From Sistotremastrum niveocremeum HHB9708 (taxonomy: Eukaryota > Basidiomycota > Agaricomycetes > Sistotremastrales > Sistotremastraceae), in contig KV419398.1 of assembly GCA_001630475.1 (NCBI GenBank), forward strand, positions 36,453-100,452: DNA of 64,000 nt. Reading direction: 5' to 3'. This document shows positions 1 through 64,000 of this stretch, piece after piece. The notes beneath the pieces are model-generated. The model did no database searches. It saw only the letters and a list, made by a program, of their open reading frames with translations, and had not been told where the DNA came from. Position 1 is the stretch's first letter. Each line of letters opens with the position of its first letter. The position numbers and the translations under genes were made by a program.

Positions 1-46
1 GGAATTTTGGAAAAAGTCCAGTCGTGACTGGACTTTGGAACTCTAG
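1..46. repeat. 46-bp dispersed repeat unit at window edge
   Basis: This block is identical to 17630-17675 and contains the palindromic core CCAGTCGTGACTGG. The same motif, inverted and diverged, occurs at about 17089-17130. It directly abuts the Copia sequence that follows, so it is either an element inserted next to the retrotransposon or a junction of two repeats. It is cut by the window start. Confidence 0.75.
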
Positions 47-3000
47 CCATCGCCATGAACACTTCCTCCTCTCGAAAAATCGACACCCATTTTTACACCG
101 CCTCACAGGTCATTCAGGATCAGATGGCGTAAAAGACCTGTTAAAGGCAGTCAGGGGTCTCGAAGTCTCCGTTTCCCCTTCCTCCTCAGACGTCTGCGAC
201 GGCTGTGCCAGAGGAAAAATTCACCGGTTACCATTCCCAAATTTCACTCACACTCGTGCTACCACACTCCTTTCCCGTATCCATTCCGATGTCGGCGGAC
301 CACTTCCACTTGGCTATGGAAATTCACGATACTACGTCAGCTTCATCGACGATCACTCTCGCTTCGCCAAAATCTATATCATGCATTCCAAAGACGAAAC
401 AATCGACAAGTTCCGCGAATTCAAAGCATATGCCGAAAATTTCCATTCCCTCAAAATCAAGATCCTCCGCTCCGATAATGGCGGAGAATATACCTCCAAA
501 GCTTTCCAGGAACTGCTCACCGATGCCGGCATCGTTCACGAGCTCACGGTTCCCGACTCTCCGCAGCAAAATGGTGTCTGTGAAAGGTACAATCGTACCC
601 TATTCGACATGGCACGTCCCATGCTCATTGCTCGTGCGGTGAGCGTATACTTCTGGCCTTTCGCTCTCGAAATGGCCTGTCACATAAAAAATCGACTTCC
701 CTCGTCTTCTCTCCCTCTCCACACTACCCCGCACGAACACTGGACCGGCTCAAAACCGGACATATCATATTTCCAAGAGTTCGGCATACCTTGTTACGCC
801 CGTGTCGTATCCGACTCGCTCAAAAAATTGGACGAAAGGGGGGAGTTCGGTATTTTCCTGGGATACGCGAAGCATGCCAAGGGATACCTGTTCTGGCATC
901 CCGAAAGCAAGACAGTGAAGATCCGCAGAGATCTTATGTTCTCTAACGCGCCTCCTGCTGCTCGGCATCCTGGGGGGGACAACATCGACTACGGCCAATA
1001 TAAGTCATTGTTCCCCTCCGATGATTTGCCGAGTGGCCCCTCGAACGAAGATGTTCTTAGCCCCGGTCCCTTGGAGACCGAGGGTGTTGAGACCGATGAC
1101 TCCCTGGGAGATCTGAGGTACGCGTTCGCAATACCCTTGAAGTATTCGATCGCTAATTAGCTGTTCTCAGGACTGGCCTTGAACCAGGAGAAGCACACGT
1201 GCCCGGCACCAGTGACTTATCTGAGAACAGGTACGTCGCCGCTGTTGCGAATATGGTTGAAAGTCCTACAATTAATTGTGAAAATAGTCAAAATAATCCT
1301 ATCTCCTCCGACCGTCCACAACGAAGTCGCCGACTCCCCGTGCGATTCAGAGCTCTGCAAGCCCACGCATTCCTTGTTGTCGACCTCGTTAACGGACTCA
1401 AACACTTCGACGATGTTGTTCCAAATGAAGACCTCGATTCACTCAAATTCGTCTTCTCCATTGCCACTCCGTACGATCCGGACGAGCCGGCCACGGCTCA
1501 GGAAGCACTCAACGGAGAACATCATGATCAGTGGCTGGCAGCTATGCATGAGGAGCTAGAGTCATTACGAGCCATGGATGTCTACGAAGAAGTACCGTTG
1601 CCGCCAGGACGAAAGACTGTCAAGTCGAAATGGGTCTTTCGAGTTAAGAGAAACGAGCATCTCCACATAGCTCGTTTCAAGGCTCGGCTGGTTGCACGAG
1701 GTTTCACGCAGGTCGCTGGGCAAGACTTCTTCGATACATTCTCACCGGTCGCGCGCTGGGACTCGATTCGAGTCATTTTAGCGCTCGCTGCTATTTTTGA
1801 CTGGGAATTAAAACACCTCGATGTCAAGACCGCCTTCTTGAACGGGGATCTCGAGGAGGTTGTGTACCTACAGCCCCCAAGTGGTTTCTTTACTGGGCCG
1901 AATGTTTGGCGTCTGAGAAAGGCCCTTTACGGTCTGAAACAGGCCGGTCGGCAGTGGTATCTCAAAATCCACGAAGTCTACACCAAGCTCGGATTCTCTC
2001 GCCTTGAGTCCGACTGGTGCATCTACATTCGACGCACCACCGACGGCCTCATCATCGTCGCAATGTCGGTCGATGACCTCTTGGTTGCCGCCTCTTCTCT
2101 GGCGCTCTACATGTGGTTCGAATCCGAAATAGGAAAGGTGTTCACCATTTCGATTCTGGGCGACGCCCACTGGATCCTAGGTGCCAGGATCACTCGCGAT
2201 CGTGCCAAAAAGCTCCTCACAATCGACCAAGAAACTTACGCCACCGCCGTACTCGAGGGATTCAGCATGCAGAACGCCAATCCTGTCCAATCACCCCTTG
2301 ACCACAAGGTCAACCTCACCTCCGTCGCTGCCTCTTCGTCTGATGCAGACCGAAGTGAATTCGAGACTCTTTTTCGAAGCATTGTGGGCCGACTGATGTA
2401 CTTAGCAACAACATCGAGGCCCGATCTTGCGAACGCGGTTCGCTCGCTCTCTCGCTTCATGTCGAAGCCCGAAAAAGAGCACTATCTGGCAGCCAAGCGA
2501 GTGCTTCGTTATTTGAACGGCACTCGAGGACTTGGTATCACATACGATGGGCGCTCAGCCCAGCCCCTATTCACTGTCTACTCAGACGCCGACTGGGCCC
2601 AGGAGAAGGGTCGGCGCTCTGTCTCAGGTTACATCGTGGAGTGTGGGGGGGCCGCTGTGTGTTGGAGTTCTAAACAACAAGCTGTTGTTGCTCTATCATC
2701 GTGCGAAGCCGAGTACATGGCAACTACCCATGCAGCAAAGCAAATCATTTGGCTACGGTCTCTCATGCAAGAACTCGGTTTCGGAATCAACAATCCCACT
2801 ACTCTATTCTGCGATAATCAAGGCACGGTAGCCTGCACTCACAACCCACAAAGTCACTCCGCAATGAAACACATCGACATCCGTATCAACTTCATTCGGC
2901 ATTGTGTCGCTGCTGGACTTGTCGATGTCATGCACATTCCAGGAACGGAGATGGTGGCGGACCTACTTACAAAGTCCTTAGCTCCTCCAATGCATCAGAA

Positions 3001-3529
3001 GTGGATTGCGCTTCTCAAGATGGCTAATGCGAAGAAGTCGCCGTAAAGGCTCGTGGGGGGGTGTTGGACGACGAGCCACTACGGCAATCCCCGGAGTAGC
3101 GGATATAGCGGAGATACGACTTGTGGGTTGCCCGGGGTGCTGAGGTCGGACACCGGGACGGACTATGCAGCAGTTACTCTATTTAGGATGTTCCGATGTA
3201 GTATATTAGCGCATACCGGATGTCCGGAATGGGTAGAGGTTCTACCTATCCATTGACCGGACATCCAGGTTAGTCTACATAATATTATTCAGAGGTTCTA
3301 CCTATCCATTGACCGGACATCCAGCTTGACACCTCGGATATTCAGCGGCATCAGCAACGTCTCTATCTAAGATCTATGGTTACTTTCTGCTTTCCTCCTA
3401 GCCTGAGCTACAATATTTGACCGTTGACTAATTCCTGCCGCATATCGGGGTTCTCGGTGACTCAGAAAATGTGGTTTTTGTTGTTGTGTTTCTCGACCTG
3501 AACATCATAAATGGCTCTCACATCCAACG
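47..3529 (+). mobile_element. Ty1/Copia LTR retrotransposon remnant (integrase, RT, RNase H, 3' LTR)
   Basis: The pol region of a Copia-superfamily retrotransposon. The first kilobase carries the integrase zinc-binding and catalytic core (CDGCARGK, then RSDNGGEY). About 1.5-3.0 kb carries reverse transcriptase (DVKTAFLNG, SVDDLLVA) followed by RNase H (YSDADWA, SSCEAEYMA). The order integrase-RT-RNase H is diagnostic for Copia. A G-rich polypurine tract at about 3052-3061 precedes TGTTGGA, the likely start of the 3' LTR; TCCAAC near 3529 may be its end. Gag, protease and the 5' LTR are not in the window, because the left side is cut off by a short repeat. Pol is otherwise long and open with about one visible break, so the copy looks fairly young but not whole. 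Confidence 0.9.
3235..3324. repeat. 34-bp direct repeat pair inside the putative 3' LTR
   Basis: Positions 3235-3268 and 3291-3324 are the same 34-bp unit beginning AGAGGTTCTACC and ending GACATCCAG, 56 bp apart start to start. They lie downstream of the RNase H region within the presumed LTR. Such short LTR-internal duplications are common and have no assigned role. Confidence 0.8.
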
Positions 3530-4963
3530 GCCTATGCATGCTTAACCAGCACTTTGTAAGAAATCTTTGCAAACGCTCCTAGGCTCTTTTCAATCAGGAT
3601 ATCTCGGCTTCGTAGCGTTTTAATTTGGGTTGGACCGCACGTACGAGTTGAATTCAACTTGTCGCCTACCAACATAGGAAAAGATGCCTCACATTCTTCG
3701 AAAGTGTGAACTCGAAGCAAACCTTGGAAAGCAGGCTACGAATGGACGAATCGATGGCCGAAAGTCCGACTCCCAGAAGGCTAGGCTGTGCCTGTTTCGG
3801 ATTGCTTGGCGGCGGGCAACCAAAGGTGCTACGACATCCTTGGCAATGGCTAGCTGCCCAACTACAGGGTGACTCACTATCACGACCGATCGGGCTCTGC
3901 ATAACATGGTGTAGCTATGTTCTCATAGGCGCGTATATGAATTTCCTGAAGAATATTGAAACAGTGTTTAAACAATATTCAGAGATGCTTCAAACAGCGA
4001 ATTGTCTTCCAACTTCCAAATAAATCTCAATCTCTCGAAGGTTCTGGACGCGAAATTCGCATGTGACCCCATCTTCAGTCGAGCGGACTCAAAAACAGCT
4101 CGTCTTAGGTTTCAATGTTTTTACAGTCGGACCCGCTGTCACATTCCGCCCTCTAATCTTGAATCCGACGTTCGCCCAAATAGCATTGGCGCCGATCGTG
4201 GATACCACAGATCGTCATACGGCATGCGGTCTTGTCCACAGCCTCCTGCATCCCGATCATCAGCTCGGGAATCACAAGGAGCAAATGCAAGTCGCGTAAC
4301 TCGTGACAGTGCGCGAGTCCCCTTCACTGATAATGGATACGAGGAGACCTGGACTGCAAGCATTCGAATAAGCATCATATCGTCATACACTGCGATGCAC
4401 GGAGAGATCTTCGATTCTCAAAACAAGCCACGGCGCCGTGTGCGTTCCACGATCAAGCAACTGTCAACGCACGTCGCGCCCAGGATCTATCTAGAATCTA
4501 GATACTACTTACTGTATCGAGTAACTCAAGACCGATCCAAAGGCTCGATCTCATTGTCGGACTACCTGTGCAGATTGATCCGGACACGGAATGGTGCCAT
4601 CAGAGATTGAATTGCTACGTTTACGTCGCTCACCTACGGTTATGTATCTTCCCTTGATCAAGACCGAGAACTGTGGGACCTCGCCTGATGTGTCTTTCCC
4701 TGAGCTTTCCGTCCTCTATGCGCACGACATCTGTGATCCTGTGAGTCTCATACGATATCATGCTCACGAACATCCACTGGGCCAAGTATTCGAAATTTTG
4801 GATCACCGGATGGCACGTCGGCACCCGTCCTCTGATCATCCAAAGCCTAGGTTTCTATAACGCAACTATGCACGCACCAATCAGTATCGGATTCGTGTTT
4901 CGGCGCCGCTCAATGGGTATAAGTACGCTCTGGGGTTCTCAACCATTGCTATTATTCATCCGA
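3530..4963. other. Spacer without a supported gene
   Basis: Several short open frames overlap on both strands, but none shows a recognisable domain, consistent splice sites or similarity to other genes in the window. Nothing else stands out. Confidence 0.5.
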
Positions 4964-5683
4964 ATGGAGCCCGCCGTGACTCCGGACGCTCTCGTCCTAA
5001 CGACCTCCGATACCCCCACTCAATCACGGAAGCCCGACCTTCGGAAAGCCCAACAAGCCTATAAAACAAAGAAAAACGAAACGTTCACAGCAGTTCAAGA
5101 CGCCTTAAAAGAGCGAGGGTTTAAATCAAGATCCCTACCAGACGTCCTCAACCAAGCTGCATTGCTAATCAGGTACCTTTTTACTCTGTGCAAAAACATT
5201 GAAGCTAATGCAGATCAGACAGGATGCCGAGACATTAAAAGAGAAGGAAAACGAATTAGCGTTTGCTTCCGTTTTCGATGCATCTATTCCGAGCTCATGA
5301 GCACGTACAGTGAGATGGCGCAACAACGAGACGATGCCATCGCCAAACTATTGAACCTCTATGAACAAACTGCCGATGCTCAACTCCATCAATTTCTGAA
5401 TTCGGCGGTTCAAACTCCTGCTATACCTGACCATCACCTTCCACCCGTCCCTTCAAGTCTCGTCCCTTCAAGTTCACATTTTTCTCATATGCGTAGGCTA
5501 TTTAATATCATTCGCGCAAACCTTGCCCTAATTTTTCGGCTGGACGTAGAGAGAACCGGCTTCGAGATACCACAAGAGAGCACCCAATTTCATAACACCA
5601 ACATGTTTGCCAATGACATGTGCACGCCAACGCCAATCTACCGAACGTCCGAAACTCTGGTCAATTGGCATACTCAGAACTGA
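4964..5683 (+). CDS. bHLH-zipper-like small protein, family member 1
   Basis: Predicted 207 residues from three exons, with introns at 5173-5218 and 5261-5310. The start is the ATG that begins MEPAVTPDAL; the upstream open frame has no support. Residues about 20-70 form a basic/helical stretch (RKAQQAYKTKKNETF), a loop (ERGFKSRSLPD) and a second helix (VLNQAALLIR). A charged heptad-like helix follows (DAETLKEKENELAEMAQQRD). This matches three other genes here in sequence and in intron placement: intron 1 follows the Ile-Arg codons and exon 2 is exactly 42 nt. The layout resembles basic helix-loop-helix-zipper factors, but this member lacks the usual Glu-Arg pair. The C-terminus beyond about residue 125 is unrelated to its paralogues and may hide another intron. 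DNA binding is inference. Confidence 0.6.
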   Translation: MEPAVTPDALVLTTSDTPTQSRKPDLRKAQQAYKTKKNETFTAVQDALKERGFKSRSLPDVLNQAALLIRYLFTLCKNIEANADQTGCRDIKREGKRISVCFRFRCIYSELMSTYSEMAQQRDDAIAKLLNLYEQTADAQLHQFLNSAVQTPAIPDHHLPPVPSSLVPSSSHFSHMRRLFNIIRANLALIFRLDVERTGFEIPQESTQFHNTNMFANDMCTPTPIYRTSETLVNWHTQN

Positions 5684-6231
5684 ATGATTGAGGTTTAGAT
5701 CTGAAATCCTTGTTGTCTATCTCAAGCAAGATTATTCCAAGCAGCCTGTATAAATTATCGTAGTTCTGATTTTTAATAGAGATTACATGTATCGTTACAC
5801 ATCGTGACAACTCAAGAGAAACGCTACCCAACAGGGTGCTTCCGTAGATGCGAGAGACCTAGAGCCTAGTACTGGTATAATGGAGTACTAGTATTTGCGC
5901 TGCTCCGTCTCGCTAACCAATTTCGAGCCAATGGCTCTCGAAAGCAAACCTCATCGCAATCTACCAATTACGTCGGACTGCTCCGATTGACCTTTCGTGT
6001 CGCTCAAATCTCACTTGGGGGACGTTGTAGATTATAATGCCATGATGTAAGTCGTTGAAATTGAACTCGCTCTCCCCACCGGAAATGTCGAAAGGAAACT
6101 GCCGGTATTACATGTAAGTACAAGATCGTTAGGCGGCAGCGCTTAACTCAAACCTTTGTCGCGTACTGCCACCTTAACGACGCGTCGAAATCGACACTCA
6201 AGAGTTGAACAGTCGTTCAAAAAGTATTCAA
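5684..6231. other. Spacer upstream of the BTB gene
   Basis: No coding signal seen. It must hold the promoter of the BTB gene that follows; no clear TATA box was recognised. Confidence 0.5.
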
Positions 6232-7170
6232 ATGTCTGGATTCTCGATGGAAAACCATATTGGCTGCTGGGACGCGTTCTTCTGTTTTCCAGATGGCGAC
6301 CTCATCATTCGGACTGAAGGCCGACTCGGTTTCAAGGTGCACAAATCCGTTATGGGCATGATCTCGAATGTCTTCAGAGATATGTTCTCTCTGGAAGAGA
6401 TTAATCTATTCCCAGTACACCCTCCACCTCCTTTACTCTCGTACATCGACCCAGAAACCAAGAAAACGTTGGCTCTCGTGGACGTTCCGGAGGACAACTC
6501 AGTCATCCGTTACGCCCTAGGCATGATTTATCATGCTCCACGCGCCGAACGTAGCTTTGTTCCCATGTCTATCGATTTTATCCAAAAAATCGTGGATGTT
6601 ATTGATCGATATGACATGCCACGATTGAGAGAGCCCCTCCAAGACCTCATCCTCACCGATTTCCACTCCTTGACTCCCATCCGTTTCTACGCAGTGGCAA
6701 AATTAAACGATCTAGATCGTGTAGCAAAAGCCACTCTCCCCTACGTCGTTGGTCGAAACATTCACCGACTCCCTCCGCACGAGATACCCGACGAAATGGG
6801 ATCACTCCCTTTCCGCGAGTATCACAAGCTCCATTTCTTCTCGGAACGTCGTGCCGCTCTCATCATCAAAGCGCTGGACGCCGTTACTCCACCGCCCTGC
6901 CTTTGCAAGCATGAAGGAAATAATATCTCTCCCGATACACGTATAAAATGCGATACCTGGGCCATTTATCTGAAAATGGCAAAGAAGGAGGTCGCAGTTG
7001 TTCCGACCCACTCGATCACAAGCAACGACTTCCGCTCCAAAGCTGCCCAGAAATCAGCATGTCCATTTGCCCATCGGTGGCTTTTTGATGAGCGCGGAGC
7101 AGTCTTCATTAAGCTCGAGAACAAAGTAAAAACACTTCTGTGGGCTTTTGACAGCGAGTACTCTTCGTAG
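6232..7170 (+). CDS. BTB/POZ domain protein
   Basis: Single-exon gene of 312 residues beginning MSGFSMENH; the frame is open a little further upstream but without an ATG. Residues about 15-110 read as a fungal BTB/POZ fold: WDAFFCFPDGDLIIRTEG, then FKVHKSVMGMISNVFRDMF, which corresponds to the FxVHKxxLxxxSxxF signature. A long linker follows (LALVDVPEDNSVIRYALGMIYHAP) and then helices of a BACK-like region to about residue 220 (DRYDMPRLREPLQ). Proteins of this type dimerise and often serve as substrate adaptors of cullin-3 ubiquitin ligases, though many agaricomycete copies are uncharacterised. It is not part of an operon; its neighbours are a bHLH-like gene and a P450 on the other strand. 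Confidence 0.85.
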   Translation: MSGFSMENHIGCWDAFFCFPDGDLIIRTEGRLGFKVHKSVMGMISNVFRDMFSLEEINLFPVHPPPPLLSYIDPETKKTLALVDVPEDNSVIRYALGMIYHAPRAERSFVPMSIDFIQKIVDVIDRYDMPRLREPLQDLILTDFHSLTPIRFYAVAKLNDLDRVAKATLPYVVGRNIHRLPPHEIPDEMGSLPFREYHKLHFFSERRAALIIKALDAVTPPPCLCKHEGNNISPDTRIKCDTWAIYLKMAKKEVAVVPTHSITSNDFRSKAAQKSACPFAHRWLFDERGAVFIKLENKVKTLLWAFDSEYSS

Positions 7171-7631
7171 GTTTTCTGCCAATCCTCCGAGAAGACGTGG
7201 CTGAAGTTCAAACTAGGTTTCATGTGCCTAAAGAAATGGCCTGTAGTGACCCGGAAACATTGACAACTAGCAAAACAAGCGTAGTTGAATGAACCATCAG
7301 ATCGTTCGCAGTAAAAAGCGCTCGATCTTGACTTGATTAATACCTCGACCAAGATCGATGCTAACAAACGATTTCTGAACCAGCTGACTTTCTTGCATTT
7401 TGACGATAACGCGATGGACGATGAGCTCTAATCAATTTAGAACTGCTAAGTATTGACAGACTATGTAACGAATATACAATCTATGATATGACAAAACGTC
7501 CGATGAATGAATGGTAAAAATACAAATGAGAGGTGTTGTGGGTAGATAACGTCCGAAAGAATGTGTACAATCAAATCAACCTCTGAAGAGGCCAAGAAAT
7601 AAAATGTTCGTAGTAAATTCCGACCGCTCTC
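7171..7631. other. Short spacer between convergent genes
   Basis: 3' ends of the BTB gene and of the leftward P450 face each other here. No further feature seen. Confidence 0.5.
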
Positions 7632-9646
7632 TCAAAGAGCAGTAACCTTCAACGGTAATCGGTTCCCTTTCTCAAATTCGCCCTTGACAAGTGGTCGAGT
7701 GATGAATACGTCAGAGCTTCTCACAATCTCCATATCTGCTCTCTCGAGCTCGACCTTGAATGATCGAATGAAAGTGAACAAGAAGATCTTCATCCTACAC
7801 GAGAATTATGAGTACTCGTTCGGATCGAAATGGAAGAAGAATGACTTACTCGGCGATAGCGAACTTATATCCGATACATCCATGCGCACCACCCATGAAG
7901 GCCATGAGATTCTGAACAACACCAGGAAGACGGATTTTCGACGTTCGGCCATCCATCCATCGTTCGGGATCAAACTCCAACGCATCCTCGCCCCAAAGCT
8001 TAGGATCCCTTTGAAGTCCGGCAATCGGGACATCGATATTATCGCCTTTATTCAACCGGACTTCTCGGACGACAGATCCATCTCGCAATGTGATGTCTTC
8101 CGAGAGAGGAATGACGGTATTGTCTTTAGCAGCTGCCCGCTTGACGAATTGGATAGTGGGATAAAGCCGGAGAGCTTCTTTGACGACGCCATCGAGATAA
8201 GGGAGTGAGTTGATCTCGTCGTATGAGGGATGTGAATCGAGGTCGAAGTCGGACTCTTCTGGGAACGCCGCAACGATTTCAGCGCGAAGCTTATTTTGAA
8301 TAGCAGGCTTTGAGGAGAGCTCCGCGACGGTCCATGAAAGGCTAGTAGCGGTAGTTTCGTGGCCGGCGAGAAGGAAGGTAGGGATCTCTGTGAGTATTCT
8401 CAGACCCAGACCCAAGAAAGTGCAGGCCAGATTGAATACTCACGGTCCAACACATTCTCATCCGTGAGCTTCATGCTTTCCGGCACTGAAGGCGAAATAT
8501 TGGCACGGATGAGATGACTAAGAAGATCCTTCCTCTTTTCGTCTTCGTCCTCGTCTTCCTCAGCAATTTGTTGCTTGCGAGCAGCGATGAGTTCGCCTCC
8601 AACTCGACGACAAGTACTCAGAGCATTGACAGCGGCGTGTTCGCGTTCCGGAACGAAAGGCTACGATAGCATCATCAGCAGGAAGATAATACGTCTCGCC
8701 GAAGATGAGACGTACCAAGTACCGAGCGATGGGAATGAACAACATGATGGTACTCAAGAACGACATCTTCTCTCCGCTCTTCGATATCGTCTGCAAAGCT
8801 CCCAACAACTCGTCACCCTCTTCTCCGTCGGACGATTGCAGGAAGTTGAAGGCATGGCCGAAACCAGCAAGACCGATGACATCAAACGAGAACTTCACAA
8901 TCCATTGGATGCCTTCGACATTGACGGAAGAGGGAGTTGAAGGAGCTGCTTTGGATGCAGGACCCGATGCGGATTCGTATCCGGAGTCGATATCGTCGTC
9001 CGAAGACGTAGCGGAGCGAGCCTCGTCGAGTTGCGAGAGCCAGATTTCGCGAAGCTGAAGTGCTTTGTCCCAGATGAAGTTGCTCAGATGCTTGACATTC
9101 TGTGTGCTGAACGCGGGATCCATCGCACGTCTTTGGCGCTTATGAAGGTCGCCCTCTGCCCAGATGAGACCTGCAATAATATATTCAGTTTCGACGACCG
9201 CAAAAGACGTCGAGGATGCACATACCTTTACCGGTGAGCTTGCTAACGCCGATCTTGTAATCTTCCGCTTTGACGAAGGTATCAGGATTCGAGATGATGT
9301 GGGATACCGCACGAAGATCATGAGTATACAGCCTGTTGATGCTGAAAAGTCCCTAAAGAAATGCTTCAGACTTCATTCCGATGAATAGAGCTCGAATCGG
9401 GCTTACCTTGAAGACGAATGTATTTCCAAATTCTTTGATCCATTTCAGATGCGCCATGCCGGGATCGTGGGACTGGATGTCTTTGACTGAGCCCCAAATG
9501 TAGTTGAAGGGTTTAGGGCCAGGTAGAGTGCGAAGGGGGGAAAGCAGAGGTCGAATGAATCCTTGAGAGAGTGGTCGGAGAAGGATGTGAATCGTAACGA
9601 TTATAATAATGAAGAAGAAAAGGAGAAAAGTGAGGACGGTTGACAT
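7632..9646 (-). CDS. Cytochrome P450 monooxygenase (copy 1)
   Basis: Six exons, 579 residues, with introns at 9353-9406, 9171-9225, 8661-8715, 8388-8443 and 7795-7849; every junction keeps the frame. An N-terminal membrane anchor (residues about 3-25, LTFLLFFFIIIIVTIHILL) is followed by the proline-rich hinge LPGPKPFNYIWG and the C-helix region LIWAEGDLHKRQRR. The I-helix reads AGHETT, the K-helix ExxR is EALR, and PERW follows. The heme-binding loop reads FMGGAHGCIG: the cysteine ligand is present but the usual Arg of FxxGxRxCxG is His. It is an endoplasmic-reticulum oxidase of unknown substrate. Copy 2 at 23483 shares all five intron positions, so the two are paralogues. The altered loop may change heme propionate contacts, but the gene is otherwise intact. 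Confidence 0.92.
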
Positions 9647-11570
9647 GACGAAAAGCGACAGTTGGTCGAAAAGGATGTCGGATGCGGACTAGGGAATATT
9701 AGGAGAACAGCGAGGCTCTCGAAGATTAGGGAGGAGAGAGGAATTGAGAGAAAGAAGGAAAACCGAGAATAGAGAGGGAAGAAAATCTAACGGTTCGTGA
9801 GTCGAGTTGAGTTGGTGGGAATCTGTCGCCCATGCTCCCCTCTAAATATATCTGAGCCTCGGAAGAACCTTGACAGACAACTCAGGGATGCGCTGATACA
9901 TCGTCATCCGACATGCACCGCGAAAGCAAGCCTGATGAAAAAGCGATGCCCCGACTCTAAAGATAGAGCGCTAAACTCTTCCCGAGATCTAAATGAGCCA
10001 CGAGCTGGGACTCGGATGATCTCGGTTGGGCTTTTCGTCGATCTGATTGGCTCGCGGACAAGCCGGAGAATAGTCGACCATGTTTCAGTCTCGAGGTTCC
10101 CTGATCGAGGAATGAGAAACACCGCCTTGCGGTACAGAGGGTCGAGGCCCGGAGATAGCCGATGCACTCGAGGAACCCTTCGCCTGACGATCTGTGAGCT
10201 TATTTTGAAATTTGATTCCGTTTGTTGTAAGCGTCACGACCATCCCCTTCCGCGTTGGACCGGAATTTTGAGTTCAAGGTATGCTTCCGTGCGTTCACTA
10301 ATATACACCATCAGTATTTGAACCTGCCTCGAGAAAATATTATGTCTTACGGACTTCAGATCTTCAGACCCTAGGAACTTGATGTTCGGTGCCTTAAGCT
10401 CACTTCCCGGCCGCTGACGGAGGCTCTCTCATTGGTCGCTTCGGATGCCGTTTCGAGAGCAGAGGGCAGTGAAAACGATTCCGAGACAATCCGAGATCGT
10501 CCGCTGGCATTAGTGCCGGGATACGTCTTTAGCAGCATGACATCCGCATTGCAATAGACGGGCTGTCTAAAGCCGAGTCACTTTCAAATGTTGATAGCCC
10601 CTAAGATTTCCGTGAGATGGAGTTGGAATCATTGTTACTGTTATATCATACCTCCACGACTTGAATGACAGGGAAGTACGCTAGGACTGACGATAGTACA
10701 TCTCAACGGGTTATGTGGCGTAGATGAAACTGGAAGTTTGTCGAGGATCAGATGTCGTCGAGTGTAGGTGGCAAGGGATACTGACTGAAGATAGCAAAAT
10801 TCGTGAAGGATATTTCCATATCTCGCGCGATTCAAGACACGAAGGGTTGTTTAGAGCGATGATACAGAGCCTCGAGCACCCTCCAAATCGTCGAGCTTCA
10901 TATCTCTGGCATTGCAAGCTTCCTGTGATCAGGGCCTAAACGAACTCTCAGATTCAGGCGATGCGCGTTAGAACTGTTGAACGTACCGCATCAGCTCGAC
11001 TTCTTCGACTTGGCTTCTCGAATCCATCCTGGATGATCCGGGCTATGTTGAGATGGCTTGGAGCCGTCTAACCCTAGAGCATGACCGGATGTCACGCAAT
11101 CCAGCTTGAATAGACGATTCTCAACTGCGCCAGTGCATGTGTTTCTTGCCACATCACGTTCGATACGAAGAAGAGTGTCGGTTGAATTCCATATCGTCGA
11201 AGATTCAGAGACGAGGTATGTCATGGTCGCGATGCACGTCGACCAAGCTTGCGACCAAAACCTCGGCGTGCGAGGACATGTTGGATGTAGCTGACGTAAG
11301 CGACTTTCGTGGCCTCGACCGTCATAACAGAAATGTCAATTGCACTTCAGTTCTTCGTGTAAATTCTTCGACTGGCAGATTAAGTCTGCAGATATTACAA
11401 AACACTTTCGCCAAATAAATTAGGTTGCCTCGCATCGACGACTTCACGCTGGCTATGATCCCTATCATCACATTCACACAGACCCTTTGCTCCGTTGCTT
11501 CTCCCAATATACGTCGACTCGAGAGATTGCTAAAATCAATTATCCATCAACTTGAGGCCGATGTCATGAT
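9647..11570. other. Long spacer without a supported gene
   Basis: Only short, overlapping, unsupported open frames on both strands. The first few hundred bases must contain the leftward promoter of P450 copy 1; an AT-rich TATATTT-type stretch lies near 9840-9852 on that strand. Nothing else recognised. Confidence 0.45.
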
Positions 11571-12392
11571 TTACCAGGTCGAATATCGGGGGTTAGCGGT
11601 ACTAGGAATCTGATATGGCTGCGCCATCTGCGCGGCGTGTCCCCCATGTTGGTAGTAGTAGGGGATCTCAGTGGGGACCGTCAAAGAAAGAGCATGAGCG
11701 CGAGACACACGTGCACCATGATCCGCTCCTCCCTGGAAATTTGGGCTGCCTTGCGGATAGAAGTTGTGATCGTTCGTCGGCTGAAGACGATGACTTTCTG
11801 CGGATCGAAAGAGACGGCGATTTGATATATTTCCAGACTGGACCATACGGTTGATAGACTAACCAGCGTAGATTTGAGAGGAAGAAGGCTGAGTGCTATC
11901 AGAGAAGAGGGTCGACGCCAGTTCGGATGAGTTGGCATGCGATGGTAGCTCCCTGACTGGCTGACTTGTGCTCAACCCTTGGAACATTAGGGCAAGAACC
12001 TGCGCTCGAAGTTCTTTCAACTCCTTCTTGAGATCTCTAAATAGAGATCAAAGATGTTGAGTAAATATATGACAACGAATCACTTATGACTCACTCGAGT
12101 TCTTCATCTTTGGCAGCCTTGGCTGCTGCATCATCCCTGTGGTATGAACATTAAAATGATCAACGAGCGAGCACAGCAGGATCACGCACCTTATCGTCGC
12201 AGCAGCTTTACTGAGCGTTGCGGGGCGAGATTGAACTTGGTATCCTCTCTCAATCAGTGCCCGCTCAACATCCTTATGACCGAGCGCCATCTTCTCGGTA
12301 TACGTCCTCTCAGCCTGCACAGCTCTAGGAGGACGGGTACTACCACTATCAGTAATGGTAGCAATAGCAGCGATATCTGTTTCGTTGGACAT
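11571..12392 (-). CDS. bHLH-zipper-like small protein, family member 2
   Basis: Predicted 214 residues from four exons with introns at 12137-12189, 12037-12094 and 11798-11863; all phases agree. It starts MSNETDIAAIATITD. Residues about 22-68 carry the family core: AVQAERTYTEK, then GHKDVERALIERGYQ, then SRPATLSKAAATIR. A strongly charged coiled-coil segment follows (KDEELEDLKKELKELRAQV). The Glu-Arg pair in the first helix sits where bHLH factors contact DNA. Exon 2 is exactly 42 nt, as in members 1 and 3. The C-terminal half is Ser/Gln/His-rich and looks disordered (SSQIYAE, YYYQHGGHAAQMAQP). An additional donor at about 12438 upstream of the ATG suggests a spliced 5' UTR. Function as a transcription regulator is inference; no exact family was recognised. 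Confidence 0.65.
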
Positions 12393-13794
12393 CTCTGAAT
12401 TTCAGAAATATGACTCTGTACTGTGGTGACAGTGGGTACTCACCAGCGTAGCCTCAGCGAAGTCCTTTGTAGTAGAATGTGTATCCCCCACAAGCGTTGG
12501 TACAATTCCGGACCATAGTAGTGAGTCAAGCAACAGCAGGCCTGGAATAGATTCAGGCGTGTCATTCTGGGTCTATCGAACGGTCTCAGACTGCCTGCGC
12601 ACCTTCGTTGTTCGTAACTCATTGGATAAGCACAGCCAACCACAGCCTAACGCGCTGCAAATTTCTGTTAAGAACGAAAGGCATCCATCTCGATATCATG
12701 CTCACCTGCAACTGTAGTGACAAAGCATGCCTGCTTTACTCGTAATCAACCCATTATAGCAATGCTTTAAAGCGCATTGGCTCGGTGGATTGATGCTGTG
12801 TGGTTCAGCGCAAGATTCAGCAAAGCGTTCGTTCGGCCGAGAAAAGCCGAGTCATCGCAAAGCTCGACGCCGGACACGTTTACCCATCGCACATACCATC
12901 GTCCGCCAGAAAACCCATGGTCAACTTCTACAGAGGCGGCGTATATCAAAGCCGACAAATGTATCAACTTTGAGCATCGCCAGGATCCAGCGGAACCGGT
13001 ACGCCGTTCTATGGAAGACCGGCTCATCCATCGTGAACCCTACGCCTGAGGTGCAAGGTCCCTAACGTCGCTGACCCCAGTACCTCGTCTACTCATGTCT
13101 CTGACAGTACCACTTCATCTACCGATCTCGTCCGGGAGCAAAGTAACGTGAAAAGGCTCGAAACGTTCATTTGACGAACAGGGCGACGGGTTATACTACC
13201 ATGGACGCTATTGCTTGCCAGTGAGTACCTTCATTGACATTAAAAAAGCGGTGCGATGGATTCATTCCAAGCTCATCAGACCTATCCACCGCCTCATTCA
13301 TCTGGTTATTCCGTTCTCCTGGCTGTATATAAAGGCTGCGTCGTTCTCCCCTCTACTCTAAGCTCAAATGTCTTCGTCCTGGCTATATTCAAGATCTTAT
13401 TCGTCTTCGCCCTTCAGTCGCTACCTGTCTTGATGCCTGACGCGTCACAATCCAATGGAATTCAGTGCTTTCATTGACTTCATAATCGCAAATTCGGTCA
13501 ACTCGGCTATCATGTCTGGCTCTCAACTTGGTGTCGATTGCTCCGATCCCCAGGATTTGCTCATTGCTTCATCTTCCTAAGCCTTAAAAGCGTTCCCATC
13601 AGCTCCTGGATCATGAAGGGTCTACTGATCAGCAGCAGCAGTGACTCTGAGGAACAATTCTCGCTGTCGCATCATCTCGTAAATTTTCAAATCCAAGTAT
13701 ACAGTCCAAAATTTCTTCCTTCGTTTGTTCCCCAATCCTAAAAATACAAGTATCCAATTCGATACAAATTCGACAATACCCGTGAATCAATGAG
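12393..13794. other. Spacer with possible 5' UTR exons and a TATA-driven short transcript
   Basis: A splice donor (GTGAGT on the minus strand, ending at about 12438) suggests a non-coding first exon of the leftward gene. On the plus strand a good TATA sequence at 13326 is followed 35 bp later by a 21-codon open frame (13368-13433) that is Ser-rich and not recognisable. Other frames in this stretch overlap on both strands and are not supported. Confidence 0.35.
13326..13334 (+). promoter_or_regulatory. Candidate TATA box
   Basis: TATATAAAG lies in a CT-rich context that runs into a CTCTACTCTAAGCTC stretch and an ATG at 13368, typical of fungal core promoters. No convincing gene follows, so it may drive a short or non-coding transcript. 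Confidence 0.3.
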
Positions 13795-14640
13795 TCAAAA
13801 GCAATTACACCGAGATAAATATTCCTCAAACGTATCATTGATATTCGCACTATACAGCTCCGGAAATCCAGGGAGAGCATCTTTAGCTGCGATATGCGTC
13901 TGTTGTGCTCCGTCTTGGAGTAAAAATGCAAAATCTTCAGATTCCGCAAACGGAAGCGGATCATCTTGATTGACTTGTGGCCCTTCTTCACTTCCCTGGC
14001 CCGAAATCACGACATGTTGAGGAAAGAGATTTCGATCGCCAACCACTGCTAAGTTACTACGAGCTCCTCCTGTGAATAAAATCAAAGAACAATCAATTAA
14101 TCTGCCGTAAGAAGGATAAAACCAATACTAACCGAGATCCTGTGGGTTCGAGTAGGAGGACGAAGGGCCAAGGATATTAGCATTTGAATGAAAGGACGCA
14201 GGTTGCGAGTGCAGAGGCATCGGAGGCGGACCCATGCTTAAGCCTTGAAAATACATTGCAAGGCTTTTCGCTCGGAGCTCTTCCAACTCTCTCGTCAGCG
14301 ACCTGCAGATGAATCATGATTAATTAAGGATAGATCATAGATTATTTACAATAACTCACTGAATTTCTTTATCCTTATCCGCCTTCGCTTCAGCGTCCTC
14401 CCTAGAAAATAGATATCAGACATATTCAAACTATATATTGCCCCAGAGTTACCTAATAACCGCAGCAGCCTGCATAAGCATCATCGGTCGCGATTGAGCT
14501 TGGTACCGTCTCTCAACTAGCGCATCCTCTATCGCCTTGTGACCGGCCGCCAACTTCTCCGCATACGTCCGCTCAGCTTGCACCGCCCGAGCGGGACGAC
14601 TGCCGCTACTGTAAAGACCATCGGCATTTTCGCTAGACAT
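13795..14640 (-). CDS. bHLH-zipper-like small protein, family member 3
   Basis: Predicted 224 residues, four exons, introns at 14402-14452, 14303-14359 and 14070-14132; the reading frame is preserved throughout. It starts MSSENADGLYSSGS. The core at residues about 15-62 reads ARAVQAERTYAEKL, GHKAIEDALVERRYQ and SRPMMLMQAAAVIR. The 42-nt exon follows (EDAEAKADKDKEIQ) and then SLTRELEELRAKSLAMYFQ, a plausible zipper. It is the closest paralogue of the gene at 11571, on the same strand and 1.4 kb away, so it probably arose by tandem duplication. The tail is acidic (QVNQDDPLPFAESEDF) and could be an activation region. It resembles bHLH-ZIP factors in layout, but the basic region is weak, so dimerisation without DNA binding is also possible. 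Confidence 0.65.
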
Positions 14641-16332
14641 TTCGATAAGAGTCAATATGCTAAAGGGTGGACGGTGGAGGCTCACTAACAGTCCGAACGT
14701 GCTCCTTATGAATCCCCAGAAATTTGACTCGACTCCGACAAAGTTGGCACAATCGTATCATTGTCTAGGTTCACAATCGAAAGTTCAGATCTAGAAGCCA
14801 TCCAGTCATCCCCTTAGGACTGCGTAATCGATCTCGGTTTGTCCGTGGAAACCTGCTGTGCAGCGCTAGCGTTTTTGGATGGACATAGTGCTATTATAGC
14901 CAAATCGAGCTGGACGCAAAAACCTGGTGAAAACCCGAAAATATTAGTAGCTTTACAATACTTACTGGTGAATATCACATCGATGCTAGAGATCTCATGT
15001 TTTGATACAAGATATCTTTTAAGCAGTTGTTGCCATGAAATCAGCTCAATTGAACGAACAATGCAACGCCGAACAATGTAAGAACAGCCGAAGCAACACG
15101 TTTTATCGGCCAAATCCGGCCGAACCAACGGAGATTTTGACACCGGCGACGTCGACCGTTCAACTCGCGCTCATACCATCTGTGATATCGAATTCATCCA
15201 TGGACTCATGCTCAAACGTATCATGACTCTTCAAGAGCGTCATTTTAACCGCGGGGTTCTCATTGCCACCATACTTCACGACGGCGTCGACACCGCTAGC
15301 GTTCAAAGCAGCAAGCCAAAGAAAATCGCCAGAAACCGGTCTATGATCTCACCGTACTCGACACGTTCATTCGTCGCTCATCAGTACAAGAAACGTTGAC
15401 CATCTTGGGCGTTCTATCGGCAACGCGGGCGGGGAGAGTGAGAATCGTTACTGAGCAGGGCAGAGGGTTAGGGCTCGTGCGACGACTATGGATACCATTG
15501 AACGAGGGGCTTTTCCACTTTGTAATGCTATCCAGTGGATGTATCGGACCCTCCTCGCGACTGTCAGTCGAATCATTTGTCTCCTTTTCCTACGTCAGCC
15601 AACTCCCTTCCTCAGGCCCTACGCCAAATCGACCCGAGCCCCTTGTTCGTTCATCTCGGTGTCTCCGTCATCTTCAAAATTCTGGCTTGAATCATGTTGC
15701 TGCCTAAACCTGCTTGCGATTCGGGTTTTATATATATTTTACCCATTTTCTCCCGTTCTGTTCCACCGAGAGCTCGCTTTACACATCTACAACGAATTGC
15801 GCCTAATGACGTGTTCTCACGGTCGTCTCCATTCACGTTTCCCATCATGACAAGATCTTTCTAAGTACTTATAGTGCTCCAATTGGCCAAGATCTCAACC
15901 TTTATCTGCCTTCACTATTTCTCGTCAAATCTGGTTGATCGTTCATCTCTCGGCTTTCGTTAGCTCCTCCTTTTCACGCCACCAGGATCCAGCGTACAAC
16001 CAGAATTATTTCGTTCTTCGACACGCCTGACTCTGCCGCAGTCTGTGCGTAGGCAATTTCTTAGCCCACAATGATACACAAGTCAATGTTCAAGACACAT
16101 GGCTCGTATCGGGATAATTCTTTTGATATCACTATTTTTTTTGGTCGGTCTCAAGGCAAAGAATTCCTCGCGTTCTCTATATCTCTATATCTCCGATCGA
16201 CTTACTTTTGACCTCAAGTCCTAGACCGCTAAATCTAGTTGGTTCAGTGCCATAGTCCATGTTATTTCTGTCGATGCAGTAAATTCAAGGAAACCACTTA
16301 TTGAATCAGGTTCTGCACATTGCATTCCTCCA
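14641..16332. other. Spacer left of the transposon nest
   Basis: No full gene supported. It holds one possible decayed exon on the minus strand (15160-15348). The stretch from about 15,850 to 16,330 is AT-rich with nothing recognised. Confidence 0.45.
15160..15348 (-). pseudogene. Orphan exon-like open frame
   Basis: About 62 codons without an ATG, reading ...FLWLAALNASGVDAVVKYGG... and ending in a stop. The composition looks protein-like and amphipathic, unlike the surrounding frames, and could be the last exon of a lost gene. No family was recognised and no upstream exon was found. Confidence 0.25.
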
Positions 16333-16364
16333 GCCATTAGTAGTGATGTGAAATATGATATGAT

Positions 16365-16634
16365 ACTGTGCTCCAACAATCATATGTCCCAGTCACGCGT
16401 CACACCGCCTCTCATTGGGACACTAAAAAGTGTCCTGTCACTTGTCACAGGAGAATTTGGGACACTTTCAATATGAAATAAAATATAAAAATTCATTTTT
16501 CGGCTCAGAAAAGCAATTTGGGACACATTTTTTGTTTTGGTCACACACAAAATTTGAGTTTGGGACAGTGGGACACTCGGTTCATTTTTGTCACATGTCA
16601 CGGGGGCAGGGACACTTGTTTGTTGGAGCACAGT
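16365..16634. mobile_element. 270-bp MITE nested in the hAT-like element
   Basis: Terminal inverted repeats ACTGTGCTCCAACAA / TTGTTGGAGCACAGT bound the element, and ATGAT is repeated directly on both sides (16360-16364 and 16635-16639), a candidate 5-bp target duplication. The interior repeats GGGACACT and TGTCAC motifs in both orientations, so much of it can fold on itself. There is no coding capacity. Because the host sequence is itself GATAT-rich, the length of the target duplication is less sure than the termini. Confidence 0.7.
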
Positions 16635-16913
16635 ATGATATTTTCCCCAAATTTTGGAATACTGATATCATGATCGATATCGCAAATCCCAATATCTTGG
16701 AAATATCATATCAATATTTTGTTTTCAAAATCAAAATATCATATCGATTTAAATCGATTTTTATCACTTTGCGATTTAAATCAGTTTGATATCAATTTTT
16801 ATCAGTTTTTATTGCAATTTTTTCTCAAATCCTTCTGTAATCTACATATACCCTCCAGGATATCATGATATCATGGCACTGTGGTGCTATATCAGCCTGT
16901 GCATACAGTCCCC

Positions 16914-17011
16914 CTTCTGAAAAAATTAGACCTACTAATTGTACTTTTGAGCGCTCTGGAGTACTAAAAAGTACTCAAAAGTACAATTAGTAGGTCTAAT
17001 TTTTTCAGAAG
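16914..17011. repeat. 98-bp perfect hairpin MITE
   Basis: Two perfect 38-bp inverted arms start CTTCTGAAAAAATTAG and end in ...ACTTTTGAG, separated by a 22-bp loop that itself contains GAGTACT...AGTACTC. A transcript would form an almost complete hairpin. Its outer 16 bp differ by a single base from the ends of the element at 17147-17264, so both probably use the same transposase source. No clear target duplication was found. Confidence 0.8.
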
Positions 17012-17146
17012 CCAGTGATATCTGTGACTGAATGATGACCTCACGGGAAGGTTCAGCACCTGTGGAACATGTGATGGAGGGTGACATGTAGAGTTCCAAG
17101 GTCCAGTCCACGTGACTGGTCGTATTGGGCAACCGGCTTCAGAAAA

Positions 17147-17264
17147 AATTAGCTGCTATTTCTGCTATTTCTTGCTATTTTTCAGCTATTTAGCAGAAAA
17201 ATAGCCAAAAAATAGGCTATTTATGCTATTTAGGCTATAAAACCTGGCCTAATTTTTTCTGAAG
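17147..17264. repeat. 118-bp MITE sharing ends with the hairpin MITE
   Basis: The termini are the 16-bp inverted repeats CTTCAGAAAAAATTAG / CTAATTTTTTCTGAAG. The interior is a run of GCTATTT words in both orientations (CTATTTCTGCTATTT, AATAGCCAAAAAATAG). It has no coding capacity. Only the last 16 bp match the neighbouring 98-bp element. Confidence 0.75.
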
Positions 17265-17360
17265 GGACCGAAGTCGCGACTGGACTGCAGTTGCCGGTTG
17301 CCTCAGTTTCTGAAAATCAGGCAACCGGCAACCGCAGTCATGACCAGTCGTGACCACGGT

Positions 17361-17580
17361 NNNNNNNNNNNNNNNNNNNNNNNNNNNNNNNNNNNNNNNN
17401 NNNNNNNNNNNNNNNNNNNNNNNNNNNNNNNNNNNNNNNNNNNNNNNNNNNNNNNNNNNNNNNNNNNNNNNNNNNNNNNNNNNNNNNNNNNNNNNNNNNN
17501 NNNNNNNNNNNNNNNNNNNNNNNNNNNNNNNNNNNNNNNNNNNNNNNNNNNNNNNNNNNNNNNNNNNNNNNNNNNNNNNN
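17361..17580. other. Assembly gap (220 N)
   Basis: A run of unknown bases lies in the middle of inverted-repeat sequence (CGTGACCACGGT on the left, GTCATGGACATT on the right), a typical place for assembly collapse. The true length may differ. Confidence 0.99.
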
Positions 17581-17807
17581 GTCATGGACATTTTGGAATT
17601 TGGCAACCGGTCGCAGTTGCCAGTCACAAGGAATTTTGGAAAAAGTCCAGTCGTGACTGGACTTTGGAACTCTAGTGACATGGGTGACATCTGGTCCCCA
17701 GAGGGAGGGAACTTGCCTATATATGAGGGATATCACAGTATTATAGCATATAGGAGGCTATATATCACTTGGAAGGTGATATATACTGAGATATTGAGCC
17801 CTAAATA

Positions 17808-17865
17808 CCCCAAAATGACCCCCAAAATGACCCCCAAAATGACCCCAGATGACCCCAAAATGACC
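17808..17865. repeat. Short tandem repeat, about 12-13-bp unit
   Basis: Four to five copies of CCCCAAAATGAC with small changes, inside the right arm of the hAT-like element. Confidence 0.8.
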
Positions 17866-18159
17866 TCAGTTTTTATCAGTTTTGATCGATATTTTGCGAT
17901 ATCGCAAATTCTGGGAAGGGCGATATTATCATATCATGATCACCTCCAAAATCAAAATACTGATATCACATATCATATCACTTTGTGATATGATATGCGA
18001 TATTTTGCGATATTAAATATCCGTTTTTGCAACACTAGCCATTAGGCAAGGTAACCCGTCAGGGCCTTTCAGGGCTCCAGATTTTGACGCCAATGAAACG
18101 TAATACGTCGCACGCTCGCCAGCTGCACAGCCTCGTTCTCTCTTGTTCCTCTGTACGAT

Positions 18160-18966
18160 ATGAAGCTCGCTCTCTTTTTTGCCTTTACGAGACATCGTGC
18201 ATCTTCGAAAGATAACACCCAACGCCATGACCAACTCACGGAGTGAGACTGAAACGGAAATGGATTGACAACCTGGAACACTTTCTGAACTCAGCTGTAG
18301 TGAACTTCAATCTGACGAATATCTATACCCTCTGTTCGAGAAATACCTTCAAGAAACGAGAAGATTCTTGCCAGATATATTCTTCGAAGGTACGACTCCG
18401 ATATCTCTACCCCGAGACCGTTTGCGATTTCTCAGCCTCCGTGACGCTATAGAGGAAGTTGATACAACCCCTAAATCCAGGGACAAAATCCCTCAGCTTC
18501 TGACATGGCAGATGCAAGACCTTTGCACAGATTTATATGATGAAATGAGACGTAGAACACTGGAAGTTGAAAGTGCGTAATGCAAACTCCGAGATTCAAT
18601 TTCTTGCATTCAAATACTGTTCTCCTTCGACGGTAGCCTCGCTACCACACCGGGACGATATTGAGCCCGAGCGCAATGCCGCTCGCAAGAAGCTCTCAAA
18701 ATTGCGGTTGTGTCGCTTTGAAGATCTGTGTTTTGACATCTTACGAGAGCTCAAGTTTTGTTACCTGCATTTGAAAGAAACAAAGGTGTGATCAGGTTTC
18801 TACACAAGGAGCTCACTTATTAATCGGTAATAAGGAGGAAACTCTGTCATCCACGATAAGACTGTCAGCCTTCGTCGATCCTCCTCCGCCTTACTCTCGA
18901 TGCGAAGACCGACATGAACACACCGAATCCCTTCGTGCTCGATTTTTCTGTGGATTGTTTGGCTAA
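18160..18966 (+). CDS. Spa2/GIT-type SHD mini-protein 1
   Basis: Predicted 184 residues, five exons, introns at 18243-18294, 18390-18452, 18573-18636 and 18788-18860 (the last is the least sure). Two SHD-like motifs are visible. The first, at residues about 70-94, is degenerate (KIPQLLTWQMQDLCTDLYDEMRRR region). The second, at about 113-137, is ARKKLSKLRLCRFEDLC...DILREL. SHD repeats (PF08518 type) are known from Spa2/Sph1 polarisome scaffolds and GIT proteins, where they bind MAP-kinase-kinase or PAK/PIX-type partners. Spa2 is far larger; this protein is essentially the two repeats plus an N-terminal helix (YLYPLFEKYLQETRRFL) and the tail DPPPPYSRCED...FFCG. Two further genes downstream share this plan. 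The start ATG gives MKLALFFAF, but other starts are possible. Its promoter was hit by a hAT-like element. Confidence 0.65.
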
Positions 18967-19227
18967 ATCCCTTACTGGGTATACCAGACTACTTTTGTGC
19001 CAGCGAGCTTGTAGGTTGAATAAGGACGTTTTTTGTGAATATATACGTTGGCAAGGATCTTTTCTCAGTAATACACGTGTGCATGCCGGCCGGCCGTTTG
19101 TGGAGAAGAAGTCAGACGTCACGGTGTGACACTTACCCGTTGCCTTGACCACAACTCGGCCTCCAAGTTCATTGTTCCCAAGGTTGTGTCTTCACTTTCG
19201 TGTTAAGACCGGCGCTTTTCATTGGAA
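18967..19227. other. Short spacer between SHD genes
   Basis: No gene seen; it ends where the 302-bp MITE begins. Confidence 0.5.
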
Positions 19228-19529
19228 TTAAGGCTTCCAACGAGTATTGGCCAAATGGGTATACCCGTGGGTGTACTCGCGCAGGTACCTGCCAAAATTA
19301 GCGTGGGTGGGTATGAGGTTGGCCATTGAACTTTTTGGTGGGTACCTGCCTCCAAGAAAGTGTTTCAATTTCACTATTTAACCACAAAACAAGACACTTG
19401 ACATGGGTATACCTGCATGGGTACCCATACTTGGCAAGTACGGGTATGAGATTTTGGCCCAAAAAAACAGGCAGGTACCCGCACGCAGGTACCTGAGTAC
19501 CACAGGTACATATTCGTTGGAAGCCTTAA
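19228..19529. mobile_element. 302-bp MITE directly upstream of SHD gene 2
   Basis: Perfect 16-bp terminal inverted repeats TTAAGGCTTCCAACGA / TCGTTGGAAGCCTTAA are flanked by direct repeats TTGGAA (19222-19227 and 19530-19535). The interior carries many GGGTACC/GCAGGTACC words in both orientations. An alternative reading is a TTAA target with shorter ends (piggyBac-like). It has no coding capacity. It ends 54 bp before the start codon of the next gene, so it probably supplies part of that promoter or 5' UTR. Confidence 0.75.
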
Positions 19530-19583
19530 TTGGAATTTGGTCTTTCCAGTGTCCTTCGGTTTCTCCAAATAAATTTCTGAGCT

Positions 19584-20328
19584 ATGGCAAATCACTCGGT
19601 CTCCGAAGAGCGATTCCGCATCGTTCAGCATGCATCAGGTCTCCCGTTCGAGCTGTCGGAATCAGGTTCTGTTGTGCCAACACCTTCGACTCTCAGACTT
19701 GGTTTCCGATTCACTCTGGATGGCACAACAGAAGAAGAAACTCATAAACATGAACTCCACGATGAGTTCTTTGTTACTTGTTTCCGAGCCATGAACGAAT
19801 TTCTCTCGGATGACTTGATCAAAGGTTGGGTTGACCTTTCGTGGGAAGATTAGCGCCTGACATTCATCAGAGAAAAAAGTAGTGAAACGCAAGACCGCCA
19901 GGGAGAAGATCCGAAAGCTCACCAAACATCCATTCCTGGAGTTGTGTACCGATGTCTATGATGAGATGAATCGAAGGACTGGAGACGAAGAAGGCGAGCT
20001 TCAGTTTATGATATAATATATGCCTTATGCTGACTTTCAGTCACAGTACCTTTCCTCCCCCCTCGCGAAGGCTTCCATCCGAAGCGCAATCAAGCTCGTC
20101 AAAAGCTTTCAACGCTGCCCCTCCATCGCTTTCAGGATTTGTGCTCGGACATTCATTCTGAGCTAGAGAATCAATATTTCTCGTCAAAAGAGGGGACGGT
20201 AAGAAACCATTTTGAGACGTTCCCTATGCTTGCGTTGATCCCGAATGTCACAGATAATACCCCGGACGCCGGCATCTGGTCATTCCGACTTAAACGATCC
20301 GCCTCCTCCGTACAGTCCAAGCGATTAG
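19584..20328 (+). CDS. Spa2/GIT-type SHD mini-protein 2
   Basis: Predicted 198 residues from four exons with introns at 19825-19870, 19994-20040 and 20199-20253. The start is the ATG of MANHSVSEERF. SHD-like repeat 1 (residues about 90-115) reads ARE-KIRKL then FLELCTDVYDEMNRR. Repeat 2 (about 135-160) reads NQARQKLSTLPLHRFQDLC then SDIHSEL. Both match the SHD consensus ARxKLxxLxxxxFxDLxTDVYDExxRR better than in gene 1. The tail ends NDPPPPYSPSD. The second intron keeps the family phase only if a GC donor (GCGAGC) is used, so it appears to be a GC-AG intron. It is likely a cytoplasmic scaffold or adaptor; the binding partner is unknown. Confidence 0.7.
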
Positions 20329-20648
20329 GAAGAATACAATCAACTCAACCTCTATCACAATGCTTGGCAAAGACTACTGCGTAACTCACGGATGTTGTCT
20401 GAGCATACTATGGTCCAACGCCCCTCAGCATACCATTATTTTGCAATTGCTGTCGCTAGCAATACTGTTGCCAATGAATTTCCATTCTCCAACGCGAAAA
20501 CTCGAGATTATTATCAGTTGATGATAGTAGTTACAGGCAATCTTAGTCGACTTCTTCCACCCGACCTACTAATGACTTCGAGTACTAATGAGACATTCTC
20601 ATCCTGTTCTCAGATATCTGGCAGGCGCAATGAAAACACGTTCGATAA
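20329..20648. other. Spacer between convergent genes
   Basis: 3' regions of SHD gene 2 and of the leftward bHLH-like gene; nothing else recognised. Confidence 0.45.
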
Positions 20649-21515
20649 TCATAAACTCTGATCATTGAGATAATCTGTATATCTGTGTTGCGAGTGATCG
20701 AGGTTGTTGGTTACGTCGCTTATGTATTGTGGGATGTAGAAGTTGAGTTCCTCAATCGGGAACATACCATCCCCCGGTAGAGGGACGTAAAGCGGAAGCT
20801 CCTCTCGAGGAACGAAATGATCTTCGAGACTAAGCTGGCCTGTGAGAGAAAGTCAGGATTCATGATTGATTCTTCTCTTAATATAAGAGATTCGACGTAC
20901 TGAAGTGATGTGATAGCTGCACAAAACGATTAGGGTCGTTGATGTCAGGGATCAGCCAGGAGTCTGCGTCAATGAATTGACGGTCATCTCGATCGGCTGT
21001 CCTCCGATTCCTTGTGCTGGCAAGTAATCAGCGTTCATTTGAATGGCACCGTTGCGGCTTTGTAGTGTGCATTCGTACAATATTCTCCGAAGTTGTTCCA
21101 CTTGTTAGTTAGAGCCCTACACACGAATCGTCGGTCGATGTTGCTAAACGATGCCGAGGTCGAATATGACATACTGAATTTGTTGCTCTTGATTATATTT
21201 CACTTCAACATCCTCTCTAACAAATATCATGGAAGGGATAATTAATCAGATAAAGGGGATCATTGACATCGAAAATGGACGTGCCCCAGAACCTTGGTGA
21301 CCTGTTCCATGATCACTCTTCTCGTCACCCGTTCACCTCTTGAACTCTGGAAAGGCCGCCTCTCCTGCACAGCATCCGCCATCTCCTTGAAAGCCTGGGC
21401 ATTCCTAGCGCCGTACGATCGCTCGGCAGCGATTGCTTTGAGATCTCGACGAGCCATTTGCTCGGCGGTCGCGGCGCTGTTGCTAGGAACCTCGGGCTCC
21501 TGAAGACAGGACATT
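20649..21515 (-). CDS. bHLH-zipper-like protein, family member 4 (divergent, splicing unresolved)
   Basis: The first exon, from MSCLQEPEVPSNS, carries the best bHLH-like core of the family: ARRDLKAIAAERSYGARNAQ, FKEMADAVQERRP, then a longer loop (FQSSRGERVTRR) and VIMEQVTK. A second exon (DVEVKYNQEQQIQ) corresponds to the 42-nt exon of its relatives. Downstream, clear exon-like pieces exist: VEQLRRI, then RRTADRDDRQFIDADSWLIPD, then LSLEDHFVPREELPLYVP, ending in a stop at 20649. The last intron (GTACGT...CTCACAG, about 20833-20896) is convincing. However, I could not join exon 2 to the third piece with consensus sites in one frame. Either a non-consensus site is used or the copy has started to decay. 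The last about 90 residues differ from all paralogues. Confidence 0.45.
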
Positions 21516-21977
21516 GGAGTGAGAGATGGGGATGTGAAGGTTTGGTTGAAGGTGACTAGATTTTTGACTCGTTGCCATTGGACAGCATCACCGCGAACTT
21601 GTATAGGGACTGTACAGTGAATGAGTCGATGACTGGTTTCCGAAGTCACACCAGTTGACGCAACTGGTAATCCTGGCCCATAGGTGAGTTAACTGGGGCG
21701 ATGTTGAGCCTAGTCATGGTGTGAGATGGTCTTGAGAGCTCGTTAGAGTTGCGCTCAAGTTGGTGCAACGCATTACATAAGTCTTACGTAATGTTCAACT
21801 CGGTTTCGGCAGGTTTCGGCTAACTCGGAGTCCGGATTTCCATTCTCGAACTGTCTCACCGCCTCCTTGGCTAGCCCATCGCCATGGCCACGAAAGCCAT
21901 CTCAGCCAATGATGTTTCACCAGGTTTTCCAAGTGATCCAGTCACTCCCCTGCACCCAGCATCTCTGAGTGCGCGAA
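21516..21977. other. Divergent spacer
   Basis: Shared upstream region of the leftward bHLH-like gene and the rightward SHD gene 3. No motif recognised with confidence. Confidence 0.45.
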
Positions 21978-22822
21978 ATGACCGGATCGCAAGAAGGCTC
22001 GTCTACTGATCAAGACATCATGGAGGCTTCTGCCATAATTCTACCTTATTCTGAGTCTGGTTGGACTACAGGGAGAATCCCTGATGACACGCTCCTGTCC
22101 TCCACGGAACCCATGGTGAATGCTCCGCACACGTCTTCTTCGGACATTTTCCAAACCTGTTACGACGAGTTGGCTAAATTTCTTCCTACCGAGCTCACCG
22201 AAGGTTAGCGAGCTCATCCGATATCACGACCTATCGAGACCACTGACGTGGCATAGAGAATATGGATAACGCCATTATGCCCAAGGAGAAGATTATGACT
22301 CTCAAAACTGAACGATTGCGAGATCTTTGTACTGATGTCTACGATGAAGTGATGAGGAGGGCGGGAAACGGGAGAGGTGAGTCTACATCGACGCCTCGTA
22401 ATCTGGACAATTTATTGATGCCATTTCAAATAAGAGATTCCTCACTTTCCCGCTCCAGAATCTTACCGTCCAAAACGTCAGCTTGCCCGATATAAACTCT
22501 CGGTCATGCCAGCCCACCGGTTTAAGGACTTGTGTTACGTCGTTCATTGGGAGCTTGAACGGCGGCAAGAAAAATCGAGCAACTCGAAAGTGAGATAATA
22601 TCTGTCTCAAATCTCCCGTCTTTGTCTCTGAAATGATTCCGAAAGCAACCGCCGTCTGTGATGTTAAATCCTCACGACCTGCCAGACCCTCCTCCGCCTT
22701 ACAGTCGAGGCGATTGGGAACATGACAGACCAAATGACATGGTCACACCCCGCGTCCGATCTTTTTGTGGACCAGTGGACGTCTCAGAACTCGACGAGGA
22801 CAGCGATGAATATGGTTACTGA
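21978..22822 (+). CDS. Spa2/GIT-type SHD mini-protein 3
   Basis: Predicted 217 residues, four exons, introns at 22204-22256, 22377-22458 and 22590-22645; all frames agree. It starts MTGSQEGSSTDQD. After a helix (DIFQTCYDELAKFLP), SHD-like repeat 1 at residues about 83-113 reads EKIMTLKTERLRDLC then TDVYDEVMRR. Repeat 2 at about 120-147 reads RQLARYKLSVMPAHRFKDLC then VVHWELERR. The tail is DPPPPYSRGDWEHDRP, then RVRSFCGPVDVSELDEDSD, longer and more acidic than in its paralogues. Intron positions match SHD genes 1 and 2, so the three arose by duplication. SHD repeats in known proteins mediate protein-protein binding in polarity and signalling complexes; the role here is inference. Confidence 0.72.
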
Positions 22823-23482
22823 AGGTCATGTGTCAACTGGAAGATGTGCTGCGTGCTTCACGGAATACGAAGAGGCATTGCGAAGAGGTCAATAATAGCT
22901 TTGCGAGAGTATTATCAATATTAATAATACCAAACTCAGACCACGTGCCTCACAGGGCGCGAGCCCAAATGCTCAGGCATCTGTCCTTGAAAGAAAGTTG
23001 CTATCTCGGGATTGAACTTGTATAGCATCGGGATCAAATGTGATCGATGCCGGAGCTGAGCGGAAATTTCGGAAGGCAGTGAGCGCTAAAGCTAGGCACG
23101 ATCAGGGACGGTGATCGATCGTCCGGCATTGCTTGAGTCTAGACTCGGCTTCATTCACCGCCACCTTGTGGCTACTCCTGTTTGTTCCGAAATTGAGGGT
23201 CATACACTCCGAAATCCAATCGGGTTCTCTCGTGATCTATTTTCAGCATCCAAGCTCGAGATCTGTCCGGGATCTGCCCTTCACAACCTGTGCTATTACA
23301 GCCAAAACGATTTTCGAGCCTATGCCCTGCCTTCGTGCCAGGCACCGAGGAGGCGGACTTGCTCGTGGGTACACCTTGGTCCTAAGACGTTATAATGGCG
23401 CCCTAGTACCTGTTTCAAGCCGCGTTCTGTCTTATCCTCTTTCCCAACATCCACATCCGCTCGTTCGACGTATCTTCAAGCA
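22823..23482. other. Spacer upstream of P450 copy 2
   Basis: No supported gene. The last about 80 bases are CT-rich (CTTATCCTCTTTCCC), typical of fungal 5' untranslated regions. Confidence 0.45.
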
Positions 23483-25577
23483 ATGGCCTTATTTCCTGAC
23501 TTCCTGGGCACCTTCCTCTTAAAGCACCCTTTTCTCACTTTCATCGTCGTGATCTTGCTTTCAGCGCTCATTCTCGTTTACTATATTCTCTACCTCCTAA
23601 CGGGAGGTCTTATCCGACCTCATTTCTCACCGGCTCTGAATCTTCCTGGGCCGAAATCACCCAGCTATCTCTGGGGTAACGTGAAGACAATACGCGATCT
23701 TCTTCCAGGTCAAGCACATCACGAGTGGTACGAGCAATATGGTGACGTATTCGCCTACAAGGTAGGTTGACTTGGCGCTGTTCGTCTTCGAGATATCTCA
23801 CTTGCCCTCTTCCATTGCAGGGATTCTTCGGCACGAATCGTATATGCACTCACGATGTGAGAGCACTCCAATATGTTTTGAACCACGGAGAGGAGTTCAC
23901 CAAGCCGGAAGAAGTCAGGAACACGCTGAAAAAACTCGGCGGTGAAGGTCTGTCCGCTGAAGTGTTTCTGCTCTTGGTGGACCTTTTGCTGACAGATTGG
24001 ATACAGGACTTATTTGGGCCGAGGGAGCTGTTCATAAGCGCCAACGACGAGTAGTCCTTAACGCCTTCAATAACAACAATGTCCGACAGTTGACCGAAGT
24101 TATCTGGGAGAAAGCTTTGGAGCTCCGCGATGTGTGGTTTTCACGCATTGGAAAATCCGCTGCCGCCGCTAGAGCTTCTGGTCAAAAGTTCGCCATGGGA
24201 GAAGCTCCTTCGATGACAGTCGATGGTCTCGACTGGATAGCCAAGCTCACGTTCGATATCATGGGTCTCACTGGATTTGGATTCGACTTCAACTACATCA
24301 ACATCGATAATCTCGACGCTGAGGAACAAGACGCAGACGAGCTTGTGAAAGCGATCAAGCAGGCAGTCGAAAGTGGTGATAATCCCTCATTCCTCGCCTT
24401 TATCGGTGCTATGCTTCCGAGAAGTAAAATGTTGTTACGCCTGGTATGTTTCTTTTGATGAGTGTCGATTCCGGCTGCCTGCTCATTGCCTGTACCGCGC
24501 AGCCTTTCATCTCGAAGAAAGAGAAGATTGCCGCCGAAGCCCATGATACGATGCACGCGCTAGGACTAAAGCTTCTGCAGGAGAAGAAAGAAGAGATACT
24601 GAAGCTCGGCCCCAATGAAGAGCAGCGAAGTGATCTCTGCAGCCTTCTCGTGCGCGCCAACATGTCGCCCGACGTGCCCGAAAGCTTGAGATTATCCGAT
24701 GAAGATGTCGTCGCTCGTACGTTCCCCTTATTATTCTTCCTCATTTCATCAAGCTTTAATTCTCATCACAGAAATCCCCACCTTCCTGATCGCCGGTCAC
24801 GAAACCACAACGACAACAGTCGCATGGGCACTCTACATCATCGCCACCAATCCCGAAATACAGAACAAAATCCGCAGAGAAATCATCACGTCCCTTCCCG
24901 GCTCCTCGATGTCCGCGGTCCCTTTCACCCCTTTCACACCATTCTCTCCATTCCACGGCCGAGAATCCCATCCTGAATTCGAAGCGCTCAACGATCATCC
25001 ATATCTTGACGCATTTATCAAAGAGGTCCTCCGACTCTATCCTGCGCTCCCAGTCAGTCGACGAGTAGCTACCAAGGATTGCGTCATTCCTCTCTCACCC
25101 GAATTTCCCGGAATAAAATGTAAGGACGGGAGCATCGCGCATCAGATCCGGGTGCAGAAAGGCGACGGTATAGACATCGCCACTGCTTCTATAAATCTCT
25201 CCAGAACATTCTTCGGCGAAGATGCGGCCGAGTTCAAGCCTGAGAGATGGCTGGGTGCTAAGGGAGAAAAGTTGCACACGATGCTCCCGTCTATCATGCC
25301 GAACATCATGACTTTCTTGGGAGGATCGAGAGCGTGCGTGGGGTACAAATTCGCTATGGCTGAGTGAGTCCTATAAATTCGTTCTCATGAGAATTGAGAC
25401 TGACTGATAGCTTTCGATAGGATCAAAATCGTTATTTATACCATCATCCGAAATTTCAGAATCGAATTTCCGGATCCCAACATGGAGATCATACGCAAAA
25501 ACGATGCAATTGTAGCTCGGCCCCTTGTAAAGGGACAACAGGGGAATCAACTACCACTTAGGATTCGTCGAGTATAA
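23483..25577 (+). CDS. Cytochrome P450 monooxygenase (copy 2)
   Basis: Six exons, 601 residues, introns at 23762-23820, 23948-24006, 24444-24502, 24717-24771 and 25364-25420. The N-terminal anchor spans residues about 15-40 (FLTFIVVILLSALILVYYI). Motifs in order: LPGPKSPSYLWG hinge, LIWAEGAVHKRQRR, I-helix AGHETTTTT, K-helix EVLR, PERW, and the canonical heme loop FLGGSRACVG. The gene ends RIEFPDPNMEIIRK...LPLRIRRV. All introns match copy 1 at 7632-9646, but the sequences are well diverged and there is a Pro/Phe-rich insert after the I-helix (VPFTPFTPFSPF). It is an ER-bound oxidase; its reductase partner would be the general CPR. The substrate cannot be told from sequence. Confidence 0.93.
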
Positions 25578-26128
25578 TCTGGACCTTGTTAGAGATTCAA
25601 TAGAGAATATTTCATCCGGCGCTTCATCCCATTACTGTATCGAAGTGTATTCTCTTCTTTGAACTTTACCCTAAAATATGATACCCCCTGAAGCATGTAG
25701 AGATTCCGAAGGCGCAATTATGACGGATGCTAGAGCTGACGGTATGTATGCCACCATTTTATTCGAGAAACCCCATCAAACGGCGAAGACCGGGAAGGCC
25801 GGCTTCGGCTCTCATTCGCCGGAGATTGGGGTTCACTCTCCATAGCCGTGCCATTTTTCAAGTCAACACCTAAATAAAGAAGTGAAAAGGTGCATGACCC
25901 TTCATAACGATCCATAATATTTGGATCAAATATTTTCCTTCCCAAATTCATTCAAAAATTACCTCGGCGTTACCGGTACTAGTAGCATCTTCAGGTCCGC
26001 AGTGCCCAATTTGTTCTTCCCGGCTTCGTCGGCCGCAGTCGACAATACTGACTCAAATCAGAAAGGCCTCGCTGATAGCATGGCGAATTTCAAGATAAGA
26101 GGCGCATCAGCCAACTTCTCCCTCTCAG
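25578..26128. other. Spacer
   Basis: No supported gene. Small frames on both strands lack domains. Confidence 0.45.
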
Positions 26129-28008
26129 ATGCGGGAGAGGATGAAGGCTTCAATCCTCGCTCTCGTCTTCAATGCTCTCGGTCATCACGCTGGCTCTGTC
26201 TTAACTGCCAGCACACAACACGTCTTGCAGTCCCCAAGCTCATACTTTGCGGAGGACACATGGAGCTTACCACCGTCAGTAAACTCGACGGCTAATCATA
26301 TCTTCAGTAGCGTCGACTCGCTGCTCAAACATTGGCCTAATACCATCTACCGCAACGGCCACGCGTTCGTGGTTGGCACAGTCCCCTCTGGGACAGTCCT
26401 ATATCATGGCCGAGCAGCAGAAATTCCGCCTTATACACCGGAATGGCTTGCGTTTGATTTCGAGCACTCTTTCATGTTTTCCAGCTGGGGAAAAACTGCT
26501 TGGATGGTTACATATGTGGTCGATACACCGTTGAAGATTGGTTACTATGATGGTAACTCGGCAGCGAAACTTCCTGAAGGATCGATGGATGTACAGGACT
26601 TGCTTACCTGGGGGGTGGCAGAAGCCAACAATACCTGGAAAGAGTGGGAGCGGATAGTGGATATGTGCGAATGGGGTGAGCCGTTGGGACTACATGGCTT
26701 TGTCAGGTGAGTCATATCCTATTCTTCGTCGTCAACGTGAAGTCTGACTGCGAATCAACAGAATGGAAGTCTCCTTGTATGTCTTGATATCCAGGCTCAG
26801 ACGACAGCTGCTGATTATTTTCAAGCGAACTCATGCTTTGCGACTTCAGCCAGAATGTTCGGATCATCTCGCATTCAGAGCTCATCCCCTCCAATTTCAC
26901 AATGCCACGCCGACCACGTCGCAACGACACTGAAGAACCGGATCATCTCAATCTCGAAACCGAAACCGAATACCACCTATCATCGCTAGGTGATCCCAAG
27001 CCCGACAAGCCCGGTAAACGACCCATGCCACCTCCCGGACCATTTCCGCCAGATTCGCGCGACCCTCCCAAAGGATGGAGAGGAACTCTCCGTAACTTCG
27101 AGTCAGTCAGCATCGAGGCTTTACGGGCAGGCTCATGGCACAGTCTGTTTGCAGAATCGAGAGTCCACCTCGACCTCACACGTTACGTCACCCTTTTCGA
27201 CCCAGAATATTCTTCTCTCTTTTCGACAAGAATTAATCAGACGCGTACGACAATGAGGGGAGGAGATGCCTCTGTGGAGGATGTCGCTCGGTTTCGCGCC
27301 GATGTTGAAGACGCCGTTACTCGCCCCAATAATATCACCGCGAGCGGGGTCGATTGGCAAGATCTGGCGCGTGCCATTGTCGAGAGATTCGGAGACAGAC
27401 TCGATCATCTCAATTACACTCTGAGTCTCATCGATACCACGATTGATGAGAGAATCATCGCCGCTCGAGTCAGAACACAGGTTCTCACTCTTCTAGCACC
27501 ATACCTCCTGACCAGCGCTCTTCCCTTCAACACCTCCTATCCCGACATCGACATCACCTGGGCTAAACCCATCCACGAGAAATGTTCTCAGACACTCATT
27601 CCAGATTATCCCGATACTTCCTTCCTCCCGAACGAATCAGTTCTTCGGGATAGTTTCCTCGGCGTTACATCCGAAATCTGTCGAGTCGTGACGCTAATCT
27701 GGACCGGCGCCTTGGACGTCGAATCTCAAGCGAAGTTTGTTGTCGTTCAAAATCTGCAGAAATGGCGAACGTATACGAAGGATTTACTTGATTGGTTAGG
27801 GTGGGCTCATCTCATTCGATGTAAGCCTGCATGCGAAGATGACGTCAGTCTACTTTCCTCCCTTTATCTTTCTCGCAAACTAATCTATTTCGCGCTTTAG
27901 GCTTTCTGCTATGTTCCCACGTGGTCGGTACAGCGAGATCTCAGTGATATGACTCCACGTTGTATGCATCGAGACGATCCTTGGGATACTCTTCCCTTAG
28001 ACCTATAA
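26129..28008 (+). CDS. Secreted protein of an agaricomycete-specific family, function unknown
   Basis: Four exons, 572 residues, introns at 26707-26761, 26777-26825 and 27844-27900. Exon 2 is a micro-exon of only 15 nt; including it restores the family motif MEVSFELMLCDFS. A hydrophobic start (ILALVFNALGHHAGSVL) is a likely signal peptide. Conserved blocks include NGHAFVVGTVPSGTVLYHGR, PEWLAFDFEHSFMF, DLCEWG-like (DMCEWG) and GLHGFVRME. After a proline-rich linker (GKRPMPPPGPFPPD) come RVHLDLTRYVTLFDP, a helical region and the Cys-containing end CKPACEDD...FCYVPTW...DMTPRCM. I recall this plan from many mushroom genomes as a family without known function; that is memory, not a search. Several N-x-S/T sites fit an extracellular or vacuolar location. 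Confidence 0.8.
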
Positions 28009-28581
28009 CGTACTACCTGGATTCACTACGCCTTACGACATGATTTGCCACATAACGCTCGTGTCAATTAAAATGGTTCAATGCAACGCCTAGCTTGCTG
28101 GGGCTTCGATCAAAGCTCGTCCGATTTCGGCTATCTTCGTTTGACTCCCCTCTTCAGTGCGAAATTCGGAAAAGAAAGACGGATGTATTGCGAGGTCACG
28201 GATTCAAGGGGGTGGCGTGGTGGGCTGCTATTACTCTGAACGACGTGAAGAAGTATGCTACAGATATAAAATAACTATATGTCAATTCTAAATGCGAGAA
28301 ATTTGAACCAAGATAAGGATTGAGGACATGAACCAACAAGCTACGACAAGTAGTGCGATCACCATACGGAGACATATGGCGGTCTAACAACAATCGTCGT
28401 CGTGCTTGAGGGTATGGTGCTCGGGTATCGGAGGTACCCCGACCATCTGCACCTATGCAGATAACCAGCTCAAAGCGAGGGACCTCCGTTGATTTCGGAT
28501 GCGGCAGGTTCCCTGGAAAGATATAACTTCCCGAATAAGCTCGTGATCTGCATTGCAGATCATCGCGCTATCGATGCAGTT
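28009..28581. other. Spacer between convergent genes
   Basis: No gene seen. A short imperfect inverted repeat (GTGCTCGGGTATC...GGTACCCCGACC) lies near 28418-28450, with no assigned role. Confidence 0.4.
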
Positions 28582-29967
28582 TCATGGCTTCAAGAGGAAT
28601 CCCTCTCGATCGCGGACTTCCACGCCGCGACTTCGCCACTTTTGACAGTAACGGGTCCACCATTTTCGTTCGCGACGCTTCATGGGAGTATCGACGCATT
28701 TGTAAGATGGTGTGAGGGAGATGTAGCTGGATCCCGGTACACAGCAGTCGGGTCCGAGCGTGTCGAAATACATGTATTGAAGTCGAATTTCGCGCAGCGC
28801 AGGTACACTGTCGGGTCGCAGAAGAGCCGCTTGACGTTCGAGATCCTGGGACTCGACGACCCCTGAATCTCTGGAGTCGAATGTCCATCCGATCTCTTTC
28901 AGATTCTTCATTGTGAGGCCGTCTGGCATGAGAGGATGAATACTGAAAGGGTACGCCAGGGAGGCGAGATTGGAAAAGGAGCGGAGAATTAGAGTGAGGA
29001 GCGTCGAGGAGTGTTCCGGTTCATAAATGTGGCATGAAACGAGGCGTGGACCGTGCGCACGGAAGAACGGTTGGAAAGTCGTAAATTGTGCTTCGGTCGG
29101 TGCGATGAGGGCCAAATGTTCCAACGACGGGAGACTCCAAGCTCGAATTGAGTCAGGGAGACAATTCGCATCGATATTAGTACTCATCATGGAGACATGC
29201 TGGGACCTGAGGATGAGTCGCTCTGACCCCACAGCGCTCATACGTAATCGTAGAGCCTTGAGCTTGGGAAGACGCGGAAGAAGATGGCTGAATTGAATAG
29301 CATCCTCTCTCGTGATAATGGGGACCCCAATCCTCTCGAGTGCGGATAGGTTCAAGCAGGGCATGAGATGAGTAGGGACTTGCGGCAACACCAAGAGGGT
29401 GTCGCCGCATAGGATGCGCAAGTTGAGACACCGATACACCAAGTAGGACAGCACTTCGCCAGTAGCGACAGGATTCAAACGAAGTGAATCGTGTTCTCGA
29501 ATTTCCAATCGTCGGATTAATGGGCCGACTGGAGTTGCAGAATCTAGAGGATTCCCAACCTGCAGCGCTAGCGCGAGTAGCATGGGAGCATCTTCGATAT
29601 TGATGAGCTCATATAGATATGACTTCGCAATGTCGCGAAATCCTCGAGATACGAGGGTTAAGTTACGCTTCGTTTGCAAAGCGGCCCTGTACCCATCTGT
29701 GATCTCCCATTTGACAGTGTGAAAGTCGATGAACGATGAATAATCCATGGTCAAACCACCAGGAATTATCGTGGTCAATCGTAATATCATTCTCCACAAC
29801 TCAACCGGCATCCTTTTCACTGCCGAATTTTCCTGGATCATGGCCCTGGATGGGAAATTGGATGACCAGCTGGGGGACTTCTGGCTCCTCGGACTGATCG
29901 TGATCCTGAGACGCGTGGATGGGTCCATGTAGAGTGACGAGGATGTCGGTGGTGTCCCACCAGCCAT
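28582..29967 (-). CDS. F-box/leucine-rich-type protein A
   Basis: Single exon, 461 residues, starting MAGGTPPTSSS. An F-box-like helix pair begins at residue about 52 (KRMPVELWRMILRLTTIIPGG) and continues past an insert to NLTLVSRGFRDIAKSYLYELI. Irregular leucine-rich repeats follow (LPRLPKLKALRLRMSAV, WSLPSLEHLALIAP, RSFSNLASLAYPFS, LTMKNLKEIGWTF). F-box proteins recruit substrates to SCF ubiquitin ligases through Skp1; mushroom genomes hold hundreds with unknown targets. The basic C-terminus (MKRRERKWWTRYCQKWRSRG) resembles that of protein C in this window (CRPWWDHWVSEWTASG), a sign of common origin. Confidence 0.8.
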   Translation of the reverse strand: MAGGTPPTSSSLYMDPSTRLRITISPRSQKSPSWSSNFPSRAMIQENSAVKRMPVELWRMILRLTTIIPGGLTMDYSSFIDFHTVKWEITDGYRAALQTKRNLTLVSRGFRDIAKSYLYELINIEDAPMLLALALQVGNPLDSATPVGPLIRRLEIREHDSLRLNPVATGEVLSYLVYRCLNLRILCGDTLLVLPQVPTHLMPCLNLSALERIGVPIITREDAIQFSHLLPRLPKLKALRLRMSAVGSERLILRSQHVSMMSTNIDANCLPDSIRAWSLPSLEHLALIAPTEAQFTTFQPFFRAHGPRLVSCHIYEPEHSSTLLTLILRSFSNLASLAYPFSIHPLMPDGLTMKNLKEIGWTFDSRDSGVVESQDLERQAALLRPDSVPALREIRLQYMYFDTLGPDCCVPGSSYISLTPSYKCVDTPMKRRERKWWTRYCQKWRSRGVEVRDREGFLLKP

Positions 29968-31081
29968 GGAGTGGCTGAGTGAACGTGGATCAACAAACTG
30001 TCGAGCTTGATATGGATGTGGCGCGTTCTTAGAAGGATTGATTTACGAGGATCAACGGTTACAGTAAAGAGACCGTGGGAGTCTCTGAAAAGCGCTCATC
30101 TACTTCGACTCCGCTCAATTTCCGGTTTAATTTCCTACTCCGGGTCCTAGCTAACTCTTCCTGAAACATGTACAGCTGCACCGAGGCTTCAATTGTAGGC
30201 TATCGATGCCTTTGAATCTCATTGAACAGACCAAAACATTCAACGGTCTTCTTTCTGAACATCAGGAAACCTGGAAACTGGCTTGGTGACACTGATTCCG
30301 AAATGTGCATCGCTGGCATGATAGCGGCATATCGATATCTGTTCGACAGAACAAACTCTTGTATTTCGCATTCTATAGAATCGTGGCCGCCGATTACCCA
30401 CTGACATCAAAATAGGTCGCTCCCGCGTCAATCGTGGAATAGAATGTAAGCATATTCTTCAAGCTGCCCTTTTTTGCTCATCTGAAAATGGTTGAAGAAA
30501 CCCTTTCAGGGAATCTTTCATCAAAGAACTTCGCTAGACTTCAAACGAAGAACGTCAGTTTATCCAAGTACAAGAGTCGACCCCTGAAAAGTCGCTTACG
30601 ACGCTATTCGGAAGCAAATCAAGAACAACCGGTGTTCTCGGGGACTCCCCCGACGCAACGACCGAGCTGCCCGACTGTCGTTCCCGCGCCCTTTCAAGCT
30701 GATTTCAGGGGCTGTTCTTGTTGTCCTTTGAAACCTGTCTTGTAGTCGGTACGCGACCTTGTATTTTTGTCGCATCTTGACCTTGATTGCTTGTCAAAGG
30801 CGGACGATGTCGGTTGACGTTTCGGGATGTCTTGTTCAGCAAATCATCTATATAATTGGGTCGGTTGAGCGACGAACTGGCAACACACCTCGACATCGCA
30901 TCTATTTCTACATCTCTGCTCATTTCCTGCAGGCAGGCTATATACCAACTTAGACGTATCCACTTCATCGGTACGGCGCACGATCATCGCATTTTACTTT
31001 CCACTGACGGAATTCTTGCAGAAACTATACCAGTCACATACTCAGAAACCACTTTCGTTTCCTCGCAATATCAACACAATC
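29968..31081. other. Divergent spacer between two F-box genes
   Basis: It holds the promoters of the leftward and rightward F-box genes. TATATAATTGG near 30849 lies about 230 bp before the rightward start. No other gene supported. Confidence 0.4.
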
Positions 31082-32758
31082 ATGATGGTACGTCTTCTCC
31101 TCCTCCTCTCCATAAATGGTTATCATAAGGGTACCCTTGCACAGATGAACTCCAAGCTCCCCCGCGAACTTCGTTCCAAAGTCGTTAACGAGCTCGTTGA
31201 TCACAACGACCCTCCCTTCAATCCCCGCCATAACTCTGGAGATATTTACGGCTGGCGTTATCAGCAATATCATCGTAATCCCGATTTCCTTTCCCTCCGC
31301 GAAGTCTCCCGCGACTGGAACGAGACTCTCGAAGCCGATGCCCATCTCTGGACCAACATCCAAATCTCCTCCGACCGCGACCTTGTCGTTGCCAAAAGTG
31401 CCATCCAAAGATCTGCACATCGTCCGTTGTCGATCTTCATCGGGATGAAGCACGGCGTTTCCGTCTATGTCGACGAACCGTGGATCGAAGACACCATCCA
31501 ATTCATCGCAACATGCATCCACCGCTGCGTCCGCCTCACCCTTCATCTCCATTGGCAGAAGATTGCGATGGCTCTTCAATATTGGTCGAATATCCCCGCT
31601 CCATGTCTTCGGCTTCTCTACCTCAGAGATTCGCTCGACAAGGAAGATGCTATTTCGGGAGGCTATAGGGATCTCAATATCCGAGGATCAACCATCAAAC
31701 GACTTCCTAATCTCTTCGCAGGCTACATGCCTCTGCTCGAAGTCGTCGCATTGGATTACGTAAACATCAACTGGGACCCCATGCCCTTCGTCACCCCGAA
31801 GGTCTCCAACTTCACTCTCTGGCTTCCAGAAGGGACGACAGGTCTCAACGGACGTCAATTTCAGAAGATCCTGATGGGTCTTCCAGAAGTGGCCAAGCTC
31901 GTCGTTCGGGCGAAAGGGCCAGAATTCACTCTGAACGAGCTGTTCAACTTGCCCAAGCTGGACTATATCGAGCTTCGCGATTTCCGCTCGTTCTATCTCA
32001 GTCCTCAACTCAACATGCGATACCCTCGCATTACTACCCTCGTTCTCAACGGCCCTATCCATATTAACGGATCACCCGACGGATTATTAGATCTGCTCTC
32101 GGTGTTACCGAACTTGCGCACATTAGAGCTATCCATGTCGAATTTCTCTGCGGACCCTAACTTCCACCTTCCTCCGCTGCAACGCAGGGGTGCCTTGGAA
32201 CAGCTCACCTGTCTCAGCATCACGTCGTCGAACTTCATTCCTTTCCGGATCCTCGCCGCATTCTCATTCCCTTCCCTTCGTCAAACCTTCATCAAATATA
32301 AAACCTCACGACGCGAAGCCATCTTCATCGATCCCAGCCTATCCGAAATCTTCGGTTCAATGGATTTGCTTCCCGCACTCACCATTCTTCAAATCCACGT
32401 CCCTTCCGACGCTCGCGACGTTGTCAAGCTCCTTCATCTCGCTCCCAATCTTAAGACTCTCGAAACTATGGGCTTGGCGAATTACAGAGATCTATTCCAG
32501 ATCCTCGCTCATAATGGCGGATCCAAGAAGATGGGAGTCTTGTGCCCCAATCTCAGACGCTTTAGATCGACGCTAGCAATGGCCGATAGAGAGTATCCGA
32601 ACTGGTATCAAGCGCTAGTGATGGCCCGGAATGATCTCTTTGCAAGGGGGATTTGCGCGCCGCTGAAGGTTACGACTCTGAAGAAGAGGAAGTATGGTTC
32701 TGGAGAGCTCTTCCAGTCTGACGTCGAGAGTGATTCCGAGAATCGACACTATTATTGA
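31082..32758 (+). CDS. F-box/leucine-rich-type protein B
   Basis: The ATG-ATG at 31082 is followed at once by a 57-nt intron (31088-31144, GTACGT...TTGCACAG), then MNSKLPRELRSKVVNEL. The intron length is a multiple of three, so the frame is open even unspliced. The F-box spans residues about 4-60 (LPRELRSKVVNELVD, then FLSLREVSRDWNETLEADAHLW). About 450 residues of irregular leucine-rich repeats follow (LLDLLSVLPNLRTLELSMSN, RRGALEQLTCLSITSSN, VVKLLHLAPNLKTLETMG). The length, about 539 residues, is typical for agaricomycete F-box proteins. It is an SCF substrate receptor by analogy; the target is unknown. Confidence 0.85.
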   Translation: MMVRLLLLLSINGYHKGTLAQMNSKLPRELRSKVVNELVDHNDPPFNPRHNSGDIYGWRYQQYHRNPDFLSLREVSRDWNETLEADAHLWTNIQISSDRDLVVAKSAIQRSAHRPLSIFIGMKHGVSVYVDEPWIEDTIQFIATCIHRCVRLTLHLHWQKIAMALQYWSNIPAPCLRLLYLRDSLDKEDAISGGYRDLNIRGSTIKRLPNLFAGYMPLLEVVALDYVNINWDPMPFVTPKVSNFTLWLPEGTTGLNGRQFQKILMGLPEVAKLVVRAKGPEFTLNELFNLPKLDYIELRDFRSFYLSPQLNMRYPRITTLVLNGPIHINGSPDGLLDLLSVLPNLRTLELSMSNFSADPNFHLPPLQRRGALEQLTCLSITSSNFIPFRILAAFSFPSLRQTFIKYKTSRREAIFIDPSLSEIFGSMDLLPALTILQIHVPSDARDVVKLLHLAPNLKTLETMGLANYRDLFQILAHNGGSKKMGVLCPNLRRFRSTLAMADREYPNWYQALVMARNDLFARGICAPLKVTTLKKRKYGSGELFQSDVESDSENRHYY

Positions 32759-33443
32759 GATTTGGTTGTTTTCTCATGCACATGGACTGCCTCCCAGATG
32801 TGTATATATTTGCGCTCTTTGCTCTTTACTATAATTCTTCTTTGTTTTCTAATTTGTAGCCTGTTGATAGTCCATGACGTGTCAATGATATTTAATAATG
32901 TCGAGAATTGTCTGTGATATATGGCTTGAGGGACTGAAGAGGGGCATCAGCAGCTCTTATCGTCAATCCGATAACATTATTCGTACGACTCTGATCGGAT
33001 AAATGAAATAATATTTTACGGCGGAGAATACAAAGTTCAAATATAGAATAACAGAGTTACACTGAATGGACAACACGTTTCGACAAAAAGGGAATCAGAA
33101 CGTTCACAAGCGCTAACGAAGACAGAAGAAAGGGAGCAGAAGCAATACAACGATTTGAAACGGTGACAAGAGAAGAGCGAACTCGACAAAAATTACGATT
33201 TGACCGAACCTACGAAACCGAAGAAACAGAGAACAGATCCCATTATCGTGCTTGTAGGATGAAGAGTCACCAAGAATAAACAAGGAAACTGGAACGACTT
33301 CTGTGGACACAGGGCGTCTTTATTCCAAGGAAATATTGTCACGAGGCCGTGACGCTTCGCGTTGTCACCGGCGGTCAACGGAGAACGAGGTGCATGAAAC
33401 GCGCCCGGTCGTGATGCAGAAAGCGCAGTGATGGTACATCCAA
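32759..33443. other. Spacer between convergent F-box genes
   Basis: AT-rich 3' region of protein B, then unsupported short frames. Confidence 0.45.
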
Positions 33444-34733
33444 TCAAGGTCTGGGATATGCCCGAGCTGATCCTCGAACTTCCAACCCGCTCGCAGTCCA
33501 TTCGCTAACCCAATGATCCCACCACGGTCGACATCTCTCTGACAGATCTAAAAATCCGGCGTGGAAGTCGAATTGGACGCTTTTGAGAACGCTACTGAGT
33601 GAGCCGATGAAGAGCTCGAAGTATCGCTCATGGACCCGGAGCGCAGTAAGTGCGGCTTCGAGGTCTTCGGGCTCGCCTCCATCTGGGAAGAACTCCCACT
33701 GTGCGAAACAGAGATGCCTGAGGTTCTTCGGTATGTCTGTCATGGGCTGTGCGCTGATTTGGGGGACGGCGGTGAAGGAGTTGAATGGGATACGAAGTTG
33801 TTGGAGGTTTGGGCAGAGTTGGAGGACTCGGTTGTATGATATTGGGAAGCCATCTAGACGGCCGGAATCTGTGAGGCTTAGCTTCTGAAGCTTGGAACCA
33901 TGTGCCGAAAGGAATGTCATGAGTTCGTCGATGGATGTACGCGCGTCGACATCGATGGATACGGAGACGAGGGCTGGGAGGATCCAAGAGGAGGCTTCAA
34001 GGAGATGATAATTGAAGCGACAGGTCATTCCATCCTCGGAATTTCCGAAATGAAGAGAACGTAGTTTGTGGAAGCGAAATTCCTGGGAAGGGGTAAAGGA
34101 GGGCGGGGCGAATGTACATCCAACAGCAAGATGCTGAAGAGATGGGGACGTCTCTAGGAGGTGGCGCAAGTCATCGATGTTCACGCCGCCCCAGTCCAGC
34201 TGGAACCGGCGCAGAGATTTGCCGCAATGGGCCGTCAACGCGGTCACGACGCTCGTGGGAAGGGGTCCGTTGAAGTCGTGGATGTGCATGAAAGTCGTCA
34301 AACGTGGACAGCATTGCAATATGGAGTCGATGGTCGAGCTGAAGACGTCGAGGTCGTCTCCGAAATGAAAACGCGTGTGTAGGGAACGTATCCACCACCC
34401 CAGCTTCGGTTTTGCGCTGGAGGACCGAAGGAGCTTCGAGATATAGACCAGTTGAGCTTGGTCTTTGTTTCCGATGAATTCGAACAGAAATTCAGTCCCG
34501 ATAGCTCTCCATGTCCGACAAACTTGCACTGTGGCAAGCTTGGTCTTTAAGGCACGAGTAGGGAGCGCTTCGGGATGGGTCTGAAGTTCTGGGCTGTTGC
34601 AGTCGTCATCCGTCGCAAATCTTATTATCTGTCCCATTTCATCAATGTTTGAACTCGAAGTGAGCAACTGCGTACGCACCTTGTGCCACAGCTCTGTGGG
34701 CAACGCAGGCAGGTCGACCTGAGACATTTTCAT
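33444..34733 (-). CDS. F-box/leucine-rich-type protein C
   Basis: Single exon, 429 residues, starting MKMSQVDLPALP. The F-box is at residues about 7-70 (LPALPTELWHKVRTQLL ... LATVQVCRTWRAIGTEFLFEFI). Leucine-rich segments follow: LQCCPRLTTFMHIHDF, GKSLRRFQLDWGG, TSPSLQHLAVGC, FRFHKLRSLHFGNS, LCPNLQQLRIPFNS. The tryptophan-rich end (CRPWWDHWVSEWTASGLEVRG) recalls protein A (28582-29967). It is probably an SCF ubiquitin-ligase substrate receptor. No intron is needed. Confidence 0.85.
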   Translation of the reverse strand: MKMSQVDLPALPTELWHKVRTQLLTSSSNIDEMGQIIRFATDDDCNSPELQTHPEALPTRALKTKLATVQVCRTWRAIGTEFLFEFIGNKDQAQLVYISKLLRSSSAKPKLGWWIRSLHTRFHFGDDLDVFSSTIDSILQCCPRLTTFMHIHDFNGPLPTSVVTALTAHCGKSLRRFQLDWGGVNIDDLRHLLETSPSLQHLAVGCTFAPPSFTPSQEFRFHKLRSLHFGNSEDGMTCRFNYHLLEASSWILPALVSVSIDVDARTSIDELMTFLSAHGSKLQKLSLTDSGRLDGFPISYNRVLQLCPNLQQLRIPFNSFTAVPQISAQPMTDIPKNLRHLCFAQWEFFPDGGEPEDLEAALTALRVHERYFELFIGSLSSVLKSVQFDFHAGFLDLSERCRPWWDHWVSEWTASGLEVRGSARAYPRP

Positions 34734-37700
34734 CGCGGCTGCAGAAAAGCAGCCTGAGCAAAGGCAACGGCGAGTTACTGAGACACCGGGGACGGGAAGT
34801 CAGACGCTGAAGGCAGACAAGGAGGGCGGGTATGTATACGTGCTCACCAAAGTTTTATTGACATCCTCCAAATGGCACTCCTCTTGTGCGCTGACGCTTG
34901 ACAAAGGGCTGCACTTGCCAAATTGGGAAGGCGCGGATCATGAAACGCCGGATTTGGAACTCCGATAGGACGGCATGAACACTGTTATCAAGGTGAGACT
35001 CGACGATTAGGAAAACATTGACCGACGTTGTGTCTCCAGTGGAGGCATCCATACCGCACCAACCATCCCGCCGCGGGGGCGCATGCCGGTCCGCACAGCC
35101 TACATGACTCGGGCACAGCTCGCCCGGTCTGGATATCGCGCCATGAGCCGGTGTGCTGTGCTCGACGACATCATCGACCGTCTCCTCGAGCTTGGGTTAC
35201 TTTCTAGATGACGCGTAGGGACTCGGTCAAACGGAACTTCATCAGGAGTGCCTTGACGATGACGAAGTGGCTCCAAAGCTTCCCAAAAAGTCCGAGATAA
35301 GGGTCAGACCCTCACTCTTTTGTTCTGCACAAGAAGGCGAAAGCAAACCAGCTTCAGGATTCTCACTAAGCTTTTGGCGTACTGGGGAATGCCGCCCTTC
35401 TCGGACCTCGTCGACATAGGGAGCAAGACCTAGTTCTGACAGTTTATCGATCACTTCGAAATTTCATTTCTTTCAGGAGCTGGGGTCATTGCCGCGAATT
35501 CTGACCAATCATGTCGAGGTCTGAATTTATTGAACAAGAGCGATCTCTTGCACTCAACTCGGTTCAAACAACGATACGAGGACAAGCTTCGACCCTTCAT
35601 GAGAAAGCTATAGACAGCAATTTCCGCACGGGAACCATGTCTTGTTGGTACTCAGACCTCGAAATTCCTTTGTCTTATTGAATGGCTCTCCTGATGACTT
35701 GACGCTGATTTGCCTCCTCTGCATGAAAGCGGTTAATCGCTTCTTCATTTCCGTCTGAATCGTTCAGTGCATCCCAGGGAGACTCCGTCTGTTCGTGCGT
35801 GCTAGCGATTCTTCCCTTCAAATAGGTCTGTATCTGAGCTCATCGCATTCGATACGAAATATCCTCCAGAATCCCACGTTATCGGGAATTCGTCGCTACG
35901 GATGTTATCCGAATGTCATATCTGACAGCATCCTTGTTTCACAAATAGCCCAGAAGCACATCAGTATGCCACTAGGACTCTTTCTACAGTCCACTTTCTC
36001 ACTCCCGATCTCGAAGCTCGATCTGGTGAGATTGGGGGATGCGTCTCAGCCCCCATTCCATTCAGTAGTTTTTTTTCTGGCAGGCCAGGAAAATCTTCTT
36101 CGACACGGATCAATCACACCATCAACAGGGCTCAAAAGAACTGTCAAGAAGTCATTTCCCATTCAGTCCAATTACTAATACTAGTAACAGTCGACATCGC
36201 GAGGAAGACAACCCTACGCTCTTCGAAGCCTTCTGATCCCGAATTTCAACATTCCAATTACAATTTCAGAGTCCCTAGATCTCGTCTACACGGACCACTC
36301 ATGGTACACGATACAGTGCCGGACGCTCAAAAGCGGCGTTTCCCACGGGGTTTTCAACCCACCCTCAACTGCCTTTTCTACACATTCATCTAGGCTTCAA
36401 AAACGTGTTAGATGGCATCTAGACAGTCCTAGGCTACGTCCTATCTGACCCGAATTATATTATATTGAGTTTGAAATTTGGCCTTCGACCTCAAGTTGGA
36501 CTGCCTATAGGAGTTACCGGAGTTAAGGGTACAACTTCCTGTTTTGGATGGATATTTGAAACTCCGCCGCATCAAGGGACCACTTCCGCCTCAATCTCGT
36601 CGACCTCAATATATGTGCTTGCCTTCCACAGGTCATTGAAGTTGTGCGGGCTGGTCTCGTCTGTGTGGAACACGAAACCCAGGCATAAAATGACATCATT
36701 GGGACATGGTAGCCGCATTTATTATTTTTTGTATTTTCCGAATATTTTTTATTTGACTCGTTGAGCTGTTTGGCGTATATTCGAAAATTTTGCCTTCAAG
36801 TTGGACTATTACGTAATCCGGGCAATTATCGGACTTTGCATTTTTACGCTAATTCACCCATGTTTCTTCCCAGAAAATAATCCTGGGCAAAATCGGACGA
36901 AAATTGAGATCAGCCCTGAGACGCCTACTTTATCCATCCGGCACTGTACTCCCGAAAATAGATTCGCTTGCTTCGCTTCAGAAAGTCCGGTCCGCATTCC
37001 AAGCGATTTCAAGCGTTCGACTCTCTGTGCTTTTTACGAGCATGCATGGGAAAAGGCTGTATCGGCTGTTTATAGCCGGATTCGGAAGTAAATTTTCTGT
37101 TCTCCCACGGCTCATTTCTTCCGTCTGAGACGCAGCTCAGTATTCGGTCTGTGCTTCTTATCTCAAGCAATCGAGCCCTGCTTTTCAATTCTTGGTGTCC
37201 CAAGGATGGTCCTCAATTGGAATATGAAGGGTAAACTGAATTGCAGACTTCGTTCCTGTGTTCCTGATAAGACTCGGAATTCTATTCAGATCAATCTTTG
37301 AGTTGCGGCTTATTTTGGACCCCTAGGGGTTGGATGATTTCGTACCTCTCTCGGGAAACACAACCTTTTCAAGACATCGGTACGTACAGGCGGAGAATTC
37401 TTCTTTGGACCTGTTTCGTGTGGCATCTCGCCGGAGAACGATAGGACCTCGGCTTTCTCGGTCATCACTCCTGGCATTTATTTTATCCATTGTATGGCCC
37501 CGACGGAGGCCAAGATTCCGCGATGGAAATAGATGTCATTTGTAGGATACATAAGTCAAACTTCTCAGGAAACAAAGTCAAAGATTCCTTCAAAAAATTG
37601 TTGTTTCGACAGCTTAGGCCACCTTCGGGTTCCTCGGCGCCAAATCCGTCGTGAGAAAGCGTGATCGTGTGTGACTCTAGTCCGCCTCCGTGTCACGCTC

Positions 37701-37837
37701 ATGCTGCGCTTTCAAGTTGTCGCGTTGTCGCTGCGTGTTGTCTGGGCTCACGATCGTGCTGATCGCTCTTGATGTTCCTCAAGCACTCTTAAGTCAATCA
37801 TCAGCGCAGTTGGCTCCATTGGATCGTGCTCCCCATA
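34734..37837. other. 3.1-kb spacer, no supported gene
   Basis: The largest gene-poor stretch of the window. Short frames on both strands lack domains and splice consistency. The part around 36,450-37,150 is more AT-rich, with TTTTT runs and repeated CAAGTTGGACT words, and may be old repeat DNA. Around 37,650-37,770 are imperfect inverted words (CACGATCGTG, GATCGTGTGTG). Confidence 0.45.
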
Positions 37838-39609
37838 ATGGCTGAATATTTTGCTGAGAGCGCGTCGGTCATCCCGGATACAGAGCATCAAAGCGAGTGA
37901 GTGAACGATTGCAATCGATGCAACACGATGATCATGCTGACATTAATCAATGTTCATCTGAAGTCCTAAAGCTCCATCGGGCGCGGTTGTTCCTCGTAGG
38001 ATGCCGCAACAAAGGCCACCCATATTTCGATTGCCTGAAGAGCTGCTGTTAAGGATAATCAAAGAATATGCAGATCAAGATCTGAAACCAGCGGGTAATC
38101 ATCCGGTTTGGTACAAATCATATTACGATAGGAGATGGGCGATACTCAGAACAGTGTACGTAGCTTTGCCTTGATAACGAATATCCGGCCTGAAGCAGGT
38201 TTAGATGCAGAAAATGGGACATTATTCTGCTCAATGCAACCTACCTGTGGAGCTTCATAGAGTTATCATGGCCGAAACGAATGGTTGATTCTCATCTAAG
38301 TCGCCGAAAATCTGCCCTACTCCATATCTCGTGGAATCCCCGTTATGATCATTTAGAGGATCAGTCAGCCCCAGCTTGGCAAAATTGGATTGGAGAAAAT
38401 CTACCAATGATAGAGGAACTTCATCTGGGTATTATTGGGGACAAGCCATCAGATCATAAACAAAGCTCCACGAATTTGCTAGCGGCATGTCTGACTTCGT
38501 CGAGTCAGAGCTTGAAATGCCTAGGTATCAAAATTTCCACAGCCGATCTTTTTAGGAAGACGCTTTCGGGCCACCTACCAACTCTCTTGACTCCGAATCT
38601 CGTGAGATTAGAATTAAGTGACTGCGGTTGTGCGAATCTTTCGCTCGCTTCATTACAGAGCTTAGATGTCGTCGGGAGCTCTGCATCAGCCAACGAAATA
38701 TTCGGTTTACTCTCCGGAAACCAAGCACTGCGGTCATGCATCTTCCATATACATCACCTCAAAGATTTACCTAACTCATCTCTTACCGATCCCCAATCCT
38801 CTCCTTTACCTCTGGTCCATCTCCGCCATCTTGATATTGGTCCCCTACCTCCCGATCAGTTGACTTGGCTATTCCAAAGAATTAAGCCAGAAGCTGTGTC
38901 GTCATGTTCCATCTTGTTAAAGATGGATATACGAACCCAATCCGGTTTCACTTTGCCGTCGGCTCTTCATTCCTATGCTACTCGCGCCACCATCGTGAAA
39001 GTGAAGGACGGCGATTTGATATACTCCCTCCCTGATCAATTTGAGCATTTGATCAGCATCCGTACATACCACTCGACAGACTCCGGAGTAGCCCAACTTA
39101 ATCTCTTTCCATCTTTCACTTCCCTCACACATCTATATATCGAACGATACGATCCGGCTTTGGGCTCACGTTGGCTCGCAGCCCTCCGGTCTTGCATTCA
39201 TCTCGAATATCTCCACATCGAGGGTGGTTTTGACATTGCGAGTGGTACCGAGGGTGGTCAGATCAGTTTTATCCCCTTGCTCCGTGCCTTGAGCGAAGAA
39301 GCTCCCAGTTTCTGTCCGAAGCTTCTTACATTATCTTTGTATGACAGTCACCGTCGCTCATGGATCGGCAGACAGACCTCCCCTTGGGATAAAGACGACA
39401 CAAATGACAAACGAATGGCCCTTGACATGATGGAGATGATGGTAAAAGTCCGAGCAGGGTTTGGAATCAGCATACGAAAGTTGATCCTTTCGTTCAATAC
39501 TTGGTGGTCTGAAGATGTGGCGAAGTGGGAAGAGTATGTGGGAGTTGTCGAGGTTGAGACAGATCCCGCCGAAGAACCCGAGGAGACCGAAGAACAGGAA
39601 CAGTGGTAG
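37838..39609 (+). CDS. F-box/leucine-rich-type protein D
   Basis: Three exons, 553 residues, introns at 37897-37963 and 38156-38198, phases consistent. It starts MAEYFAESASVIPD. The F-box is split by the second intron: FRLPEELLLRIIKEYADQDL, then WAILRTVFRCRKWDIILLNA and TYLWSFIELSWP. Leucine-rich repeats include LPTLLTPNLVRLELSDCG, LSLASLQSLDVVG, LPLVHLRHLDIGPL and LRSCIHLEYLHIEGG. The C-terminus is acidic (EEPEETEEQEQ). The closed frame from 38281 alone would miss the F-box, which is why the upstream exons were added. Function as an SCF adaptor is inferred from family. Confidence 0.85.
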
Positions 39610-39842
39610 AGTGTCGCGCCGTTCTATTTCTTCTCTTGGATCCCCAAGGCTGAGACGCATAGTGACGTTGGATTCTATGTTGTTCCTAGTCAATTGATGG
39701 CAACGAATTTGCGTCGTACACCCGTTGAAAGAGATAATCCGTGTCAAGTTGAATAACATGTCCACCAGGTTCGAACAATTTGAAACTTCCGATATTACAT
39801 GTACAAATTCAGAATCTGCCCGCCCATTGATGATCCGCCTAT

Positions 39843-40966
39843 TTACCATGTCTCGTGAGCAGGGCGGACTATCAACCCAAAAATCAGCAAATGAATCCGC
39901 GCGGAATGTATGAGATCCAACTTACGATCAAGCTCCCAGGTCCACGCAGACCGATCCTGGTGTGCCAAATATACATATGACTAAAAGAGCCTTCGTCAAC
40001 GAGCTATCCTTCGGAGTGATATAGACCAAGTTACCTTAGCGATGCTCTCCGGTCTCAAAAGAGTATCCAGATCGTCCTTGATCTTTTCATATGCTACCGG
40101 ATCCCTCTCCCTCCTCCTATCAGTCAATATACCTCCATCGATGACGGAGTGCGCGACATGAATATTCTCCTTGCCGAATTCTTTATTCAGGGATTGAGAG
40201 AGTGATCGTAAGGCGAATTTGCCGCTGGAGAAAGAAGATGTCGTCTTGTTCCCGCGGATGGACGCAGTTGCTCCTGTGAAGAGGAGGGTGCCACGTTTTC
40301 CTTCGGCATTGAGCCTACCCGACGACTTGAGCACAGATACAGAGGATGGAGGATCAGATAAACGTACTCGTTTTCCTTGAAAGCGAGGATGGATTCCTTG
40401 GCAAAAGCGACAGCAGCCAATACGTTGATCTCGACGGATTGCTTCCAGTCATCCTCGGATACGCTCAAGAATGGCTTCCATACTCCGAACGCTGCATTAT
40501 ACAAAGTAACCTGAATCGGTTCGTTGGGCCAGCGTTTCTTGATCCCTTCGAAAGCGGAATGGATGGCTGAGGAGTCGTAAGACGGGATAGGGAAAGGTGC
40601 GGCCTGATTCACGGAGCTATCAGTTGCGATAAGGGATAAGAATGAGTCTGGATGACGCACATCTCCCCCTGCTTTGATTATCTCGTCCGCGCCTTTCTGA
40701 AGTGCATCTGCCCCCGCAACTCCTCTAGCAATCAATGCCACTTTGTATCCTGCTTTGGCGAACTCGCGGCTAATAGAGCATCATGTCAGTGATAGAGAGA
40801 CACGACCATTTTTGTGAAATCTGGACTGACGCTGATGCTCCTCCAGTACCTACACGTGGCACAATCAGTGAGCCATTGATTACTTCACAGGACGGATGCG
40901 CGACTGACCAGACCCGTTGCCGTATCCCGCAACGACGAAGATTCCTCGACGAGTAGCGGCAGTCAT
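39843..40966 (-). CDS. Short-chain dehydrogenase/reductase, FxxxK variant
   Basis: Seven exons, 260 residues; introns at 40850-40908, 40770-40830, 40604-40660, 40315-40367, 39981-40034 and 39869-39925. Exon 2 is only 19 nt. A Rossmann start (GIFVVAGYGNGSGTGGASA) gives a glycine-rich nucleotide loop, then YKVALIARG, LYNAAFG in place of NNAG, and the serine of GATASIRG. The catalytic YxxxK position reads FSSGK, so the general-acid tyrosine is Phe. A subgroup of SDRs naturally carries this change and may be non-catalytic or use another acid. The ending WELDLRPAHETW matches that subgroup as I remember it. Cytosolic, NAD(P)-binding; substrate unknown. Confidence 0.82.
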
Positions 40967-41576
40967 TCTGAAGCTTGAAGTTGTAGTGGGCCTGGGTTAA
41001 GTTGTGAAGTTGGCTGATTGTGCTTCACAGGCTCCTTATTACATTCGCTTCAGGACCCCTCACATGGCCGACGTCGAGCCAGATCGAGTCTTGCGATCGC
41101 GTCATTGTGGGATCTTTTTGGGTATGGATGACTAAGAGTTTGATGGTGGGAGAGAGACGTTACAAAGACTGTTCAAGGGTCTCAAGGAAATGGAGCTGAA
41201 ATTTAATGCCATAGCTAACGAGAACGGTGAGGACGTTGTCGACGACGGTACCGGTAGAGGGGAAAATGCCTCCCTGATTACGTCAGCCAGCTGAGGTCAA
41301 TCCGCACATAAAATGAATTCGATAAATATCTAAATACGCAAAGAAACCGACCCCGAGATGATGAGATCATAAAGGTGAAGTATGATGCAAGATTTCATCT
41401 CTGTATGGTAGTATTCACGCCGTGTACATCTGAAACCGCGTCCCGGAAAATGCACAAAGCTGCTACTATAACTCTCGAATTATCCCAACACGGTTTCTAT
41501 ATCCGGAAAAGATATGGAGATCCCTCGACTGTACGAGCTGAAAGACTAGAGTCTGATCGAACATCCGAAATAGAAA
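40967..41576. other. Spacer
   Basis: Promoter of the leftward dehydrogenase and 3' region of the leftward LysM gene. No gene seen. Confidence 0.45.
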
Positions 41577-44563
41577 TTATAAGCACTAGGCGAGTAATCA
41601 ATTTCCTGCTTGGATGGGAAGTCCGTGAAGCTTACTTGAGAGTAGAACGAGTTCAAAACCGTGCATGTTGTACCAGTTGCACAAGCGGTAGGACCCTACA
41701 ACGAAATCAGATTTGTTGCTGACTCGTTCCAAAAACGCGAAGTACTCACTGTCCATCCTGTGCCGCCGCTGACATCGAAGAGCTGCGTCAAACACCTCAT
41801 TCACAGAAAAATCTGAGAACATACCATTGACCATACTTTGTCTGGGTAGCAGTGGGGGCTGTCGTTGTACTGGTACTTGAGTGGCTGCTTGAAGACAAAG
41901 ACGTCGTTGTAGATGTCGACGTGGTGGTCGACGATATGGTGGTTGTCGAAGAAGTCGAGGTCGTGCTTGTGTAGGTAGTAGCTACAAGGACACAGACAGC
42001 TTCTCCAACAGGGAGCGAGTCACAGCCGGCCGCGATTGTTGGATTCCATTGTTGGAATTGAGTCGAGGTGATATTGAACCTGATGATATTATCGCATCAG
42101 CATGAGAATGGATCCAGCTGCGGTTCGAAAGACTTACGCAGTCTCTACCGACGAACAAGTATCGTTGCTAACGACGGTGTAGAAATAACTGCAGCCAGTA
42201 ATCGTACCGGGTGCAACATTCGACGGAACCTATTATTATTAGAGAGAAGTCAACTATCGCGAAATGAGTGAGAGAAATTCATGACTTACCGGAACATAAG
42301 CAGTAGGATAAGGTATGTAGGAGACGTCGGAAGATGTTGGGGTGGGCAACGCTGAGCTGTAGATAGTTGCGGAAGTATAATTAGCCGTAAGCGTGGGAAC
42401 TGCACCCCCGGCCGAGCTCAACGGCGGATATGGAGCAACTGAATTCAGCGTTCAGGTTGATGGTATATTTTATATCGATGATCACATACCACAGTAGTTA
42501 GATCTATGTTATATATTCAGGAATCCATATGAATCGAATTAATCAGAAGACGTACCCAGTGACAAGATTCGAACAATTATAATTGACCTGTGTCTCAAGA
42601 ATGAGTGTGTTGAAGGGAGGGAAGAATAACCGTCAACGAACCCCGGTGTTGATCGCAAGGAAATCATCCAAAATTATGGCATCTGAGACGCGTTTTATGA
42701 GTTTCAGTATTGCTTGGTGTATGTGAGAAAACTGACTATTTAACAGAACCCTGTTGCATTGATCACCGGACTTGACAGCATACCAAGCAGCGCAAGCAGA
42801 TGTCGAACCAGAAGCGGTAGGGCTTGGTGGCGCACTGAATTAAACTTAGCGAAAATTGGCTGGAAACAGTGCGAAAAGAACAAACACTGAGGCGGTATAG
42901 ATAGGATCAGGTCTGACAATGTTAAAAGGCGCAGTAGCCAATGGCGGGAAACCTCCGTGAGGACTTCAAAGGGATCAGCAATTTTACAAGATAAGAGTGG
43001 GAGAACTGACCTGACACAAATCGTCGTGCCGACACGACTGCCGATATTCGAACAGCCGGAGCCGAGTTCGGGATTGAAGCTAGAATTACCTAAGCAGTCG
43101 TTCCGTGATTTTCCTTTTTAAGGCACACCTTAGCAGTTGCCCCACGGTTATGTTCTGTCCCGCGATTCCCTGCGTGTTGACAGTATTCACGACGGAAGAG
43201 CAGGTAGATTTTGACGGGACCGTGAAAATAACGCATTTCTGTGACCAGAGAAACAACGTTAGTATATTATATGGCATCTGCGTAGGAGGAAATTGAATTC
43301 TCACCTGAGGTAAACAAAGTGAAGTTCCGCTTGCGATACCCGTATTGCAATTTGTCGAAGTGATAGTGGGATTATTAATCTGAATATCCGCTTGGCTCAC
43401 AGAGTATTGACCCGCGATGGATGAGCACGTCGCAGAACCGGATAAACTGACGGTGCGCCCGTTGATATTAGAGCAAGCGAAGGCGGAGGTGGCGTTTGAA
43501 GATATGTCCACGAAGTTTGAACCTCGCGAAAACATTGTGCTAGAACTTGGCACACTGACGTTATACGAGGAAAATGATCTTCATCCTGTTCAGTCTGTGT
43601 AGAATGAGCGGTCTCGAGGAGAACGTACGAGCCACATGATGCGATTACGCTTTGGAAGGTACTGAGGAGCGACGTAGAATAAGTGAGAGGACTGAGAAGA
43701 ACGTTGCCGAGAGTGCTGATCAAGCAAGATGTACACCTCTGAGTCGAAGAATATCCCAGGATACCACTTTGAGATGAGTAGGTGCTCAGTGTCGGCCCGC
43801 AGTAATTCCCGGACGTTCTTGATGATGGTCTCATTAAAAGAAATACATATTCAAGCGAAGAACCTACGTATCAGTGACGCATTGTGCGTGGTATGGGCCA
43901 GATATGGTGTCCACGGCCAAGGTGGCTTGGAAGATTTTGTGAGCGCTAAGTCGGATATTTACATCGGATTCGCTTACGAGCATAAGAAACATTATTTGGG
44001 CCAGGAATCTGATAACCACCGCAAGCGGAGACCACATTTGAACGATATGCGGCCAACGACGCGTTGCAGATTGGGGTACAAATGGACGAGAGTGTTCCGA
44101 GATCTGTGGCCGGATAACGCCTGACGAAAGGGATAAATCATTTCGATCTCGATGCGGAGGGAGAAAATGATGCACCCTAGCAGCTGGATAGTCGCATTGC
44201 AGCCAACTCCAGCGGTCAAAGCGTTCGCACAAGCTGTAGGAGGTGCCGGGGCCGTTGGTAAATTTGATGGTTGATAGATCTGAAACGAAACTGTAGCGGA
44301 GGGCAACGGGGCACTGCCGGAAGCCAGCGGTGTGGCGACTGAAGCTGGAACAGACGACACTGTTAACTTATAAGTCAGCATCATGTTTCTGAGAACGAAA
44401 GCTGAGGAGTCATCCGACCTGCTGCTGCCAAATCAGCCAGTCGCTGGGCTGCTCCTGATATTTGTTGCCCTTGCTGGATTTCATAGATCGAATTTCGGAA
44501 GCTAGCCTCAACCTGGAGAGTCAACCAGGAGAACACGCAAAGCACGATGAAGGCGGAGACCAT
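41577..44563 (-). CDS. Secreted multi-LysM (CBM50) protein with C-terminal CBM1
   Basis: A gene of many short exons. A signal peptide (MVSAFIVLCVFSWLTLQVEA) starts it. Cys-containing segments follow (CTPICNASLAAYRSNVVSACG, CTSCLISTLGNVLLS), then about four LysM-like modules: VSLSGSATCSSIAGQYSVS, FTVPSKSTCSSVVNTVN, WYAVKSGDQCNRV and FYTVVSNDTCSSVE...FQQWNPTI. A Ser/Thr-rich linker (STTTISSTTTSTST) leads to a fungal cellulose-binding CBM1 split over the last exons: KYGQCGGTGWT, GPTACATGTTCT, VLNSFYSQCL and stop, with all cysteines and aromatics present. The last exon is only 9 nt. LysM binds chitin oligomers; CBM1 binds crystalline cellulose and often chitin. It is divergent to a giant GH18 gene. 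Role: wall protection or masking of chitin, by inference. Confidence 0.82.
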
Positions 44564-45767
44564 TTGCGTGGATATGGTCGGGTTGATCGGTGATAATCCT
44601 TGATACAAGTTCTTAAGACAGCTCAAGACGAATTTCTGAACATGTTCCTCTGTGACATCGAGAGACGGAAAAAATGCAAAAGAACTCACCGAGGTGTCGG
44701 AAATACTGTCAATTTAAAGAATTGGCGAACAATCTCGGATCTCTTCAGTCTGGAGGAACGTTCGACGGAATGCTCTGGATCATCATGAGCTTCTCTGAGA
44801 CTTGATGAGGATCAACCACCCGGATCAGCAAATCACATACTATCATATTCCTCATTGCGAATCGCGTTCAAGATCTTTCCGATAGCTCTGGCACGTATTA
44901 TCGTTGTCGGTCCCTCGTGACTATCAAAGGAAGATGATTTCGACTCCGATGTGTAGAGAACGCTGATGGCGCTCACAGCGACGACTCCTTCTCGCTTGCC
45001 AGCGTGTCAATGGCGATTGGACTGGACGGCGGGAACAAACGGAAGAAGCTTCGTGGACGAGACTCAAAGTGGTAGAGTCTGCATGGCAAACGAAGAGACG
45101 GAGTGAAATGCGACTGTTTCGATGAGAAGTTGGCGGCGTAGGGATGGAGAGCTAGCAGGGTGAGACGTGGCACGAATAGAGGAGTGGTGACATTGCCTTC
45201 GAGAAGAGTAAGAAACTAGAGCTTCGGTAGAGAGCCGTTGGTCGGCACAGGAACAGAACCTAGAGGTTTTCATCCGGAATAAGTGCTTGAATTCGATTGA
45301 CGATGATAGTCAGACGACTTCTCAATTGGAACGAGTGTAACGAGGCGCTACGGCTCGGCGCCGGAGTCTTCGGGACCGACGGCATTCTGCTGCCGGACGA
45401 TATCGATCGGATTCCTCCGAACCTGCTACGAGACCAAACATTCACTTTCGTCCACATCGTGATCACTGGAAGATAGGACAGCGATACTCAAGAGTGTTTC
45501 AGACGGATGACTTTCGGATCGTTCGCTATCGTCGTCTCTCGTCCGAAAATCTTGCATTTATTCCGCCCGATGAGCGTGGAATGAACTCTCTCGACGTTGG
45601 TCTCGTCGACGCAGAACATTATGCGTGCCAGTTTCAACGAGCTTTGGGTCTCTCGTGACTAATATATTCCATTTGCTTATGATCTATAAGCATCATCTAT
45701 AAGCAAAGGAGAATTCTGGTGACAGCCCACTGCTCGTACCCCAATCCCTCGCTTCATCTGGATCGCC
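44564..45767. promoter_or_regulatory. Shared divergent promoter region of the LysM and GH18 genes
   Basis: A 1.2-kb region lies between two start codons pointing apart. No gene is supported within it; short frames on both strands overlap. Co-regulation is suggested by arrangement only; no binding site was recognised. Confidence 0.5.
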
Positions 45768-48700
45768 ATGGTCATACGAGCACACTATTCATCAGAACAT
45801 AGACGTCCAGATCGAATATCGCTGGGATGGCTGGATATCATCAAGCAAATTCTATGGGGTCTCGTTATGTCGACCCTACTCACTGGCGTTTCTGCCAGCG
45901 TGCCGTCTTGTAGTCAGTGACTTTCGAATTTCCCCGTTGGCTGGCGATGACTCATGGACAATAAATTTTCAGACGGAACCTCTAGCACCGGGCGCACCGT
46001 AGCGTATTATCAAGGCAGTGCTGCCTCAAGGTGAGCGTCTCAATCAAGCGATGCCTTCAACCAGCAAAAAAATCTGACAAGGATTGCAGGTCATGCATGC
46101 TGTACACCCCAGAAGATATTCCAACTAGCTCTCTTACCCATATAAACTATGCCTCGGCATACATATCCAGCGGGTTCCAAATCGAGGCCATGAACTCCGG
46201 GGATCAGTCGCTATGGCTCCGAACGACTGGTCTGAAAGCTACTTCTCCAGAGCTTCGGGTGTTCTTGTCTATAGGCGGTTGGGAATTCAATGTGAGAGAT
46301 AAGACTATCCAACTGAAATTCTCTCGTAGTTCATCGCCTTTCTATAGAACGGGGCTTCCCAAGAAGTATTTTCGACGCTTGTTAGGTCTGAAGCCTCCAC
46401 GAAAGTTTTCATCGCCTCAGCGTTGGAAATACTTGAAACCTATGGATTTGACGGAATAGATATAGACTGGCAAGTAGGTAGCATTTGCCACCCTATAAAT
46501 CGCCTCCGTGACCATTCAATTATTTTGTTATCAGTTCCCAGGCGCTACGGATCGAGGAGGGAGTTCTACCGACAGGGCAAACTTCGTCACATTTATGGGA
46601 GCCGTCAAGAGCGCATTCCAAAACTATGGTTATGGCCTGACATTGTGAGTTCGATAACACTCATTGTGCGGAGATTTCTGACAGCTTCGGATCAAGCACT
46701 GTTCCAGCTTCCACGTATTATCTTCCAGGCTACGATCTAGCTGGTCTTCTGAACTCTGCCGACTGGGTCAATATTTTGTGAGTTGCCCCAGAATTTTGCA
46801 GGTCACCCGATCTCACTAGAGACTACCAGAGCATTTGATTTGCACGGTGAGGGTGATCTTTCATCTCGTTCGCCTCCGGCACTCATTTTTTCTCTAAGGC
46901 ACTTGGGATGGTACTGACGTGAGTTCTCCCAAAATTTATCAACATTTCAAAGAGAAATCAATGACATAAAATCTGCCCAGCCGTCTATTGGGTACGTTGA
47001 TGATGTTGCGTCTCCGGTGATACGCTTTTAATATTTTCTGCTATACAGGCCTGGAATGATGGTCCACTCGAATCGTACGAAAATTTGTCTTCACTCTTTC
47101 ACATTAAGAACTGACGAAGCAAAATCCAGTGACTTTGATCGATGCTGGTCTCCAACCATTTTGGCAAGCGGGTGTAAACCCGTCACAAATTGTGAGTCAA
47201 AGAATATCAGTTTATTAATTAATACACATCACTGATCTGACGTCCAAAGACATTGGGTCTTGCTTTGTACGGACGCACTTTCACCCTGGCTGACACAGAG
47301 TGTTTCTTCCCCGGCTGTCCTTGGTTATCGGGAGGAGGAGCTGGACCATGCAGTCACAACTCCGGTACTCTGATGTTTGCCGAGCTCGATGCAACGATCG
47401 ACAATCCAATCGGTGTTGCCTCTTTGGATGAAGACGCAGCCATCAATTTCATTGGATATAACGAGTAAGATTTTAATGTTGTATTTTATGAGTGTGTTAT
47501 TTATGCATATATCAGCAATCAATGGGCCAGCTACGACGATTCCGAAACATTCGGAATCAAAATTGACTAGTGCGTCCACTCAGTACGTCTTATATTTTGG
47601 CCTCATTGCTTTTCTGAAGCGCAAACCAACATTGCCTTGGTGGTATTGCGATCTGGTCGATCGATCAAGATGACCAGAACGCGAGTGGTCTTCAAGCTAT
47701 ATTCCCCAATGCGCTGTCGACACCGGGACCGACTGGAGTAACAGTAAAGGACCAGTGTTCCATCACTGGCTGTGGTGCCAAGTCATGTGCTGCAGGTTCA
47801 ATGTGCGTACCTATAGCTTTTACCTTTTGGTGATGAGTTGCTGATCGCTGAGATTAGAGCCGTGAGTACGTTGACCACGAATCTAGAAGCGCCGGGGGTC
47901 CTCTGTCCGGCCAATAGTCCCGCTTTACTATGCTGTCCCAATGATAATGTTCCGAGCAACTGTACATGGAGAGGCGGACAGAGCACTCCATGTAGCCCGA
48001 CATGTAACGCCGGAGAAACCATCTTCGCCACAGATCCAGCAGGAAACGGCAACCAATGTCTGTATGGAACACAAGCGCTCTGTTGTCAGACGGAAACACC
48101 AATATCGAACTCGACTTGTTCGTATCTAGGTCAGAATTTTGAATTGCTGCGTAGTTATGGAAAACAACTAAACGGAGAGCAGGATGTTCCAGCAGCGCCA
48201 TCTGTCCGAGCACGGTTGAAAGTCCAAGTACCCTCCAAACGGTTCTTCTTCAGGGACCTAGCCCGGCACAAGCATGCCCTCTTGGAGAAACTGAAGCTCT
48301 CTGCTGTTCGGCTCCTCGTGCGTTTCCGTTATTACTGAGTTGCTGAGTTCATAAAGAGTGCTGATCTCGAAACTAGTCCCGTATGAAAATTGTGCCTGGG
48401 TCGGAACTCCACCTCTCTGTATGTATCGCTGAAGATATTTGACTTGATTCATCGCTGATTTTTTGGACCATATAACAGGTTTTGACAACGCATGCGCCCC
48501 AGGACAAATACAGCTACGTAAGTGCCGTGATTGTTCATCGATTTTCTTATTTTTTGAGAAATATGCATTCAGTGACCGATCCGCAAGGCGACTCATCTCA
48601 ACCATGCTCTGGAACTGCCAATCGAGCGTATTGTTGCGATCCTGCTGGTGAGTGCACAGTTCGTCGGAGTTTGAGCTTACATAATCACCTATGCCCTCCC

Positions 48701-51700
48701 TCAGGCTCAAACTTCGAGTCCATCCCTCTCGACTGGATCTGGAATACGACTGAGTTCACTCCTGGCCCAGAGAGCGTAACCATCCAGCTTGATTCAGATA
48801 GCGTTCAAGTCAGCGACGCTGGAAATGGGCAAGGAGACGCGTTTTCCACCTGGAGCGGCGTGGACGATGGCTCACCCAACGATGAACCGTTTGGTGCTAT
48901 ATTCCTTGATAGCCCTAACGCGGCCTCATTGTCATCGATGACTGCAGCATCAGACTGGGTCATCACGTCCTGCGATAAGACAAGTGATCAAGCTCAACAG
49001 GTACCGTTCTATTTGTGGCTCGCTTGCCCACCTATCGACTCATGAAACCACGCGATAGGTGTTGGCATACTGCTCAAAGCCAATGGACGATCCATCATCT
49101 GGATGCGGGCACGTATTCCTCGGTCAGGCAGAACATACGATCATCAAGTTACCGGGGAGCTGTGGCGCTGGGCCATACGCACGCATTTCTAGTCTATCTG
49201 TGCATCCGGATCAAGACGTGCTTTCGGCATATCACACCTCAAAGAAGCCTTCAACGGAGCCAGTCTACCTCTTATCGTTTGACTACCAGTTCACCGAGAT
49301 TCCCGAATCGAATGGCCCCGTTTACTTCCGCGTGAGTTTGAAGTTCTTATCCCGAAAAGCGCACCTTGATTGATGCTGTGGCTTAGGTTGATGCTTCAGA
49401 TATTCCTGGCTACTGGTGAGCTGACTCTTCACTTCAATAACCTCCAACTAACGAAAGGAATGTAGGGATGGCATTGTCAATTCGCCTACCTCCCAGAAAC
49501 GGGACGTCGAAAGGAGCGAACTGTGGAATGAGAGGCATTGGGACGAGAAAAGAGGCTTGTGGGACGACTTCAAGAGCTGGGTCAGCGAAGTGACCACTAT
49601 CACTGCTGAATCGAGTGACTCGCGTACTTTCGAGTGGTCGGATACGTATACAGTCTTCTCGCAACGCGAGTCTTGTCCTGGTACGTGCCTCGAATACCCA
49701 CTTATTTCATCCTCGCTCACAGAACTATAGGCCCTCCTGCAATGCAGAGCAGTATGGACATCTCCGTCTCAGGCCGAGCAGGTACGATCTGCCATCTGAG
49801 GTTGTTACGTCATAACCCACTCTCCACCCGTTGGTCACAGCTTTGAACACAAGATATGGATTCTACGCGAAGGGATCCATCCTTCCTCCCGAGGTGGATA
49901 CGGCTTACATCTATTTCTGTGAGTCTCGCCATATTCGGCCCGAGTTCTCTGTCTTTACTTATATCGCAGCGGCCGACGCTCTTGCCCGAGCAACATTCAC
50001 AATCCAGGGCCAGGCTTCGATTTCATATGACTCCACGAAAGTAAAATTGTTGACCATCGGTTTCCCTGGTTTGTTTCACTTTCTTCGTCGGCAATCATAT
50101 AATTGACTGGTCCTTCGAAGGCTTACAATATCCTGGCTTGATAACGTGAAACATTCGCTGTTGATATTTTATTTCATCCTGATCATCTTGATAGTGTTGG
50201 ACCTTCATTAGTCATCACTGGATATATTACAGGCTCCCTCTCATTGGGAGGGTAAGTTGTTTCATTCGTGTAACGAAACCTTTGATTCACTAGGCGATAG
50301 GAAATTCGAGGTCACATCTCAATATCAGTTCCCTCAGGTGCGTTGTCATCGCAATGCACTTTTCTATTTATTAGATCTGAGTGCTTCCTTAGTCCCAAAT
50401 CGTTCTAGGCAAGAGTGCCAACGATCAAATTCCCAAATCAATTGCACCATCCTTCCCGCCGCTCAGTACCGCCATTCCTACAATCAACTGGGAAATAGAC
50501 CTGAATGGCAATCTTGCGCTCCACCTCGTGCCTCAGTTGCAGCTTGGAATATCCATTCTAGAAGGCAAACTGATAGATGCTCAGGTACGGTTTCCGAATT
50601 AGTGCATGGCCAATGTTTGACATGTCGTCATCGATAGGCCTACCTCGCCGCGGGTATGTCAGCAGTTATCAAAGTCCTCACGGCTAATCTCGCTCGACAG
50701 ATATCTACGGAGGCGTCAGTATTACTGGTTCAGTGTCAAGCACTCAAGCCGCCTCATTCTGCATAAACCCGTATATCGGAGTTTCGTTGTAAGCCCGTTT
50801 CGGTCTAATTGAAACTCCGCCAAACGCGCTAACTTTTCATCAGGGTCGCTGGACTGCAGGGCTCGTACGTCGACGCACTTGTTTCTTGGCTGTCATCTGA
50901 TCATATTCCAGCTTGGCCTATTGGGAGACCGGTGCGCTTTCATGGCCCCTTTACAGCAACCAGATCAACATCCCTGCGAATGGATGGGTATGCAAACAGT
51001 CTGTCACCAGGAGCCTTACTGACGGAACGCTCAGTGCTGGGGTTCGCAATCTGAGCGAGATCTCATGAAACGAATCAGCAACATGACGGACTTCTCGCCA
51101 TTCCCGCATTCCATGCTCGGCATTAGCGAAGTGATACCCGAGATACCCGACCAGCCTGTCGCTCAGATCGTGGAAAAAGTAAACGGTGTCTCGCGCGTCA
51201 TATACCCCGAAACTATCAGTTCCATTGCTGATCATGGACACGGATCAAGTACGCTGGATAAACGAGGGAAAGTTCCATTCCTTCCAGGTTTGTTCATCTA
51301 CGGTTCTTTTAGCTTCTTCTCATCGCTCATTGCGACATTAGGCAACCTCTTTTGCCCCAATACCGGCAAGAACGTGGGCCTCAACAATACTGACTACGAC
51401 CCTTATTCTGATCGTACGTATCCGCCTCCCCTCAGTGTACTGAATGACCAATTAGCTTTGTGCAGTCGATGACGTCACCCTCGAGGACGCCTACATGCGA
51501 AGAGATCTGCCCGACGACAGTTTGATCGCGAACTTGACAGATATAGCTGAATCTCTTGCCGGACCCTCTAGTAAACTCGTGTCTCCAGTCAGCTTGAGAA
51601 CTGTCGCCTCGGCCGTCTGTCCCAAGATCAAGATCACACTTCCCAACTATGACTCAACGACCGTCTTGGGTTACTGGGATCTCGCCAACCCGGGCAGCTT

Positions 51701-52816
51701 CGACAACAAAGTCGCGCTGTATACTGGCCCCGTTACCGGGGGTAAATATGCTCGAGAGCATGTCTACGAAGCACAGATGTGTATGGTTTATTCTTATCGC
51801 GTTTCTTCCGAGCCTAATCGATTCGACAGTGACCGCATTTATCGATAGCTTGCAGAGCAACACTGGGTTATGGACCGACAGCAAGAAGAAAGTCACATTC
51901 TGTTCATGGGCTGAGGAATATATCAATTCTCCCTATTACGAAACCAAGTACTCTGTTGCTCAGAGATTGGGTCGCTGCCTCCCGGCTAACTCGGCCAGTG
52001 GAACTGATCTCACTGGAGCGACCGCAACGCAAATGTACATGCTCGAGTCGCTCGAGGTAAGTCTTATACCTTGTATCAGAGATCGCAAACTGATTGTTTG
52101 AACTCAGAACGGAGTCAAGGCACAAGTGAGTTTTTTGAAAGTATGATTCAGGATAAGCGCTGACATTTTCGATTCCAAGGCCGTCGCCAAGCACTCACTT
52201 CGAAGAAAAGACGCATATGGTAAATATGCGAAGCAGAAAATGATCAGTGTTGCCCGTGCAGTGAGTATTGATAAAGATGCACAAAGTTGTTAAACTCGCA
52301 CTGACGATTATCAGTCCAGCGCGGTGGCTCCGTATATCAACCAACCCACAGTCAAGAAGCACTTCCAGCAAACACACGTGTGTGTCAATAAAGTCTGGTA
52401 TGTGCACAACCCATACGAAACTCCAATATGTCATTAATTTGACATATAGGTTGGCGTGGGCCGATGAGTATTTCACGGTACATCCGTCTCCAAAAATTGA
52501 AGAGCCCATCTTAATCTTTTTATAGGATACGAACGTCGATGCTCCAAACAAAGGGTCATGGGGTTCCAGCACCTCCAATCTTTACAGCACTTGGGCACAA
52601 TCAACTATGAACGCCGCTATCGCTCAGATCAAGAGCAGCTTGAGCGATTTCGGTACTTGGTTCGGAACAAGCTCAGTCATGGTTCCTCTTGACTTTGCGG
52701 GGAAACTGTCTAGTGCGACAGCTAAAGGAGCTGGACAGAAGTCGATCTCTGGGACGGATGTGGCTAATCTTGCTAGTTCTGTTACATCCGTCGACCTCAG
52801 TGGAATGTTGACGTAG
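45768..52816 (+). CDS. Giant secreted GH18 chitinase-like protein, catalytic Glu replaced by Gln
   Basis: A gene of some thirty short exons over 7 kb. A hydrophobic N-terminal segment (ILWGLVMSTLLTGVSA) serves as signal or anchor. The GH18 barrel shows RTVAYYQGS, HINYASAYI, VFLSIGGWEFN, YGFDGIDIDWQ, FDLHGTWDG, GLALYGRTF and GGIAIWSIDQDD. The DGxDxDWE motif has Q in place of the acid/base E (codon at 46471-46473), so chitin hydrolysis is probably lost while binding may remain. Three Cys-rich modules follow (LLCCPNDNVPSNCTWRG, YGTQALCC, RAYCCDPAG). A region of over 1,000 residues with Cys and beta-rich blocks (DWIWNTTEFTPGPESV, GSLAYWETG, YDSTTVLGYWD) runs to the stop. The plan fits fungal subgroup-C chitinases, which often neighbour LysM genes. 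Exon borders in the C-terminal half are approximate. Confidence 0.82.
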
Positions 52817-53032
52817 TTATTTATTGAGAATATTGCTGTATCTAATATATTACGGTACTACAAGTGACAGGTCTTCGACGCTACTATATGTTCATAGAAA
52901 AGGCTCTTAAGCACAGGTAAACGCGGCCGCTCAGCGCGATCTCGGATACCCAGCTGTCTACTCATACATCTGTGCTCCTACATATGCCTCCCTGTCCTAA
53001 TCTGCTTCTCGAGTGTAATAGCAACGGGAACA
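52817..53032. other. Short convergent spacer
   Basis: 3' ends of the GH18 and dehydrogenase genes; nothing else seen. Confidence 0.5.
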
Positions 53033-54229
53033 TTAGAAAGAGAGCGCTAATTTATTGATAAGAAGCTCTTCGGCTATGATCTTGTCCTTGTGTTTGTTCA
53101 CATCATCCAAATCCCAGTTCGCAGAGACATATCTATCCGTTTCGTATTCGTCAGCGATATCCAATAAATATAGGAGGAAAATCCGTTCAGACCTTCCACT
53201 GAGCCAATCTTCTGTCCCCGATGTCAATCGCAACAAAACACTTGCTGGAAGGGCGATCTCATCGATCTCTATAGCTCCAGCATCTACCATGGCCACGAAT
53301 TGCGGGGAGCAAGAAGCTAGTTCGGTCATCATACACCCCGGGTGTAGAGCGAATGATTTGACTCCCTGTTCTCCATATTCTAAAGCCACATTGTCAAATC
53401 CATAGATGAGACAGGAAAGCTTGAACAAGGATGCTTACCTGCGTTGATAAACTCAGCAAATCTGTTCAAGGCGTGTTTGCCGTTCATATATGCGCTTCCT
53501 CCTGGGATCCTCATCTGAGCGCCGACGGAGGTTATCACCACGATATGTCCTTTGGATTTTACCAAATGTGGTAGCGTAGAGTGAGCCACGTTGAATGTTC
53601 CTCCTGATACGCATTCACTATCGTTAGCTACCGAGCCTTCAAATATAAATTCAAACTCATGAATATTGACTTCCTTAAATCCCAGTCAATGTTCGCTCTC
53701 CGCGAAATGGCGCCGAATATTTAACTCACCCATGTCTTCCACCAAGTCTCAGGATCGTGCTCGACAATTGGGATCCACGAAGTCATATATCCAGCATTAC
53801 AAATCACAACATCCAACCTCCCGAACGCCTCTATACCTTTCTTTACCGTCTCTTGAACCTGAGCAACCAAAGTGACGTCCGTCTCGCATAATTCGACTTG
53901 TAGTTCGGGATGAAAGTCGGAAGGCCTCCTAGACTTGTTCTGAAGGATTTCGTTCTTTAGGGCTTCGAGGTTTGAGATAGTGCGTGCGGCGAGAATGAGG
54001 CCTTTAGCGCCTGCTTGAGCGTATTTTCTGGCTGTTTCCGCTCCGATGCCTTTGCTGGACTGTTCGATTGAGTTAATTGAAATTATGCTGAGCATGTGAG
54101 AAACGAGAAATAGGGACTTACACCGGTGATCAAGACGACTTTTCCTCTAGCGCCCTCTTTCAAGGCACCGTTGATGTCGATGCCGGGGTATACGTCGTGG
54201 TGTTGAGTGAAGGGAACGATAGTTTCAGG
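53033..54229 (-). CDS. Short-chain dehydrogenase/reductase, classical type (5' exon unresolved)
   Basis: Classical SDR. Motifs in order: KVVLITG joined across an intron (54060-54121) to SSKGIGAE, the TGxxxGIG loop; LILAARTISN; CETDVT; CNAGY; ITSVGAQ with the catalytic Ser; and YMNGK with the catalytic Tyr and Lys. LHPGCMMTELAS follows and the C-terminus ends INKLALSF. A clear intron lies after FAEFINAG and another after DWLSGR. The conserved N-terminus PETIVPFTQHHDVYP is open, but six codons after the nearest ATG (54250) the frame meets a TAG. That TAG could be part of a splice acceptor with the true start further upstream, so the gene is drawn from 54229. NAD(P)-dependent oxidoreductase; substrate unknown. 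Confidence 0.75.
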
Positions 54230-55276
54230 CTAGCCTACGTAGGGTGCCATTGATAATGTGGAATTGTGCAGAGAGTGAGGAGATGTGGGGAAGATTTGAT
54301 ACAGTACTAAGGGGTGCGAGCTCTCCGTTTCTTTTATGTGGGCCGAAGACCACTGGTATAATTATGACTGGATGAGAAATGACCATGAGGCCAGACAATG
54401 AAACTCGGCGCGTCGCTAGTCCGTGTTTTGCGATGATTTGCCCGTGGAGTGCCCGTATTCCCTGACTCTGACTCCCTGAACGCGCCCGGCCGCGACTTGT
54501 TTCTCGCCGAGATGTCCCCCGATTTACGTTGGGTAAGAATGGTTCGGGGTTTTGATTTGATTTCCACCTGATTTTTGGTCGATTATTAGTCCTCAATCCA
54601 AGAAAGCTCAAGCTACTCACCATATTTGCAAAGATCAACGTTAGCAATGATTGGAAGAGTTCACCTATGACTCAAATGTGCTCCAAAACACGACATTTGG
54701 AGACTCGGAGTACGAAGGCCATAGACTCCACGTGTACAAACATGGCGGAACCAAAGAATGCGCGCCGGGATTACTGGCGCAGGCGCTCGTCATGGCAATC
54801 TCCAAATTGTGGGAAACCAGTAAAATGAGGCCTCAGATCTCAGAGGACTTGTATAACTGGGCAAGAGTTCATTCATATCGTTTGGCCGTAATAAACGGAG
54901 ATTCAAAGAACCACTACGAGCATCGACTATTGCCGGAGTCATGATCATAAGTTTAGGTGCCGGTGTCTTTGATGGCCGGCTTCGGGAAGGCTAGACGTTC
55001 GAAGTGATCAAGAATAACATGAGCAGAAGAGCTCAGCATCGATGAGCGAGACTGAAGGTGTGAGCATTTTGTTCTTGCATTTTGAAATAAAATGGTTTTA
55101 CTGCGAATCGATCGCGCGTCGTCACGGCAGCGATTGGTTCCATCACGTAAGCGAAGTCATACGTCAACTGCCCTGATATGGGAATACCCTCGCGCCGCAT
55201 CCCCTCCAGGCTCCCGCCCTCTCATCGCCCACAAGACAGCTTGCGTATGCCCTACACTTTTCTTGCTTGAACAGCC
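54230..55276. other. Spacer with unsupported open frames
   Basis: A 97-codon plus-strand frame (54651-54944, starting MEEFTYDSNV) looks mildly protein-like but matches nothing I know and has no partner exons. The missing 5' exon of the leftward dehydrogenase may lie here. Confidence 0.35.
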
Positions 55277-58200
55277 ATGTCAGTACCATCATCAAGGGAT
55301 GCATTGGTGAGCTTTCTGTATGATGCCTCGAAGCCTGGAGGTTCAATTGACTATTATATTCTCTTCGTTCTATAGTGGGCACACGGCCAGGACGAACAGG
55401 TCGAAGTGAACCAAAGGGCGCTCATTGATAAGGTCCTTGCGCGTTACAGTGCTGAATTCACTGTATTTCGAGAGCTACTACAAAATTCCGATGATGCTCA
55501 GTCGAAGAGGGTCAGAATTCACTTCGAAACCGAAGAATACGTGAAGGCGGTGCAAGGGCAGAGGGTGCCAGCGGAGGGGACGTCTAACGGGGAGAGCAGC
55601 AGACAGATGAAGGTGCCTGATTTGAACAAGACGAATGTGGCACGATGGGTCTTCAAGAACGATGGGTTTGCCTTCAGGGACGAAGATTGGAATCGACTGA
55701 AGAAGATCGGTGAGTGCCTTCAGTCTTGGTTATTTCCAGTTTAATGCTGAGAATAACTTGCGAACAGCTGAAGGTAACCCGGATGAAGATAAGATTGGCG
55801 CATTCGGTGTTGGTATGTGATACTCCGATAGAGCGTTGGCACATCCACGAACTCATCTATAGGATTCTACAGTCTATTCTCCGTGACCGAAGAACCATTC
55901 GTACAATCGGGAGGTGTGTCTCATTCTTCTGATGCTCAACCGTATCGATATCCATGTCATGATCAGATCAATGGATGGGCTTTTATTGGAAGGGAGATCA
56001 ATTGGTTGCTCGACGCGGTCGGCCTCAATCCGCGGAGGCTTCAGAGGGTCAGACACCATCTCCGAATCCTTGGACCTCTTTTGAAATGAGCCTACGTGAA
56101 CCTGGACCTATCCCGAAGGCTTTCGATTTCATCCGCTTCTTGACCTCCTCGATCACCTTCATGGCACATCTATCTTCAGTCGAAGTTTACCTCAACGACG
56201 TGAGATTAGCGGGTATTTCTAAGGATTCAGGAGCTGCCAAGCGACTGGTGCTTCCAAAGGAATTGAATCCGAGAACAAGTGGTGGGATGATGACAGTCAG
56301 CGGGGCAGAGTCGACCAGTAAGTGGATGTCTGATCATTCGTACCATCCATTCTCATCGCTTTGTTCGTGTCTAGCCCTTACTATCACGACCGAAATCATT
56401 CGCGCCGTATTCACTGGAGGCACCGAGAAGCCTCCGGTGAAGGTGGCGCGTCCAGAACCTACGAAGCAGGGACAATCTTCCTTCTTCTCATCCCTTTTCT
56501 CATCTTTTGCTAATTCCCCCGCTCCGCGTACACCCTCGCCTCTACCTCCCGTTCAAGCACTTTGCGAACCCTCAAACCTTCTTGACATACTCAAGGCTTC
56601 GATCACCCTCACTGTCTTCGTCGCACATGTAGATGTGTCGCTGGACCAGAAGCTCATTTCTGAATTACATCGTTCAACGAAGAAGAACCCGCCGTCGAAA
56701 TTGAAGTATAGCCTAATATATGTAAGTGCCGTTTGAATGACCCGGAAATACCCTTGTCTAACATTTGTGGTTTAGACCGGAAAGGACGCTTATGACGTCT
56801 CTTTGAAAGAAGAGAAAGAGCATCCGCAGACAAACGGTAGTGTCTTCCAAGGCCTTCGAGCTGATCTAGATGGGTGAGACTATCCTCTCGACTTCCTATC
56901 CGTCGCTGATTAAATATACAGCACTGGCGCTGGGCGAATATTCATCGTATGTCATCTGCTCTCCGAATCTTCGTCGTGTGAACTAATCCGTATACGAAGG
57001 GCCACGCAACCGGACAAACGACCGGGTTAGGAGGCCATATGGCAGCGCGTTTTATCCCTACAGTAGAGCGGGAATCGATTGATCTGGTGTAAGCTCACTT
57101 CAGCTACCCTTTGTGTGTTGATACCGATCCAATCTGCAGCGATCGACACGTTGCAGGTATGTGACGTCACGCGTCAAAATCTTCAAGGAGCCTCACTCAC
57201 GCTCGCTCAGTCTGGAACAAGGAACTACTCTATGTCGGCGGCTATTTAGCACGTACGGCCTATCAGCTTGAACTCGGTGATGTCAAAGCTCTATGGGATG
57301 CGGCTGCGCAAAGTTCATCCCTAAATCAACCGGGAATAGACCCGGAGCTGCGGACGTGGTTGCAGAATCGATGTCTGCATGCTCTGCGCTTCTTCACATT
57401 CCATCTGAATGCTGCAAATGACGCGCCCGCGTTGATGTCCGCAGCGTTCTTCCAATGCTCCAGGGACGGCGCGTTCCCTATAATCTCCAGCAAGGGAATC
57501 ATGGATGCTCGAAAAGTCCGACTTTTCGATCAAAGCTTCTCAGGCTTTATCAAGGACTTGCCCGTGCTTCCTATCGAAGTTGCAGATGAAGCTCTTCTTA
57601 TGGTGACGACGCTGCGATCAAAAGGGATGATCAACAGCATCACTTTTGGGGATGTTCTAGAGGAGTTGAGACACCGACCACTTTCGGAGACCGAGATGAT
57701 AGAATGTCTAAAGTGGCTCTTCGCCCTAGACACGCGCGAAGTCCAATCCCACAAACAAGAGATCCGCCATCAATTCTTAGAAGCCGCTATCCTCGCGATC
57801 AACGGACCTGATAAAGACGAACGGATCGTTCTCTTGTCCACAATCACCACGTACATCAATACCCGTACTGCTGGTTCCATCATCCCTCTCGACACACCCC
57901 TCCCGAGCACCACGTTCCCATTTTCGATATCAAAGCACCTCCCATCTGATCAATTCAGCGCCTTCTTCGGCTGGAATGAGTTTACCATTCTCGACTGGCT
58001 CCGCTACATCATCTCTCCTGAAGTCGCATCCAAAGGGCCAGAGACAGACCTGACACTGTCGGCTATCTTCGCCGAACGTGTCATCCAAGTTCTGAGCAAG
58101 TCATGGGGATCGATGAATAAGGATTCGCAGGCGCAGACTATTGCGATGCTTTCGTCGAAACCGTTCATTCCTACCCGGTCTGGCTTGAAGGTGGCTTCAG

Positions 58201-61200
58201 AGGCATACTTCTCGAACGTGGATATATTCCCCGATCTCCCGATCGTCACGTTATCGAAGGGAACAGCCGTGAAAGGTGCCGTCGAAAAGCTGCTGGCTGA
58301 CTTGGGAGTAAGAAGACACGTGGAGCTGCAGCTGATTTTCTCTCGGTGAATACTTCCCCTCATTGCGCGGCTGTTCTAGAACTGACGGAATCGCGAAGGA
58401 TGTTCCAAACAGGGGACTGGAGCACTGTCGACCTCGTCAAATATCTTGCGTCTATTCACTCCACCTTATCCGAATTGGAGGTCGAAAAGCTGAGACAGAC
58501 ATCGGCCTTTCTTGCCGAGGGAGGCCCTATAACCCGAGACCCGAAAGCGAAGCGTCAACGAATGAAAGCTAGCGAACTCTACGAACCAGTCGACGCGATG
58601 CGCGAACTTGGGCTACCAGTTCTCGAGTGGGGGACGCAGCCCAAATGGAGAAGCGGCTCGGACGAAGGTATGTCTTCTTCCGTCTGAGAGTGTTGGAAGC
58701 AGATGCTCATTGCTGCTAGCTAAATTTCTCTTCCAAATCGGCTTGCGTCGATTCCCAATACTGCCCGTTATCCTGGACCTTGCGGCCAACTCCAACCTCA
58801 CCATTCGACCGAGGGCATTGAAGTACTTCTTGGATCATGTTCACGTCCATTATACGCACTATAAACTCTCGAACTCAGGGCACATTCCGTTTGTGCCTGC
58901 TGTTGAGGCGGGAGGCGGAACATTCTTGGGGCCTCCGAATGACGTCAGTATGCTAGCATCGTGATGTTTCTTGTCCTGAGGAGGCTAATTCACGTCTCTA
59001 GGTGTTCATCGATCCGGAGAGTGCTATATTCGGCTTCTCTGTCGTGGATCCCAGCTTGAGAGATATAGCCGCTTCGAAACTGCAATTGCATAAATTCCCG
59101 CCAACGGCCCTGATTATGAAGCTTATTCTTCAAGAGCCGGCGCGCAGTGTAAACCAAGCACGGAATTGGTTTGAAGCTCTTGCCGGTCGCGTTGCCGGTA
59201 CGCTGTTCATCAATCGCAGAATGTGACGTCTGACCTTTCGTGCCAGATTTCTCGACTCAGGAATTCGCTACACTCGCAAATACGGCATTCATACCCAAGG
59301 AAGTCGAAGTCGTGGGCAAAGGAGGACGGACTGTAGAGCTGAAGGTGTACAAACCGTTTGATTGCTACCTCGGGGGAGATCAATCAGCCGAATATCACTC
59401 GGAACTTTTCGTCTTCGTGGATTTCGGTCCGAAGGCGGCACATTTCCTCAGGGCATGTGGAGTTCGCAATAGCCCCAGTGTTGAAGAAATCGCGCAGATT
59501 CTTGTTGCTGATCCTCAAGTGTTCTTCCAGAAGACAGGAGGGAGAGAAGGGTATGTATATTTTCGATTAATTTTGAGCGCTTGTTGATGAAATGTTTTCA
59601 GGTTCTCGGCCGAGCTAAGGAAGCTTGCTGTCAATAAACATCAGATAAGCGGTGCTACGCGGAGGAAGATGTCGAAAACTGCTTGTCTATTGTCCTTCCG
59701 TCGAAAACCTCGCCCCGAACGAAAATCGAAGGACAAGTCATCCACAGACGACGACTATGAGGATGATGACGCATGGGAGGAAACACCCGAGCTTGCTCTT
59801 CCTGAGAAGGTATGAGAACGTCTCCAACTCATACTTAGGCTGTGCTGATAGTATCACGTTTTAGATCATTGTTGTTGACGATACTACCTCGTATTCGCTT
59901 TTCGGCGACTCCCTATTAGCTGCGCCCCAAGAAGATCTACTAGAGGAGTAAGTGACGAGAACCCCGTGAGTAGATGTCACATTGATTGCCTCTTAGTTTC
60001 TACCTATATCTTGGATCAAGACGTCTTAGCACACTAATACGCGAAGAATACACGCGTTCAGGAGCCGCGAAGGATCAACAGTCTGCCAAAGAATTGCGAT
60101 CCCTAATTCTTAGTCGACTACCGCTATTCCTCTACGAACGAGGGAACACTGAGCCCGTTCTCAGCTATTCGTGGCTTAACAAGGAAGGCCATTTCCGCGT
60201 GGAGAACGTAAATAAAATTCATCTCGTCAAGCACCTTCGACTGGGCAACGCTACTACTTCTCGCAGTCACGAAACTTCAGCTGCGGCCCTCCGAGAACCC
60301 CGCACCGGACCCTTGATATTATGGATTTCGGGAATGGTGGACATGTACGAGTACGTGAAGCTCCAACCGCTCCTGCGAGAGCGCGTACTAAAATTGCTGT
60401 AGGGTTTCCAACACATTGCTCGCCTCGATCTTCCGATCACACAAAGTCAACGATGCACTATTGTTCTCAACAATTCTCTCGACCGACCTGAGAGCATTGC
60501 GTCGCCGAGGCTATAATGGTGCGTCAATCTGATTGCGATCCGTTGACCGCTTCCTCATAAAACGCTATCTAGTTGATCGGATTCTGAAGCAACAGAGGGA
60601 TGAACGACGACTAGCTGAGGAAGCTGCTGCACGAGCCGAAGCCAGCCGAAGAGAAGCTGGTCCTGCTCCCCCTCCAGCGTTCTCCCCTGCGGATCCGAAT
60701 GGACCGCCTTCTTTCCCGTCTCCCATCGCGCAACCTCCGGGGTACGATGATCCCGATCAAAAACGCCAACCTGGTTTATTCCAGAATCTCAAATCTCGAT
60801 TTGGAGATACTTCGACGCCTTCGATACCTAATTACGGGACTCGGCCTGATTCGCAGAGCAATGGTGGTCCAAAGCCTCCTGTGCCAAATGGACAAGCATC
60901 TCAGCCGCAGCGGCCGCTTTCTACGCAACCCACTGAGGGGCGGGGAGGTGTATCGTCTCCTGAGAATATTCAGAGGAATGTGCAGCAGGCGATTAAGGCA
61001 TGTAGAGAGGAGAATGCGTCATTATTACGCAATAGGCAGGAAATGACGGTTTGTTATCTCCTCGATCAATTGCTTTATCGGAATCTCTGACCGGCTTCAA
61101 GATGGTTCGAGAGTCGACAGAGGAGTCGTACTGTGATGTTTCCGGGCATGATCAAGACCTTGAGCGCGTCGGTGAGCATCGTGCTGCCGTATTCGACTGC

Positions 61201-61889
61201 AATATCTCATTAAATTCGACTGCGATCAGGTCTGATCACTGGCGTGAATGTCTACGTGTCGAAAGGTGAGACTGATCTAAGCCGAATTGTATTTCATAGG
61301 CTGATCCGCTGCCTCTAGATGTTCCCAACAAGTCCCTGTTCATTCGTTACAACAGACTGCAACTCGAGCGGTTCTTGACCATCATCAGACCTCTTGAGGG
61401 TGTTTACAAGATCCCAGCGACCTCTGTGAACATTTTCTATGACACTTCAGGGCAGCTGATCGCTTTCAATCGGAACGGCAGTATCTTCCTTAACCTCCGA
61501 TACTATGAGGCTTGGCGTGAGTTCGGACAGTCATAGTTGATCTCTCACTGATTACCGCGATTCTTGTAGATGATGCTCAGGTATTGGATGGAAACCGGAG
61601 CCAGGCGTTCGTATCATGGTAAGATTCACTGCCCTGCATCTTTGGACCGTTTTTCACATTGCGATCAGGTATTTCACTCTTGCCCACGAGATAGCGGTAA
61701 GCATCTTTCGAGCCTCTGTCTACAATGAATACTCACATCATCGCAGCACAATCTGGTGCAGCTTCACAACGCGGAACAGTGAGTTTCAACTGCTTTACTA
61801 TTTGCGCTGCTGACTGTTCTTTCAGTGAATTTTATTTCTCGTCCATCTGCGAGGCACATATGAAGGATTTCGCGAAGTTGGTTCAATGA
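55277..61889 (+). CDS. Very large sacsin/HSP90-type ATPase protein (DUF3684-like)
   Basis: A multi-exon gene starting MSVPSSRDAL with a first intron at 55307-55375. Residues about 20-170 form a GHKL/HSP90-like ATPase: FRELLQNSDDA (the ATP/Mg-binding helix, as in sacsin), FKNDGFAF, and GAFGVGFYSVFSV (glycine-rich lid). Long helical regions follow (DIFPDLPIVTLSKGTA, LEWGTQPKWRSGS). A Pro-rich low-complexity stretch lies at about 60,600-60,960 (PAPPPAFSPADPNGPPS). The conserved end runs YVDVPNKSLFIRYN-like (DVPNKSLFIRYNRLQLERF), IFYDTSGQLIAFNR, then MKDFAKLVQ and stop. Basidiomycetes and ascomycetes usually keep one such gene of about 1,500-1,800 residues; this one fits. The role is not established; a chaperone-like function is inferred. 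Internal exon borders were not all resolved. Confidence 0.82.
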
Positions 61890-62176
61890 TGATCTTGATG
61901 ACGCTTTCGGAAGATGAGGAGGATTAGGACTATTGATTGTATGTATTATTACAGCGGGATTCCTACTCGGAGATGAGGTTTGGAGTGGATTGCTACACTT
62001 GATGGAACCTAATAGATCGCTAAGGACAGGATGAGGATGACTGCCTGCGTATTTGAAGATCCAAGCACACCTTTGCTGCCGTAGTTGAAGTCTATGACCG
62101 CATGCATCTTCATGAAGTACATCCAGGATCAGTGTTTGGTCGGTTTTGTGCCTACATTCGGGTTATTTCGGCCAAC
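61890..62176. other. Short convergent spacer
   Basis: 3' region of the ATPase gene and possible extra last exon of the ferredoxin gene: a GTAAGC donor at about 62201 and an acceptor near 62086 would give a longer end stopping at 62009. Confidence 0.4.
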
Positions 62177-63018
<842 letters not shown>

Positions 63019-63367
63019 TTGATTTGATTGAAAGCTGGCTTCGATGAATCGACAAGGGAACTGTAGCTGAGAGTTGAATTGGATGGAGTAGTTGATGGAA
63101 TCAAATAGAGCTGGTGTCTTCTAAGGCGGAGCTCGTCTTGCTCGAGGTGACCAGAGACGGACGAGAAAAAATAAGCGAGAAATGCCGACAATGCCGAGCG
63201 CTTACGTCCTGAGTCCTCGGCTTTCGGAATTCGTTCGGGCTTCGGCTTCAACTTTTGCTCGCGATTTATTGGATTAAATCGTGATTTTCGACATCGAGGC
63301 ATCTTGACTTCAGATTACACCAACTTAATAATTGATCTACGTCCTTTCGTCATCAGGAAAGTTTTAA
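63019..63367. promoter_or_regulatory. Short bidirectional promoter region
   Basis: 349 bp separate the divergent starts of the ferredoxin and histidinol-phosphatase genes, so both must be driven from here. No element was recognised with confidence. An open frame on the minus strand (up to 63302) overlaps it and has no recognisable domain. Confidence 0.5.
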
Positions 63368-64000
63368 ATGCCCCATAGCCACCATTCTCATTCTGGGCAG
63401 TTCTGTCGACACGCGAAGGGTACGCTCGAGGATGTAGTGAAGGCTGCTATCAATCAAAAATTTCGCGTATTTGGCATCTCCGAGCACGTTCCTCGTTATC
63501 GGAAAGAGGACTTATACCCTGAGGAGGTAGGTTCCGATCTCTACATCACCACACTTCCGTATCATGCTGTTGCCGGCATCCAGGATGGCCTAGAGATTGA
63601 AGAGCTCTCGAATACCTTCGAGAAATATTTGGACGAAGCACATCGTCTAAAAAAGGCTTATTCTCAAGAGATATCCATTCTTGTCGGTCTAGAAACCGAA
63701 TTCATCACACAGTTGGATCTGGAGCACTTATCGAGTGCCATCCAGCGACATGGCTGTGTGATCGACTATCTCGTCGGCTCGATACATCACGTCAATGGCA
63801 TCCCCATCGATTTCGACCGTGTCACCTATGAACGGGCCGTTGCCTCGTTTGCTTCCGCCTCCAACTCGTCTTCAACGCCGGACATCCTGGATCGGTTCTA
63901 CGAAGCGTATTTCGACGCGCAGGTTGAATTGATGGAGAAATTTCATCCCGAGATAATCGGCCACTTTGATCTTTGTCGCCTTTACGAGCCCTCAATACAA
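63368..64000 (+). CDS. HIS2: Histidinol-phosphatase, PHP family (3' end outside window)
   Basis: It starts MPHSHHSHSGQFCRHAKGT, where the HxHHxHSG motif is the first metal-binding block of PHP-type histidinol-phosphatases. Then come FGISEHVPRY, EEL...KYLDEAHRLKK, ILVGLETEFI, DYLVGSIHHVNGIPIDF and IIGHFDLCRLYEP, all in the family order. An intron at 63527-63583 (57 nt, frame-neutral) follows YPEE, matching the yeast protein, which lacks the residues the intron would add. The enzyme removes phosphate from L-histidinol phosphate, the penultimate stage of histidine synthesis, using a metal cluster. The last residues and stop codon lie beyond position 64000. Confidence 0.93.
   Translation, partial: MPHSHHSHSGQFCRHAKGTLEDVVKAAINQKFRVFGISEHVPRYRKEDLYPEEVGSDLYITTLPYHAVAGIQDGLEIEELSNTFEKYLDEAHRLKKAYSQEISILVGLETEFITQLDLEHLSSAIQRHGCVIDYLVGSIHHVNGIPIDFDRVTYERAVASFASASNSSSTPDILDRFYEAYFDAQVELMEKFHPEIIGHFDLCRLYEPSIQ

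What the first reader, a model, noticed from the sequence alone, without database searches (positions are those of the whole stretch)
18160..22822. Three tandem mini-proteins made of paired Spa2/GIT-type SHD motifs
Three plus-strand genes each encode about 185-217 residues with two copies of an ARxKLxxLxxxRFxDLCxDxxxE motif, the same intron plan and a DPPPPYS tail. SHD repeats are known from large polarity and signalling scaffolds (Spa2, Sph1, GIT), where they bind kinases and exchange factors. Stand-alone double-SHD proteins in a local family would be natural competitors or modulators of that scaffold. I know of no description of such a set, but I cannot search.
Basis: partly seen in the sequence, partly recalled or inferred. 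Interest (0 to 1): 0.78.

Follow-up and report, generated by a model that had tools for sequence, protein, structure and literature searches.

The report
Short Spa2 copies with PPxY tails
Two related fungi carry three neighbouring genes that are cut-down copies of the front end of the growth-tip scaffold Spa2, each ending in the same short tag that usually binds WW-domain proteins, so they may carry Spa2's partners to a second protein such as a ubiquitin ligase.

Summary
The window is from Sistotremastrum niveocremeum. Three plus-strand genes (192, 196, 225 aa) each encode both Spa2-homology repeats (Pfam GIT_SHD E 4e-19 to 4e-10) and share intron phases 1,1,0 with the host's one full-length Spa2 (941 aa), so they are DNA-level duplicates of Spa2's first exons. 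All three have S. suecicum orthologs (66-83% identity), which argues against debris. Best reading: an adaptor or decoy that takes Spa2 clients and links them to a WW protein, possibly Rsp5. Binding, expression and function are untested. Copy 2 needs a GC-AG intron to encode its second repeat and tail. New variant of a known kind.

The parts
18160..18966 (+). Copy 1 gene, 192 aa; exons 18160-18242, 18295-18389, 18453-18572, 18637-18785, 18835-18966; phases 2,1,1,0 (first intron extra)
   Evidence: ortholog P0121 of S. suecicum, 65.6% identical over 189 columns, begins with a similar 5' stretch
18476..18556 (+). Copy 1, SHD repeat 1 (SRDKIPQLL...YDEMRRR)
   Evidence: Second stretch of the hmmscan hit; aligns with Spa2 repeat 1; not found on its own at E <= 0.001
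18681..18755 (+). Copy 1, SHD repeat 2
   Evidence: PF08518 E 6.5e-4, 25.3 bits, over the curated cut-off, in the six-frame genome scan
18877..18897 (+). Copy 1, DPPPPYS (PPxY) motif
   Evidence: Sequence
19221..19536 (.). About 300-bp MITE-like element between copies 1 and 2, ending about 50 bp before the copy 2 start codon; not part of the proteins
   Evidence: 27-nt terminal inverted repeats, 89% complementary; at least 48 matching places in the genome, this one included, the best others 97-100% identical
19584..20328 (+). Copy 2 gene, 196 aa; exons 19584-19824, 19871-19993, 20047-20198, 20254-20328; phases 1,1,0; intron 2 is GC-AG
   Evidence: ortholog P0002 of S. suecicum, 81.1% identical over 196 columns
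19897..19980 (+). Copy 2, SHD repeat 1
   Evidence: PF08518 E 1.6e-8
20094..20165 (+). Copy 2, SHD repeat 2
   Evidence: PF08518 E 1.8e-6; 28 of 29 residues identical to S. suecicum
20296..20316 (+). Copy 2, DPPPPYS (PPxY) motif
   Evidence: Sequence
21978..22822 (+). Copy 3 gene, 225 aa; exons 21978-22203, 22257-22376, 22435-22589, 22646-22822; phases 1,1,0
   Evidence: Identical to public protein P0001 = SISNIDRAFT_482408; ortholog P0004, 83.1% identical over 148 columns
22286..22360 (+). Copy 3, SHD repeat 1
   Evidence: PF08518 E 3.7e-5; 28 of 28 residues identical to S. suecicum
22473..22565 (+). Copy 3, SHD repeat 2, with Val at the yeast D112 position
   Evidence: Second stretch of the hmmscan hit; residue table; not found on its own at E <= 0.001
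22685..22705 (+). Copy 3, DPPPPYS (PPxY) motif
   Evidence: Sequence

Best explanation
The three genes are old truncated duplicates of the first exons of Spa2, made as genomic copies with introns kept. Each encodes the N-terminal helical SHD module, which in yeast Spa2 grips a short helical motif (FRM) of its clients, the RabGAPs Msb3/4 and the MAPKKs Ste7 and Mkk1. Each lacks the later domains of Spa2. In their place is a short, probably disordered tail with an invariant PPxY motif, the standard ligand of class I WW domains. The most likely working is a soluble two-handed adaptor: the groove takes a Spa2 client and the PPxY hand joins it to a WW protein. The most probable WW protein is the Nedd4/Rsp5 ubiquitin ligase, so that clients are withdrawn from the polarity site and perhaps ubiquitylated. 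Shown here: descent from Spa2, both repeats present, most groove residues kept in copies 1 and 2, invariant PPxY, conservation in two species, and a host gene with three WW domains and a HECT domain. Inferred: client binding, WW binding, the identity of the WW partner, and any effect on growth.
For: Both SHD repeats in all three copies. Intron phases 1,1,0 in copies and host Spa2. Three of three copies have S. suecicum orthologs, each listed on a contig of 343,184 bp. DPPPPYS is 7 of 7 identical in 6 of 6 proteins and is the only fully invariant block after repeat 2; it lies in a low-confidence tail (block means 57-68 in P0002, 48-59 in P0001) after a helical module (85-95 over residues 61-160 of P0002; 67-94 in P0001). 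Foldseek top hits are the solved Spa2 SHD 6lag and the GIT/PIX complex 6jmt: E 3.1e-5 and 1.2e-4 for P0002, only 3.9e-3 and 5.8e-3 for P0001. Nine groove positions named in PMC12831199: copies 1 and 2 and their orthologs keep 8 of 9, the ninth being L48I. Host Rsp5-like gene: three WW domains, then a HECT stretch.
Against: No expression, binding or localisation data. PPxY is short: PP.Y also occurs in 8 of 116 other short hits and 1 of 119 other listed full-length Spa2 proteins, at other places. Rsp5 is not the only WW gene in the host (13 WW matches on 10 contigs). Host RabGAP genes gave no strict FRM (V/I-I/L-D-L/A-Y) in the stretches examined; a relaxed pattern matched in several (e.g. IFDTY, MLDSY, LLNSY) and the RabGAP I guess to be Gyp3/Msb3 has only LTDKY; whether these are coding and exposed was not tested. 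Copy 3 keeps 6 of 9 groove residues and has lost the aspartate that pairs with the FRM tyrosine. Copy 2 needs a GC-AG intron, whose donor GCGAGC is not the usual one (recalled), to be complete in this species.
Confidence: 0.45

Rival explanations
1. Plain competitors: the short proteins only occupy FRM motifs and so keep RabGAP and MAPKK clients off Spa2; the PPxY tail is incidental or merely controls their own turnover by Rsp5.
For: 8 of 9 groove residues are kept in copies 1 and 2. In fission yeast the coiled-coil and FAT domains support Spa2 self-association and cortical enrichment (PMC12450465, passages); only GIT_SHD reaches its cut-off in the copies. Yeast clients compete for one site on SHD1 (PMC12831199, passages).
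Against: Does not explain why PPxY is the only fully invariant tail block in six proteins. Copy 3 has an altered groove.
Confidence: 0.3
2. Modules with changed peptide specificity: the copies bind new partners through the remodelled groove (L48I and S60C in all; L101M and D112V in copy 3) and act in a different pathway, for example mating or fruiting.
For: L48I in 6 of 6 copies, 0 of 120 full-length Spa2 and 0 of 111 parsed other short hits; S60C in 6 of 6 copies, 0 of 120 full-length but 8 of 111 other short hits; D112V in 2 of 2 copy 3 proteins, D112 kept in 120 of 120 full-length and 111 of 111 parsed short hits (5 of 116 short hits not parsed by the pattern).
Against: Leu to Ile and Ser to Cys are mild changes; S60C is not special to this family; no partner is known.
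Confidence: 0.15
3. Decaying gene fragments without function.
For: Public model of copy 2 is truncated; its intron 2 donor is GC. Long branches in the tree.
Against: Open frames, conserved splice phases and 66-83% identity in a second species, highest in the SHD repeats plus PPxY motif: copy 1 57 of 65 against 55 of 106 elsewhere; copy 3 60 of 64 against 63 of 84; copy 2 is less clear, 56 of 64 against 87 of 114; the leading helix, counted apart, is 12 of 18 in copy 1 and 16 of 18 in copy 2. In all six pairs among the copies and Spa2, third codon positions differ more (0.67-0.72) than first and second (0.37-0.57).
Confidence: 0.07

Closest known systems
Spa2 (polarisome scaffold), N-terminal SHD1 module
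   Same: Two SHD repeats with a leading helix, intron phases 1,1,0, most groove residues, fold (6lag)
   Different: Copies stop soon after intron 3; no GIT1_C or VBS-like domain (both present in host Spa2); gain of PPxY; L48I and S60C
GIT1/GIT2 SHD bound to beta-PIX (6jmt)
   Same: SHD module and groove; sequence hit to GIT2, E 3.3e-9, and Foldseek hit
   Different: GIT carries ArfGAP and ankyrin parts (recalled); the copies show only GIT_SHD
Alpha-arrestin (ART) and Ndfip/Bsd2-type Rsp5/Nedd4 adaptors
   Same: Client-binding part joined to a PPxY motif
   Different: Client-binding fold is an SHD module, not an arrestin fold or membrane protein; WW binding untested here
Other short Agaricomycete SHD proteins (Russula, Lentinula, Armillaria, Amanita, Mycena, Jaapia, Peniophora and others)
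   Same: Stand-alone paired SHD
   Different: None of the 14 examined by name has a PP.Y; Lentinula, Armillaria and Amanita ones sit beside their own or a near lineage's Spa2, so they look like separate events; some may be gene-model fragments

Membership tests
Spa2/GIT SHD family (PF08518) | Two SHD repeats, protein score over the curated cut-off | tested here: met
   39.5, 46.3 and 68.2 bits against a cut-off of 21.1, two stretches in each of 3 proteins
Spa2/GIT SHD family (PF08518) | Helical SHD fold | tested here: met
   P0002 model (S. suecicum copy 2): helices over 60-165, best PDB hits 6lag and 6jmt, E 3.1e-5 and 1.2e-4; P0001 (copy 3) weaker, E 3.9e-3 for 6lag, none at E <= 0.001; copy 1 not modelled
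Spa2 orthologs (polarisome scaffold) | VBS-like and GIT1_C domains after the SHD module | tested here: not met
   Only GIT_SHD reaches its cut-off in the copies; host Spa2 has PF23742 and PF12205 as well. Coiled coil not computed
FRM-binding SHD1 modules | Groove residues of yeast L48, L51, L59, D62, K97, L98, L101, L109, D112 | tested here: inconclusive
   Copies 1 and 2 and orthologs keep 8 of 9 (L48I); copy 3 and ortholog keep 6 of 9 (L48I, L101M, D112V)
FRM-binding SHD1 modules | Measured binding to an FRM peptide | not testable with these tools
   Needs a binding assay
PPxY adaptors of Nedd4/Rsp5 ligases | PPxY or LPxY motif in a region predicted to be flexible | tested here: met
   6 of 6 proteins (the public truncated model P0003 of copy 2 lacks it); low-confidence tail in two models
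PPxY adaptors of Nedd4/Rsp5 ligases | Physical binding to a WW domain and client ubiquitylation | not testable with these tools
   A host gene with three WW domains and a HECT stretch exists; binding not tested

The most novel reading that the evidence does not exclude
A fungal lineage has turned the client-binding module of the polarity scaffold Spa2 into a set of ubiquitin-ligase adaptors: three short proteins that use the Spa2 groove to catch RabGAP or MAPKK clients and a PPxY tail to present them to Rsp5, with copy 3 re-tuned by loss of one groove aspartate. This would make the polarisome's client list directly controllable by ubiquitylation.
Probability: 0.27. Interest if true: 0.78.

Novelty: new variant of a known kind. 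Interest (0 to 1): 0.52.

Why it matters
Spa2 is usually described as one large scaffold. A tandem set of groove-only copies, kept in two species and all ending in the same WW ligand, would be a natural separation-of-function experiment: it isolates client binding from scaffolding and points to a way of removing clients from growth sites. Short SHD proteins in other mushroom-forming fungi, some of which look independent in the tree, suggest that such modifiers may evolve repeatedly.

Tried and rejected
Rejected: retrocopy origin (introns kept in phase); more copies elsewhere in the genome (scans with PF08518, copy 1 and copy 3 find only these three and Spa2; counts there are lower bounds); origin of PPxY from a PPxY already in host Spa2 (none). 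In other Spa2 proteins a D[YF]P[ST]P[DE]F stretch follows the SHD module at about the place of DPPPPYS in 36 of 117 parsed (117 of 120 parsed); PPxY may have arisen there, but host Spa2 lacks it and I do not claim it.

Inconclusive: the trees. Six copies form a clade (98/97) and each ortholog pair is supported (100/100, 99/98, 100/100), but the branches are very long and four Russula short proteins join them (85/93), which may be long-branch attraction; the short Jaapia and Mycena proteins do not sit beside their own Spa2. With copy 2 and its ortholog alone, grouping with host Spa2 is not rejected (AU p 0.188) and not shown. NG86 dS could not be computed in 5 of 6 pairs and is 3.4 in the sixth. 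I had no S. suecicum DNA, only proteins, so no ortholog dN/dS. The FRM search covered 20 RabGAP loci of about 3 kb (21 matches, 20 loci fetched) plus one longer region: relaxed matches, no strict one. Host MAPKKs were not searched. Copy 1 was not modelled in 3D.
Full report
What is there. The window lies on a 1,209,971-bp contig of a 34.7-Mb assembly; protein hits on a contig of that length name the organism as Sistotremastrum niveocremeum HHB9708. Three plus-strand genes were modelled exon by exon: copy 1, 18160-18966, 192 aa; copy 2, 19584-20328, 196 aa; copy 3, 21978-22822, 225 aa. Copy 3 is letter-identical to the public protein SISNIDRAFT_482408. hmmscan finds two GIT_SHD stretches in each of the three, E 4.4e-19 (copy 2), 4.1e-10 (copy 1), 3.1e-12 (copy 3) (on first models that differ from the final ones by two residues in copy 2 and eight in copy 3).

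Weak points of the gene models. Copy 1 carries one additional 5' intron; its S. suecicum ortholog begins with a similar stretch (MKIALF...). Copy 2 needs a GC-AG second intron; the public model P0003 reads on differently after repeat 1, giving 162 aa without repeat 2 or tail. In favour of the full form, the S. suecicum ortholog P0002 is full-length and repeat 2 is identical at 28 of 29 residues. RNA data are needed to settle this.

Origin. A PF08518 scan of the host genome finds 6 matches at E <= 0.001: 4 here and 2 in one other gene at C39. That gene encodes full-length Spa2, 941 aa, 100% identical over its length to public SISNIDRAFT_552392, with GIT_SHD, a VBS-like domain and GIT1_C. Its first three introns have phases 1, 1 and 0, as do the corresponding introns of all three short genes. 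Scans with copies 1 and 3 find no further copy. The short genes are therefore truncated genomic duplicates of the Spa2 5' end, not retrocopies. Identity to the host Spa2 N-terminus is 27.1, 45.0 and 30.3% for copies 1, 2 and 3, and 32.8-35.8% among the three copies.

Conservation. S. suecicum HHB10207 has an ortholog of each copy: P0121 (65.6%), P0002 (81.1%) and P0004 (83.1% over 148 columns), all listed on a contig of 343,184 bp, by inference one contig. The triplication thus predates the two species. Identity is highest in the SHD repeats and the PPxY motif for copies 1 and 3 and only mildly so for copy 2. Third codon positions differ more than first and second in all six pairs among the copies and Spa2; dS is saturated.

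The tail. DPPPPYS is identical in 6 of 6 proteins (three window models, three S. suecicum proteins) and is the only fully invariant block after the second SHD repeat. It contains PPxY, the class I WW ligand (recalled; passages in PMC4712785, state that L/PPxY motifs of alpha-arrestins bind the WW domains of Rsp5). Host Spa2 has no PP.Y; 1 of 119 other listed full-length Spa2 proteins and 8 of 116 other short hits have one, at other positions, among them P0107 (FPPPYSP, some distance after repeat 2). AlphaFold2 models of P0002 and P0001 put the motif in a low-confidence tail (block means 48-68) after a helical module. The host has an Rsp5-like gene with three WW domains followed by a HECT stretch, and further WW genes (13 WW matches on 10 contigs).

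The groove. PMC12831199 (abstract, sections 6, 7, 13, 15 and passages read) reports that yeast SHD1 binds a five-residue motif of Msb3, Msb4, Ste7 and Mkk1 in a groove with L48, L51, L59, L98, L101 and L109, and with K97, D112 and, for a reversed orientation, D62 as polar contacts; much of this is AlphaFold prediction backed by mutants. Mapped on the copies by a pattern: copies 1 and 2 and their orthologs keep 8 of 9, L48 being Ile; copy 3 and its ortholog have L48I, L101M and D112V but keep D62. L48 and S60 are invariant in 120 of 120 listed full-length Spa2 proteins (host included; best 120 of 925 hits), while all six copies have Ile and Cys. Among other short hits, 111 of 116 parsed, Leu is kept at L48 in 111 and Cys stands at S60 in 8, so S60C is not special to this family. 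D112 is kept in 120 of 120 full-length and 111 of 111 parsed short hits. So copies 1 and 2 could still grip FRM helices, and copy 3 may have changed orientation or specificity. That is inference.

How it most likely works. The abstract of PMC8824340 (abstract and one passage seen) says that the yeast SHD domain recruits Msb3/4. PMC12450465 (passages) attributes fission yeast Spa2 self-association and cortical enrichment to its coiled-coil and FAT domains and to Pos1. The copies have the first function's module and not the later Pfam domains. A groove-only protein with a PPxY tail is built like a client adaptor: one hand for the client, one for a WW protein. Rsp5 is the first candidate. A pure competitor is the main rival. 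No strict FRM was found in the host RabGAP stretches examined; relaxed matches occur (IFDTY, MLDSY, LLNSY and others), and the RabGAP at C47, which I guess to be Gyp3/Msb3 from its long N-terminal region, has LTDKY. The client is open.

Wider picture. Other Agaricomycetes have annotated short SHD proteins. In Jaapia argillacea (P0036, P0181) and Mycena galericulata (P0005, P0226) a short and a full-length Spa2 are listed on contigs of different length, so there they appear to be separate loci. In the tree some short proteins sit beside their own or a near lineage's Spa2: Lentinula 100/99, Armillaria with Guyanagaster 100/96, Amanita 90/85; those of Jaapia and Mycena do not. Some others may be gene-model fragments. 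One Serendipita protein, P0014, joins a BTB domain to an SHD pair; BTB proteins often recruit Cul3 ligases (recalled), an intriguing parallel, but the source contig is 4,042 bp and a model fusion is not excluded.

Literature. Searches for 'Spa2 homology domain' with SHD (13 papers), Spa2 with PPxY (3), Spa2 with paralog, basidiomycet and polarisome (2), Spa2 with Rsp5 (7 held, 6 listed), PF08518 (0), Spa2 with Agaricomycetes (1) and SHD domain with Spa2 and gene duplication (0) gave no title or abstract start that describes stand-alone SHD proteins or an SHD-PPxY link. The library holds open-licence papers only, and I opened four of them (PMC12831199, PMC8824340, PMC12450465, PMC4712785), none whole.

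Verdict. Genes supported by sequence and by a second species, a well-supported origin, a domain-plus-motif combination that I did not find described, function inferred. New variant of a known kind.

Noticed in passing
19221-19536: About 300-bp MITE-like element with 27-nt terminal inverted repeats, at least 48 matching places in the genome (itself included) and near-identical copies, ending about 50 bp upstream of the copy 2 start codon; may affect its promoter.
   Followed up: partly
16914-17011 and 17137-17264: Two short palindromic elements sharing terminal repeats CTTCWGAAAAAATTAG upstream of copy 1.
   Followed up: no
19994-20046: GC-AG intron in copy 2 that the public gene model does not use, leaving a 162-aa annotated protein (P0003).
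   Followed up: partly
P0014 (Serendipita sp. 399): BTB domain joined to an SHD pair; possibly another link of SHD to a ubiquitin ligase, or a gene-model fusion.
   Followed up: partly
about 23480 onwards, + strand: Cytochrome P450-like gene directly downstream of copy 3 (PF00067 E 1.1e-4, 21.5 bits, just under the cut-off of 22.8, one of two exon frames tested).
   Followed up: no
21260-21688, - strand: 142-aa open frame between copies 2 and 3 with no Pfam match at E <= 0.001.
   Followed up: no
SHD repeats of all six copies: Cys follows the conserved Leu in both repeats (positions 60 and 110 of yeast Spa2), 12 of 12; in the 120 listed full-length Spa2 it is Ser in 120 at the first place, and Ser in 110, Cys in 8, Ala in 2 at the second; among 111 parsed short hits Cys is in 8 and 6.
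   Followed up: partly
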